From the NCBI GenBank assembly GCA_902386555.1, contig CABMJJ010000007.1, positions 62,001-126,000 of the forward strand: 64,000 bases of DNA, written 5' to 3'. The DNA is from Candidatus Bilamarchaeum dharawalense. GTDB taxonomy: Archaea; Micrarchaeota; Micrarchaeia; Anstonellales; Bilamarchaeaceae. The notes under the pieces are model-generated. The model did not search any database. It was not told the DNA's origin and worked only from the letters and a program-made list of their open reading frames with translations. The position numbers were made by a program, and so were the translations under genes. Below, piece after piece: positions 1 to 64,000 of this stretch (position 1 is the stretch's first letter; each line of letters begins with the position of its first letter).

Positions 1-22
1 GTTCAATGGAGCAGTACATGCC

Positions 23-1390
23 ATGTATGCAGCCAATAGAGAGAGGATAAGGAGCGTTAATGATTGCATAAAGGATGTTAATAGAATGGTACTGGAAGTT
101 GCTAGGGCAACTGAGGACTTGAGAAGATGCATGGAAAGAGTACCAAGTTGTGAAACACCAAATTTCACTGAGGTAGAAGGAGACCTTCGTCACCCAGAAA
201 CACTTATCAAACTTTTAGAACAGTCACGAACCATCAGAAAGTTCTATTTGCAACGATTGACAGCCATGAGAGAAGTGTTGGGAGGGATGGAACGAAGTCT
301 GGATCAGATGAGGGAGAGATGCCAGGGCATAGTTAGTAGATGTGAAACAACAGAAAGATTTCTAGGAGTGCATAGTGTGGACAAGGAGATGCGGGGGGTT
401 ACAGGACGCAGCATAAGCATAGACGAAGCAATAGTTTCCTTGTCCAATGGAGCTCATTTGAGAGAATTGATAGAGAGGAGAATGCCCTATCCTGAGGAAT
501 TAGTAGACTTGGCAAAATTATTAGCCATATACGGAAAAAAACCCGGGCCGTTGGCAAAGGCATTAAATGAATTTGAAGAATTGGATCGCGAATTAACCTC
601 ACCAACAGATGAAGTTACTGTTCAGAATGGGCTAAAAAGATTGAGAAGAAATGCAGTATACGAATTTCTACTTAGTGGAACTTTGGAAATATTCGAAAGA
701 GCATTGATATCCGATACTGATGATGAGATAGCAAGAGCAGTAGTAAATATTTATCTAGCTAGAAGAGATTGTGAAACAGACATAGAAACCGAGCTACATA
801 GAAGAGCTTGGGCGGACTTGTTAAGAAGCGGAAAGAGAGAAAAGATTGTAATGGATGGTGTAATAATAACAAGAGAAGAACTTGTCAGATCATTCACCCC
901 TAGACTTAACAGATTTTTAGAAACATTGTCTTTATTGATCCGCGAAAATGACCAATATCTAATGGATCATGCAGCAAAGCACGCGGGATTTAGAGTGGAT
1001 AGACCAGTGCCAGTTGACAGAGAAGAGATTGAATTATGGAGAATGGTAAGACGGGGGGATGGACCCTTGTCAGCTGCTGCTTTAAGAATAAAACATGGAA
1101 ACAATGATGATATTAGAACACACTATGCACGAGTCGCAAGAAGAACTGCCATACATAGCGCACCCCTTCTAGCTGGTTTTGGATATCCGTTCATAACACC
1201 AGGGGTAAAACCTGTGCTACTATTTGCCCATGATTTAACTGACGATGGGTTAGAACACCATCTTATGTATACCTCATTTGGATTAGACAATATGAGATGG
1301 AGAACAACATTCATAACATCTAAAGACGAATTCGAACAAAAAGGTAAGATATCTTTGATAACACCAATACCAAAAACCACGCTACTCTAA
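23..1390 (+). CDS. hypothetical helical/coiled-coil protein
   Basis: Long ORF (455 aa), Arg/Glu-rich helical composition, no recognised motif. Confidence 0.7.
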   Translation: MYAANRERIRSVNDCIKDVNRMVLEVARATEDLRRCMERVPSCETPNFTEVEGDLRHPETLIKLLEQSRTIRKFYLQRLTAMREVLGGMERSLDQMRERCQGIVSRCETTERFLGVHSVDKEMRGVTGRSISIDEAIVSLSNGAHLRELIERRMPYPEELVDLAKLLAIYGKKPGPLAKALNEFEELDRELTSPTDEVTVQNGLKRLRRNAVYEFLLSGTLEIFERALISDTDDEIARAVVNIYLARRDCETDIETELHRRAWADLLRSGKREKIVMDGVIITREELVRSFTPRLNRFLETLSLLIRENDQYLMDHAAKHAGFRVDRPVPVDREEIELWRMVRRGDGPLSAAALRIKHGNNDDIRTHYARVARRTAIHSAPLLAGFGYPFITPGVKPVLLFAHDLTDDGLEHHLMYTSFGLDNMRWRTTFITSKDEFEQKGKISLITPIPKTTLL

Positions 1391-1392
1391 AA

Positions 1393-2154
1393 TTATTTTT
1401 TAGCTACTTTAGTGCACAGTGCTTCCCTACCAAGCATTAGAGCTTCCACCCGTTCTGGGGTTAAACCATTGACAATATAGGAAGGAGTTTCAAGTTCCAA
1501 AAGTTCTTTTAACTTACCAGCCATGGCTCCGGTGACATCTTTTTTACCAGAATCTTTCAGATGCTTAGAAATTTCATTAAAATTGGATTGGGTTACCATT
1601 GGAATAACCTTACCAGAATCATCCAAAACACCATCAACATTAGTTGCAAGAATTATTTGTTCAGCAGATTTACCAAGATAGGAGATTACTTGATCTCCAG
1701 AACAAACCGAACCACCTAGTTCAAGGTCAGGAACCATATCACCGAATAAAAGCGGTACATAGCCAGATTTCAAATAATTATCGATCAGTTCAACATTGAA
1801 TGAGTGAATTCTCTTGTTTTTTGAAGTGATGATCATAGCGGGGGGGATTGAGATCGCGGGTACGCCTTCGGCATTTAGTGCAGAACAAACCAAAACGGAA
1901 AGTTCCATGCACGCATCATGGGTTAGAGCAAAGGAAAGTTTTTGCGCTGTGTTCTTGACACCATCATTTATTTTGTATTTGACCACCAGGGGATGACCGA
2001 ATGAACCAGCACCATGAACAATAACCCAGTCACGGGATGAATTTTTCCATGCTTTTGCAACTGATTTGGCAAGATTTTCAATATTTTTAAGATTAGCCTC
2101 TTTCCAACCTGCTTTGTTGGTGATGATAGAACCGCCAAGTTTGAGAAGTTTCAT
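1393..2154 (-). CDS. isopentenyl phosphate kinase (amino acid kinase family)
   Basis: MKLLKLGGSIITNK N-terminus, VIVHGAGSFGHP motif, archaeal IPK architecture; start set at the second Met. Confidence 0.88.
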   Translation of the reverse strand: MKLLKLGGSIITNKAGWKEANLKNIENLAKSVAKAWKNSSRDWVIVHGAGSFGHPLVVKYKINDGVKNTAQKLSFALTHDACMELSVLVCSALNAEGVPAISIPPAMIITSKNKRIHSFNVELIDNYLKSGYVPLLFGDMVPDLELGGSVCSGDQVISYLGKSAEQIILATNVDGVLDDSGKVIPMVTQSNFNEISKHLKDSGKKDVTGAMAGKLKELLELETPSYIVNGLTPERVEALMLGREALCTKVAKK

Positions 2155-2177
2155 AAACAATAGTCACCCTCAACAGA

Positions 2178-3158
2178 TTAAAATTTACCTAAAAGTTCTT
2201 TCATCCTATCAATGCGATAATTGGTTATGGGAACGCAATTTTCAAGTTTGGTTTGGCCATATTTTTTATACTGAAGCCAACCTGCGTAGGCGATCATGGC
2301 ACCGTTATCACGATTGTATTCATCAGGTCCAACCCCAAACCTAATTCCATCTTCATGGCACATGGTTTTTAGCATGGATTGAAGATGACGATTTTGAGCA
2401 ACCCCGCCACAGACAACCAGATGTTTCTTTTTTGTAAGGAACAGGGCCCTTTCAGTTACCTCGCATGTCATGGCAAATGATGTTTCCATCAAAGAGTAGG
2501 CAACATCTTTGTGGGAGTGTTTTTGCGCTGCTTTTTCTGCTGCAGTTAGCAAGCCAGAGAAAACCAAGTTCATACCTTTTACTGTGTATGGTAATTCAAC
2601 ATATTTCCCACCCTCAGCCAATGCAGATAGAGCAGAACCGTGGGCATGTTCCATTTTTATAGCTCTTGCAAAGCTATCGAAAAGATTACCAATGCCGATA
2701 TCCAGTGTTTCACCCAACACCTGATAAAAACCATCCCTATTCTCAATCAAAATCTGGCTATTGCCACCGGAAATGTAGAGTATGAGTGGTTTTTTTACTT
2801 TACAAAAAAATTCGCTTATCTTAACATGAGCATAACCATGATTCACTCCAATTATTTTTTTATCATATTTCAATGCCAGGTATTTTGCAGCACTCACACC
2901 GATGGAAAGAGGAGCTCCGATTCCCGGGCCCTGGGAAAATGCAATCAGATCTATTTGGTCTATGCTGATTTTCGCAGCATTGAGGGCTTTGGTAAGAACA
3001 TCGGCAAAAACATTGGTGTGATGATCGGCCATTTTTCTGGGGATTAATCCCTCATTACCACCAGAATAGGTGTCAATTATGTTGGAGAGAATTTTGTCAT
3101 CTTTGGCAATACCCATGGAAAGAGTATGGGCAGTTGATTCAATACCTAGAGTTATCAT
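2178..3158 (-). CDS. kae1: tRNA N6-threonylcarbamoyladenosine synthase subunit Kae1 (not fused to Bud32)
   Basis: MITLGIESTAHT, NHGYAHVKISEF, YISGGNSQIL, VVCGGVAQN motifs. Confidence 0.93.
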   Translation of the reverse strand: MITLGIESTAHTLSMGIAKDDKILSNIIDTYSGGNEGLIPRKMADHHTNVFADVLTKALNAAKISIDQIDLIAFSQGPGIGAPLSIGVSAAKYLALKYDKKIIGVNHGYAHVKISEFFCKVKKPLILYISGGNSQILIENRDGFYQVLGETLDIGIGNLFDSFARAIKMEHAHGSALSALAEGGKYVELPYTVKGMNLVFSGLLTAAEKAAQKHSHKDVAYSLMETSFAMTCEVTERALFLTKKKHLVVCGGVAQNRHLQSMLKTMCHEDGIRFGVGPDEYNRDNGAMIAYAGWLQYKKYGQTKLENCVPITNYRIDRMKELLGKF

Positions 3159-3160
3159 AG

Positions 3161-3832
3161 TTACGAACCCAGCACAAATTTCATTACCAATATGGAAAGC
3201 CCGTTATAGATCATGTGAATGAGAATACAGGGAGTTATGCTTTTCGATGCTTTGAAAATAGAGGCAAAGAGAAGCCCGATTGCAAAAACACCAAGAGTTT
3301 CAACTACAGAACCATAGGCAAAGTGTGCCAAACTAAAAATAACAGCAGAAGAGAGGATACCAAGATGAGGGAACTTGATTAATTTTAAAAAGAAATTGTC
3401 TAGTTTCGGAACCAACAATGCCCGGAAAAATAATTCTTCACCTATGGGAGCAACAAGAACAGCAAATAACAGAACTATCACAGGAAGAGAAGAAACCTTA
3501 TCTGATACCTTTTCCTGATCGTTAAAACCTGCAACAGTGATGATTACACCAAGAATGAATAGAACAAAGAATAGAATAAGCAGACCACCCACGGTAAAGA
3601 GTAGAGTTGTTTTTATTGAACCTGGAAACCCAATTGAATTGAGAGTGGTTCCCAGATCCTTTTTCCATAGGAAATAAAATGCAGCTGAAAAAATACCAAG
3701 TTGGATGGCCAGCGATCCCAATATGGTTAGGTATATTGAAGGGAAAAAATCCAATTTAAGTAAGTTACAAACTAGAACTGAAAAAAGAAGTAATATGGAG
3801 AAAATAGTAAGAAAAAGAAAAATGCTTTTCAT
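3161..3832 (-). CDS. CPBP-family intramembrane metalloprotease
   Basis: Multiple TM segments with [11 protein letters not shown] and SLAHFAYG motifs. Confidence 0.82.
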
Positions 3833-4002
3833 TTTTTCTCAAAGTAGCCACATTTGCCACAGGAACGTCGGTCTTTATGTTCGGCCAATCTTACACCAGC
3901 ACCACATTTAGGACATGCTTTTCCTGGTTTGTAGGCATTTGGTTTTTTCTCTTTTTTCTTTGCTGCAGGTGCTGCAGCTGGTTTTTTCTTATCGTCAGCC
4001 AT
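3829..4002 (-). CDS. rps27ae: 30S ribosomal protein S27ae
   Basis: Manual translation [57 protein letters not shown], a zinc ribbon; too short for the ORF track. Confidence 0.9.
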
Positions 4003-4006
4003 TTAA

Positions 4007-4339
4007 TCACTCTTTCTTCCTAGCCGGTGCGGCCTTTACTTTTTTCTTTTTTTCTGGTTTTGGCATCAGACCTTCACGTACTTTTATGTGAACTGGTTCT
4101 GTGGCCAGTAGAGCTTCCTTGGAGGAGTAGGCATGTGCAGTAACCTTGACCATGTGTCTTCCAAAATTGCTTGACACGTTTCTCAATGCAATCAGTTCTG
4201 GATTTGCACCGACCTTGTGGCCAACTGCTTCCTTGAGTTCTGTCCGCTTTGGAGTGGAACCACTGAAACTTACTTCAGCCTGAATCTCTTTTCGTTCTAA
4301 CAATTTATTATCGTTGTTTGCGATGATATTAACATTCAT
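4007..4339 (-). CDS. rps24e: 30S ribosomal protein S24e
   Basis: MNVNIIANNDNKLLERKEIQAEVSF, typical S24e N-terminus, next to S27ae. Confidence 0.9.
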   Translation of the reverse strand: MNVNIIANNDNKLLERKEIQAEVSFSGSTPKRTELKEAVGHKVGANPELIALRNVSSNFGRHMVKVTAHAYSSKEALLATEPVHIKVREGLMPKPEKKKKVKAAPARKKE

Positions 4340-4728
4340 TTAATCCTCTCCATTCTTTTTCTGCCCATACATTCCAAAATTTCTGCTTCCTTACCTGGAG
4401 CAGCTGCGCTTAAAAGTTCTTGTGGAATTTCAAGATCATAAACTTCATAGGAAGCCTGGTCCATGACCTGGGCATTGTTCCCGTTTACCGACATTATTTG
4501 AACATTTTTGCGTTCAATTATCGGACAGTCAACATCAGCATCTCCTGGGCTTAGAAGTGTTTTCTTCTGGCCTTCAAAAACGCCTATGCCTGTAATTCTC
4601 ATTTTTGCAGCACCGTGCTTACCTGGTTTGGAGCTTTCAATTTCCACTACCTTGCATGGGATGTCTTCAATGAGCACGTATCTCCCTACTCTTAATTCCT
4701 TTGCAACAGCAAATACTTTATCAACCAT
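4336..4728 (-). CDS. translation initiation factor aIF5A
   Basis: SSKPGKHGAAK hypusination-loop motif. Confidence 0.93.
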   Translation of the reverse strand: MVDKVFAVAKELRVGRYVLIEDIPCKVVEIESSKPGKHGAAKMRITGIGVFEGQKKTLLSPGDADVDCPIIERKNVQIMSVNGNNAQVMDQASYEVYDLEIPQELLSAAAPGKEAEILECMGRKRMERIK

Positions 4729-4972
4729 TATTACACCTTGTAAAAATTTTCCAAATTTTTACTAAATAAAAATCTATTTTCGATTTTTACGCCCTATCGA
4801 AATTCTTATTTCGATTAAGTAAAAATGCCAAGAGTATTTTTACACCTGACAATTCGGATAGAAGTATAACTTATAAAACATTAGGGTTTTTAAATCGAAC
4901 TCACTCTCTTGAGATTGTTCAAACCTAGACCAGTGAAAGTCTTAATAATCTAGGATACCTAAACAAAAAAAT

Positions 4973-5704
4973 ATGATACTTATCGACTCCCACACCCATC
5001 TCTTTGAAATGAAGAAAGATTACCTACTACCTGCGGATATTTATCCGGTGGTTGCTGGCTATTCCCATGGTGCAAACAAAAAGGCAACGACTTTTGCAAA
5101 GGAACACGGTTATCCTTTTATTCTGGGTATTGCGCCCCAGAGCACGGTAAAAGAAGGGATTTCAAAACTGGACGAGTGGGTGGGATTCATTAGACAGAAC
5201 AAACCCAATGCCATTGGTGAAGTTGGATTGGATTACAAATGGGCAGAGACTAGGCAGCAGGCAGATAATGAAAAAATAGTTTTTCAGAAAATGATAGAAC
5301 TGGCCAAAGAAATGAAATTACCACTGGTGATCCATTCAAGAAACAACCCGGTTGAAAATGATGTTCCTAAGGATGCAGTGGAGGACATATTGGCGATGGC
5401 CACTGGGATGAAATTATTAATGCATTTCTATTCTGGTTCAGAAGAACAGGCAATGAGAATCGTGGAAAATGGAGGATATATCTCCATAATGCATCTTCGT
5501 TCAAAGGAACGCAGAAAGGTTATTAATAGTGTACCACTGAATAGACTTCTGGTGGAAAGTGATTCACCCTATGTTGGCAGGACTCCCGAGTCCATTCGCG
5601 AAGCAATCGCGTACATTGCCGAAGTTAAAAATGTGGGAACTGCTGTGGTTGCAAAGGCAACCAGCGAAAATGCGATGAAATTTTTTAACTTCCACCTGGA
5701 GTAG
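4973..5704 (+). CDS. TatD-family hydrolase
   Basis: IDSHTHLF, GEVGLDYKW, VIHSRN, ESDSPYVG motifs. Confidence 0.88.
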   Translation: MILIDSHTHLFEMKKDYLLPADIYPVVAGYSHGANKKATTFAKEHGYPFILGIAPQSTVKEGISKLDEWVGFIRQNKPNAIGEVGLDYKWAETRQQADNEKIVFQKMIELAKEMKLPLVIHSRNNPVENDVPKDAVEDILAMATGMKLLMHFYSGSEEQAMRIVENGGYISIMHLRSKERRKVINSVPLNRLLVESDSPYVGRTPESIREAIAYIAEVKNVGTAVVAKATSENAMKFFNFHLE

Positions 5705-5710
5705 ATTAAT

Positions 5711-6184
5711 ATGTTTGATTTTTTAAAACCAAAAAAAGAAAAGCTAGATATTGCACTTTTGGTCGACGGACCGAATATCCTGAGAAAGGCATTTAATGTG
5801 GATCTACACGAATTAAGAAAAGAAATTTCTCGATTCGGCAACATACGAATTGCCAAGATATATTTGGACCAGTTTGCATCAGATAAGTTGATTGAGGCCA
5901 TGGTAAATCAGGGATTTGAAACTGAGATAACCACTGGCGATGTGGATGTGACCATGGCCATTGAAGCCATGGAATATGTTTTGGATAAGGATGTGGATAT
6001 AATTGCTCTGATGACACGAGATACTGATTACCTGCCAGTGTTGAGAAAAGCAAAAGCACGAGGCAAAAAAACCATGATCATTGCCACCGATGTGGCATTC
6101 AGTGCGGCCCTTAGAAACACAGCAGATAGGATAATAATATATAAGGGACCTGGAAAAATTGAGACCATAGTAAATAACGAATAA
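5711..6184 (+). CDS. NYN/LabA-like PIN-fold protein
   Basis: LLVDGPNILRKAF, DVDVTMAIEAMEYV, TRDTDYLPVLRKA motifs. Confidence 0.85.
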   Translation: MFDFLKPKKEKLDIALLVDGPNILRKAFNVDLHELRKEISRFGNIRIAKIYLDQFASDKLIEAMVNQGFETEITTGDVDVTMAIEAMEYVLDKDVDIIALMTRDTDYLPVLRKAKARGKKTMIIATDVAFSAALRNTADRIIIYKGPGKIETIVNNE

Positions 6185-6724
6185 CTACTTCAGTTGAAAA
6201 CTCTTCAGCATGTGATCGAATATGGGCTGAAGTTTATCAACTTTCTTTTTTTCGCACCAGTAGCTAACCCTAAACAATTTGAGGTTTTTAGGATTTTGAA
6301 TATAGAATGTCCAGACATCACACAGAACCTTACCCTTGTCTAGTTTGAAAGGTAGATCCTCAGTTATGGCAGTGATACCATGCAGAGCATTGAATACTGA
6401 AAATTTGGCTTTTGTCTTTCCACCTGGGTTTATGGCTGCTTCCGTATTGGCATATTCCTGGGGTTCGAATTTCAGTAATTCGTCCCTGTCAAAATATTGA
6501 ATGGATGCTGCATTGGGTGAGGTGGAGGTTTTACCTACATCTTTTGGAGATCGAAAGGTGATCATGTTGTGTTGGTCCACACCCTTGACCTGAAGGTAGC
6601 GTGCTTCCCAATTGCTGGGCATTTCCATGGAGAAAAATTGATCGCCTACGCGTTGATAGGTGATTTCTACCTTAGAATCGGTTTTGGGTTTTGTTGTTTT
6701 AGTATTTGGTTTGGCCTTGGCCAT
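6185..6724 (-). CDS. hypothetical protein
   Basis: 179-aa ORF filling a gap; FSMEMPSNWEARYLQ is weakly PsbP-like. Confidence 0.7.
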   Translation of the reverse strand: MAKAKPNTKTTKPKTDSKVEITYQRVGDQFFSMEMPSNWEARYLQVKGVDQHNMITFRSPKDVGKTSTSPNAASIQYFDRDELLKFEPQEYANTEAAINPGGKTKAKFSVFNALHGITAITEDLPFKLDKGKVLCDVWTFYIQNPKNLKLFRVSYWCEKKKVDKLQPIFDHMLKSFQLK

Positions 6725-6812
6725 AGCATCACCACTAAAAATCTAAATAGAAGATTTAAATATTAACCGGTATTAAAAAGCTATAAGTTTTATTTTTTGA
6801 GGTGAATTTTTT

Positions 6813-7037
6813 ATGCCAGAACGAAGACCATTTGATGTATTGAACAGTGCTTTGAACAACACCGTTATTATCGGAATGAAGGGTGGAACAGAATTCCGTG
6901 GTGTTATGGTTGCCTATGACGTACACATGAACATTGTTCTTGAAAAAGCAGAACAAATGGTAAATGGTGAAGTTAAAAGAGGGGTCGGCACAGTTTTGCT
7001 ACGTGGCGATTCGGTAACATTTATCTCACCGTCTTAG
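6813..7037 (+). CDS. LSm (Sm-like archaeal) RNA-binding protein
   Basis: NNTVIIGMKGGTEFRGVMVAYDVHMNIVLEKAEQ and LLRGDSVTFISPS Sm motifs. Confidence 0.93.
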   Translation: MPERRPFDVLNSALNNTVIIGMKGGTEFRGVMVAYDVHMNIVLEKAEQMVNGEVKRGVGTVLLRGDSVTFISPS

Positions 7038-7052
7038 ATAGCTAGTTTTTTG

Positions 7053-7133
7053 GTTCTTTTTTGCACTGGTTCGGCGCACCGAACAAGGCGCAAATCGAAC
7101 GGATTATCGTTCGATTACGTCCTAAAAAAGAAC
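7053..7133 (+). repeat. structured intergenic element, type 2 (outer stem plus two hairpins), copy 1
   Basis: Outer GTTCTTTTTT/AAAAAAGAAC encloses GTTCGG-CGCA-CCGAAC and AATCGAACG-GATTAT-CGTTCGATT; homologous layout at 26787-26856. Confidence 0.6.
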
Positions 7134-7137
7134 AAAC

Positions 7138-7298
7138 GGGCACGTAGCTCAAAGCTTTGAACGCGGCGTTCGAAATTTGCCGCGTAAAGCGCGAGCAACG
7201 GTAGAGCATCCGCTTGGCGCACGCTTTTTTACCAAAAAAGCTTGGCAACAAAGTGTCCATAGTGTGGAAGGCTGGGGGTTCAAATCCCTCCGTGTCCA
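7138..7298 (+). tRNA. tRNA-Ala(GGC), interrupted in the D-loop (about 7153-7198) and anticodon loop (about 7220-7262)
   Basis: Acceptor GGGCACG/CGTGTCC with G3-U70 and A73; D-stem GCTC/GAGC; anticodon stem TCCGC/GTGGA; T-arm GGGGG-TTCAAAT-CCCTC; BHB-like fold around the anticodon intron. Confidence 0.85.
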
Positions 7299-7346
7299 TT
7301 TCGAAGAAATGGACTGACGGGAACGCAGGTTTCCGGTAGGTCCAAT

Positions 7347-7383
7347 AAAAGGGACCCGAGTCCCTTTTAATCTCCTTTTTTTG
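7347..7383 (+). terminator. hairpin plus T-tract downstream of tRNA-Ala
   Basis: AAAAGGGACCCGAGTCCCTTTT followed by CTCCTTTTTTTG. Confidence 0.5.
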
Positions 7384-7451
7384 TTAATAACTAACATTTG
7401 CAAGAACGCAGAAACGCTTTTTAATGTGCTTTGAGATTACCATCCGGTTAA

Positions 7452-10400
7452 ATGGTTTTTATCTCCCGACTTAGATTAAAGAATTTCAAATCATTCAAAG
7501 CAGCGGATGTTCAGCTTCCAAAAACATTTGTTTGTTTTGCTGGACCGAACGGCAGTGGTAAATCTAATTTATGTGATGCTATCCGCTTTGTTATGGGCGA
7601 GATAAGCCTGAAATCGCTTCGTGCAAAAAAAGTAACTGATCTGATCCATACTGGTTCAAGAACAGCTGAGGTTAGCCTGGTTCTTCAAAGTGAAAATGAT
7701 GGACATGGCTATGAGATCAGAAGAGCCATTAGAGAAGATGGGAAGATTAGATACAGACTGAATGATAAAAAAACAACCCGAGGTAGTGTGGTTGAAGCAC
7801 TCAAGAAGCACAACTTGGACAGCAGCGGTCGTAATACCATTGCCCAGGGAGAGGTTCAAAGAATAATCAACATGAACGGAAAGGAAAGAAGGCAGATCAT
7901 CGATAGTGTTGCCGGAATTGCAGACTTTGAAGAGAAGAAAAAAGAGGCACTAAACGAATTGAACATGGTTGACACCAGAATAAAGGACTCTAGACTGGTT
8001 CTCGGCGAAAGAAAAGCATTTTTAGATGAATTGGAAAGAGAAAAAGAGATAGCCATAAAGTACACTGGTGCAAAAAAAAGCCTTGCCAATGCCAAGGGCA
8101 CACTTTTGAAAAACGAAATGGAAAGATTGGAAAAGGAATTAACAAATGTTAGCAAGCAGGAGAACAAATTAAACGAAACAAGAAAGATCAAGGAACAGGA
8201 AATGGCTGATGTGGAAACAAAGGTAACAGAAATAGATTCTAAGAGATCAAAAACAAGCGAAGAGTTGCAATCAAAACAAAAAACCAACACCATGATCAGA
8301 CGCCTGGAAGAACTGAAGGCATCCTGCGGGTCGAAAAAACAACTTGTTCTAGATAAGGAGACTTTTGTTAAAGGAATAAAGACAGAAAAAGAGGAAATTG
8401 AAAGAGAAACTTCAAAAGAAAAAGAGGTTATTGCTGCCATTGAAAAAGAACTGGCTGCGCTTAGACGTGATTTGAAGAAAGCAGATGAAGAACTTACAAA
8501 ACATGGCGGAGCAGTAGAAGATGATAGGATTGCAGAGATAAGGAAAACTCTTGAGCATGAAGAGAAAGAACTGGCTGCAATTAAGGAAAAATTAACATTT
8601 TTTACTTCTGAAATTGAAGCTAAAAAACAGCTCATTGATGCAAAGAAGACCGAACAAACGAATATCCTTCCCAATGATGAAAGAAGCGAAGAAAAACAAG
8701 AAGATATGGGTCTGCTCAGGAAGGAAGTGGATAGGATTGCCAAGGAAATAGACCGATCGTTTTCAAAAACAAAGGAGATAAACTCCCAGATGGGTGAGCT
8801 TGACAAACAGATGCTTGAGCTTAAAGAAAAACTTTCAATATTTAAGGTTAGAAGCTCGCCCCAGCTTGCCAATCCGGCCCTAAGCTTTATCAGCGAACTT
8901 ACAAAACCAGGAAGCGGGATTTACGGTACTGTTGCTGACCTTATTAGTTTTGATCCTGAGTACAGCACTGCGGTTGAAGCAGCAGGAGGGGCAAGACTGC
9001 TTTACGTTGTTGTGGATGGTATAGATAGGGCCACAGAGGTTATTGAAAAATTGAAAAAAGCAAAGGCTGGCAGAGCCACTTTTATACCATTGGATTCGAT
9101 TAGGACTCCCGCTCCAGCAAAGGCAGGTAAATTCTCATCAATTTTAGATGTGGTGGAATGTAAATCAGAAGTCAGAAGAGCAATGGAATATGTTTTTGCT
9201 GACACCCTATTGGTGGATGGTGTTGCCGATGCAAAAAAGCTGGGCATTGGAACAGGGAGAATGGTGACACTCGAGGGTGAAATTTTTGAAAGATCAGGAA
9301 TAGTAAGCGGTGGCCGAGCACAATCCGGTTTATTGAATAATAATCAACTTCGTAAGATTGAAAACGAATTTAATGATGTAAAAAGTACAAAGGATTCTTT
9401 CCTTCAGGAACTTTACACCATTAGAGAAGAAGAATCCAAAATGAGAGCAGAAAAGGCAAAGTTGGAAATTCAGATAAAAACTCACGAGATGAAAGAAAAA
9501 ATAGAGCAGGATCGAAGAAAGGAAATCGAACACTTGATCAGAAGAAAAGAGCAGATAACTGATGAGATAAAAGGACTGGAAGAATCAATCAAAAATAGGT
9601 CTGAGGAACGAGAAAAACTAACCAAAGTAGTTGCAGAAGCTGAGGGAAAGGTGGCTGGTCTAAAGGAGAAGTTAAAAGCTGCTGAAGGCGAATTTAGAAG
9701 AAGTTCCGAGGAAAGCAGCAAGAAAAGGGCAGACCTAAGTGCAACCGTATCGTCATTGAAAGCAACCATTGAAGGTAAAACCAGTGAAATTGAGATAAGA
9801 AACAAAGAACACATGGCAAAGCAGGAACGATCCAAAAAGCTGAATAAAGATGAAAAGGAAGCCCTGGAAAAAATAAGGGAAGTACAAAAACAAATAGGCG
9901 ATGAGGAGAAGGAACTTACCCACACTGAAGAGAAAATGAAGTCAGCAAGTAAAGAGATAGAACAGCTCTTTGAACAAATGAAGAGCTATGAAGATGAGCT
10001 TCAGGAAATGGGTAAGAAACGTGGCCAGATTAGAATTGAATTGGATAAGGCCATGAAGGATATTAATCAGATGACTGTGAAAACAGCAACTGCACAAACC
10101 AGATTAGAAGATATTAAAGCAGAATTTGCAGCCTACGGTGATGCTGAATTCCTCAAGGTTGAGAAGGAAGAACTTAGCAATATGGTTAGGGGAGCAGAGG
10201 AAATCCTTTCAACCATTGGCAATGTGAATATGGCGGCAATAGAGATGTATGATAAAAAGAAAGCCGAGATGGCAGACATTGAACAAAAAATAGAGAAACT
10301 GGATCAGGAAAGGGAAGCCATACTATCCATGATTGGGGAAATAGAAGAACATAAAAAAGAGGCATTCTCAGAAACATTCAACGCAGTAAGCGATAATTTC

Positions 10401-10817
10401 AGTAAAATGTTCAAATATATCCAAGTAGGTCAGGGTCATCTATACCTTAGTAATCCATCAGACCCGTTTGAAAGCGGTCTATTCATTAAATTAAGAAGAA
10501 ATAACCAAGAACATGCGCTGGATGCCCTATCAGGTGGTGAAAAAACACTCATTGCCATGATGTTTGTCTTTGCCCTGCAGATGTTCAAACCAGCTCCATT
10601 CTATATCCTTGACGAGGTGGATGCTGCCCTGGACAAGGCCAATAGCAAAAACCTGGCGGATTTAGTAAATGGTATGAGTAAGGATAGTCAGTTTATCATG
10701 GTAACACACAATGATACGGTGATGTCGAACGCAGATTCGGTAATTGGTGTCACAAAAGTAGACGGAGTATCAAAACTAGTGGGTATAAAACTTAAGCAGG
10801 CTATGAAAGAAATGTAA
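7452..10817 (+). CDS. smc: chromosome segregation protein SMC
   Basis: Walker A GPNGSGKSN, long coiled coils, hinge, LSGGEKTLIA and ILDEVDAALD. Confidence 0.96.
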   Translation: MVFISRLRLKNFKSFKAADVQLPKTFVCFAGPNGSGKSNLCDAIRFVMGEISLKSLRAKKVTDLIHTGSRTAEVSLVLQSENDGHGYEIRRAIREDGKIRYRLNDKKTTRGSVVEALKKHNLDSSGRNTIAQGEVQRIINMNGKERRQIIDSVAGIADFEEKKKEALNELNMVDTRIKDSRLVLGERKAFLDELEREKEIAIKYTGAKKSLANAKGTLLKNEMERLEKELTNVSKQENKLNETRKIKEQEMADVETKVTEIDSKRSKTSEELQSKQKTNTMIRRLEELKASCGSKKQLVLDKETFVKGIKTEKEEIERETSKEKEVIAAIEKELAALRRDLKKADEELTKHGGAVEDDRIAEIRKTLEHEEKELAAIKEKLTFFTSEIEAKKQLIDAKKTEQTNILPNDERSEEKQEDMGLLRKEVDRIAKEIDRSFSKTKEINSQMGELDKQMLELKEKLSIFKVRSSPQLANPALSFISELTKPGSGIYGTVADLISFDPEYSTAVEAAGGARLLYVVVDGIDRATEVIEKLKKAKAGRATFIPLDSIRTPAPAKAGKFSSILDVVECKSEVRRAMEYVFADTLLVDGVADAKKLGIGTGRMVTLEGEIFERSGIVSGGRAQSGLLNNNQLRKIENEFNDVKSTKDSFLQELYTIREEESKMRAEKAKLEIQIKTHEMKEKIEQDRRKEIEHLIRRKEQITDEIKGLEESIKNRSEEREKLTKVVAEAEGKVAGLKEKLKAAEGEFRRSSEESSKKRADLSATVSSLKATIEGKTSEIEIRNKEHMAKQERSKKLNKDEKEALEKIREVQKQIGDEEKELTHTEEKMKSASKEIEQLFEQMKSYEDELQEMGKKRGQIRIELDKAMKDINQMTVKTATAQTRLEDIKAEFAAYGDAEFLKVEKEELSNMVRGAEEILSTIGNVNMAAIEMYDKKKAEMADIEQKIEKLDQEREAILSMIGEIEEHKKEAFSETFNAVSDNFSKMFKYIQVGQGHLYLSNPSDPFESGLFIKLRRNNQEHALDALSGGEKTLIAMMFVFALQMFKPAPFYILDEVDAALDKANSKNLADLVNGMSKDSQFIMVTHNDTVMSNADSVIGVTKVDGVSKLVGIKLKQAMKEM

Positions 10818-10830
10818 TAGGGGGTTAAAT

Positions 10831-11361
10831 ATGAAACGTGCTCTCTTCATCGGAAGATTTCAACCATTCCATCATGGACATTATTATGCTATCAAAAAAT
10901 TAATGAAAAAACATGACGAAGTGGTAGTTGTCATAGGCAGTTCGGAAGATGGTTTTACCACAGAAAATCCATTCACCTGTGGCGAAAGAATTGAAATGAT
11001 GAGACTTTGCTTTAACAAGGGAGATTTGGCAAAGGTCGTCATAATACCAGTCCCAGATGTGAATGACAATAGGATCTGGGTCGATCATTTGTATATGCAC
11101 ATTCCGCCCATTGACATTGAATCTGTTTATTCCAACAATGCCCTGGTAAAAATGCTATTTTCAAAACATGGAATATTGGTAAAGGCAGTGGACTACTATG
11201 ACCGAGGTCCAAAGGAAGGAACCAACATAAGAAAACTTATGGGGGAGGGCAATAGGGAATGGGTAAAACATGTTCCAAAGGAAGTTGCCAAGTACCTGGA
11301 TCTTATAGAAGCAGAACAAAGAATAAAAAAAATAGTTAGGATGGGAGGGAGACACGTTTAA
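10831..11361 (+). CDS. nicotinamide-nucleotide adenylyltransferase (archaeal NadM type)
   Basis: RALFIGRFQPFHHGHYYAI and GTNIRKLM motifs. Confidence 0.9.
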   Translation: MKRALFIGRFQPFHHGHYYAIKKLMKKHDEVVVVIGSSEDGFTTENPFTCGERIEMMRLCFNKGDLAKVVIIPVPDVNDNRIWVDHLYMHIPPIDIESVYSNNALVKMLFSKHGILVKAVDYYDRGPKEGTNIRKLMGEGNREWVKHVPKEVAKYLDLIEAEQRIKKIVRMGGRHV

Positions 11362-12487
11362 TTTCGATTACCTGGTTTCCCAAAGCCAATGCTTCCACTG
11401 AAAGTTTTATCTGATCCTCAATTTGATAGGAGTTAATTGAATCAATGGCAAATGAACTGGAGGGGATTGTATAACTACCAGAATCCACCAGATCCACATT
11501 GTATCGATAGAAGATGGTACGATTGTAGGGTAAATTGGGATCGACACCAGATGTTATGGTAAGGGTAGATGGGGGTAAAGTATATTTGCTGGTTTGCAGG
11601 GCAGAATCAAGTTGACTCATATTATCAAATGATGATTCCACCTGAGCGCTGTTGGGATCGATGTAGAGTATGAACGAGTTGAGTTTTACCAAAACTATTT
11701 GATTAACAGATAATGGTTCAGTAAATAGAATGGAATCTACTTTTTTATAATTAACAATATAGTTGGATAGATTTCCAAGAGAATTTCTCTCTCCCCAGGG
11801 AATGGAATAGGTGTAGGTTGTTTGATTGAGTGAGACAATTTTAGCATCGACAGTCAGAGTGATGGAATTAATCAAAATTTTAGCTTGATTGTATGCGATA
11901 ATCTGACCATTTTCAAGTACTGCTTCAAGTTGGATCGGAACCGTATTATCAGCTTCAACAAATGGTTCACAGGTAACTTGGATGACACCATTGGGAAGAT
12001 AGGATTCCACCTTGCCAGTGAGAGTTTCAAATACAACCTGCTGATCAACAACCACATTGGCTCTGGAATAGGCAGTAACATTCTGTTCTCTTAAAAAAAC
12101 TGCAATTGGATAGACACTATCTCTACTGTCCAAACTGATGATAATAACTCCTGAATCTTGCTGAATACCACGCACTTCCTTGCGGCTATTAAGCTTATCT
12201 AAAACAGTTTGTGGGATGTTGTTTTGCACAACCAGAAATGGATCATAGGTTCGGATGGTACCGTTGAAAATGGCAACACCAGTAATATTACCGCTGCTCT
12301 TTATCGGCGATTTGAATAGACTGGTTAATCCACCACCGAACCAGAATGTTTCGGTGATAAACCCAACAACAACTAAAATGGCGACTACTTTGAGAATATC
12401 ATTTTTTTTCATGATTAAACCTCTTGGTAAAATAGAAGTAGACATAATGGGATAAATAATCTTAAAAATCAAGCCGACGCTTTTCAT
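11336..12487 (-). CDS. hypothetical membrane-anchored protein
   Basis: N-terminal TM followed by a long extracytoplasmic region. Confidence 0.7.
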   Translation of the reverse strand: MKSVGLIFKIIYPIMSTSILPRGLIMKKNDILKVVAILVVVGFITETFWFGGGLTSLFKSPIKSSGNITGVAIFNGTIRTYDPFLVVQNNIPQTVLDKLNSRKEVRGIQQDSGVIIISLDSRDSVYPIAVFLREQNVTAYSRANVVVDQQVVFETLTGKVESYLPNGVIQVTCEPFVEADNTVPIQLEAVLENGQIIAYNQAKILINSITLTVDAKIVSLNQTTYTYSIPWGERNSLGNLSNYIVNYKKVDSILFTEPLSVNQIVLVKLNSFILYIDPNSAQVESSFDNMSQLDSALQTSKYTLPPSTLTITSGVDPNLPYNRTIFYRYNVDLVDSGSYTIPSSSFAIDSINSYQIEDQIKLSVEALALGNQVIEIKRVSLPS

Positions 12488-12489
12488 TT

Positions 12490-13251
12490 ATGTGTAATTT
12501 CTGTGAAAAGGCCAAGGATACACCTGAATATGTGCAATTTATAGAAAAAATGCTCGAAGAAGACAGGGCAAGGATGGACTTTACCAAGATCATGGCCCAG
12601 ACACTTTCACCAATATCCAGAAGTGTTTACGCATCCATGAATTGGCCGGTTAAGTTGATTTACCCGATGTTTGAAGCCAGAGCTGCATTTGCAGTACCAA
12701 ACAACTATTTTCAGAATTTAACAGTGGATGATGAAAGACTGGGCAATTCGTTTGGCCATGGTGCAATGAGATCGATATTTTTTGCAGGAGAAAAACTGGT
12801 GGTGTTTTCCAAGGCAACCAACTTCCATGATGCCAAGGAATTTTTCACGTCGTTTATTTTGCTTCATCTGGAGAAAAATGAGTACACCGCAACCATGGAA
12901 AATGGAGAAATAAAAATCACAGCCCAGGTTGAAAAACCCCTGTTGAATCTTGTTACTGGAAAAGTTGAAAAGAAGAGAATAGCGTTTGGTTTTGTCAATC
13001 AAAACGTGGAGAGTAAAATTGTGTCAAAGGAACAGGCCACCACTTCGGCCAGATTCAAAAATGTATATGACAAGTATAGCGGTGCTCAACTAAAATCAGC
13101 ATCAATTGACATGGAAGGCTATGCCATAACCGTGCCCCACTTCTCTCCCCATCCCTACATGATACAATTGCACGATAAATTTGGTTTTGAAGAGAATAGG
13201 GAACTGCAAATACATGTCGAAGACTATTTCAAATCTCATCTAGTCAAGTGA
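12490..13251 (+). CDS. hypothetical protein
   Basis: 253-aa ORF, starts MCNFCEKAK. Confidence 0.7.
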   Translation: MCNFCEKAKDTPEYVQFIEKMLEEDRARMDFTKIMAQTLSPISRSVYASMNWPVKLIYPMFEARAAFAVPNNYFQNLTVDDERLGNSFGHGAMRSIFFAGEKLVVFSKATNFHDAKEFFTSFILLHLEKNEYTATMENGEIKITAQVEKPLLNLVTGKVEKKRIAFGFVNQNVESKIVSKEQATTSARFKNVYDKYSGAQLKSASIDMEGYAITVPHFSPHPYMIQLHDKFGFEENRELQIHVEDYFKSHLVK

Positions 13252-14373
13252 TTTTCCAGAAAAGAAGTCCCATGCAAAATCAACGGAATTGATATCCTTA
13301 GTATTGAATATTGTGTGGCCACCACCCTGGACAACACAAAGTTCAATTTCTGAATTTCCAGCACAGTTCGAATTCTTGGTACATGTTGTTGTTCCCTTTT
13401 GATAAACAACCCCATCTGCACCAGTGCAACCATCTTTCTCTTTCCAGAAGGCTATGGCATCTGGAATGGGCTTGCCAGAATTACAACCTGCACCGCCCAA
13501 TTGGGGATTTGACGTTCCAAGATAGACAACAGTATTGTCCGCTGCACCATGAATATGCAAAAGCGATATGGGACGAGAGGGATTGCATTTTGAATAATCC
13601 AAACTTAAGGCTCCGGAGTTGGAAACAAATGCTGCAATTTCAGTGGACATCTCACAGGCAAGTCTTTGTGTAAGCATGGCACCATTGGAAAAACCCATGG
13701 CGTAAATTCTTTTACCATCAATGGAAGTTTTCGATTTTAAATCTGCGATAACTGCTCTTGTAAAACCAACATCATCTGCATTAACACAAGGATTGGTACA
13801 ATCTCCTGAATTCCAAAACTGACCCAATCTATTTGGAAGTGCATTATAGGGGCAACTTTTCCCATTAAGATATGCGACAACGAATCCTTCGCCATTGGCC
13901 TTGGAATTGAAACTGGTGCCTTTTTCCACCTCTTCTCCAGTCATGCCAGCCCCATGAAAAACTAAAACCAAAGGCATATTTTCCTTAGGATTGGTAGGAA
14001 CGTACACTCGATAGGTTCTGGTTAACCCACCGAATTGGAAGGAGAAATCATGATCTCCTGGACTCAGATTACTTATATTCTCGACTGGACAGGGGCCACA
14101 GTCCTGAGAACATGTTGAACAATTTTCATTAATGCAGGTTCCATCGCCACAATGGGCACAGGGGCCACAATCAACTTGACAGGTGGAACAGGTTTCCTTA
14201 GCACCGCATAGACCGTTTCCGCATTCTTCTGAACGGTCCAGAAGTCGGCAACAGCCACTCATGACAATTAGTAGAATCAGAAAAACCGCAAGCACAAGAG
14301 ATTTCATTAGAAAATTTAAGAAAAAGAAATTTAAAAAAGAATGTAATTTACTTTTTGCACATTGGACAGGCAC
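13240..14373 (-). CDS. secreted PHB depolymerase/feruloyl-esterase-like alpha/beta hydrolase lipoprotein
   Basis: Signal region with lipobox-like SGCC, Cys-rich linker, VFHGAGMTG, GFSNGAML, LHIHGAADNTV. Confidence 0.82.
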   Translation of the reverse strand: MPVQCAKSKLHSFLNFFFLNFLMKSLVLAVFLILLIVMSGCCRLLDRSEECGNGLCGAKETCSTCQVDCGPCAHCGDGTCINENCSTCSQDCGPCPVENISNLSPGDHDFSFQFGGLTRTYRVYVPTNPKENMPLVLVFHGAGMTGEEVEKGTSFNSKANGEGFVVAYLNGKSCPYNALPNRLGQFWNSGDCTNPCVNADDVGFTRAVIADLKSKTSIDGKRIYAMGFSNGAMLTQRLACEMSTEIAAFVSNSGALSLDYSKCNPSRPISLLHIHGAADNTVVYLGTSNPQLGGAGCNSGKPIPDAIAFWKEKDGCTGADGVVYQKGTTTCTKNSNCAGNSEIELCVVQGGGHTIFNTKDINSVDFAWDFFSGKSLD

Positions 14374-14620
14374 GGATTACGTGAAATACTCCGCCCAGAC
14401 CATGGAATGCAAGAAGAATACCAACTGCAATGTAGAGTGGTTGAGTATCGAGCATACCATAGGCCGCTAGCAAAAACACAATACCGGCAAACAACGAGAG
14501 GATGCCACCAAGTGCATAGCACATGCCACTCATTGGTGGTCGTGTGGAGTGTGGATCAGGGGTACAACAACATTCATCAGTACAACAGTCTTCTTTTTTC
14601 GGAACTTTTTTAGCAACCAT
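14348..14620 (-). CDS. small Cys-rich two-TM protein
   Basis: DCCTDECCCTP plus two hydrophobic helices; overlaps the neighbouring ORF. Confidence 0.6.
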   Translation of the reverse strand: MVAKKVPKKEDCCTDECCCTPDPHSTRPPMSGMCYALGGILSLFAGIVFLLAAYGMLDTQPLYIAVGILLAFHGLGGVFHVIRACPMCKK

Positions 14621-14656
14621 TAGATTTCACCTGCATTGGATAACAATGGCAAAATT

Positions 14657-15673
14657 TTAAAGGGGCTGCTGCTGGGTAACGCAGTGGATTGCACCCAATC
14701 CCCAGACCAAAGGTTCGCAATAGATGGGAACTATCTTACGATCTGGGAAGCATTCCTGGAGAAGCGAGATGGCTTTCTCGTCATTCTTGTGTTTGAAAAC
14801 TGGCAGAAGCACTGCACCATTGCCAATGTAGAAATTAGCATAACTTGCAGGCAACCGACCATAGGGCGAACTAACCACACCTGGCATGGGAAGTTCTTTT
14901 ACCTCAAATGATTCGCCGTTCTGATCTTTTGCATTTTTTAGTGTTTCAAGATTATTATGAAGTATTGCATAGTTTTCATCTGACTTGCTTTCTTCTACTG
15001 CGCAGAGAACGGTCTTTTGATTTACAAAACGAGCAATGTCATCAATGTGTCCATCGGTATCATCACCGGCAATTCCTTCCTTCAGCCAGACAATGTTGGA
15101 TATACCCAGATGTTGTTTCAGATGATCTTCAATCTGTTGCCTAGACAGAGTATGATTTCTATTTTGATTTAGAAGACATTGTTCAGTGGTGAGTAGTGTT
15201 CCCTGGCCATTAACATCGATGGACCCGCCTTCCAGTATAATACCTGGACGAACGATTTCCATTCCGCCAACCAGGGGAGAGATATTATCAACAACCGAAT
15301 TGTCTTCCATGAGCTCTTCGTATTTTCCACCCCAGGCATTGAAAATCCATTTGGTGATTTTTACTTTTTCAGTGTTCTTGACAAAAATGGGTCCATAATC
15401 ACGCATCCAAACATCCACTGTTTTAATTTTGTGGAGGAAGACATTGTTTTTTACACCAACGTCATCAAGCATTTTCTGAACCCTATCTTGGGTTTTTTCA
15501 TCATTAACAAGAAGATGTACTTTCTCTTTTTCATGAAGAGCATTGATCATGTCAATGTAGATTTTTTCAACTTTTGGAAGAACTGGATCAGGAAAAGTCT
15601 CTGGGTCCTTTGGCCAGGAGAGCCATGTGGCTTCATGGGGTTCCCATTCAGCAGGCATTCGAAATTTTTGCAT
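14657..15673 (-). CDS. aguA: agmatine deiminase
   Basis: PAEWEPHEATWLSWP, VWMRDYGPIFV, LEGGSIDVNGQGTLLTTEQCLLNQNRN, GDDTDGHIDDIARF. Confidence 0.93.
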   Translation of the reverse strand: MQKFRMPAEWEPHEATWLSWPKDPETFPDPVLPKVEKIYIDMINALHEKEKVHLLVNDEKTQDRVQKMLDDVGVKNNVFLHKIKTVDVWMRDYGPIFVKNTEKVKITKWIFNAWGGKYEELMEDNSVVDNISPLVGGMEIVRPGIILEGGSIDVNGQGTLLTTEQCLLNQNRNHTLSRQQIEDHLKQHLGISNIVWLKEGIAGDDTDGHIDDIARFVNQKTVLCAVEESKSDENYAILHNNLETLKNAKDQNGESFEVKELPMPGVVSSPYGRLPASYANFYIGNGAVLLPVFKHKNDEKAISLLQECFPDRKIVPIYCEPLVWGLGAIHCVTQQQPL

Positions 15674-15696
15674 AAAGAATAATACAAACTAATAAT

Positions 15697-16257
15697 TTAA
15701 AGGGGTGCAGTTAGCCCGATGATTAATAGTGGCAATAGCAATGCACAGATCCAAATGAAATAGGCAAACGCAACCGTGAGCCCATAAACTATTTGGGGAA
15801 GCAGATCCTTATCTATTTTGTGAATTAGTTTTATTTTTCGATTATTTACCATGAGAACACAGGCGTAGGCAATGAAGTCAACCCCGAAGTTTAATCCCTT
15901 TGGAAGAAATGCTGAAATGATCATAAGTATGAAAAATGCGAATGAAATTGGTGTGACATAGATGTTTGTAATGCGAAGTTGGTCCCAAAAACTTCCCTGG
16001 CCACCTTTTGATTTCGCAGTTAGATAGGTTAGATATTCTATAACTGGTATGGCAATGGCAGTGACAACTGAAAGAAGAATAAAATAGAAAATTGCAATAA
16101 CCGGAACTTCAATAAACAAAAATGCAAAGCCAGCATTCAATAGCATGGCATTGACAAGTAGATGGATGATTGAAACCTGGTTTGGTTTTGGTGATGCCAG
16201 CTCCTCTGTAATAACCCTATCGCTTTCAAGAAAGATACGGACAAATTTACTTAACAT
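15697..16257 (-). CDS. Yip1-like membrane protein
   Basis: Five hydrophobic segments; lies between AguA and AguB. Confidence 0.6.
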   Translation of the reverse strand: MLSKFVRIFLESDRVITEELASPKPNQVSIIHLLVNAMLLNAGFAFLFIEVPVIAIFYFILLSVVTAIAIPVIEYLTYLTAKSKGGQGSFWDQLRITNIYVTPISFAFFILMIISAFLPKGLNFGVDFIAYACVLMVNNRKIKLIHKIDKDLLPQIVYGLTVAFAYFIWICALLLPLLIIGLTAPL

Positions 16258-16260
16258 AAT

Positions 16261-17124
16261 TCACCTCTCAGTCAATTTCCCATAGGTTTCGGGTCTTCGG
16301 TTATAGAAAAATCTCCAACCTTCTTTTACATCTTTTCCAAGTTCAGTTTCCACTTCAGCAATGATTATTTTTTCCTTGTCTTTTCCCCTGGCTAGAAGAG
16401 TGCCAAACTGGCTGTAGATAAATGATCCGCCCCAGAATGTTGTTTTGCTTTCTTTTCCAACTCTATTAACTCCAGCCACAATAACTCCATTGGCAATGGC
16501 ATGACCTCTTTGAACTGCCTCCCAGGCCTGTTGCCAATTGCCTTCGGATTGGTCCACATTGTCCAATGTGCCGATTGCAGTTGGATAGAAGATCATATCT
16601 GCACCCATAAGGGAAACGATTCTGGCAGCTTCCGGGAACCATTGATCATAGCAAATCAAAACTGCAATTTTTCCAAATTTTGTCTGAAAAACTTGATAGC
16701 CCAGGTCTCCCTTCTCAAAATAATTTTGTTCATAGAAATTTGGATCATGGGGGATATGCATTTTTCTGTATTTACCAAGGAATGTACCTGTTTCATCGAA
16801 GATCATTGCACTATTGAATTTCCTGTTGTTGAAATTTTCATAGACTGAACCACCAATAAGAATCACGTTGTTATCCTTTGCTGCCTTGGATAGCATATGG
16901 TAGCTAGGTCCGGGTATTGATTCTTCATATTTTCTTGTATCTGCTTTTTCTTCTTGAGGAAAATAGGGGGATGTAAAAACCTCTGGAAGACAAACGATCT
17001 GAGCTCCTTTTTTTGCAGCCTTTCTTATCAATTTTACTGCTTTTTTCAAATTATCTTCAAGATCATCGGTCATGGCCATTTGGATTAATGCAATTTTTAC
17101 TTTCATATTAGACACCTTCTGCAA
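16261..17124 (-). CDS. aguB: N-carbamoylputrescine amidase (nitrilase family)
   Basis: CLPEVFTSPYFPQ, KYRKMHIPHDP, LICYDQWFPEAAR; next to AguA. Confidence 0.9.
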   Translation of the reverse strand: MQKVSNMKVKIALIQMAMTDDLEDNLKKAVKLIRKAAKKGAQIVCLPEVFTSPYFPQEEKADTRKYEESIPGPSYHMLSKAAKDNNVILIGGSVYENFNNRKFNSAMIFDETGTFLGKYRKMHIPHDPNFYEQNYFEKGDLGYQVFQTKFGKIAVLICYDQWFPEAARIVSLMGADMIFYPTAIGTLDNVDQSEGNWQQAWEAVQRGHAIANGVIVAGVNRVGKESKTTFWGGSFIYSQFGTLLARGKDKEKIIIAEVETELGKDVKEGWRFFYNRRPETYGKLTER

Positions 17125-18055
17125 TTATGGTTTTTAACCTCTTTAAACTTTGTTCTGGTGTTTCTATGGTATTGAGTAGGTAAACCGGTGCTCTGGTGAA
17201 TAGCTCGCCAAAAAATTCAGTTCTTTGTTTTGTTTTAATTTTACTTCTTACCAACTGGTGAGGGTTGCAAAAATCATTCTTTTGCATAAATGAAAGCGCT
17301 TGGCTTTTTGAAAGTTTGGAGAGAACGGGTAGTTTTTTATCTCTAGTAAGAAGCACGGTCAATTTCAAAATCGAATCGGCTCTTATGCGATCAGATCCAA
17401 CCAATCTTTTTACATCAACAATTGCACGATCATTGTGATCCCTAATTGTACCATCTAATTTGCTCTTGTATTGTGGCCAGCTTTTTGCCAGATCACCACG
17501 AACGTAGGAATTCTTCTCAGATGAATAAACTAGAACTTCATTTGCTGCCAGTCTGACGAAAAACCAATCATCGGTAACAAAATTGGATTTTTTATCAAGA
17601 AGAAGACCGTAGGTTAATGTTGTTTTTCCACTTCCCGATGGACCGATTATTGCTAAACCTCTGCCACCAACATCAACAAAAGAACCGTGAACCGAGTATC
17701 TTCTATGTTCAGAAGTAAAATCTTCCATGAAATCTGCAACCAATGCAAGTGCAATGCTTTTTATCCAGCCATAGTAGCTGCACCCCACGATTATCACTGT
17801 TTTTGATAATGGTTCATATTTAACTGAAAAAGATTTTCCAGAAACTGAAAAAATTCTTGCATGGGGTCTAATCCAATCTGGCATTAATTCAAAATTGTCT
17901 TCCCACATGTCCTTGAACTGATGATTATCAGTAAAAAATTTCACACAGGTTCCATGAATCACTGCTTTTCTCTCGATTAGATTCTTGGAAACAAGTTTTG
18001 TCATGAGTTTGTCTTTCTCTTGAATAGAAATGATTTCCACCTTATAATTGGCCAT
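17108..18055 (-). CDS. HPr kinase-like / PEPCK-fold P-loop protein
   Basis: GRGLAIIGPSGSGKTTLTYGLLLDKKSNFVTDDWFFV. Confidence 0.65.
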   Translation of the reverse strand: MANYKVEIISIQEKDKLMTKLVSKNLIERKAVIHGTCVKFFTDNHQFKDMWEDNFELMPDWIRPHARIFSVSGKSFSVKYEPLSKTVIIVGCSYYGWIKSIALALVADFMEDFTSEHRRYSVHGSFVDVGGRGLAIIGPSGSGKTTLTYGLLLDKKSNFVTDDWFFVRLAANEVLVYSSEKNSYVRGDLAKSWPQYKSKLDGTIRDHNDRAIVDVKRLVGSDRIRADSILKLTVLLTRDKKLPVLSKLSKSQALSFMQKNDFCNPHQLVRSKIKTKQRTEFFGELFTRAPVYLLNTIETPEQSLKRLKTIIAEGV

Positions 18056-18135
18056 GGCATGAAATCAGAGCTTAGTTTAATTAAATTTTTCATTCGTATC
18101 AGCCATTTTAAACCTTTCTTGATAACAAATAAACG

Positions 18136-19020
18136 ATGGATGGGAGACGGCAACTTAGAAAAGATCAGGTTGAATTACCCAGACCAATAGCTGAACTACT
18201 CAAAGGAAAGGTTTCGGTTGGAAGATTATTTGAGCTGGTCAATGAATTTGCTGTAGAGAAAAGAAAAAGAGATCTTGTTATTGAAAGAGCTCAGGTTGCC
18301 ATTAAACAAGTCTATGATGGTTTTACACCTGAAGAAAGAGTGCGATTTTTTGCAATGCTCTATGATCAGTTTTCTGATAGATATGATGAGCATATGGGTA
18401 TTGAGACTCGACACTATCAAGCCATAGAGGCAGTAATGCAATATGCTGCACCATTTTTGAGAATGCCAATGGTGGATTTGACTGCTGGAACCGGCGAACC
18501 AATGAAATATGCAATGGGGATCATTGAGAGAAGCGAGAGGAAACGGGAACTAAAAATTGTTGAGCCTTTGATGGCACCAGTGCAGGATTCTGATGAAGTT
18601 GCTATTAATGAAATATCAGAAAGGATGTTGGCAAAGGCTTGGGCAAAGTTAGGAAAGAAAGTTGCACATTTGAATGGAAGTGCCTATGATTTTTCATTGA
18701 AAGGATTTAGGACTGTTCTATGTTCTCAGACGTTCCATTTGATTAAGGATGAGGATAAACCTCGTTTGGTTCGGGCTATTCATCATGCATTAGTTCCAGG
18801 TGGAGTTGCGGTTGTAATGGAAGAAGATCCATTTAGAATTTCTCCAACTGCACCCATTGAAAGTGTGGCTTTATTTATTCGAGCGATTGCGATGCCAGTA
18901 TCGCCTCAGCATTTAATTGGTTATTTTACTGCAAATGGTTTTACCAAACTGCAAGAAAGAGCAGTAGCTCCAATAGACGAATTTCATTCAATGAGATTGC
19001 ATCTATTTGAGAAAAGATAA
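18136..19020 (+). CDS. SAM-dependent methyltransferase
   Basis: MVDLTAGTGEPMKYAM and LVPGGVAVVMEEDPF. Confidence 0.75.
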   Translation: MDGRRQLRKDQVELPRPIAELLKGKVSVGRLFELVNEFAVEKRKRDLVIERAQVAIKQVYDGFTPEERVRFFAMLYDQFSDRYDEHMGIETRHYQAIEAVMQYAAPFLRMPMVDLTAGTGEPMKYAMGIIERSERKRELKIVEPLMAPVQDSDEVAINEISERMLAKAWAKLGKKVAHLNGSAYDFSLKGFRTVLCSQTFHLIKDEDKPRLVRAIHHALVPGGVAVVMEEDPFRISPTAPIESVALFIRAIAMPVSPQHLIGYFTANGFTKLQERAVAPIDEFHSMRLHLFEKR

Positions 19021-19139
19021 ATTTGGATTTATGATGGAGTCAATGATAATAAAGCAGCCTTTATTGGCCGTATATATTCTTTGCGTTCTAAGAAAAGAGA
19101 AGTTATGGCCATAAGTTACTGCGATGATACAAAGGTAAA

Positions 19140-19811
19140 TCAGCCACAAAAATCTGCAACTATGATTATTTGATTCCACGTATCATCAACATCCGGATCA
19201 CATATCTGGATATTAGAATCTGTATCATGATAGCATGAATATGCCGATCCCTTCCCAATTCCAATACCTACCTTCTTAGAGTTAGTATCTAATATTGGGT
19301 ATTTATGACCAGAAGAACTGTTCATCCAGCCAGTTACTATCTCTTTTGCAAAAGTCTCACTAATTGATGGTCCAGTGTAACGATAGCGGGCAAGATTCTC
19401 ATAACTTGGGCTCTGACACTTAGATCCAGACTGCTCTAGTCTATCCCATGCGTGACCATTCTCTAGATCTATATGGCCATAGTATCTAAGATCGACCATT
19501 TCCTGAGCATATGACTGCGATACGGGGGTTATGCGAGGATCTAAGCTTAACGGAGCAAGCCCGTATTTTAATCGTTCATTATTCAACTCACTAAGGATAG
19601 CTAATTGAGTATCGGGTACACTACTAGTACTACTTTTTTGGGACATTGAATAGTCAATTTGTTGTTCTATTTGCTGATCTTGAGAGGGGGGTTTCTGGTC
19701 TAAAATCTGCCAATTAGCTGTAAGCTGCCAAAATGGCCAAATAAAAATATACACAGCGACTATTAGTGATACCAATATAAACAAACGAGTTAGATTTGAA
19801 TCGTCATTCAT
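19140..19811 (-). CDS. membrane-anchored CAP-domain (SCP-like) protein
   Basis: N-terminal TM, LNNERLKYGLAPLSLDPRITPVSQSYAQEM, YYGHID. Confidence 0.85.
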   Translation of the reverse strand: MNDDSNLTRLFILVSLIVAVYIFIWPFWQLTANWQILDQKPPSQDQQIEQQIDYSMSQKSSTSSVPDTQLAILSELNNERLKYGLAPLSLDPRITPVSQSYAQEMVDLRYYGHIDLENGHAWDRLEQSGSKCQSPSYENLARYRYTGPSISETFAKEIVTGWMNSSSGHKYPILDTNSKKVGIGIGKGSAYSCYHDTDSNIQICDPDVDDTWNQIIIVADFCG

Positions 19812-20314
19812 TACATATTACCTACGAGCCTTCGCCCATATCGTTTTCCAATATGATAACACTCTACGAGTATTATCATAATGATAAGTGCAAAACCACC
19901 AGACATTAAGATTGATGCTAGAGGAGAGCAAGGGTTGATACCACATACGGTCTCTTTAACAACGGGATTTATATCAATTGCAAGGAGTACAACGGTTAAC
20001 GCCGCCATGAGAACACTTAATTTTTCCATAGCAACGCTGGATCTATCCATACTCTCTAATATTGAATAAGATTCAGATGATGTTTTATTAAGTGCTTCGA
20101 GTTCTTTTCTGAGGTTTTGGACATGATTTTTTGTTACTTCAAGCGAAGCGGATGTGAGTTTATTTTGTTCTATTATTAGTGTATTCATATTCGAAAGTTT
20201 TTGATTTAGTTCACCTATTTTCTGGCCTAATTTATCAAAAGTCTGATTTGTTTCAAATTTCTGGAGAACATCTATAAGCGTTAATAGGTCCTGCGCACCA
20301 TTTGATTTTGCCAT
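19811..20314 (-). CDS. coiled-coil protein with C-terminal TM segments
   Basis: Start/stop overlap with 19140..19811; heptad-like region then two TMs. Confidence 0.65.
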   Translation of the reverse strand: MAKSNGAQDLLTLIDVLQKFETNQTFDKLGQKIGELNQKLSNMNTLIIEQNKLTSASLEVTKNHVQNLRKELEALNKTSSESYSILESMDRSSVAMEKLSVLMAALTVVLLAIDINPVVKETVCGINPCSPLASILMSGGFALIIMIILVECYHIGKRYGRRLVGNM

Positions 20315-20425
20315 GTAGATAGTATATACCGCATAGAATTATCAAACTATTTTCCTCGAAACTCTCATTTTCTCAGAATATCAATAGGAATTCACCTAGG
20401 GGGGAAGGTTCATGATTCCTTAGAA

Positions 20426-20902
20426 CTAAATTTTCAAATCTTCTTTAAGTGGATTATACTCATAGGGCTCTCTGTAGGTATCAACAATCAAATGCGTGGT
20501 CGTTTTCTTCACAACCTTAGTTGCTTGGAATTTTCTCATTAAATTTCCAAGGTGCAATTCGTTCTTCACCCGTGCAATTATCAAAACATCATGCTCGCCA
20601 GTTATCAACAAAAATGAAACAACTTCTGGCATTTTAGCCAATGGCCGCAAAGCATCCTCCCAGCTTTTTGTCATATCAACGTCTAAAAACATCAGAGCCT
20701 GCATTCTTTTGTCGATTTTAGTAAAATCAACAACAGCAGTGTATTTCATCAATATTTTGGCTTGCTCGAGCTTTTTCAATCTCTGCAAAAGAGTATTGGG
20801 ATGAATTCGAAAACTTCGAGAGAGTTGTTTTAATTGGGTTTTGGAATTTTCAATTAGAACTGATAAAATTTTCCTATCCAACTCATCAGTAGTTTCTTTC
20901 AT
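20426..20902 (-). CDS. Lrp/AsnC-family transcriptional regulator
   Basis: DELDRKILSVLIENSKTQLKQLSRSFRIHPNTLLQRLKKLEQ HTH plus RAM domain. Confidence 0.88.
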   Translation of the reverse strand: MKETTDELDRKILSVLIENSKTQLKQLSRSFRIHPNTLLQRLKKLEQAKILMKYTAVVDFTKIDKRMQALMFLDVDMTKSWEDALRPLAKMPEVVSFLLITGEHDVLIIARVKNELHLGNLMRKFQATKVVKKTTTHLIVDTYREPYEYNPLKEDLKI

Positions 20903-21021
20903 AAAATACTTTTACACAGAAAATATTATAAAAAAGTGTGGTTAACCCTAATATTCGAATAGTAAAAATGTGGTAAAGCAAAAACAGAATAGAATTTTAA
21001 ATTAGAAAGAGAAAATGCACC

Positions 21022-21864
21022 ATGTTCCTTGTTGAATTGGCAAAACTTACGCGCTTTGAACACGCACTAATGCTTGCATTTGCTGTTTTTATCGCCGAAA
21101 CAATTGTATTTGGGTCAATACCAATTTTTACGCCAGTAATTATTCTTTCGTTGTTAATCCCAATCCTAAGCGAGATGGGATCGTTTGCCCTGAATGATTA
21201 TTTTGATATTGAAACTGATAGGAAAAACAAGAAAAAAGACAGGCCGTTGGTTAATGGGAAAATTTCACCAAAATTTGCATTGCTCTTTTCAATAATATGT
21301 CTGATCGGATCAACAGCATACGCATTTATCATTAGCAACACGATTTTCGCAATTGTTTTGATATTTAATTTGGCAGCCATACTCTATAATTGGAAAATGA
21401 AGGATCTTCCATTGGTTGGAAATATTTATATCGCATTAACCATGGCACTGCCATTTATCTTTGGGAATTTTGTCGTTTCAAACTCACTAACCACCATGGC
21501 CATAGTTTTAGCGTTGCTTGGTTTTGTGGCAGGTTTAGCCAGAGAGATAATAAAATCAGTTCAGGATATGGAAGGAGATAGAAAAGCAAGAGGATCGAAA
21601 ACCTTACCTATTGTTATTGGAAAAAAGCCGGCCATGGCCATTGCAATAATACTATATTTACTATTTATACCATTAAGCGCAGCTCCATTTCTCTTTGGAT
21701 TGAAATTCAATTTAATAGCTGCCAGTCTGATCGTACTAGCGGACATAATCATAGTATTTATCTGTTACAAAACAACAAACAATAAACTGAAATTTGCAAG
21801 AGATATGAGTTTGGTGTCGTTTTTACTGGGAATGTCTGGTCTATTTTTGGCTTCAATACTGTAA
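21022..21864 (+). CDS. UbiA-family prenyltransferase, probable (di)geranylgeranylglyceryl phosphate synthase
   Basis: NDYFDIETDRKNKKKDRPLVNGKIS and DMEGDRKARGSKTLP. Confidence 0.9.
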   Translation: MFLVELAKLTRFEHALMLAFAVFIAETIVFGSIPIFTPVIILSLLIPILSEMGSFALNDYFDIETDRKNKKKDRPLVNGKISPKFALLFSIICLIGSTAYAFIISNTIFAIVLIFNLAAILYNWKMKDLPLVGNIYIALTMALPFIFGNFVVSNSLTTMAIVLALLGFVAGLAREIIKSVQDMEGDRKARGSKTLPIVIGKKPAMAIAIILYLLFIPLSAAPFLFGLKFNLIAASLIVLADIIIVFICYKTTNNKLKFARDMSLVSFLLGMSGLFLASIL

Positions 21865-21948
21865 AAACACGTACAATTGACGAAGGCCTAACGGTGGCTT
21901 TTAAAACCTAACTGCAGTGTAAATGGTCAAATTCGAGGTGATAGTAAA

Positions 21949-22335
21949 ATGGCAAAAGAAAATAAAATGAACTACGGGCAATACGCATTCCTTGGTGGAT
22001 TTGCAATTGCTGTAATTCTCGGCCTTGCCTCAAACATGCTCGGTACTGCATTGCCTTTGGCACTTGCTGTAATGGGTTTGTTGGGTATAATTGTAGGGCT
22101 AATGAATGTAGGTGACAAAGAAGTTATGCCATTCCTCGTTGCGACCGTCGCTCTCCTCATGGTTATAGGTTCTATTAATCAGATTGTAGCTAATATGAAC
22201 ACCATAACCGGTGGAATTGTAGGTCCAGTGGGGATTTTCATTGCAAACTTCTTGAGTGCATTGTCTGCATTTGTTGCACCAGCAGCATTTGTTGTTGCAA
22301 TTAAACAGATATATGACCTTGCAAAACCAGGTTAA
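21949..22335 (+). CDS. small membrane protein
   Basis: 128 aa with several TM helices, SD-like GAGGTGA upstream. Confidence 0.75.
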   Translation: MAKENKMNYGQYAFLGGFAIAVILGLASNMLGTALPLALAVMGLLGIIVGLMNVGDKEVMPFLVATVALLMVIGSINQIVANMNTITGGIVGPVGIFIANFLSALSAFVAPAAFVVAIKQIYDLAKPG

Positions 22336-22464
22336 TTTTTTATTTATTTTCTCTTTTTTCCATTATAATTAGCATTTTAAATGTTGCCTAACGTTATAAT
22401 AACGCTTATTTAGGTAGAGTCCCTGCTGCAACATGATAGATATTGCGTCAGGGGCGAGCCTCAG

Positions 22465-22821
22465 GTGGCGTATATGAAACATGAAAAGGACAATCAGCTT
22501 CTTAGATCTCTGATAGGAGATTTATTGAAGACGGAAAAACCGCTTTGGATAAAGGTAGCCTATGAGCTTTCCAAACCAAGGCGAAAGAGGATAGAAGTGA
22601 ATCTAAGCAAGATAGATGCATTTGCAAATGATGACGAAACAATACTAGTCCCGGGTAAGGTACTTGGTTCTGGCAATGTTTCAAAGAAAGTCACTGTTGC
22701 AGCATTTTCCTTCAGTGAAAGTGCAAAGCAGCTTATCAGCATGGCTGGCGGAAAGGCAATGACCATTGAAAGCCTGAGAAAAACCAATCCAGAAGGGAAA
22801 GGTGTCACAATCATAAAGTGA
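22465..22821 (+). CDS. rpl18e: 50S ribosomal protein L18e (start possibly ATG at 22474)
   Basis: RRKRIEVNLSKID, VLGSGNVSKKVTVAAFSFSESAKQLI. Confidence 0.9.
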   Translation: MAYMKHEKDNQLLRSLIGDLLKTEKPLWIKVAYELSKPRRKRIEVNLSKIDAFANDDETILVPGKVLGSGNVSKKVTVAAFSFSESAKQLISMAGGKAMTIESLRKTNPEGKGVTIIK

Positions 22822-22822
22822 G

Positions 22823-23248
22823 TTGATATTCATGCAAGTTATTAACGGGGAAAACATGATTTTTGGAAGGCTTGCAAGCCAGATTGCAAAAAGGCTTATT
22901 AAGGGTGAAGAAGTCCACCTGATAAATGCTGAAAAATTAGTAATAGTCGGCAATCCAGAACAGATCACACAAAGATATTTAACAAAAAGAGGAATTAGAC
23001 ATAAAGGTACTCCAGAACGATCTCCAGTTTGGCCAAAGGTTCCTCACCTTCTTGTAAAAAGAATGGTAAGGGGAATGCTTCCAATGAAAAGTTCACGTGG
23101 CAAAACTGCGTTGGGAAAATTGAGAGTGCATACTGGAAATCCGAAAAGACTTGAAGTGAACACCAACATAGAAAATGCAACATTTGATGGTGTATCCAAG
23201 CATGTTACGATCTACGAGATCTGCAAGAGCATAGGTTACTCAGGTTGA
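22823..23248 (+). CDS. rplM: 50S ribosomal protein L13
   Basis: NGENMIFGRLASQIAKRL, VKRMVRGMLP; in the L18e-L13-S9-RpoN cluster. Confidence 0.92.
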   Translation: MIFMQVINGENMIFGRLASQIAKRLIKGEEVHLINAEKLVIVGNPEQITQRYLTKRGIRHKGTPERSPVWPKVPHLLVKRMVRGMLPMKSSRGKTALGKLRVHTGNPKRLEVNTNIENATFDGVSKHVTIYEICKSIGYSG

Positions 23249-23252
23249 TATC

Positions 23253-23888
23253 ATGGTTAAAGAAGAAAAAGAAAAGAAAAAAGCGGTAAAGCCAAAGAAA
23301 GTTAAGGAAGAGACAAAACCAGAAGAAAAACAAGAACCCAAACCAGTTGAAACACATAAACACGAGGAAAAACATGAACACAAAGAGTCAGTTCACGAAG
23401 TGAAACATGTTGAACACAAGCCAGAACACCATGAAGTAAAACCAGAACCAAAACCAAGAAAGAGAAAAGCAGCTGCAAAGAAACCATCCAAGAAAGTTAT
23501 GACTGCAAGAGGAAAGAGAAAGGAAAGTGTTGCTCGCGCAACCATAACCGAAGGTAAGGGTGTGATAAGAGTAAACAGCCGCAACATAACTTCGATTAAC
23601 AATTCATACGTTAGAGAAATAATCAAAGAACCATTGAGATATGTTGGACCAGAAGCAAACAACATTGACATTGCAGTTAACGTGAATGGCGGTGGAATAA
23701 TGGGCCAGGCACAGGCTGCAAGAACAGCAATAGCAAATGCACTGGTTGCCTATTTTGATGGTATGAACCTCAAGGAAAAATTCATTTCCATTGACCGTTC
23801 ATTGGTGATTGAAGACACCAGACGTGTTGAACCGAAGAAGTTCAGAGGACCGAAGGCAAGAGCCAGGTTCCAGAAATCCTACAGGTGA
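23253..23888 (+). CDS. rpsI: 30S ribosomal protein S9 with a long charged N-terminal extension
   Basis: GKRKESVARATITEGKG core and KFRGPKARARFQKSYR tail. Confidence 0.92.
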   Translation: MVKEEKEKKKAVKPKKVKEETKPEEKQEPKPVETHKHEEKHEHKESVHEVKHVEHKPEHHEVKPEPKPRKRKAAAKKPSKKVMTARGKRKESVARATITEGKGVIRVNSRNITSINNSYVREIIKEPLRYVGPEANNIDIAVNVNGGGIMGQAQAARTAIANALVAYFDGMNLKEKFISIDRSLVIEDTRRVEPKKFRGPKARARFQKSYR

Positions 23889-23902
23889 TTTTGATTTGTT
23901 TC

Positions 23903-23959
23903 GGGGGTATATCCCCCAAACCCCCTGAAAATAGGGGTTTCAAAGGGGCTTCCCCTTTG
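23903..23959 (+). repeat. three consecutive GC-rich hairpins between S9 and RpoN
   Basis: GGGGG-TATAT-CCCCC; AAACCCC/GGGGTTT; CAAAGGGG-CTT-CCCCTTTG. Confidence 0.75.
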
Positions 23960-23970
23960 AGGTGAAAAAA

Positions 23971-24165
23971 ATGGAATTTCCAGTAAGATGTTTTACCTGT
24001 GGTTCAGTCATAGGACACTTGTATGAACCATACAAGGCGTCTGTTGCTGATAAAAAACCAGAGGCAACGCTTGATGAATTAGGCGTGGATAGATATTGTT
24101 GTAGACGAATGTTCATGTCCCATGTGGACATAGTTCCAAACGTCCTTCGATATCCGCGTGTTTAA
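23971..24165 (+). CDS. rpoN: DNA-directed RNA polymerase subunit N
   Basis: MEFPVRCFTCGSVIGHLYEPYK ... RYCCRRMFMSHVD. Confidence 0.95.
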   Translation: MEFPVRCFTCGSVIGHLYEPYKASVADKKPEATLDELGVDRYCCRRMFMSHVDIVPNVLRYPRV

Positions 24166-24300
24166 TTTTTTTTATTTACGTCATTTGACATAAATTGAAA
24201 CAATGGTTTTTAAATAGTTGTATGCTATATAACTATGCAAACAAGGCGTAGTTATTAACATAGATGGGATGGAGATTGCTTACAATAGATAGGGGTATGA

Positions 24301-25806
24301 ATGGCTGTTGGAGGTATGGGAGTGGCGGGAAACGGACAAGGTCGTGATTTCAAAGGACCTACAAGATCAGATGGACCGCCGCGTATCCAAGTTGCGACTG
24401 TAACTGATATGCAAGCAGCAGTTAGAGACTACCAAGAGGACAAAGCATTGCGTTTAAGAGAACTTGCCAAAGGTCATGATCCAAAACTATTTGCACAAAC
24501 CTATGCAACCGTCAGCGCAGCAGGATTATTTGATGACTGGGTTGGAAGAGGTTACAGCAGCCACATGCGCATAACTGGCCATGATAGTGCAGTGGTAAAT
24601 CTTATTAATCAGGCATTGATGCTTCATCGACTTAGACTAGGTAATTCGGGCAGACCAATTTTCGGTAAAAATATACTGGAGATGTCAGTAGGAACCGGAT
24701 TAGTAATTGATGCAATTTTGGCTGGAATGACTCCGGATGAACGTAGGCGAATAAGATTTACAGGTAATGATCTATCAGTTGGAATGCAGGATGAAGCCAG
24801 GACTGTATTGGGTGAAAGATGCAATATCCAGTATACCCAGCAGGACATTAGAGCCATGACATTTGAAAGGAGAAAATTCCAAACTGCGATTCTATCCCAA
24901 ACGCTTCCGTTTATTACTGATCCTGAACTTTTGTATATTGAGAATACCACAGGGGGAGAAAGAAGTGAGCACAGGGCTGCAAAATTAGCAGTAATCAAAA
25001 AAGTATCTCAAATACTAAAACAATATGGTATTTTCCTAATGATTGATGAATGGCCAACCGTATTAACGAGAAGGGCAGCTGATCCAGTTGCACCTGATAT
25101 TGTTGAACGTTTTGGAGAAATATTCAGACCAATTACCGATCGTGGGACCTTTAGAGATAGAATCATGAATAATGGTCCTGCCTTACCAAGCATGCGCTTC
25201 CTGGCAGAGCTTAAAGCTAGGATAGACAAGGAACACTCCATGTACCTATTCATTTACTTTAATGATCCAGATAAGGTGGATCATAGAGATGAAAAACTAT
25301 CAGATACTGAACCACACCGACAACTTAGGGATAATGCTGTGGAAAGATTAATTCAGGCATTCAAGCTCATTGACATGCCATTTAGAGACCATCACCAACC
25401 GATAAATGGTGAAAGTGCAACCTGGGCAGAATTGGCACCCATGGGTGAAGGACCAGTATATGATTCAAGAGAGGCAAAGATTGTAGATGGTGTGCCCCAG
25501 TTCCCGAGAAATGGTAAATATAACACAGTAATTATTGCAGAAGATATGCACGTGATGGATTGTAAAACAAGATTGCGCTTTGTTAAAGAAGCAGTGGACA
25601 ACCTGAATGTTGGTGGAACACTGTTGATCGTTGACGAATGGAGCGTACCAGCAAATAGACCACACCCAGTTGGCAAGAAGCAGATGAGAGATGAAGCACT
25701 GGAATTGGTAAGGGAAAGATTGGTGTTTGAAGGTGCTCTAAGAGAATCAATAAAAGAAGGGTATAACAGTGCCATGTATGGTTATGCCTATAGAAAACGA
25801 TTCTAG
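24301..25806 (+). CDS. SAM-dependent methyltransferase-like protein, apparently two-domain
   Basis: ILEMSVGTGLVIDAIL; two related segments ending YGIFLMIDEWP and GGTLLIVDEWS. Confidence 0.72.
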   Translation: MAVGGMGVAGNGQGRDFKGPTRSDGPPRIQVATVTDMQAAVRDYQEDKALRLRELAKGHDPKLFAQTYATVSAAGLFDDWVGRGYSSHMRITGHDSAVVNLINQALMLHRLRLGNSGRPIFGKNILEMSVGTGLVIDAILAGMTPDERRRIRFTGNDLSVGMQDEARTVLGERCNIQYTQQDIRAMTFERRKFQTAILSQTLPFITDPELLYIENTTGGERSEHRAAKLAVIKKVSQILKQYGIFLMIDEWPTVLTRRAADPVAPDIVERFGEIFRPITDRGTFRDRIMNNGPALPSMRFLAELKARIDKEHSMYLFIYFNDPDKVDHRDEKLSDTEPHRQLRDNAVERLIQAFKLIDMPFRDHHQPINGESATWAELAPMGEGPVYDSREAKIVDGVPQFPRNGKYNTVIIAEDMHVMDCKTRLRFVKEAVDNLNVGGTLLIVDEWSVPANRPHPVGKKQMRDEALELVRERLVFEGALRESIKEGYNSAMYGYAYRKRF

Positions 25807-26288
25807 TCCTTTGAAGGTAGCACTGAAGATAGTGGATTGAATTGGAAACTCTCCTTATAGGTAATTAGCACAAGATAGCTGGTTGTTCTTAAAACAGACT
25901 CCTGTGTTTGCACAATTCGCAATACACGTACAAGATCGTCCCTGTTCTTTGCTTTGACAACAGCAATGCAGTCAGCACCACCAGTAACAGCGTATAGGGA
26001 TTGAATTTCTGGCAACTCAGCTACTTCTTCTAAAAGTTTTTCATTCTCAAGACCACTTTTTTTTATCTTGATCATGACCACTGCGTGCATATCATAGCCA
26101 AGAGACTTGAAATCAATATCTGCATGATACTTGCGGATGATCTTGGATTTTTCCAAACGCTTTATTCTTTGTAAAAGAGTATTAGGATGCATTCTAAGTT
26201 TCTGGGCTAGCTCTCTCATTGGTCTCTTGCAATCATTTCTCAATTCTCTGAGTATTAATAGGTCAACAGTATCGATTTTATTTTTCAT
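25803..26288 (-). CDS. Lrp/AsnC-family transcriptional regulator
   Basis: DTVDLLILRELRNDCKRPMRELAQKLRMHPNTLLQRIKRLEKSK. Confidence 0.88.
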   Translation of the reverse strand: MKNKIDTVDLLILRELRNDCKRPMRELAQKLRMHPNTLLQRIKRLEKSKIIRKYHADIDFKSLGYDMHAVVMIKIKKSGLENEKLLEEVAELPEIQSLYAVTGGADCIAVVKAKNRDDLVRVLRIVQTQESVLRTTSYLVLITYKESFQFNPLSSVLPSKD

Positions 26289-26527
26289 AGCATCACCATT
26301 TTTGTTGTATAATAACAGAATACGCTTTTTTCCTCCCAGGATTTTGTTATTAAAAACAATTTTATTATTTTATTTTATGTATTTTACCATTTAAATAGGT
26401 TGGTATTTTATTGGTAGAACGATATAGAGAGTATATTAAAACCTTCCATATCAAAACGAATTCTACAAGTTTCGGGGCCGTGAGGTAACCTGGTATCCTG
26501 CAAGCTTGGGGTGCTTGTTATCTGAGT

Positions 26528-26590
26528 CGCACCTTTTTGAAAAAAAGGTGCGCCAAAAACGGGCTGTTGAAAAACCCTCTCGGGTTTTTG
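26528..26590 (+). repeat. dispersed hairpin element, copy inside tRNA-Pro
   Basis: CGCACCTTTTTGAAAAAAAGGTGCG + CCAAAAACGGGCTGTTG. Confidence 0.65.
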
Positions 26591-26619
26591 GTGAAAACCG
26601 TTTTTTGCTTTCGAGCAAA

Positions 26620-26666
26620 AAACTAGCAAGTCGGTTTTTTGCGCGCTTTTTTACAAAAAAAGCGCA
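26620..26666 (-). repeat. dispersed hairpin element, inverted copy inside tRNA-Pro
   Basis: On the minus strand GCGCTTTTTTTGTAAAAAAGCGCGCAAAAAACCGACTTG. Confidence 0.6.
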
Positions 26667-26728
26667 GAAATTCAAACTTCTCAACTACAAATTCCTGCGG
26701 TTGAGGGGAGTATATCTCAGCGGCCCCA

Positions 26729-26780
26729 CACACTTTTTTAGAAAAAGAGTGTGGCAAAAAAACTGGTTGTATAAACCAGC
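26729..26780 (+). repeat. dispersed hairpin element abutting the 3' end of tRNA-Pro
   Basis: CACACTTTTTTAGAAAAAGAGTGTG + GCAAAAAAACTGGTTGTATAAACCAG. Confidence 0.65.
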
Positions 26781-26786
26781 GGTTTT

Positions 26787-26856
26787 GCGCCCTCGCACTT
26801 GTTGCAACGCAACAAGGCGCACGTTGAACTTCGTTCAATGTTGTTCCCAAAAGGGC
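26787..26856 (+). repeat. structured intergenic element, type 2, copy 2
   Basis: GCCCT/AGGGC outer stem; CTTGTTGC-AAC-GCAACAAG; GGCGCA; TTGAAC-TTC-GTTCAA; same layout as 7053-7133. Confidence 0.6.
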
Positions 26857-26885
26857 AAACAAACCAAATCAGGAGGATTGAAAAT

Positions 26886-27536
26886 ATGACAACAGAAAAA
26901 ACTGGATTGCCTGTCAAACAGGAGATTTTTCTTGAGGCCGGTGTACACATCGGAACCAAGATAAGAACAAGCGATATGAGAGAGTATATCTTCAAAAGAA
27001 GAGATGACGGTCTTTACATACTCGACTTGAGGAAAAGTGCTGAAAGACTAGTGAGTGCAGCCAAAATTATATCAAAGTACAAACCAGAAGAGGTTTGTGT
27101 GGTTGCTTCTCGTGTTTATTCCAGCAATCCTGCAAGCAAATTTGCAGAATTAAGCGGAGTAACTTTGGTTAAAGGCCGATTTGTACCTGGAACCATGACC
27201 AATATGAATGTGAGGGGTTTTATGGAACCAAAAATAGTTATGGTCTGTGATCCAAAGGGTGAACACGAAGCACTGGTTGAATGTGCAAAGAACGGTGTTC
27301 CGGTTATTGCACTCTGTGATACGGATAATGAGACCAAATTTGTGGATCATATCATCCCAATAAACAACAAGGGAAAACGATCCTTGGCTCTGATTTTCTA
27401 CATTCTCTCAAGAGAAGTGATGATGGCTCAGGGTAAGATTAAATCCTACGAAGAATTTACCCATGATCTGAATTACTTTGAACAAATGCTTACTGTTGAA
27501 GAACCAGAACAGCCAGTGGAAGAAGAAAAAAAATAA
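26886..27536 (+). CDS. rpsB: 30S ribosomal protein S2
   Basis: FLEAGVHIGTKIRTSDMREYIFKRRDDGLYILDLRK; ATG preceded by AGGAGG. Confidence 0.93.
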   Translation: MTTEKTGLPVKQEIFLEAGVHIGTKIRTSDMREYIFKRRDDGLYILDLRKSAERLVSAAKIISKYKPEEVCVVASRVYSSNPASKFAELSGVTLVKGRFVPGTMTNMNVRGFMEPKIVMVCDPKGEHEALVECAKNGVPVIALCDTDNETKFVDHIIPINNKGKRSLALIFYILSREVMMAQGKIKSYEEFTHDLNYFEQMLTVEEPEQPVEEEKK

Positions 27537-27547
27537 TTTCTATTTTT

Positions 27548-28840
27548 TTATTTTGTTTGATTTACCTCATAGGCAATTTTACAGGCTTCCTGTGCATAGG
27601 CCTCGGAAATTTTATCACAGATGGACACATCTTTTTCTAGTTTGGCGGCCTCGTTGAAGCATTTATTTGACCAGTCGGGTAGTAAAACATCTGCGCAGTA
27701 GTGCCAATCCAAATTGGCATTGGAATAGATGATCACACCCTGGTAACAGATTTTCCTATTGGCAAGATCATTGGATGGTATGTAGTTGCATGCAGCAGCA
27801 TTCCCATATTTTTTTGCATATTCAAAAATACATTGGAAACGACTGCTATCGGCAAGAAGATGAATGTTGGCACAGCCCTCCAGATTTCCAGTGGTAAGAG
27901 CGTAATGGGTGTAACAGGCCCATCTTTGATCAAGTTCAAGGGCATTGCAAATGGTTAGATCGTCCTTGGTTACAGCAAAATAGGAATAGCAATCAAGTGC
28001 ATAGGGGCTTTCAAGATCCTGGATTTGATCGCAGGACGAGTAATCATTTTTGTAGATGCTGTAAAGCTGGTAGCAATAATCCTGCTGTGCATCTTTTGGA
28101 AGTGTTGCACACTGGTCATTGGAATTGACAACTGAGAGACATGCTTTGGAGATAACAGTTTCAGATATTTGTGAGCAGGTGGATGCAGATTTTTTAGTTA
28201 TACTATAATTAAGTAAACATTCATCGTTGGATTTGCACTTTGATGGGTCTGATGTTTTTATTGCTTGACAAAGATCTGGATAGGGATCACCATAGCAGGA
28301 ATCAACTTTTATTTTGCACTCCATGATGCCCTCATTAAGAAGAAGATCGCAGAGAAGAGCATTTTGATCAGCCATGGCAAAGTGGGTAACACAATCTTTT
28401 TTCTTTGAATTAGCGGTTATTAGCTTACAGGCATCGATGGAACTGTTGGCAAAATGTTCAAAGCACATTTGAGCGAGAGTAGCATTAAGCAAGGATAAAC
28501 ACAGTGTATGACTATTTTCACTTATGGCTTTTGTGTAAATACAATCTTCAGTAGTGCAGTTAATTGGCACCGTGGTTTGGTTGGTTAGGTTTGAGTTATT
28601 GGAATTATTAGGGGGGATAATAATAGGATTATCAGGAGACTTTTGATTTAGAATGTAAAGAAGAGCCCCACCAAAAACAAGAATCAAAATCAATAGAATA
28701 GCTATGGCCACGACGGTTCCAGAACCTTCATCTTTTTTCTTGAAACGATAGGGTCCCTTCTTGGACGGATTGGATATTGCCAATGGTAATAGGGGTTCAT
28801 CCTCTTTTTTCTTGAATTTGTAGGGTTTGGTCTGGGCCAT
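27548..28840 (-). CDS. membrane-anchored Cys-rich repeat protein
   Basis: Cytoplasmic N-terminus, one TM (VVAIAILLILILVFGGALLYIL), extracellular domain with regularly spaced Cys. Confidence 0.75.
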   Translation of the reverse strand: MAQTKPYKFKKKEDEPLLPLAISNPSKKGPYRFKKKDEGSGTVVAIAILLILILVFGGALLYILNQKSPDNPIIIPPNNSNNSNLTNQTTVPINCTTEDCIYTKAISENSHTLCLSLLNATLAQMCFEHFANSSIDACKLITANSKKKDCVTHFAMADQNALLCDLLLNEGIMECKIKVDSCYGDPYPDLCQAIKTSDPSKCKSNDECLLNYSITKKSASTCSQISETVISKACLSVVNSNDQCATLPKDAQQDYCYQLYSIYKNDYSSCDQIQDLESPYALDCYSYFAVTKDDLTICNALELDQRWACYTHYALTTGNLEGCANIHLLADSSRFQCIFEYAKKYGNAAACNYIPSNDLANRKICYQGVIIYSNANLDWHYCADVLLPDWSNKCFNEAAKLEKDVSICDKISEAYAQEACKIAYEVNQTK

Positions 28841-29166
28841 GCAAGTATCACTAAGTGAAGATTTAAAAACGAAATTTTATTTGGGCACCTACAGAGGAGA
28901 TTCAAAAATGACCTCGGTGTCGAATAAAATGAGGTTGGGAAGGGACCTCGTAAAGAACGCTGCAACATTAGTTTGTGTCGCGAACGTCGTGACATTCGCA
29001 ACCTGATCCCTTCCATTTGATTGGAGAAGGAGAGTTTTTGTGTCTTTGATTTCTAGAGGAAAAAATTCAGGTATATAAAGTTTTATAACTCTAAAGATTT
29101 CCTCCGATTTGGAGATTAAGAGTGGGAGGCGAGATGGAGCCCTTGGGTGTACCATCTCCCTTCTTT

Positions 29167-29225
29167 CCTACCTTTTAGGAAGAGGTAGGACCAAAACGTT
29201 CTGGTTAATTTTTGATTAAAAACTA
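29167..29225 (+). repeat. dispersed hairpin element
   Basis: CCTACCTTTTAGGAAGAGGTAGG + ACCAAAACGTTCTGGTT. Confidence 0.65.
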
Positions 29226-29244
29226 ATTTTTACGAGGTAAAAAC

Positions 29245-29727
29245 ATGGATAAACTTTATGAAAAATCCGAAACAGGATGTTGTAATCGATTTGATCCGAA
29301 ACCATGGGATGAAAAAGAGTTTAAATGGAAGAATAAACTTTTTGTCAAAGACCATGTGACAAGTCTGTTCCATATTCCACTGAATTTCGGACAGGTTGTT
29401 GTTAAAAATATGGAAAAGATAAAAGCAGCGGACGCTCTTGGGGATCAGCTCATGCTTTCGGATGAGAATTCAATGTTTGGATCGGATGTTTACATCGCCG
29501 TAAGCAAGGAAGTTTCGAACGCTAAGATGGAAAAGATCTCAGGTACTTTTATGAGTAAGGTTTTCCAAGGCCCCTATCAGAACATGGGAAACTGGATAAA
29601 AGAGATGGAAAATTACGTAAAGACAAAGAATAGGAAAATCGAAAAAATGTACTTTTTTTATACCATGTGCCCATCCTGTGCTAAAGCCTATGGTCAAAAC
29701 TACACTGTGATAATTACAAAGGTCTAG
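29245..29727 (+). CDS. conserved hypothetical protein
   Basis: 160-aa ORF with GGTAAA-type SD, MDKLYEKSETGCCNRFDPKPWDEKEFKWKNKLFVKDHV. Confidence 0.8.
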   Translation: MDKLYEKSETGCCNRFDPKPWDEKEFKWKNKLFVKDHVTSLFHIPLNFGQVVVKNMEKIKAADALGDQLMLSDENSMFGSDVYIAVSKEVSNAKMEKISGTFMSKVFQGPYQNMGNWIKEMENYVKTKNRKIEKMYFFYTMCPSCAKAYGQNYTVIITKV

Positions 29728-29842
29728 AAAACGAGAGCAGCCGAATAGCAAGCTTTAAAAACATCTTGGACTAAATTCAGTTTTACCTTTTTCTAGAAAG
29801 GTTGGCTATTTAGAAACAAAAATAAAATAAGGAGTTGAAACT

Positions 29843-31117
29843 ATGGCAAAGAAAGAACACTTGAACCTAGTGTTTATAGGACACGTCGACTCTGGTAAGT
29901 CGACTACAGTAGGTAGAATTCTCTACGAGACAGGAGCAATATCTGAACAGACGCTCAACAAGCTCAAGGAAGAAGCTGCCAAGGTTGGTAAAGCAACATT
30001 CGAATTTGCATTCGTCATGGATGCTTTGAAAGAAGAAAGAGAACGTGGTGTTACCATTGATATTTCCCACAGGGAATTCGAAACACCAAAGTACTATTGT
30101 ACCATTATCGATGCTCCGGGTCACCGAGACTTCGTTAAAAACATGATTACCGGTGCAAGCCAGGCAGATGCTGCAGTCTTGCAGGTTTCAGTTAAAGATG
30201 GTATTCAGCCACAGACAAAAGAACACGCATTCCTTGCAAAAGTTCTTGGTATTAACCAATTCGCAGTTAACATGAACAAGATGGATGCAGTTGGCTACAA
30301 GAAAGAGGAATTCGACAAGGTTAAAGCAGAAGTTGAAAAACTTTTGAAGGGTATCGGGTACAAAGTTGAAAATGTCAAATTTGTCCCATGTTCCGGATAT
30401 GTAGGTGACAACTTAACAAAGAAATCACCAAACATGGCCTGGTACACTGGTCCAACTTTAATTGAGGTCGTTGACAGCTTCGTGGTACCTCCAAAACCAA
30501 CTGATAAGGCATTGAGATTGCCAATCCAGGATGTTTTCACAATTACCGGTCACGGTACTGTTCCAGTGGGAAGAGTAGAAACCGGTAAGATGAAACCAGG
30601 AGACAACGTCGTTGTCATGCCAGCAGGTGTGAAAGGCGAAGTTAAGAAAATTGAAATGCACCACCAGGAGCTCACAGAAGCAGTTCCAGGTGACAACGTT
30701 GGTTTCAACCTAAAGGGTGTTGATAAGAAGGACATTAAGAGAGGAGATGTTATCGGTCCTGTTTCAAACCCACCAAAGGTTGCAGAAACATTTACTGCAC
30801 AGATTGTTGTGCTAAACCACCCAACTGCAATTTCAATTGGATACACACCAGTATTCCACATTCACACAGCACAGTTTGCTGGTAAGGTTGTGGAAATTTT
30901 GGAGAAGAAAGATCCAAAGACTGGACAAACTGCTCAGGCAAAACCAGATTTCATTAAAACTGGTGATGTTGCAGTTGTGAAGATCCAACCATTGAAACCA
31001 ATGGTAATTGAGAAGTTCTCTGACTTCCCACCACTCGGCCGATTCGCCCTTAGAGATATGGGTCAAACAGTCGCAGCCGGTGTAGTATTGGATGTCACAC
31101 CAAAAGTAGTAGCATAA
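29843..31117 (+). CDS. translation elongation factor 1-alpha
   Basis: [43 protein letters not shown]. Confidence 0.97.
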
Positions 31118-31170
31118 TTTTTTATTTTAATTTTATCTTATTATATTCTATAAAAATATTCTATAAAAAA

Positions 31171-31773
31171 TTAGAAGGGAAATAGACTTTTTATCAGTGC
31201 TATGAGCTCCCTAAGCAACGAATTACTTTCTTTCAGCTGTCTTTTTAGGTCATCAAGATCGTTGGGGCATTGATCGAATTCGCAGTTATTGTCCGGATTG
31301 CGGCTGACAACAGAACCATCAGAACAGACTATCGCCTCTTTCGTACATACTTGCGGCGGGGGGCATGTATAGCACACTACATAGCATGTATCAGCACATT
31401 CTTCAAAACAGCCGCACTTTGGTTTGGTAATGGTATTATTACACCCAGTGCCACCTGGACACGCGGGCTTGTTTGTAACACACATCTGACCTACTTCGCA
31501 TCCCTTTGCATCATGCTGGATTTCAACATGGTAGCCATCTTTACAGAAAAGTTCAATCATGGGAAGCAGAGGGCAGAACTCTGAGTTGGTAGTGACATTA
31601 GTACCTGAATTCTGATTTGGATAAACAGTTAGCGCACTGGCGTCCTGCATCAACGCAAAAACCATCAACAAGCATATGAACAAATTTCTCATGTTATCAC
31701 CAATCAACAAAGAACAATGGATAATATGAGAGAATGGAATTGTTGCGGCCAGAACCATAACTCCAGGTAACAT
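31171..31773 (-). CDS. secreted Cys-rich protein (probable start at an internal Met)
   Basis: Signal-like MRNLFICLLMVFALMQDASA and many Cys. Confidence 0.6.
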   Translation of the reverse strand: MLPGVMVLAATIPFSHIIHCSLLIGDNMRNLFICLLMVFALMQDASALTVYPNQNSGTNVTTNSEFCPLLPMIELFCKDGYHVEIQHDAKGCEVGQMCVTNKPACPGGTGCNNTITKPKCGCFEECADTCYVVCYTCPPPQVCTKEAIVCSDGSVVSRNPDNNCEFDQCPNDLDDLKRQLKESNSLLRELIALIKSLFPF

Positions 31774-31797
31774 TTCTTTTTATTTCTTTTCAGACTA

Positions 31798-33111
31798 ATG
31801 CCATGCATGATTACTGATATTAACACTGTTTTTGCTAACAAAATGGATGGAAAGGAACTCACTGTTCGAGGATGGATATACCGCCACCGAGTTGGTAGTG
31901 CAGGCAGCATGGTTTTTGCAGTGCTTCGCGATTCAACTGGAGTTCTTCAGGCAACCATCAAAAAAGACAAGGTGGATGAAAAAAGCTGGACTGATGCCAG
32001 CGAAGCCTATGTTGAAAGTTCGGTGGTTGTATCTGGAACTGTGAAAAAAGATGACCGGGCGCCAGGAGGATTTGAACTTGTCGTTGATAAATTCGAGACT
32101 GTTTGCAAAGGGGAACCATTTCCAATTGCAAAGGATCTTTCAGAAGAATATTTACTAGATGTTAGGCATCTTTGGATTAGAAGCCAGAAACTGACAAAGA
32201 TATTACAGATACGTAGTACCGTAATACAATCAATCCATGATTTTTTTAGAGGGCGGGGGTACACGCTATTTGATCCACCCATATTGTCCCCAAATGCATG
32301 CGAAGGGAAGATGACACTTTTTGAAGTACAGTATTTTCAAGATAAGATGTATTTAACACAAAGTTGGCAGTTATATGCAGAAGCAGCCATATTCGCCTTG
32401 GGTAAGATTTATGATGTTGCACCGACTTTCAGGGCAGAAAGAAGCAAAACATCAAGGCATTTAGCAGAATTCTGGATGGCAGAAATGGAAGCCCCTTGGA
32501 TGGAACTTGCGGAAGTAACCGAAGTTGCAAAAGATGAGATAAAATTTATTGTGGAGAAAGTTCTTGAAAAACATGAAGAAGACCTTAAATTTTTAGGAAG
32601 AGATGTGAGCAAACTTAAGACTGTTGTGTCCAAACCATTCCCCACAATCACCTATAGCGAAGTCCTCAAAATCTTGAAGGAAAAGGAGGGTATGGATATC
32701 AAATGGGGAGAGGATTTGAGAACCATAGAAGAGGAAAAGGTAATGACGCACTTCGACACTCCTGTGGTTGTAACAAATTATCCTGTTGAGATCATGGCAT
32801 TCTATAAGCCAGAGGACAAGAAAAATCCAAAAACCGCATTATGCTTTGACATGCTGGCACCAGAAGGGTATGGTGAGATAGTAGGTGGATCGCAGAGGAG
32901 CTTGGATGTTGAAGACATGAAGAAAAGGCTGGCCAAGGAAGAGGGAAATCCGGATGATTACAGCTGGTACTTTGACCTTAGGAAATATGGGAGCGTTCCA
33001 CACAGCGGCTACGGTGTTGGAGTTGAAAGAGTAGTGCGCTGGCTATGCGGTTCTGAGAATATTAAGGATGCGATTGCATTCCCAAGGACCATGAACAGAA
33101 ACAAACCCTAA
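31798..33111 (+). CDS. asnS: asparaginyl-tRNA synthetase (class II, AsnRS-like)
   Basis: VRGWIYRHRVGSAGSMVFAVLRD, YLTQSWQLYAEAAIFALGKIYDVAPTFRAERSKTSRHLAEFWMAEME, GVGVERVVRWLCG. Confidence 0.9.
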   Translation: MPCMITDINTVFANKMDGKELTVRGWIYRHRVGSAGSMVFAVLRDSTGVLQATIKKDKVDEKSWTDASEAYVESSVVVSGTVKKDDRAPGGFELVVDKFETVCKGEPFPIAKDLSEEYLLDVRHLWIRSQKLTKILQIRSTVIQSIHDFFRGRGYTLFDPPILSPNACEGKMTLFEVQYFQDKMYLTQSWQLYAEAAIFALGKIYDVAPTFRAERSKTSRHLAEFWMAEMEAPWMELAEVTEVAKDEIKFIVEKVLEKHEEDLKFLGRDVSKLKTVVSKPFPTITYSEVLKILKEKEGMDIKWGEDLRTIEEEKVMTHFDTPVVVTNYPVEIMAFYKPEDKKNPKTALCFDMLAPEGYGEIVGGSQRSLDVEDMKKRLAKEEGNPDDYSWYFDLRKYGSVPHSGYGVGVERVVRWLCGSENIKDAIAFPRTMNRNKP

Positions 33112-33142
33112 CTTTTTAAACTAATTATGCTTTCTTTATTTT

Positions 33143-33559
33143 ATGTACAGTCACAAACTTCTTGGATTGGGAATGTTATTACTTATTTTCGGCTGTCTTC
33201 AAAATGAAGCGGTCCAGGTTGATGAGACTGACACCATTCCAGAAAATGAGATGCATTCCTGGTGGGTTGACGCTGTAGAGGGCAATACGATAAGAGTAAA
33301 CATGACTGTTACTGGTGGCGGGCCAGTAGACGTATTTTTTATGGATTCCAATGGCTACGCAGACTATAATTACAATTTAGGCGGTGGAGTACAGGATTTC
33401 ATTGTCGAAGATCAGGAAATAGGAGTAAAGAGATATAATAGTGAAATAAAAATAGCCACTGCCGGCAGATATTATTTTGTCATAGATAACACTGGAGCAA
33501 CTGAAGGAACAGAACCAAACGGAGAGGTTTTTGTAAAAATAAAAATATCAAAAAAATAG
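33143..33559 (+). CDS. hypothetical lipoprotein
   Basis: Signal peptide with LIFGC lipobox; beta-rich 138 aa. Confidence 0.7.
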   Translation: MYSHKLLGLGMLLLIFGCLQNEAVQVDETDTIPENEMHSWWVDAVEGNTIRVNMTVTGGGPVDVFFMDSNGYADYNYNLGGGVQDFIVEDQEIGVKRYNSEIKIATAGRYYFVIDNTGATEGTEPNGEVFVKIKISKK

Positions 33560-33563
33560 AAAA

Positions 33564-33896
33564 TTAGAAGTCATCGAATTCTCTTCTTCGACCTCTGCCG
33601 CCACCACCGCCTCCTCTTGGTCGGAATGGTCTTCTTTCACTGCGTTCACCCATTGGACGGGCTTCACTTACAGTTATTTGTCGGCCTTCGATATCTTTAC
33701 CATTCATCTCGGATATGGCTTTGAGGGCAACTTCATCATCGGTAATGGTAACAAAACCAAAACCGCGTGAGCGACCTGTTGCCTTATCAACGATAAGGGT
33801 AACTTCGGTAACCTCACCCAAAGGAGCAAAAAGATCTTTTAGCTGCTCTTGAGTTACACTAAACGGCAAATTCCCTACATACAATTTCTTACTCAT
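33564..33896 (-). CDS. RRM-domain RNA-binding protein with Gly/Arg-rich tail
   Basis: RNP2 KLYVGNLPF, RNP1 RGFGFVTI, RPRGGGGGGRGRRREF. Confidence 0.95.
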   Translation of the reverse strand: MSKKLYVGNLPFSVTQEQLKDLFAPLGEVTEVTLIVDKATGRSRGFGFVTITDDEVALKAISEMNGKDIEGRQITVSEARPMGERSERRPFRPRGGGGGGRGRRREFDDF

Positions 33897-33914
33897 TTTT
33901 TCTACCTCATATAT

Positions 33915-34376
33915 TTATTCATCTGACGCGCACAAAAATGGCTCGACATTCATTGAATAATCATAAAGCTCATGTGGTTTGAAGAATCTTGGAATTTCCT
34001 TGGCAGCTGTTTCTTTGGAATCAGAAGCGTGTATAACGTTTCTTGATGTGCTGTTGGAGAAATCCCCTCGGATTGTTCCTGCAGGAGCTTTTGAAGCATT
34101 GGTTGGGCCAACTATGGTCCTCGTTACTTCAACTGCTTCCTTACCTTCTATGGCAACTGCGATGATTGGATTTTCAGTTACAAATTTTTCCAAATCTGGA
34201 TAGAAGGGTTTGCTAACTAGATGAGCATAATGCTCACGGGCAAGTTCCTTGGTCATCTTGAGCATCTTCAATCCAACGATCTTGAAACCTTTTCTTTCAA
34301 ATCGAAGAACGATCTCGCCGATTAGACCACGTTGAACTGCATCAGGCTTGAGAAGAAGCAAAGTTCTTTCTTTCAT
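33915..34376 (-). CDS. ndk: nucleoside diphosphate kinase
   Basis: ERTLLLLKPDAVQRGLIGEI and NVIHASDSKETA. Confidence 0.96.
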   Translation of the reverse strand: MKERTLLLLKPDAVQRGLIGEIVLRFERKGFKIVGLKMLKMTKELAREHYAHLVSKPFYPDLEKFVTENPIIAVAIEGKEAVEVTRTIVGPTNASKAPAGTIRGDFSNSTSRNVIHASDSKETAAKEIPRFFKPHELYDYSMNVEPFLCASDE

Positions 34377-34380
34377 GAAA

Positions 34381-34578
34381 TCACTTCTTTTTGGCTTGTC
34401 GACCAGTAAACTTTCTTGCTGCTGGAGTCCATTTCTGCCTTCTACCTTCTCTACCTAGGCCGAGTGCATTCTTTTTACATTTGCTCGAACATAGGTGAAA
34501 GATCGTACCGTCTTTCTTTATATATATCAGACCAGTACCTTTCAGCACTGGACTATCACAAAAAGAACAATTAGGCAT
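34381..34578 (-). CDS. rpl24e: 50S ribosomal protein L24e
   Basis: CSFCDSPVLKGTGLIYIKKDGTIFHLCSSKCKKNALGLGR. Confidence 0.94.
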   Translation of the reverse strand: MPNCSFCDSPVLKGTGLIYIKKDGTIFHLCSSKCKKNALGLGREGRRQKWTPAARKFTGRQAKKK

Positions 34579-34582
34579 TGCT

Positions 34583-34789
34583 TCACCTTGACTTAATCTC
34601 CTTGGCTTCTCTATCAGTTTCTAAAAGGACAACTACCATTCCTTTTTTGACAGGGCCTTTAACATTTCTGAGTATAACTCTACCTGCGTCAGGACCTTCT
34701 AACACTTTACAGAGAACTTGATAAATCTCTCCGTAAACACCGGTCTTGGCGCGAATTTCGACAATCTCTGCTGGATATCCATCTGCCAT
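34583..34789 (-). CDS. rps28e: 30S ribosomal protein S28e
   Basis: [60 protein letters not shown]. Confidence 0.93.
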
Positions 34790-34794
34790 TCAAA

Positions 34795-35160
34795 TCACTT
34801 TTTTTGTGGTTTCGGTAGTTTTTTGATAATGTCCTGGAGTTTTTCGGTAGCTCCACCTGCATTTTCAACTGCGACTGCAGAAGTTCCAACTTCAATACCA
34901 ACGGCAACTCCCAAGTCTTTTTTTGTTGGGACAAATGCGTATGGAATGTTGAATTCTTTACAGAGCATCGGAATGTGAACGACTACTTCTTCAGGTGTTA
35001 CATCACCAGCGATAACTACAAACTGAGCTGATTTTCTCTCAATTGATTTCGTAGTCTCGTTAACTCCCTTTTTTATTTTACCTGCGTCCTTTGCAACAGA
35101 GAGCATTTCCACTATTTGCGGTACCAGTTCTACTGGTATTTCTAAATCTATATATCCCAT
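34795..35160 (-). CDS. rpl7ae: 50S ribosomal protein L7Ae
   Basis: AGKIKKGVNETTKSIERKSAQFVVIAGDVTPEEVVVHIPMLC. Confidence 0.95.
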   Translation of the reverse strand: MGYIDLEIPVELVPQIVEMLSVAKDAGKIKKGVNETTKSIERKSAQFVVIAGDVTPEEVVVHIPMLCKEFNIPYAFVPTKKDLGVAVGIEVGTSAVAVENAGGATEKLQDIIKKLPKPQKK

Positions 35161-35292
35161 ATTTACACCTCATTTCATCGGTTTAAGAAAATCGATCACA
35201 AAATTTGACTGATTTTGTGCAAATCGCAAATTACGAATTTACAATTTGGTGAGAATAGAATATTCAAACGGATTTAAAAGACTTGGTACTGG

Positions 35293-35673
35293 CTAGATAA
35301 CCGAGCAACTTACTGACCTGACCCCCTTATGTTTTTTGAGTATACTGAAAAGTTCTCGAATTCGTTTGGCGTCTGCACAGATTATCAAAACTTCTAGACA
35401 AACACCAACATGATGCTGGTGAATCACGGTTTTGATAGTATCCTCAAAATTATGAAGAAGATCTGAGATGCTATGTTTTTCAGATTCCTTATAGGTCACA
35501 ACAAAAACACTATCAACATGACCCTTGAGAGATTCCATGATCCGGTATTCATTGATTAATGACTGAAGAGTAGTACGAAGAAGTTTGGATCTGCTTTTGA
35601 AACCAAGTGTTTGTTGAACTCGATCAAGTTCCTTCAATGTTTCATTATCCAGGGACATGCTAATAATTTCCAA
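35293..35673 (-). CDS. NikR/CopG-like ribbon-helix-helix regulator with C-terminal ACT-like domain
   Basis: ISMSLDNETLKELDRVQQTLGFKSRSKLLRTTLQSLI; His-rich HQHHVGVCLE. Confidence 0.82.
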   Translation of the reverse strand: MEIISMSLDNETLKELDRVQQTLGFKSRSKLLRTTLQSLINEYRIMESLKGHVDSVFVVTYKESEKHSISDLLHNFEDTIKTVIHQHHVGVCLEVLIICADAKRIRELFSILKKHKGVRSVSCSVI

Positions 35674-35710
35674 AGGATCACCGATTATTAAGTTTTTTAA
35701 GAAAACAATG

Positions 35711-35729
35711 AAATAGTTATTAACTATTT
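35711..35729. promoter_or_regulatory. palindromic candidate operator between the NikR-like gene and the ZIP transporter
   Basis: Perfect 9-bp inverted repeat AAATAGTTA-T-TAACTATTT. Confidence 0.6.
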
Positions 35730-35761
35730 AACAAATATTTATTAATACTTGGAGTGGACAA

Positions 35762-36505
35762 ATGATTATGCTTTTAGAAATAATAATCGCAACTGTGGTT
35801 GTAAGCCTGGTTTCACTCATAGGAGTTGCACTGCTTTCTTTGAATAAAAAAACTATGGATACGACGGTATTTGTCATATTAAGTTTTGCCATTGGAACAT
35901 TGCTTGCTGCAACGTTTTTTGATCTTTTTCCAGAAGCCCTTGAGAAACTGGATGCACGAAGTGTTTTCACAACCACCCTTGGCGGTATTATTGTATTCTT
36001 TATTATAGAAAGACTGGTACACTGGCACCACGAACACCATGATCATGCCAAACATGAAAAACCAGTTGCCTGGTTGGTCCTTATTGGTGATGGAGTACAC
36101 AATTTCTTTGATGGAGTAGCCATTGCGGCAAGTTTTCTTACATCAATGGAATTGGGGGTAACAACCACCCTGGCTATAATTGCACATGAGATTCCACAGG
36201 AATTGAGTGATTTCACTTTGTTACGATATGCTGGTTTTTCAACGAAAAAAGCTTTGGCGTTTAATTTTGTGAGTGCATTAACAGCCATTGCAGGTGCACT
36301 GGCATTTTATTATCTGGCGGGATATGTGGACAATATTGAACCCTATGGTCTTGCTTTCACTGCAGGTGCATTCATTTACATTGCAGGAACAGATTTACTC
36401 CCAGAACTTCATAAAGAGGAAAAAAGATCAAAATCCATGGTCCAGCTTGTTGCCATGCTGCTTGGTATTGCAACCATATGGGTTGTAGTTAATCTATTGC
36501 ACTAG
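35762..36505 (+). CDS. ZIP-family divalent metal transporter
   Basis: IGDGVHNFFDGVAIAASF, IIAHEIPQELSDF. Confidence 0.92.
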   Translation: MIMLLEIIIATVVVSLVSLIGVALLSLNKKTMDTTVFVILSFAIGTLLAATFFDLFPEALEKLDARSVFTTTLGGIIVFFIIERLVHWHHEHHDHAKHEKPVAWLVLIGDGVHNFFDGVAIAASFLTSMELGVTTTLAIIAHEIPQELSDFTLLRYAGFSTKKALAFNFVSALTAIAGALAFYYLAGYVDNIEPYGLAFTAGAFIYIAGTDLLPELHKEEKRSKSMVQLVAMLLGIATIWVVVNLLH

Positions 36506-36660
36506 CAGAATTCACAAACACCTGATTCTGCACCTTTCTTTTTGTATTCCTGATAGTGTTGTGGACCACAAAAGTATGCTTTTACACCAGCGATATTTTG
36601 TCTTTCGATCCATTTTTTTGCATCAGTAGTACCACAAACTAAGCATTTTTTCTCGCTCAT
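36502..36660 (-). CDS. small zinc-finger (TRASH/YHS-like) protein
   Basis: Manual translation MSEKKCLVCGTTDAKKWIERQNIAGVKAYFCGPQHYQEYKKKGAESGVCEFC*. Confidence 0.7.
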   Translation of the reverse strand: MSEKKCLVCGTTDAKKWIERQNIAGVKAYFCGPQHYQEYKKKGAESGVCEFC

Positions 36661-36842
36661 AAAAACACCAGATTTGGAATTTAGTTCAACAGATTAATAT
36701 TACTTGCTGCAATTTTAACAAATACTAGTTCCGCTTTCCAATGGAACTCGGTTCCATGTGCACAGAGAACTTTGTTGTTTTCAAAAGCGAAAAAAGAGTG
36801 GGAGGCGAAAAATGCTTGGGCATTTTTACACCTCAAAAAAAA

Positions 36843-36875
36843 TAACAGGGCGGACCTCCCTGTTTATCGCCCTGA
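36843..36875 (-). terminator. hairpin plus T-run after the 42-aa ORF
   Basis: Minus strand CAGGGCG...CGCCCTG followed by TTATTTTTTTT. Confidence 0.6.
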
Positions 36876-36902
36876 GTTCTGCCCCATTGCAGAAGGTGAC
36901 CA

Positions 36903-37031
36903 TTATACATTAACAGTTACCATCACCTCCCTAGCGTATTGTATTAGTATGTCAAATACTTCCTGCTCACTTGAATCAAGTTCGCTTCTGTATTTGAATA
37001 ATGAATTCAGTTTTTCTTCAACTCTGTTCAT
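36903..37031 (-). CDS. small 42-aa protein
   Basis: GAGGTG SD about 5 nt upstream of ATG; MNRVEEKLNSLFKYRSELDSSEQEVFDILIQYAREVMVTVNV*; TATA-like TTTATATA at 37137-37144 (-); terminator-like hairpin downstream. Confidence 0.55.
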   Translation of the reverse strand: MNRVEEKLNSLFKYRSELDSSEQEVFDILIQYAREVMVTVNV

Positions 37032-37169
37032 ACCCACACCTCTGTTAATATGATGAGACCCTAGATGGGTCCCCACTGGTCGCACAACCGGGAGAGTTCC
37101 CCCGACTTATTTACAGAGAAGAAAAACCATACTGACTATATAAACAAAACTAGACACCTCATTTCCGCG

Positions 37170-37226
37170 CCAGCTTTTGGTAAAGGCTGGACCAAAACTA
37201 GTTAGTTATTTTTAGCTAAAAGTAGC
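37170..37226 (+). repeat. dispersed hairpin element
   Basis: CCAGCTTTTGGTAAAGGCTGG + ACCAAAACTAGTTAG. Confidence 0.6.
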
Positions 37227-37739
37227 GTATTATGAGGTAAGAGTACAGGGAAATTAGTGGTGATTCTGGACCAAACAAAAAAACCCACACGAGTAACGGC
37301 GGTGAACGCCACATTGGGAAGTCTACACTCATGTGGGTCAAATAAACACCCATCCAAAAAATCAAAGAAAATGAGATTTAAAAAGGGGTCCAAGGGGCAA
37401 CACCCCTTAAACAAACTGGACTCGGTAGAAGAGATAGGACAAAACGGATTGAACTTAACCCACCCGCACATCCAATTGTACTCTTCAATGCACAAGACTT
37501 ACGTAGATGGCACGGATTTCGTACGACGAGGCAAGGTCCAGACGCCGTATTAATGGCCAAAAACCACCCAGAGGAATCTATGCATACCATTTCCAAGGCA
37601 ACCGAATTGTCCTTGCCCCTTAAATAAAGGGGGTAATATATTATATGGAAAAATTCTTAATTCTTTCTATTTTATATGAAATTTTACAGAAAAAGCTATG
37701 AATAATTGTAATAACTTAACAGATAATATATGTTTGATG

Positions 37740-38477
37740 TTATTTTTTAAACATATTGTTTAGAGCATCCATATTTTTTTGAGTGTATTTTATAAGTAAC
37801 TTTTCATCTTTTTCTGTTAATTTATCCACTGCCATGCCCCAATGAATCGCAATCCTATCGCCAATTCTTGGTTTGATTAACCAGACTCCATTACGAACCA
37901 GATCTATTTTGCAAATTTTATTTTTTAGCAGAAAACCATTTTTCCAAGAAATACTAAAACGATCTACTTTGGCAGACTTATCAGACAATGAAAGAATTTT
38001 ACCCGAAGTGATGCAACAGGAATCGAAATTTTGAATTGATTTTTTCACCTTGTCTGTAACAAAGTGCACATAGAGTGCATTGAAACTGTGATGGGGGTTC
38101 AATCCTTCTGGAAGATTCTGTGCCAGGTTTTTCCCTTTAATTGAATTTTTCGGAAAAAGTTCACTAACAAGAAAATCTTTCATAGATTTGTGGGAAACAT
38201 TTTCAAGAAGAGAATTTCCAATCCAAAAAGCATGAACAACTTTTCGATTAAATGGTTTTAGATTATTTTCACGGGCAATAAGAGATAGATAGGCATATTG
38301 AACCCGGAATTTTCTTAGTTCTTTTTCCAGAATAGAAGAATTCCTTCCAGCTAAACAACCAGTAAGAATTTTTGAAAAGGAAGAGGCACCGCAATAGCCA
38401 TGGCTATTTGGTGGAAATGCATAGCAGGCAGAGAAGGTGAGACTGTCCATAGTACTCTTATTCGCACGGGATAACAT
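37740..38477 (-). CDS. conserved hypothetical protein (possibly DUF6390-like)
   Basis: CYAFPPNSHGYCGASSF N-terminus; family assignment from memory only. Confidence 0.6.
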   Translation of the reverse strand: MLSRANKSTMDSLTFSACYAFPPNSHGYCGASSFSKILTGCLAGRNSSILEKELRKFRVQYAYLSLIARENNLKPFNRKVVHAFWIGNSLLENVSHKSMKDFLVSELFPKNSIKGKNLAQNLPEGLNPHHSFNALYVHFVTDKVKKSIQNFDSCCITSGKILSLSDKSAKVDRFSISWKNGFLLKNKICKIDLVRNGVWLIKPRIGDRIAIHWGMAVDKLTEKDEKLLIKYTQKNMDALNNMFKK

Positions 38478-38507
38478 TTAAAAAGATTCGGTGAGCTAGA
38501 CAAGCAG

Positions 38508-39533
38508 GTGACCATAATGGCCGATGCTGCAAGAGCGATAAGAGAAGTAGATAGAAGACCAGTTGCTGTGCCATCATCAGCAGCTGCTACGAAACCAAGA
38601 AGTGAAGGTTTGGCATTAACTATTAGTGCAGAAGAAAGAGCAAGATTTATTGCCGCTGCAGAAAGATTTGACAGATCTAGACCAGGAACAGAAGAAAGGT
38701 TTTTAGCAATGAAAGATTTTCTCCCGCTTTTTAGAGCCACCCACCGAAGATTAAGCTTGAAATCCGCAGAAAAAGATGCAACTGATGAGGATCGAGAACG
38801 CCATAGGGCGGTTGTAGAAAAGATAAAGACGATGGTTGAGGAATTACGGGAAGGGTGTAGCTCACACAGATACGAACTTCGGCATATTGCCTTTAGGGTT
38901 TTGGCTGAAACTAAATTTGTAGGAGAGATAACAACAATTGCAGAGAGGAGTAAACACGAAGACATGAGAGAAGCAGCATTCCAATATTTAGTAGATGATA
39001 TAGCAAGGACGATTGGGACAACTCAGAATGTCCCAGCCACAGCAACAAGAACATTCACAGTAGATGATGATGGAAATGTTGCGAAGGTAATACCCTTTTC
39101 TTCCGTAACGAGTGCAGAAAGAAAACAAGCACAAGAAATGGTTGCAAGAAAAAAAGATGCGTTGTTGGACCTTGGCCTAAAAGCTTGGTTCAGCGACACA
39201 AGACAAAAGATAGCGGAATATTTTGCAAATGCAGGAGACGTGTCTAGATTGGAAAAGATGAAAGCTGAGATAAAGTACCCAGATACCAGAATTTTGCTGG
39301 GTGACTTGCTTGCCAGAATGGACAGGAATGCTGCCACCACGGCTCAGTTAGTAGAAAGATGTATTACAGACCACTTCGGTGGAGGGAAGCCTGAGCGCAA
39401 AGGAGATGACATTGCGCTTCCGCCGATTGTTGAGATTGGATCAAAAAGAAGAAAACCGCCAAGCGATGGTGCAGGGGATATGTTTGTACCGCCAGCAACT
39501 GGAACGGATAACTACGCCACGGCTCAGGCATAA
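38508..39533 (+). CDS. hypothetical helical protein (possible HEAT-like region)
   Basis: 341-aa ORF, helical, Arg/Ala/Glu-rich. Confidence 0.7.
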   Translation: MTIMADAARAIREVDRRPVAVPSSAAATKPRSEGLALTISAEERARFIAAAERFDRSRPGTEERFLAMKDFLPLFRATHRRLSLKSAEKDATDEDRERHRAVVEKIKTMVEELREGCSSHRYELRHIAFRVLAETKFVGEITTIAERSKHEDMREAAFQYLVDDIARTIGTTQNVPATATRTFTVDDDGNVAKVIPFSSVTSAERKQAQEMVARKKDALLDLGLKAWFSDTRQKIAEYFANAGDVSRLEKMKAEIKYPDTRILLGDLLARMDRNAATTAQLVERCITDHFGGGKPERKGDDIALPPIVEIGSKRRKPPSDGAGDMFVPPATGTDNYATAQA

Positions 39534-40432
39534 TCAATTGTAATTTTTCCTATTTTTATTATATTAGACAGACCAATTGCCATCGCACAACCAATTAGAA
39601 TGAGTACGATGCTTGCTAGATCGGTAAGTGTTAGAACCGTGTTTAGGAAAACCAGATTTAGAACTGTCGTAACAATTCCGCCTAGGGTGAATATTGCCGT
39701 GGCCTTGAATACCGGGATGTATTTAAGCGAGGTATACCAGGTTGTCATAAAACCAAATAGGAGCAACGAGGTTATTCCAAGCCAGATCAGCACTGATGAA
39801 TCAAAAATAAAGGATGACGCCGAACCTGTCACAAACATGTAAGAGAGTAAAACAACAGAGCCAAAGAGCATTCTTGAAACCATTAACACTCTTGGTTCGA
39901 TATCAGCCAGTAATTTTCTAGAGATAGTATATTCCAATGCCCAAAAAACAGTGGCCACTAGAACCACCATCTGACCAAGACCAAATGTCAGATCACTTGA
40001 AAGAAGAATTGCATTCCCTGCAAGGATGAGGAAGGCTGCAATGAGATCATTTCTTTCTGGTTTTTCCTTGAGGATTAGAAAACCAAAAACTGCTGCGAAG
40101 AGGAATAATGAACGGTAAATGAACGAACTCACTACCGCTCCCCCAAGTTTAAGGCCCCAGAAAAATAATCCGAATGGGATACTGCCACCGATAATGCCAA
40201 CCAGGATCAGTAATGCCCACTGTTTTCTTGAAAGATTGCGGAAATTTTTTATTTCGTTGAAAGCAAAAACAACTGCCACGAGAAAAATAAGTGCGCCTAT
40301 GTTCTTCATTGCAGTGTAGACAATTGGATCGGTCATTTTCACTGCCATTCCATTAACAAAAACGGAAATACCGCTGATTACTGCTGCTGCCAGAGCTAAC
40401 ATTAATCCTTTAGAAAGATTATTACGTTGCAT
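39524..40432 (-). CDS. EamA/DMT-family transporter
   Basis: About ten TM helices with internal duplication. Confidence 0.88.
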   Translation of the reverse strand: MQRNNLSKGLMLALAAAVISGISVFVNGMAVKMTDPIVYTAMKNIGALIFLVAVVFAFNEIKNFRNLSRKQWALLILVGIIGGSIPFGLFFWGLKLGGAVVSSFIYRSLFLFAAVFGFLILKEKPERNDLIAAFLILAGNAILLSSDLTFGLGQMVVLVATVFWALEYTISRKLLADIEPRVLMVSRMLFGSVVLLSYMFVTGSASSFIFDSSVLIWLGITSLLLFGFMTTWYTSLKYIPVFKATAIFTLGGIVTTVLNLVFLNTVLTLTDLASIVLILIGCAMAIGLSNIIKIGKITIDYA

Positions 40433-40987
40433 GACTTATGTTCGTATGAAAAGATTTTAAATTCTGGTGAACAATCTGAATTAATGAGAAAATTACGCAT
40501 AGGTTGGTTCACGTTTACTTGCTGTGAGGACAGCTCCATTCTGTTCGTAGAATTAATGAACAAAAATTATTTTACCTGGAAAAAGCTTGTTGATTTTAGA
40601 TATTGCAAAGTGATTAAATCAAAAAATGTCTTCGATGAGTTTGATGTGGCATTTGTGGAAGGAGCCATATCCAATGACAGAGACAAGGAAAGATTAATGC
40701 AAATCAGAGCTAAAGCAAAATATCTTGTTGCCATTGGAGCCTGTGCCTGCAACGGGGGGCCATCGGCACAGAGAAACGAGTTTTCAGATCATGTTAAAGT
40801 AAAAATTCAACCATTTCTTATGAAGTGGAATCTCTATGAAAAAGTTTTGAAGTTGGATGATGTGGTCAAAGTGGATGATAAGGTGGATGGATGTCCAATG
40901 GTAGAACAGACATTCTTGAATACCCTGGATAAATATCTGAAATTATTTGGGATCGTGGAGGGAGAAAATGCACAGCCAAAACTTTGA
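40427..40987 (+). CDS. [NiFe]-hydrogenase small subunit-like protein (20 kDa NADH-dehydrogenase subunit fold); start possibly at MRKLRIGWF
   Basis: RIGWFTFTCCEDS, VEGAIS, VAIGACACNGG, VDGCPM. Confidence 0.85.
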   Translation: MHDLCSYEKILNSGEQSELMRKLRIGWFTFTCCEDSSILFVELMNKNYFTWKKLVDFRYCKVIKSKNVFDEFDVAFVEGAISNDRDKERLMQIRAKAKYLVAIGACACNGGPSAQRNEFSDHVKVKIQPFLMKWNLYEKVLKLDDVVKVDDKVDGCPMVEQTFLNTLDKYLKLFGIVEGENAQPKL

Positions 40988-42266
40988 TATTACAATTAAA
41001 GACCTAAGCAAAATAGAGGGCCACACGGACCTGGAAGTAGAAGTAAGGAAGGGAAAGGTGATTCGGGCAAAGCTTAAGATTGACGAGAATAAACGATTTT
41101 TTAACGAGGCAGTGGTGGGCAAACCAGCCTTGGGTGTCCATCAGATGGTATCAAGAATATGTGGAACCTGTTCCATAGCACACCTGATGTGCTGTATAAA
41201 TTCCATTGAAAATGCACTTGAGATTAAACCATCGGAACAAACCATGAAACTGAGAAACCTGCTTTTTCATGGTCTAAATATCAGGGATCATGCAATGCAC
41301 CTCTATCTTTTCTGTTTACCCGATGTTTTTGGCAAAGACTCGATATTGGAATTTGCAGACGAAGGATATGAACATGATCTGATCCACAAGGCCTTTGACA
41401 TAAAAAGCGTGGGTAATGATCTTAGTATTTTGATTGGTGGACGGGCAATACATTCACCCTTTCCTCAGGTAGGCGGATTCTTAAAAATACCAAAAAACGA
41501 GGATGCAAAAAAAATTGCACAGAAACTTAGAGGCATACGACAGTCTGCCATGGAATTTGTAGAAATATTTTACAAATCAGATTTGAAATTTGATACTGAA
41601 ACTACCTACATTGCACTTAGAAATGATAGTTTCAGCTATCTTGGCGGAAATTTGATGACTTCCGATGGAATTTGTATTCCAAAAAAAAGCTTCCGTGAAC
41701 ATTTGCAAAAGTTTGTCATTCCCTATTCCCAGGCACCGGGATTTGAATATGCAGGTAAACCCTATGTGGTGGGTGCCCTGGCAAGAATGAACATCAGCAA
41801 GGACACACTTCATAAAAATACGAAAAAGGATTTGACCAGATATTTGAACGTCTTCCCTTCCAAGAATATTTTCCACAACAATCTGGCACAGGCAATCGAA
41901 ATTATTCACTGTATTGATAGTGCAATTGAAATTCTGGAAACAACGGAATTCAAAGACGAGCCAAAGATGGTCATAAAACCAAGAAAAGCAGAAGGAGTTG
42001 GTGTTCTTGAAGCACCAAGAGGGACATTATTCTATAATATAAAGATAGATGATGCTGGGAAAGTGGAATTTGTAGACCTTGTGATACCCACTTCACAGAA
42101 TCAGATAAAGATAGACAAGGACATTGGAGCACTGGTACAGAAAAAATTAGATAGTGGGATGAAAAAAGATGACATACCACTGGAAGTGGAGAAATTAGTT
42201 CGTGCCTATGATCCGTGCATGAGTTGTGCTACCCACTTTTTGAAAGTAAAGTGGCGTGAAAGCTAA
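40965..42266 (+). CDS. [NiFe]-hydrogenase large subunit
   Basis: L1 motif SRICGTCSIAH and L2 motif DPCMSCATH, RxEGHxxLEVEV N-terminus. Confidence 0.92.
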   Translation, partial: KMHSQNFDITIKDLSKIEGHTDLEVEVRKGKVIRAKLKIDENKRFFNEAVVGKPALGVHQMVSRICGTCSIAHLMCCINSIENALEIKPSEQTMKLRNLLFHGLNIRDHAMHLYLFCLPDVFGKDSILEFADEGYEHDLIHKAFDIKSVGNDLSILIGGRAIHSPFPQVGGFLKIPKNEDAKKIAQKLRGIRQSAMEFVEIFYKSDLKFDTETTYIALRNDSFSYLGGNLMTSDGICIPKKSFREHLQKFVIPYSQAPGFEYAGKPYVVGALARMNISKDTLHKNTKKDLTRYLNVFPSKNIFHNNLAQAIEIIHCIDSAIEILETTEFKDEPKMVIKPRKAEGVGVLEAPRGTLFYNIKIDDAGKVEFVDLVIPTSQNQIKIDKDIGALVQKKLDSGMKKDDIPLEVEKLVRAYDPCMSCATHFLKVKWRES

Positions 42267-42895
42267 TTATGCTCGAATTGATGGGCTGCCACATCAACGA
42301 TAGTTTTGATTATTCCTATCAATAGTAGTGATTCGAATTGACCTAGGAAGAAGGAGAAACAGATGATGATATGCATAGGTAGAATACGAGGGTAGGGACC
42401 GACTAGAAAGTTTATGGCAGAATAGACCGCACTGCCTTGCATTTTTTCGAGATCACGTTTGATGTTAACTATAAATGAAATTAGATGGTTGATAAAAAAT
42501 AGTAATACCGACATGAGGATAAAGTTAACACTTGAATCATCTAGGGGATATACTTTACATGGAACTGTTTGGTGATTATAGACACAGTTAATGGGAATGT
42601 GAAAGTTTAGTGATTCAATAGGGGCAAGGGCATAAACAAACAATAGAAAAAATAGATGAAGGGCAACATAAAAAAGGAAAGATAGTAGTGTTCCAAAGAC
42701 GAGGGGGATGGAATAGAAAGAGATATTTGTTTTATTTAGACTAACCAGTTTTATAGTATGAAAGATTCCGATAATTAAACTCTGGAACCAGAATATCCAA
42801 ACAAGAACACCAATGTGATAGCCCTCCTGAAGTGCAAAAAATATTACTACAATATTTACTGCGATAAGGGACAACGTTGATAGATCAATTTTCAA
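42263..42895 (-). CDS. DUF6498-like membrane protein
   Basis: Several TM helices; family assignment tentative. Confidence 0.65.
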   Translation of the reverse strand: MKIDLSTLSLIAVNIVVIFFALQEGYHIGVLVWIFWFQSLIIGIFHTIKLVSLNKTNISFYSIPLVFGTLLSFLFYVALHLFFLLFVYALAPIESLNFHIPINCVYNHQTVPCKVYPLDDSSVNFILMSVLLFFINHLISFIVNIKRDLEKMQGSAVYSAINFLVGPYPRILPMHIIICFSFFLGQFESLLLIGIIKTIVDVAAHQFEHN

Positions 42896-42949
42896 GTATG
42901 TTGCAAGGTTAAATTTATTATCAGGGAAAATGGAATCACCGTTTCAGAA

Positions 42950-43333
42950 TCAATCAACAATCAAAGTTCTTAATAATTCCATAACTTCCTTTAGGGCTTT
43001 TTTTTCATCATAGTCAATGGGAATTGCGATTATCTTCACCGAGTCAATTGCCTTGATTTTCTTAAGGATTCTTAGAGTTACTGAGAGGTCAAAATCATGC
43101 ATCGAATAGGCATGGGTTATTTCAAGATCATCAAAACCATTTAGTATGGAGACCTTGTCTATACCCTTTGCCACATCCAGAATAAGTAGATCACGACCTT
43201 CAGATTCTAGATTTTCTGCACTGTCGAATTCCTTGAATTCGATTTCAGGAAATTTTTTGACTAGTTTTGGCAGTAGATGAAAGGCAAGGGAATCTTCTTT
43301 CACCAAAGGATTACCAAAAACCAGAATTTTCAT
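42950..43333 (-). CDS. hydrogenase maturation protease
   Basis: MKILVFGNPLVKEDSLAFHLLPKL, LLILDVAKGI; start moved in from the ORF boundary. Confidence 0.82.
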   Translation of the reverse strand: MKILVFGNPLVKEDSLAFHLLPKLVKKFPEIEFKEFDSAENLESEGRDLLILDVAKGIDKVSILNGFDDLEITHAYSMHDFDLSVTLRILKKIKAIDSVKIIAIPIDYDEKKALKEVMELLRTLIVD

Positions 43334-43460
43334 CAAAATAAAAAGAACCAAGGTTATTTTTAAATCTCCTTCCGTTAGGGCAGGAATTAAAAAAGATGAT
43401 GACAGTATTCTTAAGTGCCTGTGGACTAGAAATGGCCCTGGCAACATAAGAGGATGAATC

Positions 43461-44411
43461 ATGGTACTTTGTATAATCGCATTCTTTGTATTTGCAGTAA
43501 TGTCTATTTTTTCTGCCAAATATAGACCCTTGGCAAAAGAAGGACTAAAATGCGTTTTCAAGACAATAACATTTAGACCATGCGATACGGGTTTGGATGA
43601 TAGAATAAAAGCCAGATTAGTTTCCGAACTTCTTAAATTTTCACCTGGAGCAGCTAAAGTTCTTAACAAGCATTTTGTTATTTTTTCCTGGCTATTTGTA
43701 CTTTTGACTTTTGGTAGTTTGGCCTATTCTATTTATGGATTTTACAATTTCTACGTCTATGGAAATTGCGACGGCCCCGATAGTGTAAATGGCTGCGTAT
43801 TGAATGATATAACAGGGGACTATGGAAGATTCAGTGAACCAAAAGATTTGATAGTTCCAACAAACTACGATGGATTAACAGAGGGTAACCCCAATGGTAC
43901 ACTGAAGATAATAGAATTTGGTTGCTTCACCTGCCCCTATACCAAGAAAGCTGAGGACACTGTTCAGGGACTTTTACAAGAATATGACGGTCAAATTTAC
44001 TATGTTTTCAAACCATTCCCATTGCCAAATCATAATAATAGTTTTGAAGCAGCACGAGCAGTTTTATGTGCCAGAGACCAGGGTAAAATGTGGGAATTTA
44101 GAAAAGAAGTTTTCAAACAGCAGGATGTCTGTAGAACAGACGGTACATTAGCCATAAAAGAACTTGCCCAGAACGCTCAGTTGGATATGGACAAATTCAA
44201 CAAATGCTATGATAATAATGAAACCGATGCTGAGCTTGGTAAATACGTACAACAGGGCAAAGACGCGCACATATATGCAACACCAACATTCTTTGTTAAT
44301 GATAAACCAGTGGTGGGTCCAAAGACCCTAGATCAGTTTAGATGTGAGATAGAGAAAAAGGATAGTCTGGTAAAAGAAATAGGTTGCCTATTGGGACAGT
44401 GGTGGGGATGA
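43461..44411 (+). CDS. membrane-anchored DsbA-like thioredoxin-fold protein
   Basis: TM helices, IIEFGCFTCPYTKKAEDTV, YATPTFFVND. Confidence 0.87.
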   Translation: MVLCIIAFFVFAVMSIFSAKYRPLAKEGLKCVFKTITFRPCDTGLDDRIKARLVSELLKFSPGAAKVLNKHFVIFSWLFVLLTFGSLAYSIYGFYNFYVYGNCDGPDSVNGCVLNDITGDYGRFSEPKDLIVPTNYDGLTEGNPNGTLKIIEFGCFTCPYTKKAEDTVQGLLQEYDGQIYYVFKPFPLPNHNNSFEAARAVLCARDQGKMWEFRKEVFKQQDVCRTDGTLAIKELAQNAQLDMDKFNKCYDNNETDAELGKYVQQGKDAHIYATPTFFVNDKPVVGPKTLDQFRCEIEKKDSLVKEIGCLLGQWWG

Positions 44412-45583
44412 AAGAGATAAAAAAAGATTTTCCTGTTCTTGTGAATAATCCTGACATTGTATACTTGGATAGTGCCTGTACCTCATTAAAGCCAATGCAG
44501 GTTATTGAAGCAGAGATGGAATATTACAAAAAATTCGGTGCCTGCGCTGGGAGAAGCTCCCATAGACTAGGCAGAGAAACAAACCAGAGGCTGGATGAGT
44601 GCAGAGAGAAGGTTGCAAAATTTGTAAATGCAGAAAAAGATGGATTAATTTGGACAAGAAATGCAACTGAAGGGCTGAATATTGTTGCCAATGGTTTTGA
44701 CTTTTCAAAAAGAAAGAAAGTGGTGACCAGCATTGTGGAACATCACTCGGTTCTTTTACCATTGATTAAACTACGAGACCAGGGTAAGATAAAACTGGAC
44801 GTTGTTGGATGCGATAAAGAAGGAAATGTTGATTTTTCAAAAATAGACAGAGAAACTGCATTGGTTGTTACAAATAGTTGGAACAACATTCTTGGAACTG
44901 GTCGAAAGATTAACGAAATCGCAAAACTTGCACACGATAATGGTGCCCTGATTTGTGTTGATGGAGCACAGGGGGTTCCCCATCATAAAACTGATTTCAA
45001 AAATTTGGACTTTTTGTGCTTTTCAGGTCATAAGATGCTGGCACCAACAGGAATCGGAGCATTGGTATGCAAAACCGATCATCTTGCCAAATTAAAACCA
45101 CTGATGACAGGTGGCGGTGCAGTAAAAACAGTGGAATTGAACAAAGTCGTTGAATTGCCAACTCAGGAGAGATTTGAAGCTGGAATTCAACACTATGCTG
45201 GGATATTTGGATTTGCTTCTGCCTGTGAATACTTGAACAAAATAGGAATGGAAGAAGTGGAAAAACACGAAGCAACTCTTGCCAAAGCATTTTATGAGGA
45301 GTTAAAATCTGCAGGTGCAATGATTTATGGACCAGATAGTCCGCAAAACCATAGTGCACTTTATTCGTTTGGATTCAAAAATGCCAAAGCCCATGACATT
45401 GCACTTATGCTGGATAGAGAAAAAATAGCTGTAAGAAGCGGGTTCTTTTGTGCTCAACCTGCAATGGAAGTAATTGGAGCTGGGGATGGTGCAACTAGGG
45501 TAAGTGGCTATATTTACAATACTCCAGAAGATGCAAAACGATTTGGCGAAATATTAAAGAAGATTAATGTGCTCTATTCGTAA
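44408..45583 (+). CDS. cysteine desulfurase-like aminotransferase class V (SufS-like)
   Basis: IVYLDSACTSLKP, SIVEHHSVLLP, DGAQGVPHHKTDF, SGHKMLAPTGIG, RSGFFCAQP. Confidence 0.9.
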   Translation: MKEIKKDFPVLVNNPDIVYLDSACTSLKPMQVIEAEMEYYKKFGACAGRSSHRLGRETNQRLDECREKVAKFVNAEKDGLIWTRNATEGLNIVANGFDFSKRKKVVTSIVEHHSVLLPLIKLRDQGKIKLDVVGCDKEGNVDFSKIDRETALVVTNSWNNILGTGRKINEIAKLAHDNGALICVDGAQGVPHHKTDFKNLDFLCFSGHKMLAPTGIGALVCKTDHLAKLKPLMTGGGAVKTVELNKVVELPTQERFEAGIQHYAGIFGFASACEYLNKIGMEEVEKHEATLAKAFYEELKSAGAMIYGPDSPQNHSALYSFGFKNAKAHDIALMLDREKIAVRSGFFCAQPAMEVIGAGDGATRVSGYIYNTPEDAKRFGEILKKINVLYS

Positions 45584-45584
45584 T

Positions 45585-45899
45585 ATGAAAGTGACACTAA
45601 CGCACATTGGTGCTATTTCTCTGGGTAGGTTACTTGCCATCTGGTCTTTTGTATTAGGACTAATTGGACTCTGCATTTATGGTGTGATTAGTATTCTACT
45701 AGCCATACTTGGTATTGCAGCTGGTGTTGATTTGGTTCAAACGCTTATAGGAGTAGCAATTGTATTGGTCATGGGCGTAGTTGGACTTTTTGTTGGTGCC
45801 ATTGTAATGTTTATAGTTGGGTTTATCACTGCAACAGTGTACAACATTATATTGGGTGTCGGTGGCGGAATTGACATGGATTTTAACGAAAGAAAGTGA
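45585..45899 (+). CDS. DUF3566-like small membrane protein
   Basis: Two to three TM helices; short SD spacing. Confidence 0.65.
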   Translation: MKVTLTHIGAISLGRLLAIWSFVLGLIGLCIYGVISILLAILGIAAGVDLVQTLIGVAIVLVMGVVGLFVGAIVMFIVGFITATVYNIILGVGGGIDMDFNERK

Positions 45900-45903
45900 T
45901 ATT

Positions 45904-46509
45904 ATGGAATGGAATAGGTTGGCAGATAAACCAATTGTAGAAAAAACCATGGCTGCCCTTAGAAATCAAGGGATGGAACCCTACTTTTGCGAAAATGCTG
46001 AAGAAGCAAATAGTAAAATTAGAAGTTTGATACCCAATGGCGCAGAAATAATGAACATGAGCTCAACCACATTGGACATGCTAGGTATTTCAAAGGAAAT
46101 ACAGGAATCAGGCAATTCTGTAAAAAAGAAGCTTGGTTCCATGGATAGGAAAACACAGGGAAATGAAATGCAAAAACTGGGCGCAGCACCAGAATGGGCC
46201 ATTGGCAGCGTACATGCAGTAACTGAAAAGGGAGAAGTAATGATAGTTTCCCAATCAGGAAGCCAGCTACCGGCCTATGCCTACGGATCAAATCATGTTA
46301 TATGGGTTGTTGGAACTCAAAAAATAGTGAAAAACTTGGATGATGGATTCAAGCGTATATACGAACATTGCCTGCCCCTAGAAAGCGAAAGAGCCAGAAA
46401 AGTTTACGGCGTACCGAGCAGCAGCGTAAACAAAATTCTTATTGTGAACAAGGAAACAAAACCAGGTCGGATAATGGTTATTTTTGTTAATCAGGTTCTA
46501 GGATTCTGA
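45904..46509 (+). CDS. LUD-domain protein
   Basis: MNMSSTTLDMLGI, HAVTEKGEVMIVSQSGSQLPAYAYG, VVGTQKIVKNLDD. Confidence 0.85.
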   Translation: MEWNRLADKPIVEKTMAALRNQGMEPYFCENAEEANSKIRSLIPNGAEIMNMSSTTLDMLGISKEIQESGNSVKKKLGSMDRKTQGNEMQKLGAAPEWAIGSVHAVTEKGEVMIVSQSGSQLPAYAYGSNHVIWVVGTQKIVKNLDDGFKRIYEHCLPLESERARKVYGVPSSSVNKILIVNKETKPGRIMVIFVNQVLGF

Positions 46510-46537
46510 TTATATAGTTAGTAGGAGAGGGATAGAT

Positions 46538-46972
46538 ATGCCAGAATGTATATTTTGTATGATAATAAGAGGGAAACGTCCGTGTACCAAGGTCTATGAA
46601 AACGATGATATGATGGCTTTCATGGACAATAAACCCATCACCAATGGCCATGTGCTGCTTATACCGAAAAAACACACCGAACTACTTACTGAGATGGATG
46701 ATAGACTTGCAGGAGAGATGCTGATTGTAGCTAAAAAAGTTGGTTTGGCAATTAAAAAATCCAAATTGAATTGTCGAGGGATAAATTACATTTTAGCTGA
46801 TGGTGCAGAAGCAGGCCAGGATATTTTCCATGTCCATATGCACATAATACCCAGGTACAGGGGAGATGGTTTTGGATTACGAATGCCCCAGAGAGAGGAT
46901 GAGGAAACAAGCGAAGAAAGATTGGAAAGAATTGCAGTGAAAATTCGCAAAGGTGCTGGGATACATATTTAG
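46538..46972 (+). CDS. HIT-family hydrolase
   Basis: CIFCMIIRGKRPCTKVYENDDMMAFMD, HVHMHIIPR. Confidence 0.94.
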   Translation: MPECIFCMIIRGKRPCTKVYENDDMMAFMDNKPITNGHVLLIPKKHTELLTEMDDRLAGEMLIVAKKVGLAIKKSKLNCRGINYILADGAEAGQDIFHVHMHIIPRYRGDGFGLRMPQREDEETSEERLERIAVKIRKGAGIHI

Positions 46973-46990
46973 AGGAGATAGAAAAAATAA

Positions 46991-48079
46991 TTATTTCTTC
47001 AATCTTTCAAGTACTGCTTTTACAATCAAAGGCCAGGCCACAGTAGCATCATCTAGAACTTCAACCTGAACTCCGCCTTCTCGAACAGGTACAAACTTGC
47101 CCCAGCTTACACCTTCAGAATAGGTGCACCCAGAAAGTCCGCCAAAATGAACTGGCTCGGGACAGATACGCACTGCATATTTGAATCGTTTGGAATGGCC
47201 GGTTTCTTCGTGCATATTAACCTTATCGCCTTTGCCTAATCTCCATTGTAGTAGATCAATATATGGACCGACTTGTTGTGCCCAATTACGCGGAACTCCG
47301 CCACCTATGGTAAAGATACCCAGTTCTTTTGCTGCAACGATACGTGAAACATAGTCTTCTAAATCGTAGAATGGATCAAACGAAATATCTGGTTGCCCAC
47401 TCTCCCTTCTTTCGCGTCGGATGGTTGCAAAATCAAGCCCCAATTCACTGTCAGTGAAAGCAGGAACATAAACAGGAACATTTCTTTCATAGGCAGACTT
47501 GAGTATGCCTCGCCCTTTGACATTTTTATGTAGGTATTCGCCAAGTTTTCTATTTATCTTATGGCTGCAGGCAATTTCTTTAGAATCCCACCCAATAATT
47601 TGTGAACGGAATATTTTGTAGGCATTATCAAAGTTGCTTTCAGGCTCAAGCGTATCATATACTCGATTATATCCTTTCTCGAAAAGTGCCACATCGTCCA
47701 TATCTGGCCTGTACTTGAAATGTTGCATGCCGGCAGATTCGATAAACCCATGAGCCATGAGTGCACCGGTGCTTATTACTGCATCAACCATACCATTTTC
47801 GATCATATCGCATACTACCATGCCCATTTTGGCAACAGTCATGGCTCCTGAAAGAGTTAGTACTTTGAAGCAGTCCTTGTCACGAGTCATTCTTTCAAGT
47901 GCATCTGCAGCCTCACCCACATTTCTTCCGCCAAAGGCAGTGTGTTTCATGGCTTTTACCAGATCATCCACACTATTGCACTTTTCCAATTCTAGGGGCC
48001 TGAGTGGTTCCAATTTATCAGAATGACCAGTACTCATCTTTGCATGGGCTCTTATGCTTTCTTCGTGTTTCATAATCAT
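46991..48079 (-). CDS. deoxyhypusine synthase-like protein
   Basis: GGGVPRNWAQQVGPY, GLSGCTYSEGVSWGKF. Confidence 0.88.
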   Translation of the reverse strand: MIMKHEESIRAHAKMSTGHSDKLEPLRPLELEKCNSVDDLVKAMKHTAFGGRNVGEAADALERMTRDKDCFKVLTLSGAMTVAKMGMVVCDMIENGMVDAVISTGALMAHGFIESAGMQHFKYRPDMDDVALFEKGYNRVYDTLEPESNFDNAYKIFRSQIIGWDSKEIACSHKINRKLGEYLHKNVKGRGILKSAYERNVPVYVPAFTDSELGLDFATIRRERRESGQPDISFDPFYDLEDYVSRIVAAKELGIFTIGGGVPRNWAQQVGPYIDLLQWRLGKGDKVNMHEETGHSKRFKYAVRICPEPVHFGGLSGCTYSEGVSWGKFVPVREGGVQVEVLDDATVAWPLIVKAVLERLKK

Positions 48080-48139
48080 TACCTTTTCAATTAATAATAA
48101 GAAACATGTTTAAAAAAGTGTTCGGCAAAAAAGATAGTT

Positions 48140-48628
48140 ATGAATTACGTAAATATTCTTTTACCAGACGTTAAATGGAATACCAAGAGTGTAGGGTTGT
48201 TTCTCTCACTGCTAGTTCTGCCGAATTTACTAGGAATGATCAACCTCTCAACAGGATTTGGTTTCAATGTGCACTTTTTCCAAATTGCAATTTTTATTGC
48301 AGCATTTATCTATGGGCCTAAAGGAGGCTTGCTGTCTGGCTTATTTGGATCGGCTTACTCTGCCATGGCAATGGGAAATCCGTATATTGTAGTTGGTAAT
48401 TGTATACTCGGTCTGGTTACTGGTCTGTTTGCTAAAAAATTCAATGCTATGGCAGTTGGCTTGGCTTTCATGGTCCAATTGCCCTGGCTAGTGGCTACAG
48501 ACTATTACCTAATTCACATGCCATTACCAGTTATTACCCTATTAGTAATTTCACTAGCATTATCAAACCTTATTTGGGCGTTGGTAGCCTCAAAGATGAC
48601 TGGACATATTAAAGGAATGCTCGCATGA
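48140..48628 (+). CDS. ECF-transporter S-component-like membrane protein
   Basis: Five to six TM helices, GFGFNVHFFQIAIFIAAFIYGPKGGLLSGLFGS. Confidence 0.7.
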   Translation: MNYVNILLPDVKWNTKSVGLFLSLLVLPNLLGMINLSTGFGFNVHFFQIAIFIAAFIYGPKGGLLSGLFGSAYSAMAMGNPYIVVGNCILGLVTGLFAKKFNAMAVGLAFMVQLPWLVATDYYLIHMPLPVITLLVISLALSNLIWALVASKMTGHIKGMLA

Positions 48629-49005
48629 TTTTTTCTAAATATTCTCTTGTTTTGGTTAACGAGGATAAGGTAGTTTTTCAATCATCACTTTCAGGGTTAA
48701 GACCATTGGTAGAATGCGTAAAGACTAATGCCGGAGGAAATTGTATTTTATATGACAAAGTAATTGGCCTTGCTGCTGCTAGGATAATCGTTCATTCTGG
48801 TCTGATTTCGAAAGTAGTAACTCCATTGGCTTCCTATCCAGCAAAAAAACTATTAGAAGAGGATGGAATAACTGTCGAAGCAGATGAAGTTGTGGAAAAA
48901 ATACTAAACAAAGACAAAACTGCACCATGCCCCATGGAAGTCAAAGCACTGGAAATGGATAATGAGCAATTTTTCAAATTTATGATTGGAAAATTTGGTG
49001 GTTAA
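48625..49005 (+). CDS. DUF1893-family protein
   Basis: KYSLVLVNEDKVVFQSSLSGLRPLVECV, YDKVIGLAAARIIVHSG, CPMEVKA. Confidence 0.82.
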   Translation: MIFSKYSLVLVNEDKVVFQSSLSGLRPLVECVKTNAGGNCILYDKVIGLAAARIIVHSGLISKVVTPLASYPAKKLLEEDGITVEADEVVEKILNKDKTAPCPMEVKALEMDNEQFFKFMIGKFGG

Positions 49006-49015
49006 TTTTAGTCCT

Positions 49016-49561
49016 TCAGTGGTGTATTTCAGATAATGCAAAGACAGTTTCAGTTTTTATAACTCCTTTAACTTCGCGGATGGTATTGATGACAAACTCA
49101 GTGATATCTTTAATGTTAGTCCCATAAACTTTCACAATAATATCAACAGTACCAGATGTTTCAAAGATCTCATCAACATTAGGGTATTTGATTAACTCTC
49201 TTGCCAATCCACCTTTTTTTGATTTAGATTCTAGCAGATTGTTATCTAAGGAAACAAAAACCAGTGCGCAAACTTTTTGACCCATCTTTTCGCGATCCAA
49301 TTGGACGACGTAGTTGCGGATAACACCATTTGCACGAAGTTTTTTGATTCTGTTATGGATCGTAGTTGGAGGAATATTCAGTTTTTTAGCTAGTTGGAAA
49401 ATTGATTGTTTGGCGTTTCTGCTCAATATGTCTATTATCGCGAAATCCTTATCATCTAGCTTAACATCTTCCATGAGTAAAATATGAACTAGGTTATTAT
49501 AAACAGATAAGATTTTGGAATAATTTTCCATTTTTATAAATTTTATGACTAAATAATGCAA
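49016..49561 (-). CDS. Lrp/AsnC-family transcriptional regulator
   Basis: LDDKDFAIIDILSRNAKQSIFQLAKKLNIPPTTIHNRIKKLRANG plus RAM domain. Confidence 0.88.
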   Translation of the reverse strand: MHYLVIKFIKMENYSKILSVYNNLVHILLMEDVKLDDKDFAIIDILSRNAKQSIFQLAKKLNIPPTTIHNRIKKLRANGVIRNYVVQLDREKMGQKVCALVFVSLDNNLLESKSKKGGLARELIKYPNVDEIFETSGTVDIIVKVYGTNIKDITEFVINTIREVKGVIKTETVFALSEIHH

Positions 49562-49618
49562 AAATCACCCACTTTTTCAGGATAAAATTAATATAGAGCT
49601 TCAAATGCATCAAAATCG

Positions 49619-50770
49619 GTGATAGCAATGATTGTCTTGGTTGATGGTGCATTTGTATCGGATATATTGGTGGAAACGTGTGTAAAGTATGAAATTCCAA
49701 TTTATGCAGCGAATAAACAACTGAAAACGAAGATCAGATCACACGGTCGGGCTACAATTTCGATTAAACAAGCAAAGAAAGTTTTCAAGAACGGAGAGAG
49801 GGCATATACCTCTGCGGAAAGCGTGCTACCCATAGTACATTCAAAGATAGTTGATGTTTTCAAAAACAAGTTTCTCTTTAGGACTATTTTGTCTTCATTT
49901 CCGGAGTATAGAGACTTTTTCTTTAGGGAATTGAGCAAAGAGGAGTTAGCAAATTTTCAGCCATCAAAAAAAGTAGTGCTCAAACCATCACGTGGTTTTT
50001 TCAGCCTGGGGGTACGGGTATGTTTACCTGAAAATTTTAATGAAAACGCTAAAGGAGCAGTAAAGGAGGTTGAAAATGCGACCAAGACTTACCCGAGTGC
50101 AACATTGAAAGAGGATAAATGGATAGTTGAGGAGTACATAACTGGAAAAGAATTCGCAGTGGATGCTTATTTTGACAAACAAGGAAATCCGGTGGTAAAT
50201 GCAGTATATTACCATCCTTTTAGCGATGAAATGGATACACGAGATTTGCTTTATTATTCTAACAAGAGAATAATGAAAGAGCAGGTTCCAAAGGTCAAAC
50301 TATTTCTGACTAGGCTACGTGATGCGGTTTCTTCATCTTCTAGGATTAGTAACTTTCCTCTGCACATGGAATACCGAATAAGAAATGGGGTTGTTTACCC
50401 TATTGAGATTAACCCTTGGAGATTTGGAGGGTTTGGACTGAGTGATTTGCCTGCAGTGTGGGGCTTAAACCAATATGAAAGATTCTTTGGACTTAAAACC
50501 AATGAAAAAGCAGAAATGAAGGATGGGATAAACTACGCGTTTATCTTGTGTAGAAACCCAGTTAATTTGAGTGATAACCAGAGATACCAGATAGACCACG
50601 AGGGATATAGAAAAATGCTGAAAGATTTGGAGATTGAAGTGAAACAATATCATAAATTTGATTATAAAAAATTCGGGGTTGCTTCTGTTGCCAATTGTGA
50701 GGCATTTAACGAGAGAAAGATGGTGAGTTTATTGAAATATGATACCTCTCCGCATTATCTGCCAGTATAA
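49619..50770 (+). CDS. ATP-grasp-domain protein
   Basis: VVLKPSRGFFSLGVRV, WIVEEYITGKEFAVDAYF, YPIEINPWRFGG. Confidence 0.82.
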   Translation: MIAMIVLVDGAFVSDILVETCVKYEIPIYAANKQLKTKIRSHGRATISIKQAKKVFKNGERAYTSAESVLPIVHSKIVDVFKNKFLFRTILSSFPEYRDFFFRELSKEELANFQPSKKVVLKPSRGFFSLGVRVCLPENFNENAKGAVKEVENATKTYPSATLKEDKWIVEEYITGKEFAVDAYFDKQGNPVVNAVYYHPFSDEMDTRDLLYYSNKRIMKEQVPKVKLFLTRLRDAVSSSSRISNFPLHMEYRIRNGVVYPIEINPWRFGGFGLSDLPAVWGLNQYERFFGLKTNEKAEMKDGINYAFILCRNPVNLSDNQRYQIDHEGYRKMLKDLEIEVKQYHKFDYKKFGVASVANCEAFNERKMVSLLKYDTSPHYLPV

Positions 50771-50851
50771 TTTTTGTTCCTTTTTACAGCACGTTTTTGG
50801 TTCTTTTTACAAAAAATGGTCGTTCACTGCGAGGCGAAGCCGAGCTTTAAC

Positions 50852-50892
50852 AACCAGTTTTTGGCTTTACCTTTTTCCTAAAAAGGTAAAAG
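50852..50892 (-). repeat. dispersed hairpin element abutting the 3' end of tRNA-His
   Basis: Minus strand CTTTTACCTTTTTAGGAAAAAGGTAAAG + CCAAAAACTGGTT. Confidence 0.7.
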
Positions 50893-50964
50893 GGCCACAA
50901 CCGTGAATCGAACACGGGCCTAGAGGGCCACAGCCTCTCACGCTACCATTACGCCATTGTGGCC
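50893..50964 (-). tRNA. tRNA-His(GTG)
   Basis: GGCCACAA (with encoded G-1) / TTGTGGCC; anticodon arm AGAGG-CTGTGGC-CCTCT; T-arm CCGTG-TTCGATT-CACGG. Confidence 0.95.
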
Positions 50965-51093
50965 ATTTTGGTTTGATGATTTTTGCAAAGCCAAAAATGG
51001 GGCTAATAGTCAACAGCTAATAACATCAAGAATCAGTCAGTTAGCTGTGCCTAACAATAGAAAAGTGCAATTATCTATTTAAAATACTGGCGT

Positions 51094-51465
51094 TTACCAA
51101 AGAACTGGCTTTTTCTTTGTATATTTTTCGATTAGAACGGTTAGATGATCAATGAGAGAGACTAGTTTTTCATCATCCCGAGCATCACCTGACCAAATTT
51201 CCATTTTTTGATTTTTTATTGCAAACAGGTATTTTGGTTCGTCTGGCTGGCCTGATCTTGTTGATTGTTTGAAATTTGCATTATCGATTAGATTCCAAAT
51301 TTTGTCTGAATCACTTTCATCAAGATAGAATTCGCCGTAATTCTTGATTTGCCCCTTAATATTATGGGAGATGGTAACGACTCTGTCCTCTAATCTGAAA
51401 AACCATGATCCAAATCCTTCTGGGTGAAATGTCCCACCGCTTGAAAATTCAAATATATCTTTCAT
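51094..51465 (-). CDS. hypothetical protein
   Basis: 123-aa ORF downstream of the MBL gene. Confidence 0.65.
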   Translation of the reverse strand: MKDIFEFSSGGTFHPEGFGSWFFRLEDRVVTISHNIKGQIKNYGEFYLDESDSDKIWNLIDNANFKQSTRSGQPDEPKYLFAIKNQKMEIWSGDARDDEKLVSLIDHLTVLIEKYTKKKPVLW

Positions 51466-51473
51466 AGAAAAAC

Positions 51474-52361
51474 CTATTTGTTTAGGATGAGACTTTTTCT
51501 GGCTTTGAGAACTTCAGTACCATTACCGCAAAAAAACTCAACTTTCTTTGCTCCACTTTGTTCAACATAATAAACAAGATCATGAAAATCTGCATGATCA
51601 CTTAATGGAAATGCAATGTCAGTATCAAAACGATGATAAAGTGCCCATCCAGTTGCAACAGCACAATAGGTTGGTCTTTCAAAAGCTTCAGCAAGACGGT
51701 AGGCAAAATATCTTTTTGCCCTGCTCATGGGAACTATGGAAACAAAACTTCGAGACATGACTTCTTCTGCTTCCTCACTGCCAAGAACCAAACGATCTAA
51801 TTTTACACCGTATTTTTCATAAATCGAACAAAATTCTTCTGTTTTTTTAGTAACCAAAGGTGCAATGCCATATTCATTGAGAATTCTGATCATTTCCTGC
51901 GCTTTGCCAAGTTCATAGCACCCAATTAGTAGATTATTTTGTGAGTTTTTATTGAGCCAATTGTGGATCATATCATAAACAGCTTCAGCAGGTGGAAATA
52001 CATATTTTGGATCGCCATAGGTTGCTTCGATGACAAGATGATCGCATTGGGCAATATCTGCTTTGAATCCAAGAATATTAGGTTTCAAAGATATATCCCC
52101 GGTGTAGACTACTCTTTCACCATCGCAATCAGCAACAAGCTGTTTTGCACCTAGAATATGGCCAGCATCAATGGTTTTGACACCATCACAGGAGAATGGT
52201 TCCAGATCTATACCTGCAAGATCAAGAGTCTCAAAACTTGAGATAATTTGCTTATGCCTTCGGATTCCACTTGTGTGATCAGAATGAGCATGAGAGAGAA
52301 ATGCGATACCCCCTTCTGAAGAGTCAAGACCGATAACTAAACCATTGCATGGGATACGCAT
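51474..52361 (-). CDS. metallo-beta-lactamase-fold exonuclease-like protein (SNM1/beta-CASP-like)
   Basis: FLSHAHSDHTSG, DAGHILGAKQLV, YTGDISLKP, FPLSDHADFHDL. Confidence 0.82.
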   Translation of the reverse strand: MRIPCNGLVIGLDSSEGGIAFLSHAHSDHTSGIRRHKQIISSFETLDLAGIDLEPFSCDGVKTIDAGHILGAKQLVADCDGERVVYTGDISLKPNILGFKADIAQCDHLVIEATYGDPKYVFPPAEAVYDMIHNWLNKNSQNNLLIGCYELGKAQEMIRILNEYGIAPLVTKKTEEFCSIYEKYGVKLDRLVLGSEEAEEVMSRSFVSIVPMSRAKRYFAYRLAEAFERPTYCAVATGWALYHRFDTDIAFPLSDHADFHDLVYYVEQSGAKKVEFFCGNGTEVLKARKSLILNK

Positions 52362-52386
52362 AGTAATGGTATACACACAAAAAATA

Positions 52387-53067
52387 TTAATACATTGACT
52401 GGTCTTCAGATTCAACATATTCGTAGCTAAGAATATCTCTAATCATCTTGGCTCTTTTTTTCCCAACAACAAATGCCAAATCCTTCTCGCTGGCTTTCAT
52501 AAGATCCTCCACCGTGCCAAAATGTTTCAATAGTGCTTTTGATAACTTGGGACCAATGGAAGGAAGCATCTCTATGATAGAACGAGCAGATTGGGACGGA
52601 GTCAATGTGTGTTTTTTTGCATAGATTCTCATGGGAGTTTTCTTTGCAATTTGCTCATGTTTTGCAAGGTTGAAAACAAGATCCGCGGTTCCGTCCTTAT
52701 CTCTTGTAAAAATTAAAGATGCACCAAAATCAGCCATTATGGATGCGTAGGCACCCATCAATGCATTTCGATTTATTCTACCATCATCATTTGACCCTTC
52801 AACAATGATAATTACTCTTTCATAATTTTTTATTAAATTTGGCAATTGGGTGAAAAGTCTGCCGTCAATGATGGATGATTCAAAATCAGATCGCGTTTTC
52901 CTTTCAACAACAAGACGGGAAGAACAGAGAAAATCTCCAACATCAAGAACTCTTCGATCAACTTCTGCCCCCCAGCCTTTGAATAGATTGTCAAACAATT
53001 GGTCTTCACGATGATCAATGGCAATTCTGATCTTGTCACTGGGTGTAGACTCTAAAAATTGCTGCAT
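52387..53067 (-). CDS. ERCC4-domain (XPF/Mus81/Hef-like) nuclease with C-terminal HhH
   Basis: DHRE, GDFLCSSRLVVERKTRSDFESSIIDGRLFTQ, SIIEMLPSIGPKLSKALLKHFG. Confidence 0.92.
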   Translation of the reverse strand: MQQFLESTPSDKIRIAIDHREDQLFDNLFKGWGAEVDRRVLDVGDFLCSSRLVVERKTRSDFESSIIDGRLFTQLPNLIKNYERVIIIVEGSNDDGRINRNALMGAYASIMADFGASLIFTRDKDGTADLVFNLAKHEQIAKKTPMRIYAKKHTLTPSQSARSIIEMLPSIGPKLSKALLKHFGTVEDLMKASEKDLAFVVGKKRAKMIRDILSYEYVESEDQSMY

Positions 53068-53756
53068 TATTTCACCGAGGATAGGTAATCAGTGATTTCA
53101 TCAAAACCAATGGAGCAGCCAGCATATTTCATCTTATACAATGCAGCTTCAAGTGCTTCTTTCTGAAGTTTTTGAAAACTTTTGAAATAACCATTTTCGT
53201 AGGCAAGCATAACAAGTTCGCTGCTGCGCAGACTTTTTAATTCAGAAATTTGGGAAGCCATATCTCTAAATCCATTTTTATTAATCATAACATTTACTGA
53301 AAATTCCCGTTCAAGATGTTCCTTGAGTTTGAATGGGGCTTCGATTAGCAACCGTGTGGTTCTTTCGTCAATAAGAATAGTATTGATTCCCAACTCTTTT
53401 GATAGAACAAGCATTTCCGATTCGCCATAGTGAATAAGTCTAACTGGCTTGCCTTTAATGTAAAACATATTATTGGCCGCATTCATGAATCTTCTGGCTT
53501 CCGATTCAATTTTTGCATCAACAACAACAATAACTCCATCATCTATTGCATCCTTTAATCGTATGGCAGAAAAAAGATGTTTTCGCAGATCACTTTGCAA
53601 TGGACGGGTTACCGTTTCATATTCCACAGATGGAGGAATGATAAAACGAACATTGTAATTTTCTGCAAAGAAGTATAATACAGAATCAAGACAGCCGGCA
53701 GTAAGGGTAATCAGGGCACCGGAATCACAAAGAACATCACGCGTCATGGGAATCAC
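53067..53756 (-). CDS. PIN-domain-like protein
   Basis: VLCDSGALITL, GESEMLVLSKELGINTILIDERTTR. Confidence 0.72.
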   Translation of the reverse strand: MIPMTRDVLCDSGALITLTAGCLDSVLYFFAENYNVRFIIPPSVEYETVTRPLQSDLRKHLFSAIRLKDAIDDGVIVVVDAKIESEARRFMNAANNMFYIKGKPVRLIHYGESEMLVLSKELGINTILIDERTTRLLIEAPFKLKEHLEREFSVNVMINKNGFRDMASQISELKSLRSSELVMLAYENGYFKSFQKLQKEALEAALYKMKYAGCSIGFDEITDYLSSVK

Positions 53757-54313
53757 TGGCTAACTAATTTTCGTGCAACTTTCATTCTATCTCCGATTTT
53801 CATCTCGTCCTTTAATCTATCAAACATCATTGTTTCTCCTGCATAATCCAGGATTTCCTGTTTGTCAAGACCAGTCATATCAGCAGCAACACCAAGGCTC
53901 ATACCCTGTGCATAGAAAGTCGCGGCCATTTTTAATCTGCCTTTGGTTACAAGATCAACAACAAATCTTGGATCTCTATCTTCCAAATGTGCAACTGCCC
54001 TTTCAAGTTCAGAGAATATATTAAGAACTTCTTCTTCCTGAGCCTGATCAATCCGATTTACTAATTTTTCAAGTGTTTTTTCAATTGCATTGAGTGAACT
54101 TTCAAATTCAGGACTTAGAAATCTGGGCTTGGAAACTATTTTTGATAAAACATAGGAGTAGGTACCAAGATTGAATGTGACTCGGTTAAATTCAAGATAG
54201 CTGACTTTCAAAACTTCGTCGTTTAATTTACGTAATTTTCTTTGATCACGAGATTTAAATGAGGAGAGAATGCGATCTGCAAGTGAATTTAGTCGTATCA
54301 AAGGTTCACCCAT
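53753..54313 (-). CDS. helical protein with C-terminal HTH-like segment, in the ERCC4/PIN operon
   Basis: Overlaps the downstream start; GMSLGVAADMTGLDKQEILDYAG. Confidence 0.7.
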   Translation of the reverse strand: MGEPLIRLNSLADRILSSFKSRDQRKLRKLNDEVLKVSYLEFNRVTFNLGTYSYVLSKIVSKPRFLSPEFESSLNAIEKTLEKLVNRIDQAQEEEVLNIFSELERAVAHLEDRDPRFVVDLVTKGRLKMAATFYAQGMSLGVAADMTGLDKQEILDYAGETMMFDRLKDEMKIGDRMKVARKLVSQ

Positions 54314-54394
54314 GGGAGATGAGCAATAGCTTTATAAATGTATCATGATCATATCATGACAGTTGCGTGATTTCATCGCAACCCGGTGATGCTC

Positions 54395-54820
54395 ATGAAA
54401 GACAACAGCGATAAAGAATTTAAAGCTATTGACAGCGCGTTCACCAAAGAAATACGAAGTGACCTCGAACAGAACATGGAACGTTTCAGGGATCCGATTG
54501 TACTTGGCGAAATGGTCTATCGGCTGCTTGAAGAACGAGAAAACACAAACAGGCTTCTGAAAAATATTCTCCAAAAATTGGAACAAATAGAAGCTAAGAC
54601 ATTTGCAAAAACTCCACAAGATGAAACAATGCTTCCAGAAATTGACGAACAAATACTGAGCTTTGTTAAAGAGTCAGGAAAAGTGACTTCCGAAGAAGTT
54701 CGGGCAAAGTTCAATTATCGAGGTAAGAACGCGGCATCCGCGAGGCTTAACCGCCTCTTCGAAATGAACCTGTTGAAAAAACAGCAGGTTGGGAAGAAGG
54801 TTTACTTCTTTCCTCAGTAA
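54395..54820 (+). CDS. winged-helix-like DNA-binding protein
   Basis: C-terminal IDEQILSFVKESGKVTSEEVRAKFNYRGKNAASARLNRLFEMNLLKKQQVGKKVYFF. Confidence 0.75.
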   Translation: MKDNSDKEFKAIDSAFTKEIRSDLEQNMERFRDPIVLGEMVYRLLEERENTNRLLKNILQKLEQIEAKTFAKTPQDETMLPEIDEQILSFVKESGKVTSEEVRAKFNYRGKNAASARLNRLFEMNLLKKQQVGKKVYFFPQ

Positions 54821-54885
54821 ATAGCCAAGAAACCTTGGTTCCAACTAAAAGGAAGTTGGAAAGAAACCCGGGTTTCTTTCATATT

Positions 54886-55018
54886 GATGGCAAGGCTGAG
54901 AATGGGTCGTACCTCCCGCCTCTCTCAAATTTTTATGATCCATTCTCAACTTGTCGGATTATTCCGGCAAGCCTTGTTATCCTCCCACTCTGCTAGACGC
55001 TCTGACCAGGGTTTCTAG
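54886..55018. ncRNA. candidate structured RNA unit A
   Basis: GATGGCAAG...CTTGTTATCCTCCCA...CTAGA-N-CTCTGACCAGGGTTTCTAG, shared with unit B. Confidence 0.4.
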
Positions 55019-55090
55019 CAAATTTTCTTTTTTATTTTCATCAAAAAGGAGATTCAAAAAGAACCATTGGTTCTTTTTATTTTCATAAAA

Positions 55091-55166
55091 GATGGCAAGT
55101 GCCGACCACACTTGTTATCCTCCCAATAAAAGAGTGCACCTAGAAATTCTGACCAGGGTTTCTAGG
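55091..55166. ncRNA. candidate structured RNA unit B
   Basis: GATGGCAAGTG...CACTTGTTATCCTCCCA...CTAGAAATTCTGACCAGGGTTTCTAGG. Confidence 0.4.
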
Positions 55167-55180
55167 AATATCTCTTTTTT

Positions 55181-55225
55181 CTACCTTTTAGGAAAAGGTA
55201 GAACCAAAACTTGGTATATAGCGTT
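55181..55225 (+). repeat. dispersed hairpin element
   Basis: CTACCTTTTAGGAAAAGGTAG + AACCAAAACTTGGT. Confidence 0.65.
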
Positions 55226-55258
55226 AGCTTTATTCTAAGGAGATGACCTGGGTCCTTT

Positions 55259-55414
55259 TTATTTCCAATATTCTCCTTTTCCTCGTAACATAAAGTAGAC
55301 GATTATTGCTATTAGAAATATTACTGCCAGAATAGCCAGGAGCAGAAGAACATTGTCAGGAATAGTAAGTAGGTTTATTTTGTCAGGGTTTGGAATATTT
55401 GGCGTAAAATTCAT
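55259..55414 (-). CDS. small single-TM protein
   Basis: MNFTPNIPNPDKINLLTIPDNVLLLLAILAVIFLIAIIVYFMLRGKGEYWK*. Confidence 0.55.
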   Translation of the reverse strand: MNFTPNIPNPDKINLLTIPDNVLLLLAILAVIFLIAIIVYFMLRGKGEYWK

Positions 55415-55423
55415 AAAATAAAT

Positions 55424-56914
55424 GTGAAGAGCAATTATAAATATAGGGTGGGAAATATGATCATGAATTTTGAGACTACCAAAGACGTAGTAATACCACA
55501 AGATCCTTTCGAAAGGATAATTGGTCAACCAGAAGCAGTAGCCATTGCCAAGATGGTACCTCACCAAAGAAGACATTTACTACTAGTTGGACCACCAGGC
55601 ACTGGTAAGAGTATGATTGCTCAGGCCATTGCCAGTGTGCTCACTACCCCAAGATACGAAGTTTCAGTATTAGACAATTCAGAAAACCCAGAAAGACCGA
55701 TCGTCCAGATAAGGGATGATGATCAGATAAAAAAAGATGAAAAAGAGAAAAAAACTGAAACCAAAATTGGTGTTGAGGTTAGTCCATTTGATGTACCTAC
55801 ATTTGTATCGGAAAGATTTGGTTTTAGATGTCGCAGATGCGCGGCTCTAAGCCCTTTCACTGAACCAACTTGCCCCCAATGCGGTGCAGCAAAAGCACAG
55901 AAAAATATGTTTGAAAGATTTAACCTACCACCTCAGGGCAATCTGCCTCCTATGGAAGGGGACAGGATGAGGGTGGCAACCACCAGGAGAGACATTTCCG
56001 GTAAGGAAGAAGTAATCATCTATGATAGAACAATTGATGGAAAAATAATCATGCTAAAACAGGATGAAGTAAAAAAACTTGAAAAGATGATAGAAGAGGA
56101 GAATAGGAAGAAGAAAAGAAGAATCCTAGTTCCTCTAAAAAGACCAACTTTTGTCCAGGCAAGCGGAGGAAGTGAAACTGAATTGCTTGGAGACATAAGA
56201 CATGATCCCTACGGCGGTCATCCTAACCTTGGAACTTCACCCTATATGAGAGTGGTTCCTGGTGCAGTTCATGAAGCCCATGAGGGAGTTCTATTCATTG
56301 ATGAACTTTCCACCCTAGGTGATATTCAAAGGCATATTCTTACTGCGATGCAGGAAAAACAATTCACCATTGTAGGCAGAAATCCAATGAGCAGTGGTGC
56401 AGCTGTGCGAGTGGAAGGAATGCCCTGTGAGTTCATATTCGTTGGAGCATGTAATATTAATGATTTGAAATCCATAGTTCCACCACTCCGATCTAGAATC
56501 AGAGGAGACGGGTACGAGGTATTGATGAATGCCTATATGGATGACAATAAAGAAAATGAGGATAGACTAGTGCAGTTTATAGCTCAGGAAATAGTAAAGG
56601 ATGGGAAAATCCCCCATGCAAATCGTGCAGCAGTTAATCTTGTTGTAGATGAAGCACGAAATATTGCTAGAAAAATAGATAATGTAAAAGGATTTACTCT
56701 TAGACTCAGAAATCTTAGTGGTATATTAAAAATGGCAGGCGACATGGCCAAGACCAACAAAAAAGAGTTCATAGAGAAAAAAGATGTGGAAAAGGCAATT
56801 AAAGAGTCCAAACCAATAGAAGAGAAAGTAAGAGAGAAATATGGAAGTTGGTGGGCTGCTGAAGCTGCAGACTTTGGAACTAAGAGCGAAAGAGCAGGTC
56901 CAGAAACTGCATAG
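55424..56914 (+). CDS. LonB-like AAA+ ATPase lacking the S16 protease domain, with zinc-ribbon insertion (start may be a downstream Met)
   Basis: GPPGTGKSMIAQAIA, CRRCAALSPFTEPTCPQCG, LLGDIRHDPYGG, GVLFIDELSTL, RSRIRGDGYEV; ends soon after the AAA+ lid. Confidence 0.88.
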   Translation: MKSNYKYRVGNMIMNFETTKDVVIPQDPFERIIGQPEAVAIAKMVPHQRRHLLLVGPPGTGKSMIAQAIASVLTTPRYEVSVLDNSENPERPIVQIRDDDQIKKDEKEKKTETKIGVEVSPFDVPTFVSERFGFRCRRCAALSPFTEPTCPQCGAAKAQKNMFERFNLPPQGNLPPMEGDRMRVATTRRDISGKEEVIIYDRTIDGKIIMLKQDEVKKLEKMIEEENRKKKRRILVPLKRPTFVQASGGSETELLGDIRHDPYGGHPNLGTSPYMRVVPGAVHEAHEGVLFIDELSTLGDIQRHILTAMQEKQFTIVGRNPMSSGAAVRVEGMPCEFIFVGACNINDLKSIVPPLRSRIRGDGYEVLMNAYMDDNKENEDRLVQFIAQEIVKDGKIPHANRAAVNLVVDEARNIARKIDNVKGFTLRLRNLSGILKMAGDMAKTNKKEFIEKKDVEKAIKESKPIEEKVREKYGSWWAAEAADFGTKSERAGPETA

Positions 56915-56968
56915 GTTGATTCATGGCCAACCCCAAAGAAATAAATAGCTTAGACTAGTTATTTCCTC

Positions 56969-57484
56969 ATGAAAAATATAGTCTTGGCTTTCATATTTGG
57001 TATGCTAATCCTAGCTGGTTGTAATTCAGTTAAACCCTATGATGCCAGCCCAAATGAGCAACCACCTTCCTTATTCCCGTTTTTGGAATCCCCTGATACT
57101 AAAGTGATATACCCTAGCTATTTTGAAATGGTCAAGAACACAACAACAGGGGATTACTATGTTTATTTTATCCTGATGAACAAACCAGGGTACAATGTTG
57201 TTACTCCGGTTCAGGCAAATATTACCATGGTTGATCCTGATGGGAAAACATTCTATTCTCATTCATTTGATGTGAAAAAAGAAGATTATGTAATGTATAC
57301 CTCAAGGATTAGCAATAAACCAATTGGAAAGGCATTTGTAGTTCCCATTGACTATGAACTGATCAATCAAAGCTGGTATTCCTTTGACATGAGATTGGAC
57401 ATTTACATACCAGAAGCCGTACCTGAGAAACAACTTAACGAATATAGAATGGTAAAAGTGAAGAACATTGCCGAAGTAGATTAA
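56969..57484 (+). CDS. hypothetical lipoprotein
   Basis: Signal peptide with ILAGC lipobox. Confidence 0.75.
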   Translation: MKNIVLAFIFGMLILAGCNSVKPYDASPNEQPPSLFPFLESPDTKVIYPSYFEMVKNTTTGDYYVYFILMNKPGYNVVTPVQANITMVDPDGKTFYSHSFDVKKEDYVMYTSRISNKPIGKAFVVPIDYELINQSWYSFDMRLDIYIPEAVPEKQLNEYRMVKVKNIAEVD

Positions 57485-57595
57485 GTAATTGCATGCTGAG
57501 GAATTTGCTAATCGGATTTGTATTTTTGATTGGATTTGGTGGATTGTACTGATTCCCATTTTATTTGGTGGTGGGTATTACCTATTGAAGAGATA

Positions 57596-59086
57596 TCACC
57601 AGTGACAGTTACAATCCGTACCAAGATAACCTTCTGTGCAGTATAAACATTGCCCACCACAACACTGACCAGTTATGCAATAGGTGCCACTATTACCGCA
57701 TTCAGGATGACACATGCCATCTTCTCCATAGATGTAACCAGCATTACATTGACCATGGCATTGACAATCTGTTCCCAAATAACCTGCTGAACAAATTATG
57801 CAGTCACCACCGCAGCACTGCCCTGATATACAATAGATTCCACTGCCACATTCTGGATGACAGAGACCATCTTCTCCATAAATATAGCCTGGATTGCAAG
57901 TGGGTGTATTAGAATGACATTGGCAATCTGTTCCAAGATAAGAATCGCCCGAACAGGTTAAGCATTGATTTCCACAACAATCTCCTGTTATGCAATAGGT
58001 ACCGCTATTACCGCATTCAGGATGACATAGGTCGTCATCACCATAAATATATCCTGGGTTACATGCACCGTGACACTGACAGTCAGTTCCTAGATAATAG
58101 GGTGAGTTACAGACTATGCATTTGTTACCGCAGCATTCTCCGGTTATGCAGTAGGTTTCACTGTTACCACATTCTGGATGACAGAGGCCATCTTCACCAT
58201 AGATGTAACCGGGATTGCATGCACCATGACATTGGCAATCTGTTCCAAGATAGGAATCATCTGGACAAATGAGACATTGATTTCCACAACATTCGCCAGT
58301 TATGCAATATGTTCCACTATTTCCGCACTCAGGATGACAAAGTTCATCATCACCGTAAATATAGCCTTCATTGCAGCTTGGCGTATTTGAATGGCATTTA
58401 CAATCAGTTCCAAGATAGCCCTGAGAACAGTATAGACATTGGCCTCCGCAGCACTGCCCTGATATACAATAGGTACCACTGCCACATTCTGGGTGGCATA
58501 GTCCGTCATTACCGTAAATATAACCAGGATTGCATGAGGGTACATTGGTTTTCGAATAGCATTTCCCATCATTACCAAGGTAATAGCCAGTTTGGCAACT
58601 TAGGCACTTATTATTGTAACATTGCGCAGTGCCAGTACAATAGGTACCGCTGTTTCCGCATTCAGGATGGCATAGACCGTCACTACCATAGATATTTCCC
58701 GAAGTACAACCAGTTGAAATGTTCTGTGAATGGCATTTTCCGTCATTTCCTAGGGTAGATCCTGTTTTGCAGCTTAAACACTGACCATTGTAGCACTTTG
58801 AATTTCCTATACAATAGCCTCCACTGTTTCCACATTCCGGATGACAAAGATTGTCTTTTCCAAGGATAGAAGTTGTATTGCAAGTGGTTGTATTGGAGTG
58901 GCATTTACAATCTGTTCCGATATAGGAACCTGCAGAACAATGAACACAGGTTTCACCGCAGCAAGTGGAATTCCCCATACAAAAACTGTTGCCACATTTT
59001 ATTGTGTCACAACCAAAAAGAAACAATCCAATTAGAACAATCCCAAAAAGAAGTAGTTTGCCCATGCCAACAACCATGGATACCAT
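57596..59086 (-). CDS. Cys-rich tandem-repeat lipoprotein
   Basis: Signal peptide with FLFGC; repeated CNPGYIYGxDGLCHPECGNSxTYCITGxCCGxQCLxCxxxYLGTDCQCH. Confidence 0.88.
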   Translation of the reverse strand: MVSMVVGMGKLLLFGIVLIGLFLFGCDTIKCGNSFCMGNSTCCGETCVHCSAGSYIGTDCKCHSNTTTCNTTSILGKDNLCHPECGNSGGYCIGNSKCYNGQCLSCKTGSTLGNDGKCHSQNISTGCTSGNIYGSDGLCHPECGNSGTYCTGTAQCYNNKCLSCQTGYYLGNDGKCYSKTNVPSCNPGYIYGNDGLCHPECGSGTYCISGQCCGGQCLYCSQGYLGTDCKCHSNTPSCNEGYIYGDDELCHPECGNSGTYCITGECCGNQCLICPDDSYLGTDCQCHGACNPGYIYGEDGLCHPECGNSETYCITGECCGNKCIVCNSPYYLGTDCQCHGACNPGYIYGDDDLCHPECGNSGTYCITGDCCGNQCLTCSGDSYLGTDCQCHSNTPTCNPGYIYGEDGLCHPECGSGIYCISGQCCGGDCIICSAGYLGTDCQCHGQCNAGYIYGEDGMCHPECGNSGTYCITGQCCGGQCLYCTEGYLGTDCNCHW

Positions 59087-59254
59087 TTCGGATAGTAATT
59101 TTTAAAGCTCATTGCCAGCCAGTTACATAAGGAAAAATCAGTGTTTGGATAATTGTACATGTTATCACTACCATAGAGATTATTTAGGGTAGTTAAAACA
59201 AAATCGACTGTAAAATAATTGCTCCCACCGGTCTTCTATATCGTGATTAGTTAT

Positions 59255-59292
59255 ATGGCTACAAATAATTATTTTTATTAAAATGTAGCCAT
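59255..59292. repeat. inverted repeat ATGGCTACA/TGTAGCCAT
   Basis: 9-bp perfect arms. Confidence 0.65.
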
Positions 59293-59322
59293 AATCAAAC
59301 ACTGTCTGACGAATTCAAAAAT

Positions 59323-59371
59323 TGTAGTGTTAAACCAAAGTGCCAATTTACCGATTAGATTTAACACTACA
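59323..59371. repeat. inverted repeat TGTAGTGTTAAA/TTTAACACTACA
   Basis: 12-bp perfect arms. Confidence 0.7.
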
Positions 59372-59467
59372 TACTTTGTGGATCACCATGAAAGCCATCA
59401 GACACGATTCGTTGAATTAGTTCCGCTAGGTTATACCCACAAACTAGAAATCCGAATGTGGGGATAG

Positions 59468-60088
59468 CTATTTCTTCAATTCCCTCAGAATTGGTACGTC
59501 CAGCCGGTATTGCTGATTAAATGCTTCCAGCCGCCTTACAAACAGCTCTTTCAAGTCCTTTGAGAGTTTTTGGGAATTTAATTCTTCCAAAATAACCTTC
59601 CAGTTAAGGTTTGGGTATAGAATTTGCATGTCTGGCAAATCCCTCTGCCGCCCTTCGCTGGCCAACCCTTTGAACAGGAAAATATCTTCCTTTGAAAGCA
59701 GGTAAACTGATAGATTTCCATATTTCTTGTGCAATTCCGCCCTTTGAACCATGGATTTGGAAAGCACCAGCTTCCGGATGACCTGCCTGATGAATAAATC
59801 AAGGTGGAAACCGTCTTTGTTCTCGAACATTTTCATGGCATGCAGATTCTCGTGCTCTGTCTTGATGATGATTGGTTGATGATATTGGGCACCAAATAAA
59901 GCGTCACAAAAAGTTTCGTAATCTAGCTTGCTCTTAAATACGATATCAACGTCTTTTGTGAAATCTTTTAGACCGCGGAATGACATCGCACAGCCACCGA
60001 TTAGATAGATGGCCATGGGCTTCTTGATTCGGTTGCCAATCTGAATCAGTTCGCGATCAATATATGTAGCATCGAAATTTTTATCCAT
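59468..60088 (-). CDS. nucleotidyltransferase (AbiEii/DUF6036-like)
   Basis: IYLIGGCAMSFRGLKDFTKDVDIVFKS. Confidence 0.8.
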   Translation of the reverse strand: MDKNFDATYIDRELIQIGNRIKKPMAIYLIGGCAMSFRGLKDFTKDVDIVFKSKLDYETFCDALFGAQYHQPIIIKTEHENLHAMKMFENKDGFHLDLFIRQVIRKLVLSKSMVQRAELHKKYGNLSVYLLSKEDIFLFKGLASEGRQRDLPDMQILYPNLNWKVILEELNSQKLSKDLKELFVRRLEAFNQQYRLDVPILRELKK

Positions 60089-61046
60089 AAGCTGACCCCC
60101 TAACATCATAATCTTTCAGCATCGACTCGACTTCGCCCCAGCTTGGAAACCCAGATGGGCTGTCTTGGCCCTTTGTTTCTATAAACTCAAGCAATTCTGA
60201 AATAAATCTATCAGAAGTCCCGAAACGGCTTTCTTTTTTGTATAACCACCTGTATTCAAATGAGTTTTTTATCATGAGGACGCAGATGTACTGGATAGTA
60301 CGGGCGTCTCTATCCAATGCAAGCAAGTGGATTATAATGTCACCTAGCTTCGGTTTTATATTTGTGTAATAGTATTTTCCTGAGCTAATTAGGGGCACAC
60401 CGTATTTAGCCATAGCAGTATACGCAGTTGGCCAATAATGTTTCGGGCTATTCTCTATCGCTGTCGTAAATATACCTTCAGGCATTGAAGCTCTTTCAAA
60501 CGAAATTCGGATATCTGTTATACCTTTCAATTCCGCCTCTGCTTCTGCCATGCTCATCTGGGTTAGAGTCTGTGCGCAAAAACGAAGTGCTTCATATGTT
60601 TCCTTTCGGATGGAATAAAGACCACGGGATTTTTGGTAGATAAGCCCCAAACCTCTTAATTTAGCCAAAAGACGGGCTGAGGTAATATTCGGAAGATCTA
60701 TTTCGCTTATTTTGAATTCAAATTCACTGGTTCTTTTGCTTCGAGTATCATAAAAATATGCCAAAAGATAGGGTATTCTTCCGATTAAAAGATCATCCAA
60801 TTTGATGTGAGGCAATGTTTCTTTAACTTTCGAGAAAGCGATAAATAAAGTGTTTGAACCCTGAATTTGCTTAACTCGTCCAGATCTGAAGCTATTTATT
60901 AGATGAAATTTTTCTAATTTTTTGAGCTGACTGCTGGCATTACTTTTCTTGATATTAAGTTTGGATGCTAACTCGCCTAAAGTGAAAGTTTCCTGGGTAC
61001 CAGTAAGAAAGGCAAGAATTTTTAGCTCGCTTTTGTTTAACTTCAT
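60081..61046 (-). CDS. winged-helix regulator paired with the nucleotidyltransferase (AbiEi-like role)
   Basis: N-terminal wHTH LKILAFLTGTQETFTLGELASKLNIKKSNASSQLKKLEK; overlaps the NTase start. Confidence 0.75.
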   Translation of the reverse strand: MKLNKSELKILAFLTGTQETFTLGELASKLNIKKSNASSQLKKLEKFHLINSFRSGRVKQIQGSNTLFIAFSKVKETLPHIKLDDLLIGRIPYLLAYFYDTRSKRTSEFEFKISEIDLPNITSARLLAKLRGLGLIYQKSRGLYSIRKETYEALRFCAQTLTQMSMAEAEAELKGITDIRISFERASMPEGIFTTAIENSPKHYWPTAYTAMAKYGVPLISSGKYYYTNIKPKLGDIIIHLLALDRDARTIQYICVLMIKNSFEYRWLYKKESRFGTSDRFISELLEFIETKGQDSPSGFPSWGEVESMLKDYDVRGSAYG

Positions 61047-61157
61047 ACGTATATTTAATAACTATAAATCTATAAACGTTATGTTTTTTGATAGATATAA
61101 CATCAAAACTAATAACTTTTAACCTAAACAATTATTAAAATTGATACTAAAAGAATA

Positions 61158-61284
61158 TGCTCCTGCCGCGATTTTCGCCTTTTAGGAAAAGGCGACCCAA
61201 AACTGGTTCGTTATTCCTAAAAATTTGAACGCGGGTATTCAGAGTGAGAGTCTGACATCCTTGACCGGGCTAGATTACAGGAGC
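61158..61284 (-). tRNA. tRNA-Glu(CTC) with about a 52-nt insertion in the T-loop (about 61172-61223)
   Basis: Acceptor GCTCCTG/CAGGAGC plus A73; anticodon arm TCAGA-CTCTCAC-TCTGA; T-stem CCGCG (61234-61230) and CGCGG (61170-61166), loop TTCAAA...T. Confidence 0.85.
61176..61222 (+). repeat. dispersed hairpin element, antisense copy inside the tRNA-Glu T-loop
   Basis: CGCCTTTTAGGAAAAGGCG + ACCCAAAACTGGTTCGTTATTCCTAAAAA. Confidence 0.7.
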
Positions 61285-61321
61285 AACTAGCGAGATAATG
61301 TTTCTGAAGAGGGTTTTAAAA

Positions 61322-61999
61322 TTAGCGTTTCTTTTTCGGTTTTTTAGAGTGCTTGCCTTTTCTTGAGATTTTTCTCACAATTTTCCTTTTTGCCTTAATT
61401 TTTCGAGGAATCTGAAGAACTTGAGCTTCAGCATCTAAACCATGGGATTGAATATTGCTAGTAAGATTTCGAACAAGATGTTCGCCGTGGGATTTTCTAT
61501 CAAATGCCATGGAATAGGATTGAATGCCAGTATGATCAAACTTTGGACTTTCTCTTTCAAGCATTTTAGGTCTTGCGAATAGGACTTGCGATTTCTCTTT
61601 CATAACAAAAATATCCTGCCTTGGATCACTAGTAAAATCTGATCGTAGCACTGAATTTTTGGCTTTTGGATCTAGTTGAATAGAGAGGGAAGGTCCGGGA
61701 AGCATGGTTTTGGGGGTAATTGAAAGGTTGTTTTCCAATATACTTACTTTGTGATCTGCAAGTTGAATCAGTGCTTTTTGTTCATAGGGTGAGAAGGTGG
61801 TTGATCGCATAAGTTCTGGAAGAAGGATGGACATTTCAGAACTTCCGTGGTAGGAGTGGACAAACTCCATAACTGCTGCTTTCATGGCCATGGGACCTTT
61901 GGTTGATGCCCAGGTTTTAAGTTCAGTCCAGACTATTTTGGCTGGTTTTCCTGTTTTTGTGATTTTATGAGCTTGTTTTTTAAATTCAGAAAAGTTCAT
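61322..61999 (-). CDS. hypothetical protein with a strongly basic C-terminus
   Basis: 225 aa ending KIKAKRKIVRKISRKGKHSKKPKKKR. Confidence 0.7.
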   Translation of the reverse strand: MNFSEFKKQAHKITKTGKPAKIVWTELKTWASTKGPMAMKAAVMEFVHSYHGSSEMSILLPELMRSTTFSPYEQKALIQLADHKVSILENNLSITPKTMLPGPSLSIQLDPKAKNSVLRSDFTSDPRQDIFVMKEKSQVLFARPKMLERESPKFDHTGIQSYSMAFDRKSHGEHLVRNLTSNIQSHGLDAEAQVLQIPRKIKAKRKIVRKISRKGKHSKKPKKKR

Positions 62000-62081
62000 G
62001 ATAGATATTGGGAAATAAGATTAAATTAGGTTTCTATTACTTCTATTTTTAAATATTATAAGGTAATCTCTATCGATACCA

Positions 62082-62609
62082 ATGGACTTTTATGCGCATT
62101 CTTCTGCTATTGTTGAGGAACAAACCAGGATAGGCACTAATACAAAGATATGGCATTTTGCACACATTAGAAAAGGAGCTGATATAGGTAAAGAATGCAA
62201 CATTGGGAAAAGCGTTTATATTGATAGTAATGTTTCTATAGGAAATAATGTAAAAATCCAGAATTTTGTATCAGTTTATCATGGGGTGACTATTGAAGAT
62301 GACGTATTTGTAGGGCCATCCGTTACTTTCACTAATGACTTACATCCAAGAGCATGGATTTGGAAGAAACAAAAAATAGCTAAAACCTTGATAAAGAAAG
62401 GTGCAAGCATAGGAGCAAATGCAACCATAGTTGCCGGTATTACAATAGGCGAATATGCGATGGTTGGAGCCGGAGCTGTTGTAACAAAGAAGGTAGAACC
62501 ATACCAGCTTGTCTATGGTAATCCTGCAAAGCCTCGTGGTTGGGTTTGTAAATGCGGTTTGCCAGTAGGCGAACAGAAAATTAAAGAATGTAAACACGAG
62601 GTAAAGTAA
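62082..62609 (+). CDS. left-handed beta-helix acetyltransferase (WbpD/WlbB-like)
   Basis: Hexapeptide repeats, FVGPSVTFTNDLHPRA. Confidence 0.88.
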   Translation: MDFYAHSSAIVEEQTRIGTNTKIWHFAHIRKGADIGKECNIGKSVYIDSNVSIGNNVKIQNFVSVYHGVTIEDDVFVGPSVTFTNDLHPRAWIWKKQKIAKTLIKKGASIGANATIVAGITIGEYAMVGAGAVVTKKVEPYQLVYGNPAKPRGWVCKCGLPVGEQKIKECKHEVK

Positions 62610-63685
62610 TGATTCCGATTGCAAAACCATTAATTGAACAAGACGAAATAGACAACGTTGTTTCTGTTCTTAAATCAGGTCAATTAGCCCAAGGCAGATG
62701 GGTTGAAGAATTTGAAAATGAATTTGCAAAATATATTGGAGTAGAATATGCAATAGCAGTAGTAAACGGAACAGTAGCACTGGACTTGGCACTTAAAGCC
62801 TTGAATATTAAGGCAGGGGATGAGGTGATAGTCCCTGCATTTACATTTATCGCAACAGCAAACACTGCACTATTTCAAGGAGCAAAACCAATTTTTGCAG
62901 ATATAGATGAAAGAACCTTCAACCTTGATCCGGAAAGTGTAAAAGAGAGGATTACACCTAAAACTAAAGCGATTATACCGGTACATCTATTCGGACAAGC
63001 AGCGGATATTCAAGCTTTTGTTGACATAACTGAAGACCACAGAATTGCATTGGTAGAAGATTGTGCCCAAGCACATGGTGCCAGATATAAAGGAAAACGA
63101 GCAGGCGGATTTGGCATTGGAACATTTAGTTTTTATGGCACCAAGAATATGACAACTGGCGAAGGTGGGATGATTACCACAAACAATGAAACAATAGCAA
63201 AAAGACTACGGTTATTACGAAATCATGGCCAAAGCGAGAAATATTTACATACCGAACTAGGATATAATTATAGAATGACAAATATTGCAGCAGCGATAGG
63301 GATATGTCAACTAAAAAAATTAGATAGATGGAATGGAGAGAGAAGAAAAAACGCAAAATATCTTGATGGTAAACTCAAGGATATACGCGGGCTGACAGTT
63401 CCGTATGTTGCACCGCACAATGAGCATGTTTACCACCAGTATGTGGTCAAACTTGGTAAAGATAGAGACAAAATCAAAGAAGAACTAGCAACAAAAGGTG
63501 TGGGAACCGCAGTACACTATCCAATTCCCTTGAATAAGCAACCAGTATATAGCAAAGAAAAAACAGAATGCCCGGTAAGTGAAAGAATGGCCACTCAAGT
63601 ACTTAGCTTACCTGTACATCCGGCAGTTACAGAGGAACAGATCGTGCAAGTAGCAAAAGCAGTAGAAGAGGTTTTGATTAGATGA
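62609..63685 (+). CDS. DegT/DnrJ/EryC1 (WbpE-like) PLP aminotransferase
   Basis: VVNGTVALDLALKAL, VEDCAQAHGARYKGKRAGGFGIGTFSFYGTKNMTTGEGGMITTN. Confidence 0.93.
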   Translation: MIPIAKPLIEQDEIDNVVSVLKSGQLAQGRWVEEFENEFAKYIGVEYAIAVVNGTVALDLALKALNIKAGDEVIVPAFTFIATANTALFQGAKPIFADIDERTFNLDPESVKERITPKTKAIIPVHLFGQAADIQAFVDITEDHRIALVEDCAQAHGARYKGKRAGGFGIGTFSFYGTKNMTTGEGGMITTNNETIAKRLRLLRNHGQSEKYLHTELGYNYRMTNIAAAIGICQLKKLDRWNGERRKNAKYLDGKLKDIRGLTVPYVAPHNEHVYHQYVVKLGKDRDKIKEELATKGVGTAVHYPIPLNKQPVYSKEKTECPVSERMATQVLSLPVHPAVTEEQIVQVAKAVEEVLIR

Positions 63686-64000
63686 AGGTAGGAGTCATAG
63701 GCACAGGAACGATGGGAAGAAACCATTTACGTATTTATAACGACTTACGAGGGGTGGATGAAATTTTTGTATTCGATGCTGATTCTACTGTATCAAAACA
63801 GGTTGCACACCAATTCAACATCCAAAGTGCAGAAAGTTTAGATGAACTTTTAGGGAAAGTAGATGCAGTAAGTGTCTGTGTGCCAACTTCAAAGCACTAT
63901 GAGATTGCTCAGGAAGTTCTTGCGAAAGGAGTAAACTGTTTAATCGAAAAACCAGTAGCGAGCGGCGTAGAAGAAGCTAAGAAAATAGTCGAGCTTGCTA
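63682..64000 (+). CDS. Gfo/Idh/MocA-family (WbpB-like) oxidoreductase, truncated at window end
   Basis: MKVGVIGTGTMGRNHLRIYN, VSVCVPTSKHYEIA, LIEKPVAS. Confidence 0.85.
   Translation, partial: MKVGVIGTGTMGRNHLRIYNDLRGVDEIFVFDADSTVSKQVAHQFNIQSAESLDELLGKVDAVSVCVPTSKHYEIAQEVLAKGVNCLIEKPVASGVEEAKKIVELA

Follow-up and report, generated by a model that had tools for sequence, protein, structure and literature searches.

The window analysed here, a stretch of 64,000 nucleotides, corresponds to positions 62001-126000 of contig C7 of genome G000, a MAG of 1.27 Mb in 11 contigs that is 88% complete. It carries rps2, whose product matches Candidatus Micrarchaeota and 'Ca. ainarchaeum' MAGs, with identities of at most 85%. 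The following features were assigned at this locus.

26474-26728, plus strand: tRNA-Pro(GGG) gene, immediately upstream of rps2
26474-26526, plus strand: exon 1, with the acceptor 5' strand, D arm, anticodon arm (GGG), variable loop and T-stem 5' strand CTGAG
26527-26670, plus strand: intron 1, 144 nt, at site 53/54, with a central helix, two bulges and an h' helix
26671-26675, plus strand: exon 2, a 5-nt microexon TTCAA (T54-A58 of the T-loop), placed by orthologue comparison and excision tests
26676-26713, plus strand: intron 2, 38 nt, at site 58/59, with a co-varying stem and a conserved apical loop
26714-26728, plus strand: exon 3, with A59 U60, T-stem 3' strand CTCAG, acceptor 3' strand CGGCCCC and A73
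26886-27536, plus strand: rps2 (ribosomal protein S2), used as syntenic marker for finding orthologous loci

Neither ARAGORN nor Rfam reports a tRNA at 26474 on the unedited window. Joined together, the exons form a perfect cloverleaf with GGGGCCG/CGGCCCC as acceptor stem and CAAGC-TTGGGGT-GCTTG as anticodon arm. Removal of both introns gives a 73-nt product that is called tRNA-Pro(ggg) by ARAGORN, while the same program detects no tRNA in the unspliced sequence, in either half-spliced version or in two single-excision versions. The sequence-only reading had described a tRNA-Pro(GGG) with a large T-arm insert, and every feature on which it relied is present: the T-stem halves CTGAG (26522-26526) and CTCAG (26716-26720) are 189 nt apart, TTCAAA is found at 26671-26676, ATTC (26670-26673) and GAGT (26708-26711) are able to pair, and an intron hairpin is formed by CTCAAC (26680-26685) and GTTGAG (26700-26705). 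Its proposal that two excisions would regenerate TTCAAAT, and with it a canonical tRNA, is borne out by the doubly spliced form and by comparison with intronless orthologues. Two adjacent introns around a tiny exon are also retained. A length of 5 nt (TTCAA) fits the exon better than the 6 nt that had been suggested, which shifts the earlier intron coordinates by a single base. An intact second tRNA-Pro(GGG) had been named as an observation that would speak against this reading. None was found in G000, within its 88% completeness, by a search allowing up to three mismatches in the 5' half of the gene. An intact tRNA-Pro at C9:201556 was considered as such a copy and discarded, its anticodon being TGG.

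No group I or group II ribozyme core was matched by Rfam in the window at the gathering threshold, and a self-splicing intron of either group was rejected on this ground and because intron 2 has just 38 nt. Eight other loci, several of them with multi-intron tRNAs, likewise gave no tRNA with Rfam. Genes that escape both ARAGORN and Rfam, like the one described here, help to explain missing tRNAs in such genomes.

The T arm of tRNA-Pro(GGG) in related genomes

Of 59 related genomes, 57 yielded Rps2, and 30 loci (this genome and 29 relatives) were read around rps2. The tRNA-Pro(GGG) gene lies upstream of rps2 in all 30. Its T arm contains both introns in 18 of them, intron 1 only in two, an intron at the second site only in four, and none in six. 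The insert is not there by chance: 17 other genomes of the genus or family have the two-intron architecture ahead of rps2, and the 12 remaining relatives have one-intron or no-intron versions. Exon 1 hardly differs, if at all, between orthologues that have T-arm introns and those that lack them. The six intronless orthologues read CTGAGTTCAAATCTCAG, with TTCAAAT as T-loop. In the two genomes with only the 53/54 intron, this intron is placed between CTGAG and TTCAAATCTCAG (G017) or between CCCAG and TTCAAATCTGGG (G029), and in the four with only the other one (G018, G019, G027 and G030) it sits after TTCAA(A). Three genomes have a third intron in this tRNA, located in the anticodon loop in G016 and G026 and in the D arm in G001. 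On the Rps2 tree the intron states are clustered, five changes being needed versus a mean of 11.2 after shuffling. Two intronless genomes, G021 and G031, are placed among two-intron rows; this is consistent with precise intron loss, in a region of the tree that is weakly resolved.

Splice motifs and splicing enzymes

In intron 1, the four bases ahead of the 3' bulge (CAGA here, 26665-26668) pair with exon bases T48-C-T-G51 (26521-26524). This central helix is bordered by the splice bulges AG|T and AA|T, and the h' helix starts from CGC/GCG. The outer helix is weak, none being convincing (HBh'-like). The central helix co-varies with the T-stem, with TCCC/GGGA in tRNA-Pro of G029, CCTG/CAGG in tRNA-Ile of G000 and CTGG/CCGG in tRNA-Ile of G016. 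Over 27 genes from two tRNA species, 103 of the 108 base pairs are formed. Counting every distinct combination a single time gives 37 pairs versus a shuffled mean of 27.5, and 37 was reached in 2 of 20,000 shuffles. The minimum-energy fold of the whole precursor lacks this helix and has mispaired D and anticodon arms. When the helix is forced, the energy lies only 2.5 kcal/mol above this unconstrained minimum; the result is a canonical 4-bp helix next to a 3-nt AGT bulge (cut AG|T), with h' formed by the two arms of a hairpin element described below. Judged from its TCTG/CAGA helix, its AG|T and AA|T bulges and its co-variation with the T-stem, intron 1 is a predicted bulge-helix-bulge (BHB) intron.

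The motif of intron 2 is more relaxed, with a central helix of 3-4 bp, an AA|N bulge and a 3' bulge of 4-5 nt. Its H helix is formed by G53-T-T-C56 with GAAY (GAGT here), G53 taking part in the pairing. Sixteen intron 2 sequences can be aligned almost without gaps, and eight pairs of the stem show double-sided compensatory changes. In each of the 17 two-intron orthologues whose exon 3 could be delimited, this exon starts with AT, so the 58/59 cut and hence the 5-nt exon are favoured. The apical loop (26686-26699) has the consensus TACAAAYACCTGCG and reads TACAAATTCCTGCG here; its sequence is conserved genus-wide though the surrounding stem is not. As a general intron signature this loop was rejected, exact matches to TWACAAAHACCTGCG in the genus being confined to the tRNA-Pro locus. 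Part of the loop, ACCUGCGG, resembles the 3' strand of helix 45 in 16S rRNA, and pairing of its ACC with the D-loop bases G18-G19-U20 is conceivable. No meaning is claimed for either, as there is no co-variation and both are at about chance level.

G000 encodes both a splicing endonuclease of the ARMAN type (epsilon2) and the RtcB ligase (contig C7, E = 5e-168). The endonuclease (391 aa, L074:889-2061, contig C3) matches over residues 4-391 the enzyme of Ca. Micrarchaeum acidiphilum ARMAN-2 (4fz2; PMC12397907), with E = 3e-131. According to PMC4033280 and PMC12397907, the epsilon2 enzyme cleaves non-canonical introns at a range of tRNA positions, and with this full-length sequence match a three-unit endonuclease of broad substrate range is therefore present. 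In contrast to the ARMAN-2 enzyme, its proposed substrates would include T-loop introns with 3' bulges of 4-5 nt. The tRNA_int_endo domain also occurs in a second, short protein (166 aa, L075:1459-1959, contig C11) encoded besides the three-unit enzyme.

Proposed ordered excision and alternative readings

We consider it very probable, at roughly 0.9, that the locus is a functional tRNA-Pro(GGG) gene in which two BHB-type introns at 53/54 and 58/59, removed by proteins, flank the 5-nt exon TTCAA. The gene structure, the junctions, the conservation and the presence of the enzymes are established here; cleavage at this tRNA, and the departure of intron 1 ahead of intron 2, are inferred. Pairing of CAGA at the 3' side of intron 1 with T48-G51 would define this intron and present the bulges AG|T and AA|T, which the epsilon2 endonuclease would cut before RtcB joins the ends. 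The rejoined CTGAG-TTCAA could next base-pair, through the H helix and the T-stem, with the 3' side of intron 2. This new pairing would expose AA|N and N|AT for a second excision that leaves TTCAAAT as T-loop. Intron 1 is long here because it hosts the hairpin element common to other tRNA introns of G000.

The length of the insert, its repeated hairpins and the failure of standard tools to detect a tRNA could also point to a pseudogene whose T arm was disrupted when the hairpin element and other debris inserted into it. This is extremely improbable given that the exons still yield a perfect cloverleaf, that the exons, TTCAA and CAGA are maintained across the genus, and that the CCT and CCC codons are used in G000 yet no other gene for this tRNA was found. 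The insert could instead be a single contiguous intron, or be retained as an extended T arm, its internal TTCAA then being a coincidence of the kind expected for a 5-mer that is not rare in AT-rich DNA. However, TTCAA occupies the same position in all two-intron orthologues, and the one-intron relatives fix each junction. Moreover, a single contiguous excision, which the sequence-only reading had also named as a finding that would count against it, produces a TTCRANN T-loop in 0 of 16 two-intron orthologues. We regard this explanation as very improbable.

Two further alternatives keep both introns. A second cut at 59/60 would give a 6-nt exon TTCAAA, with intron 2 at 26677-26714 and an identical mature tRNA. 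In G000 the junction can indeed slide by one base owing to A26676 and A26714, and G027 (L056) fits a canonical motif at 59/60. Where C or T follows TTCAA, as in G013 and G014, only the 58/59 cut restores TTCAAAT, and the AT at the start of exon 3 in the 17 delimited orthologues also disagrees with a cut at 59/60, which is thus unlikely. The order of excision could likewise be free, intron 2 being removed first by way of A26670 of intron 1, because the ATTC/GAGT pairing can form in the unspliced G000 precursor. This has a modest chance of being right. In G003 and G005 the fourth pair of the H helix involves a partner C that fits exon G53 but not the C or A with which intron 1 ends, so the full helix there would form only once intron 1 is gone. 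This argues for the prior departure of intron 1, as does the fact that the T-stem strand is occupied by the helix of intron 1 while this intron is present.

A second tRNA, a dispersed hairpin element and known systems

The same arrangement is found in the tRNA-Ile(UAU) gene of G000 (C3:71596-71886, L114), which has four introns and again a TTCAA(A) exon in the T-loop.

71611-71696: D-loop intron
Anticodon loop: second intron
71778-71833: intron at 53/54
From 71839: intron after TTCAA(A), at 58/59 or 59/60

Its spliced form, with the T-loop taken as TTCAAAT, is recognised by ARAGORN. Both T-arm introns occur in six of the 15 genus genomes in which the gene was recovered (G000, G004, G008, G009, G015 and G016); the other nine have the first only (one, G010), the second only (seven) or none (one, G003). 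The total reaches four introns in G000 and G004. In the two-intron Ile genes (L154, L157, L158, L162, L163 and L164), the second T-arm intron ends in a conserved TGCGG before CT-CTCCG and is without the GAA pairing present in tRNA-Pro.

Intron 1 of tRNA-Pro had been said to consist largely of inverted copies of a dispersed hairpin element, and two such copies were located in it. The element is organised as X-CTTTTTA..AAAAAG-X'-GCCAAAAACTGGTTGTT, i.e. a hairpin plus a linker, and its copies look hairpin-based.

26528-26568, plus strand: hairpin element copy in intron 1, CGCACCTTTTTGAAAAAAAGGTGCG + CCAAAAACGGGCTGTT
26618-26665 (start approximate), minus strand: second, inverted copy in intron 1
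26551-26646, plus strand: interior of intron 1 common to the anticodon-loop intron of tRNA-Asp(GTC) (G000:C9:75543-75629)
26728-26790, plus strand: third copy, directly 3' of tRNA-Pro, ACACACTTTTTTAGAAAAAGAGTGTGGCAAAAAAACTGGTTG...

Copies were identified by searches and by reading of short stretches. They occur in introns of tRNA-Pro, Asp, Ile, Glu, Lys and others, in a few intergenic places, directly 3' of tRNA-Pro, tRNA-His and tRNA-Gly (L002), and at the 3' end of SRP RNA (L088). In G014, most of ten half-copies are visibly within tRNA genes. The raw core CTTTTN{2,7}AAAAG is only about twofold enriched (86 versus 45 in the control) and was rejected as a marker when taken alone; the hairpin plus linker serves this role. 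As the core of intron 1 of tRNA-Pro recurs at 95% identity over 88 nt in the tRNA-Asp intron (E = 3.5e-34), the element appears to spread among tRNA introns. It could be an archaeal counterpart of introners, spreading mainly into tRNA introns. By invading 53/54 and 58/59 repeatedly, it could have given at least two tRNAs a 5-nt exon in the T-loop and one tRNA gene as many as four introns; splicing would then proceed stepwise, the motif for the second excision being created by the first ligation. We consider the arguments for and against this scenario to be evenly balanced.

It is already known that one tRNA can hold several BHB introns at non-canonical sites and in close proximity. Such introns and the multi-intron tRNAs of Thermoproteales, ARMAN-1/2 and Atabeyarchaeia share the enzyme class and motif logic with the present case (PMC8450103; PMC4033280; PMC11291895), including close introns that need stepwise removal; some are so close that one must go before the second motif can form (PMC8450103). 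The sequence-only reading is supported in proposing a microexon. Its word extraordinary is somewhat strong because either intron occurs alone in relatives, the arrangement is repeated in tRNA-Ile(UAU), and this close-intron class was known (PMC8450103). What differs from those systems is the 5-nt T-loop exon between 53/54 and 58/59, genus-wide and in two tRNA species, and the number of introns, the four predicted in tRNA-Ile(UAU) exceeding the archaeal maximum of three per tRNA that is given in PMC8450103 and PMC4033280. Transposition of introns between tRNAs has been reported in Thermoproteales (Fujishima 2010, as cited in PMC4033280 and PMC10714607). As far as these citing papers relate it, the likeness lies in a near-identical intron carried by more than one tRNA of a genome (Pro and Asp here), and the differences in the lineage and in the unit, which is here a hairpin plus linker also found 3' of tRNAs and of SRP RNA. 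A eukaryotic case involves the same tRNA identity and similar intron sites; paired T-arm introns are not described in its abstract. In the open literature, we found no description of a genus-conserved 5-nt T-loop exon between two introns that is repeated in a second tRNA, nor of four introns in one tRNA.

The gain, multiplication and loss of tRNA introns are still debated, mostly on the basis of Thermoproteales. In this genus and its family, close relatives represent all four intron states at one position, the 5-nt exon recurs in two tRNA species, a mobile-looking hairpin is shared and the endonuclease belongs to a well-studied type, so that gain, loss and ordered splicing become directly testable.

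Several other tRNA loci of this genome deserve mention. In the window, a tRNA-Glu(CTC) gene on the minus strand (61158-61284) has a single T-loop intron that is largely hairpin element, a tRNA at 7138-7298 has D-loop and anticodon-loop introns with the hairpin core in the latter, and the element lies directly 3' of tRNA-His at 50866-50890. The locus L140 (G000:C7:39.9-40.3k), missed by Rfam, is probably a tRNA-Arg(GCG) with introns in the D arm, anticodon loop and T-loop. Finally, two tRNA-Leu genes, L144 (end of C1) and L153 (C9:577.3k), have a near-identical T-loop intron, CTTGGTCTGGYRACCAAATTTGCCAGCAAAGCTGACAAT.
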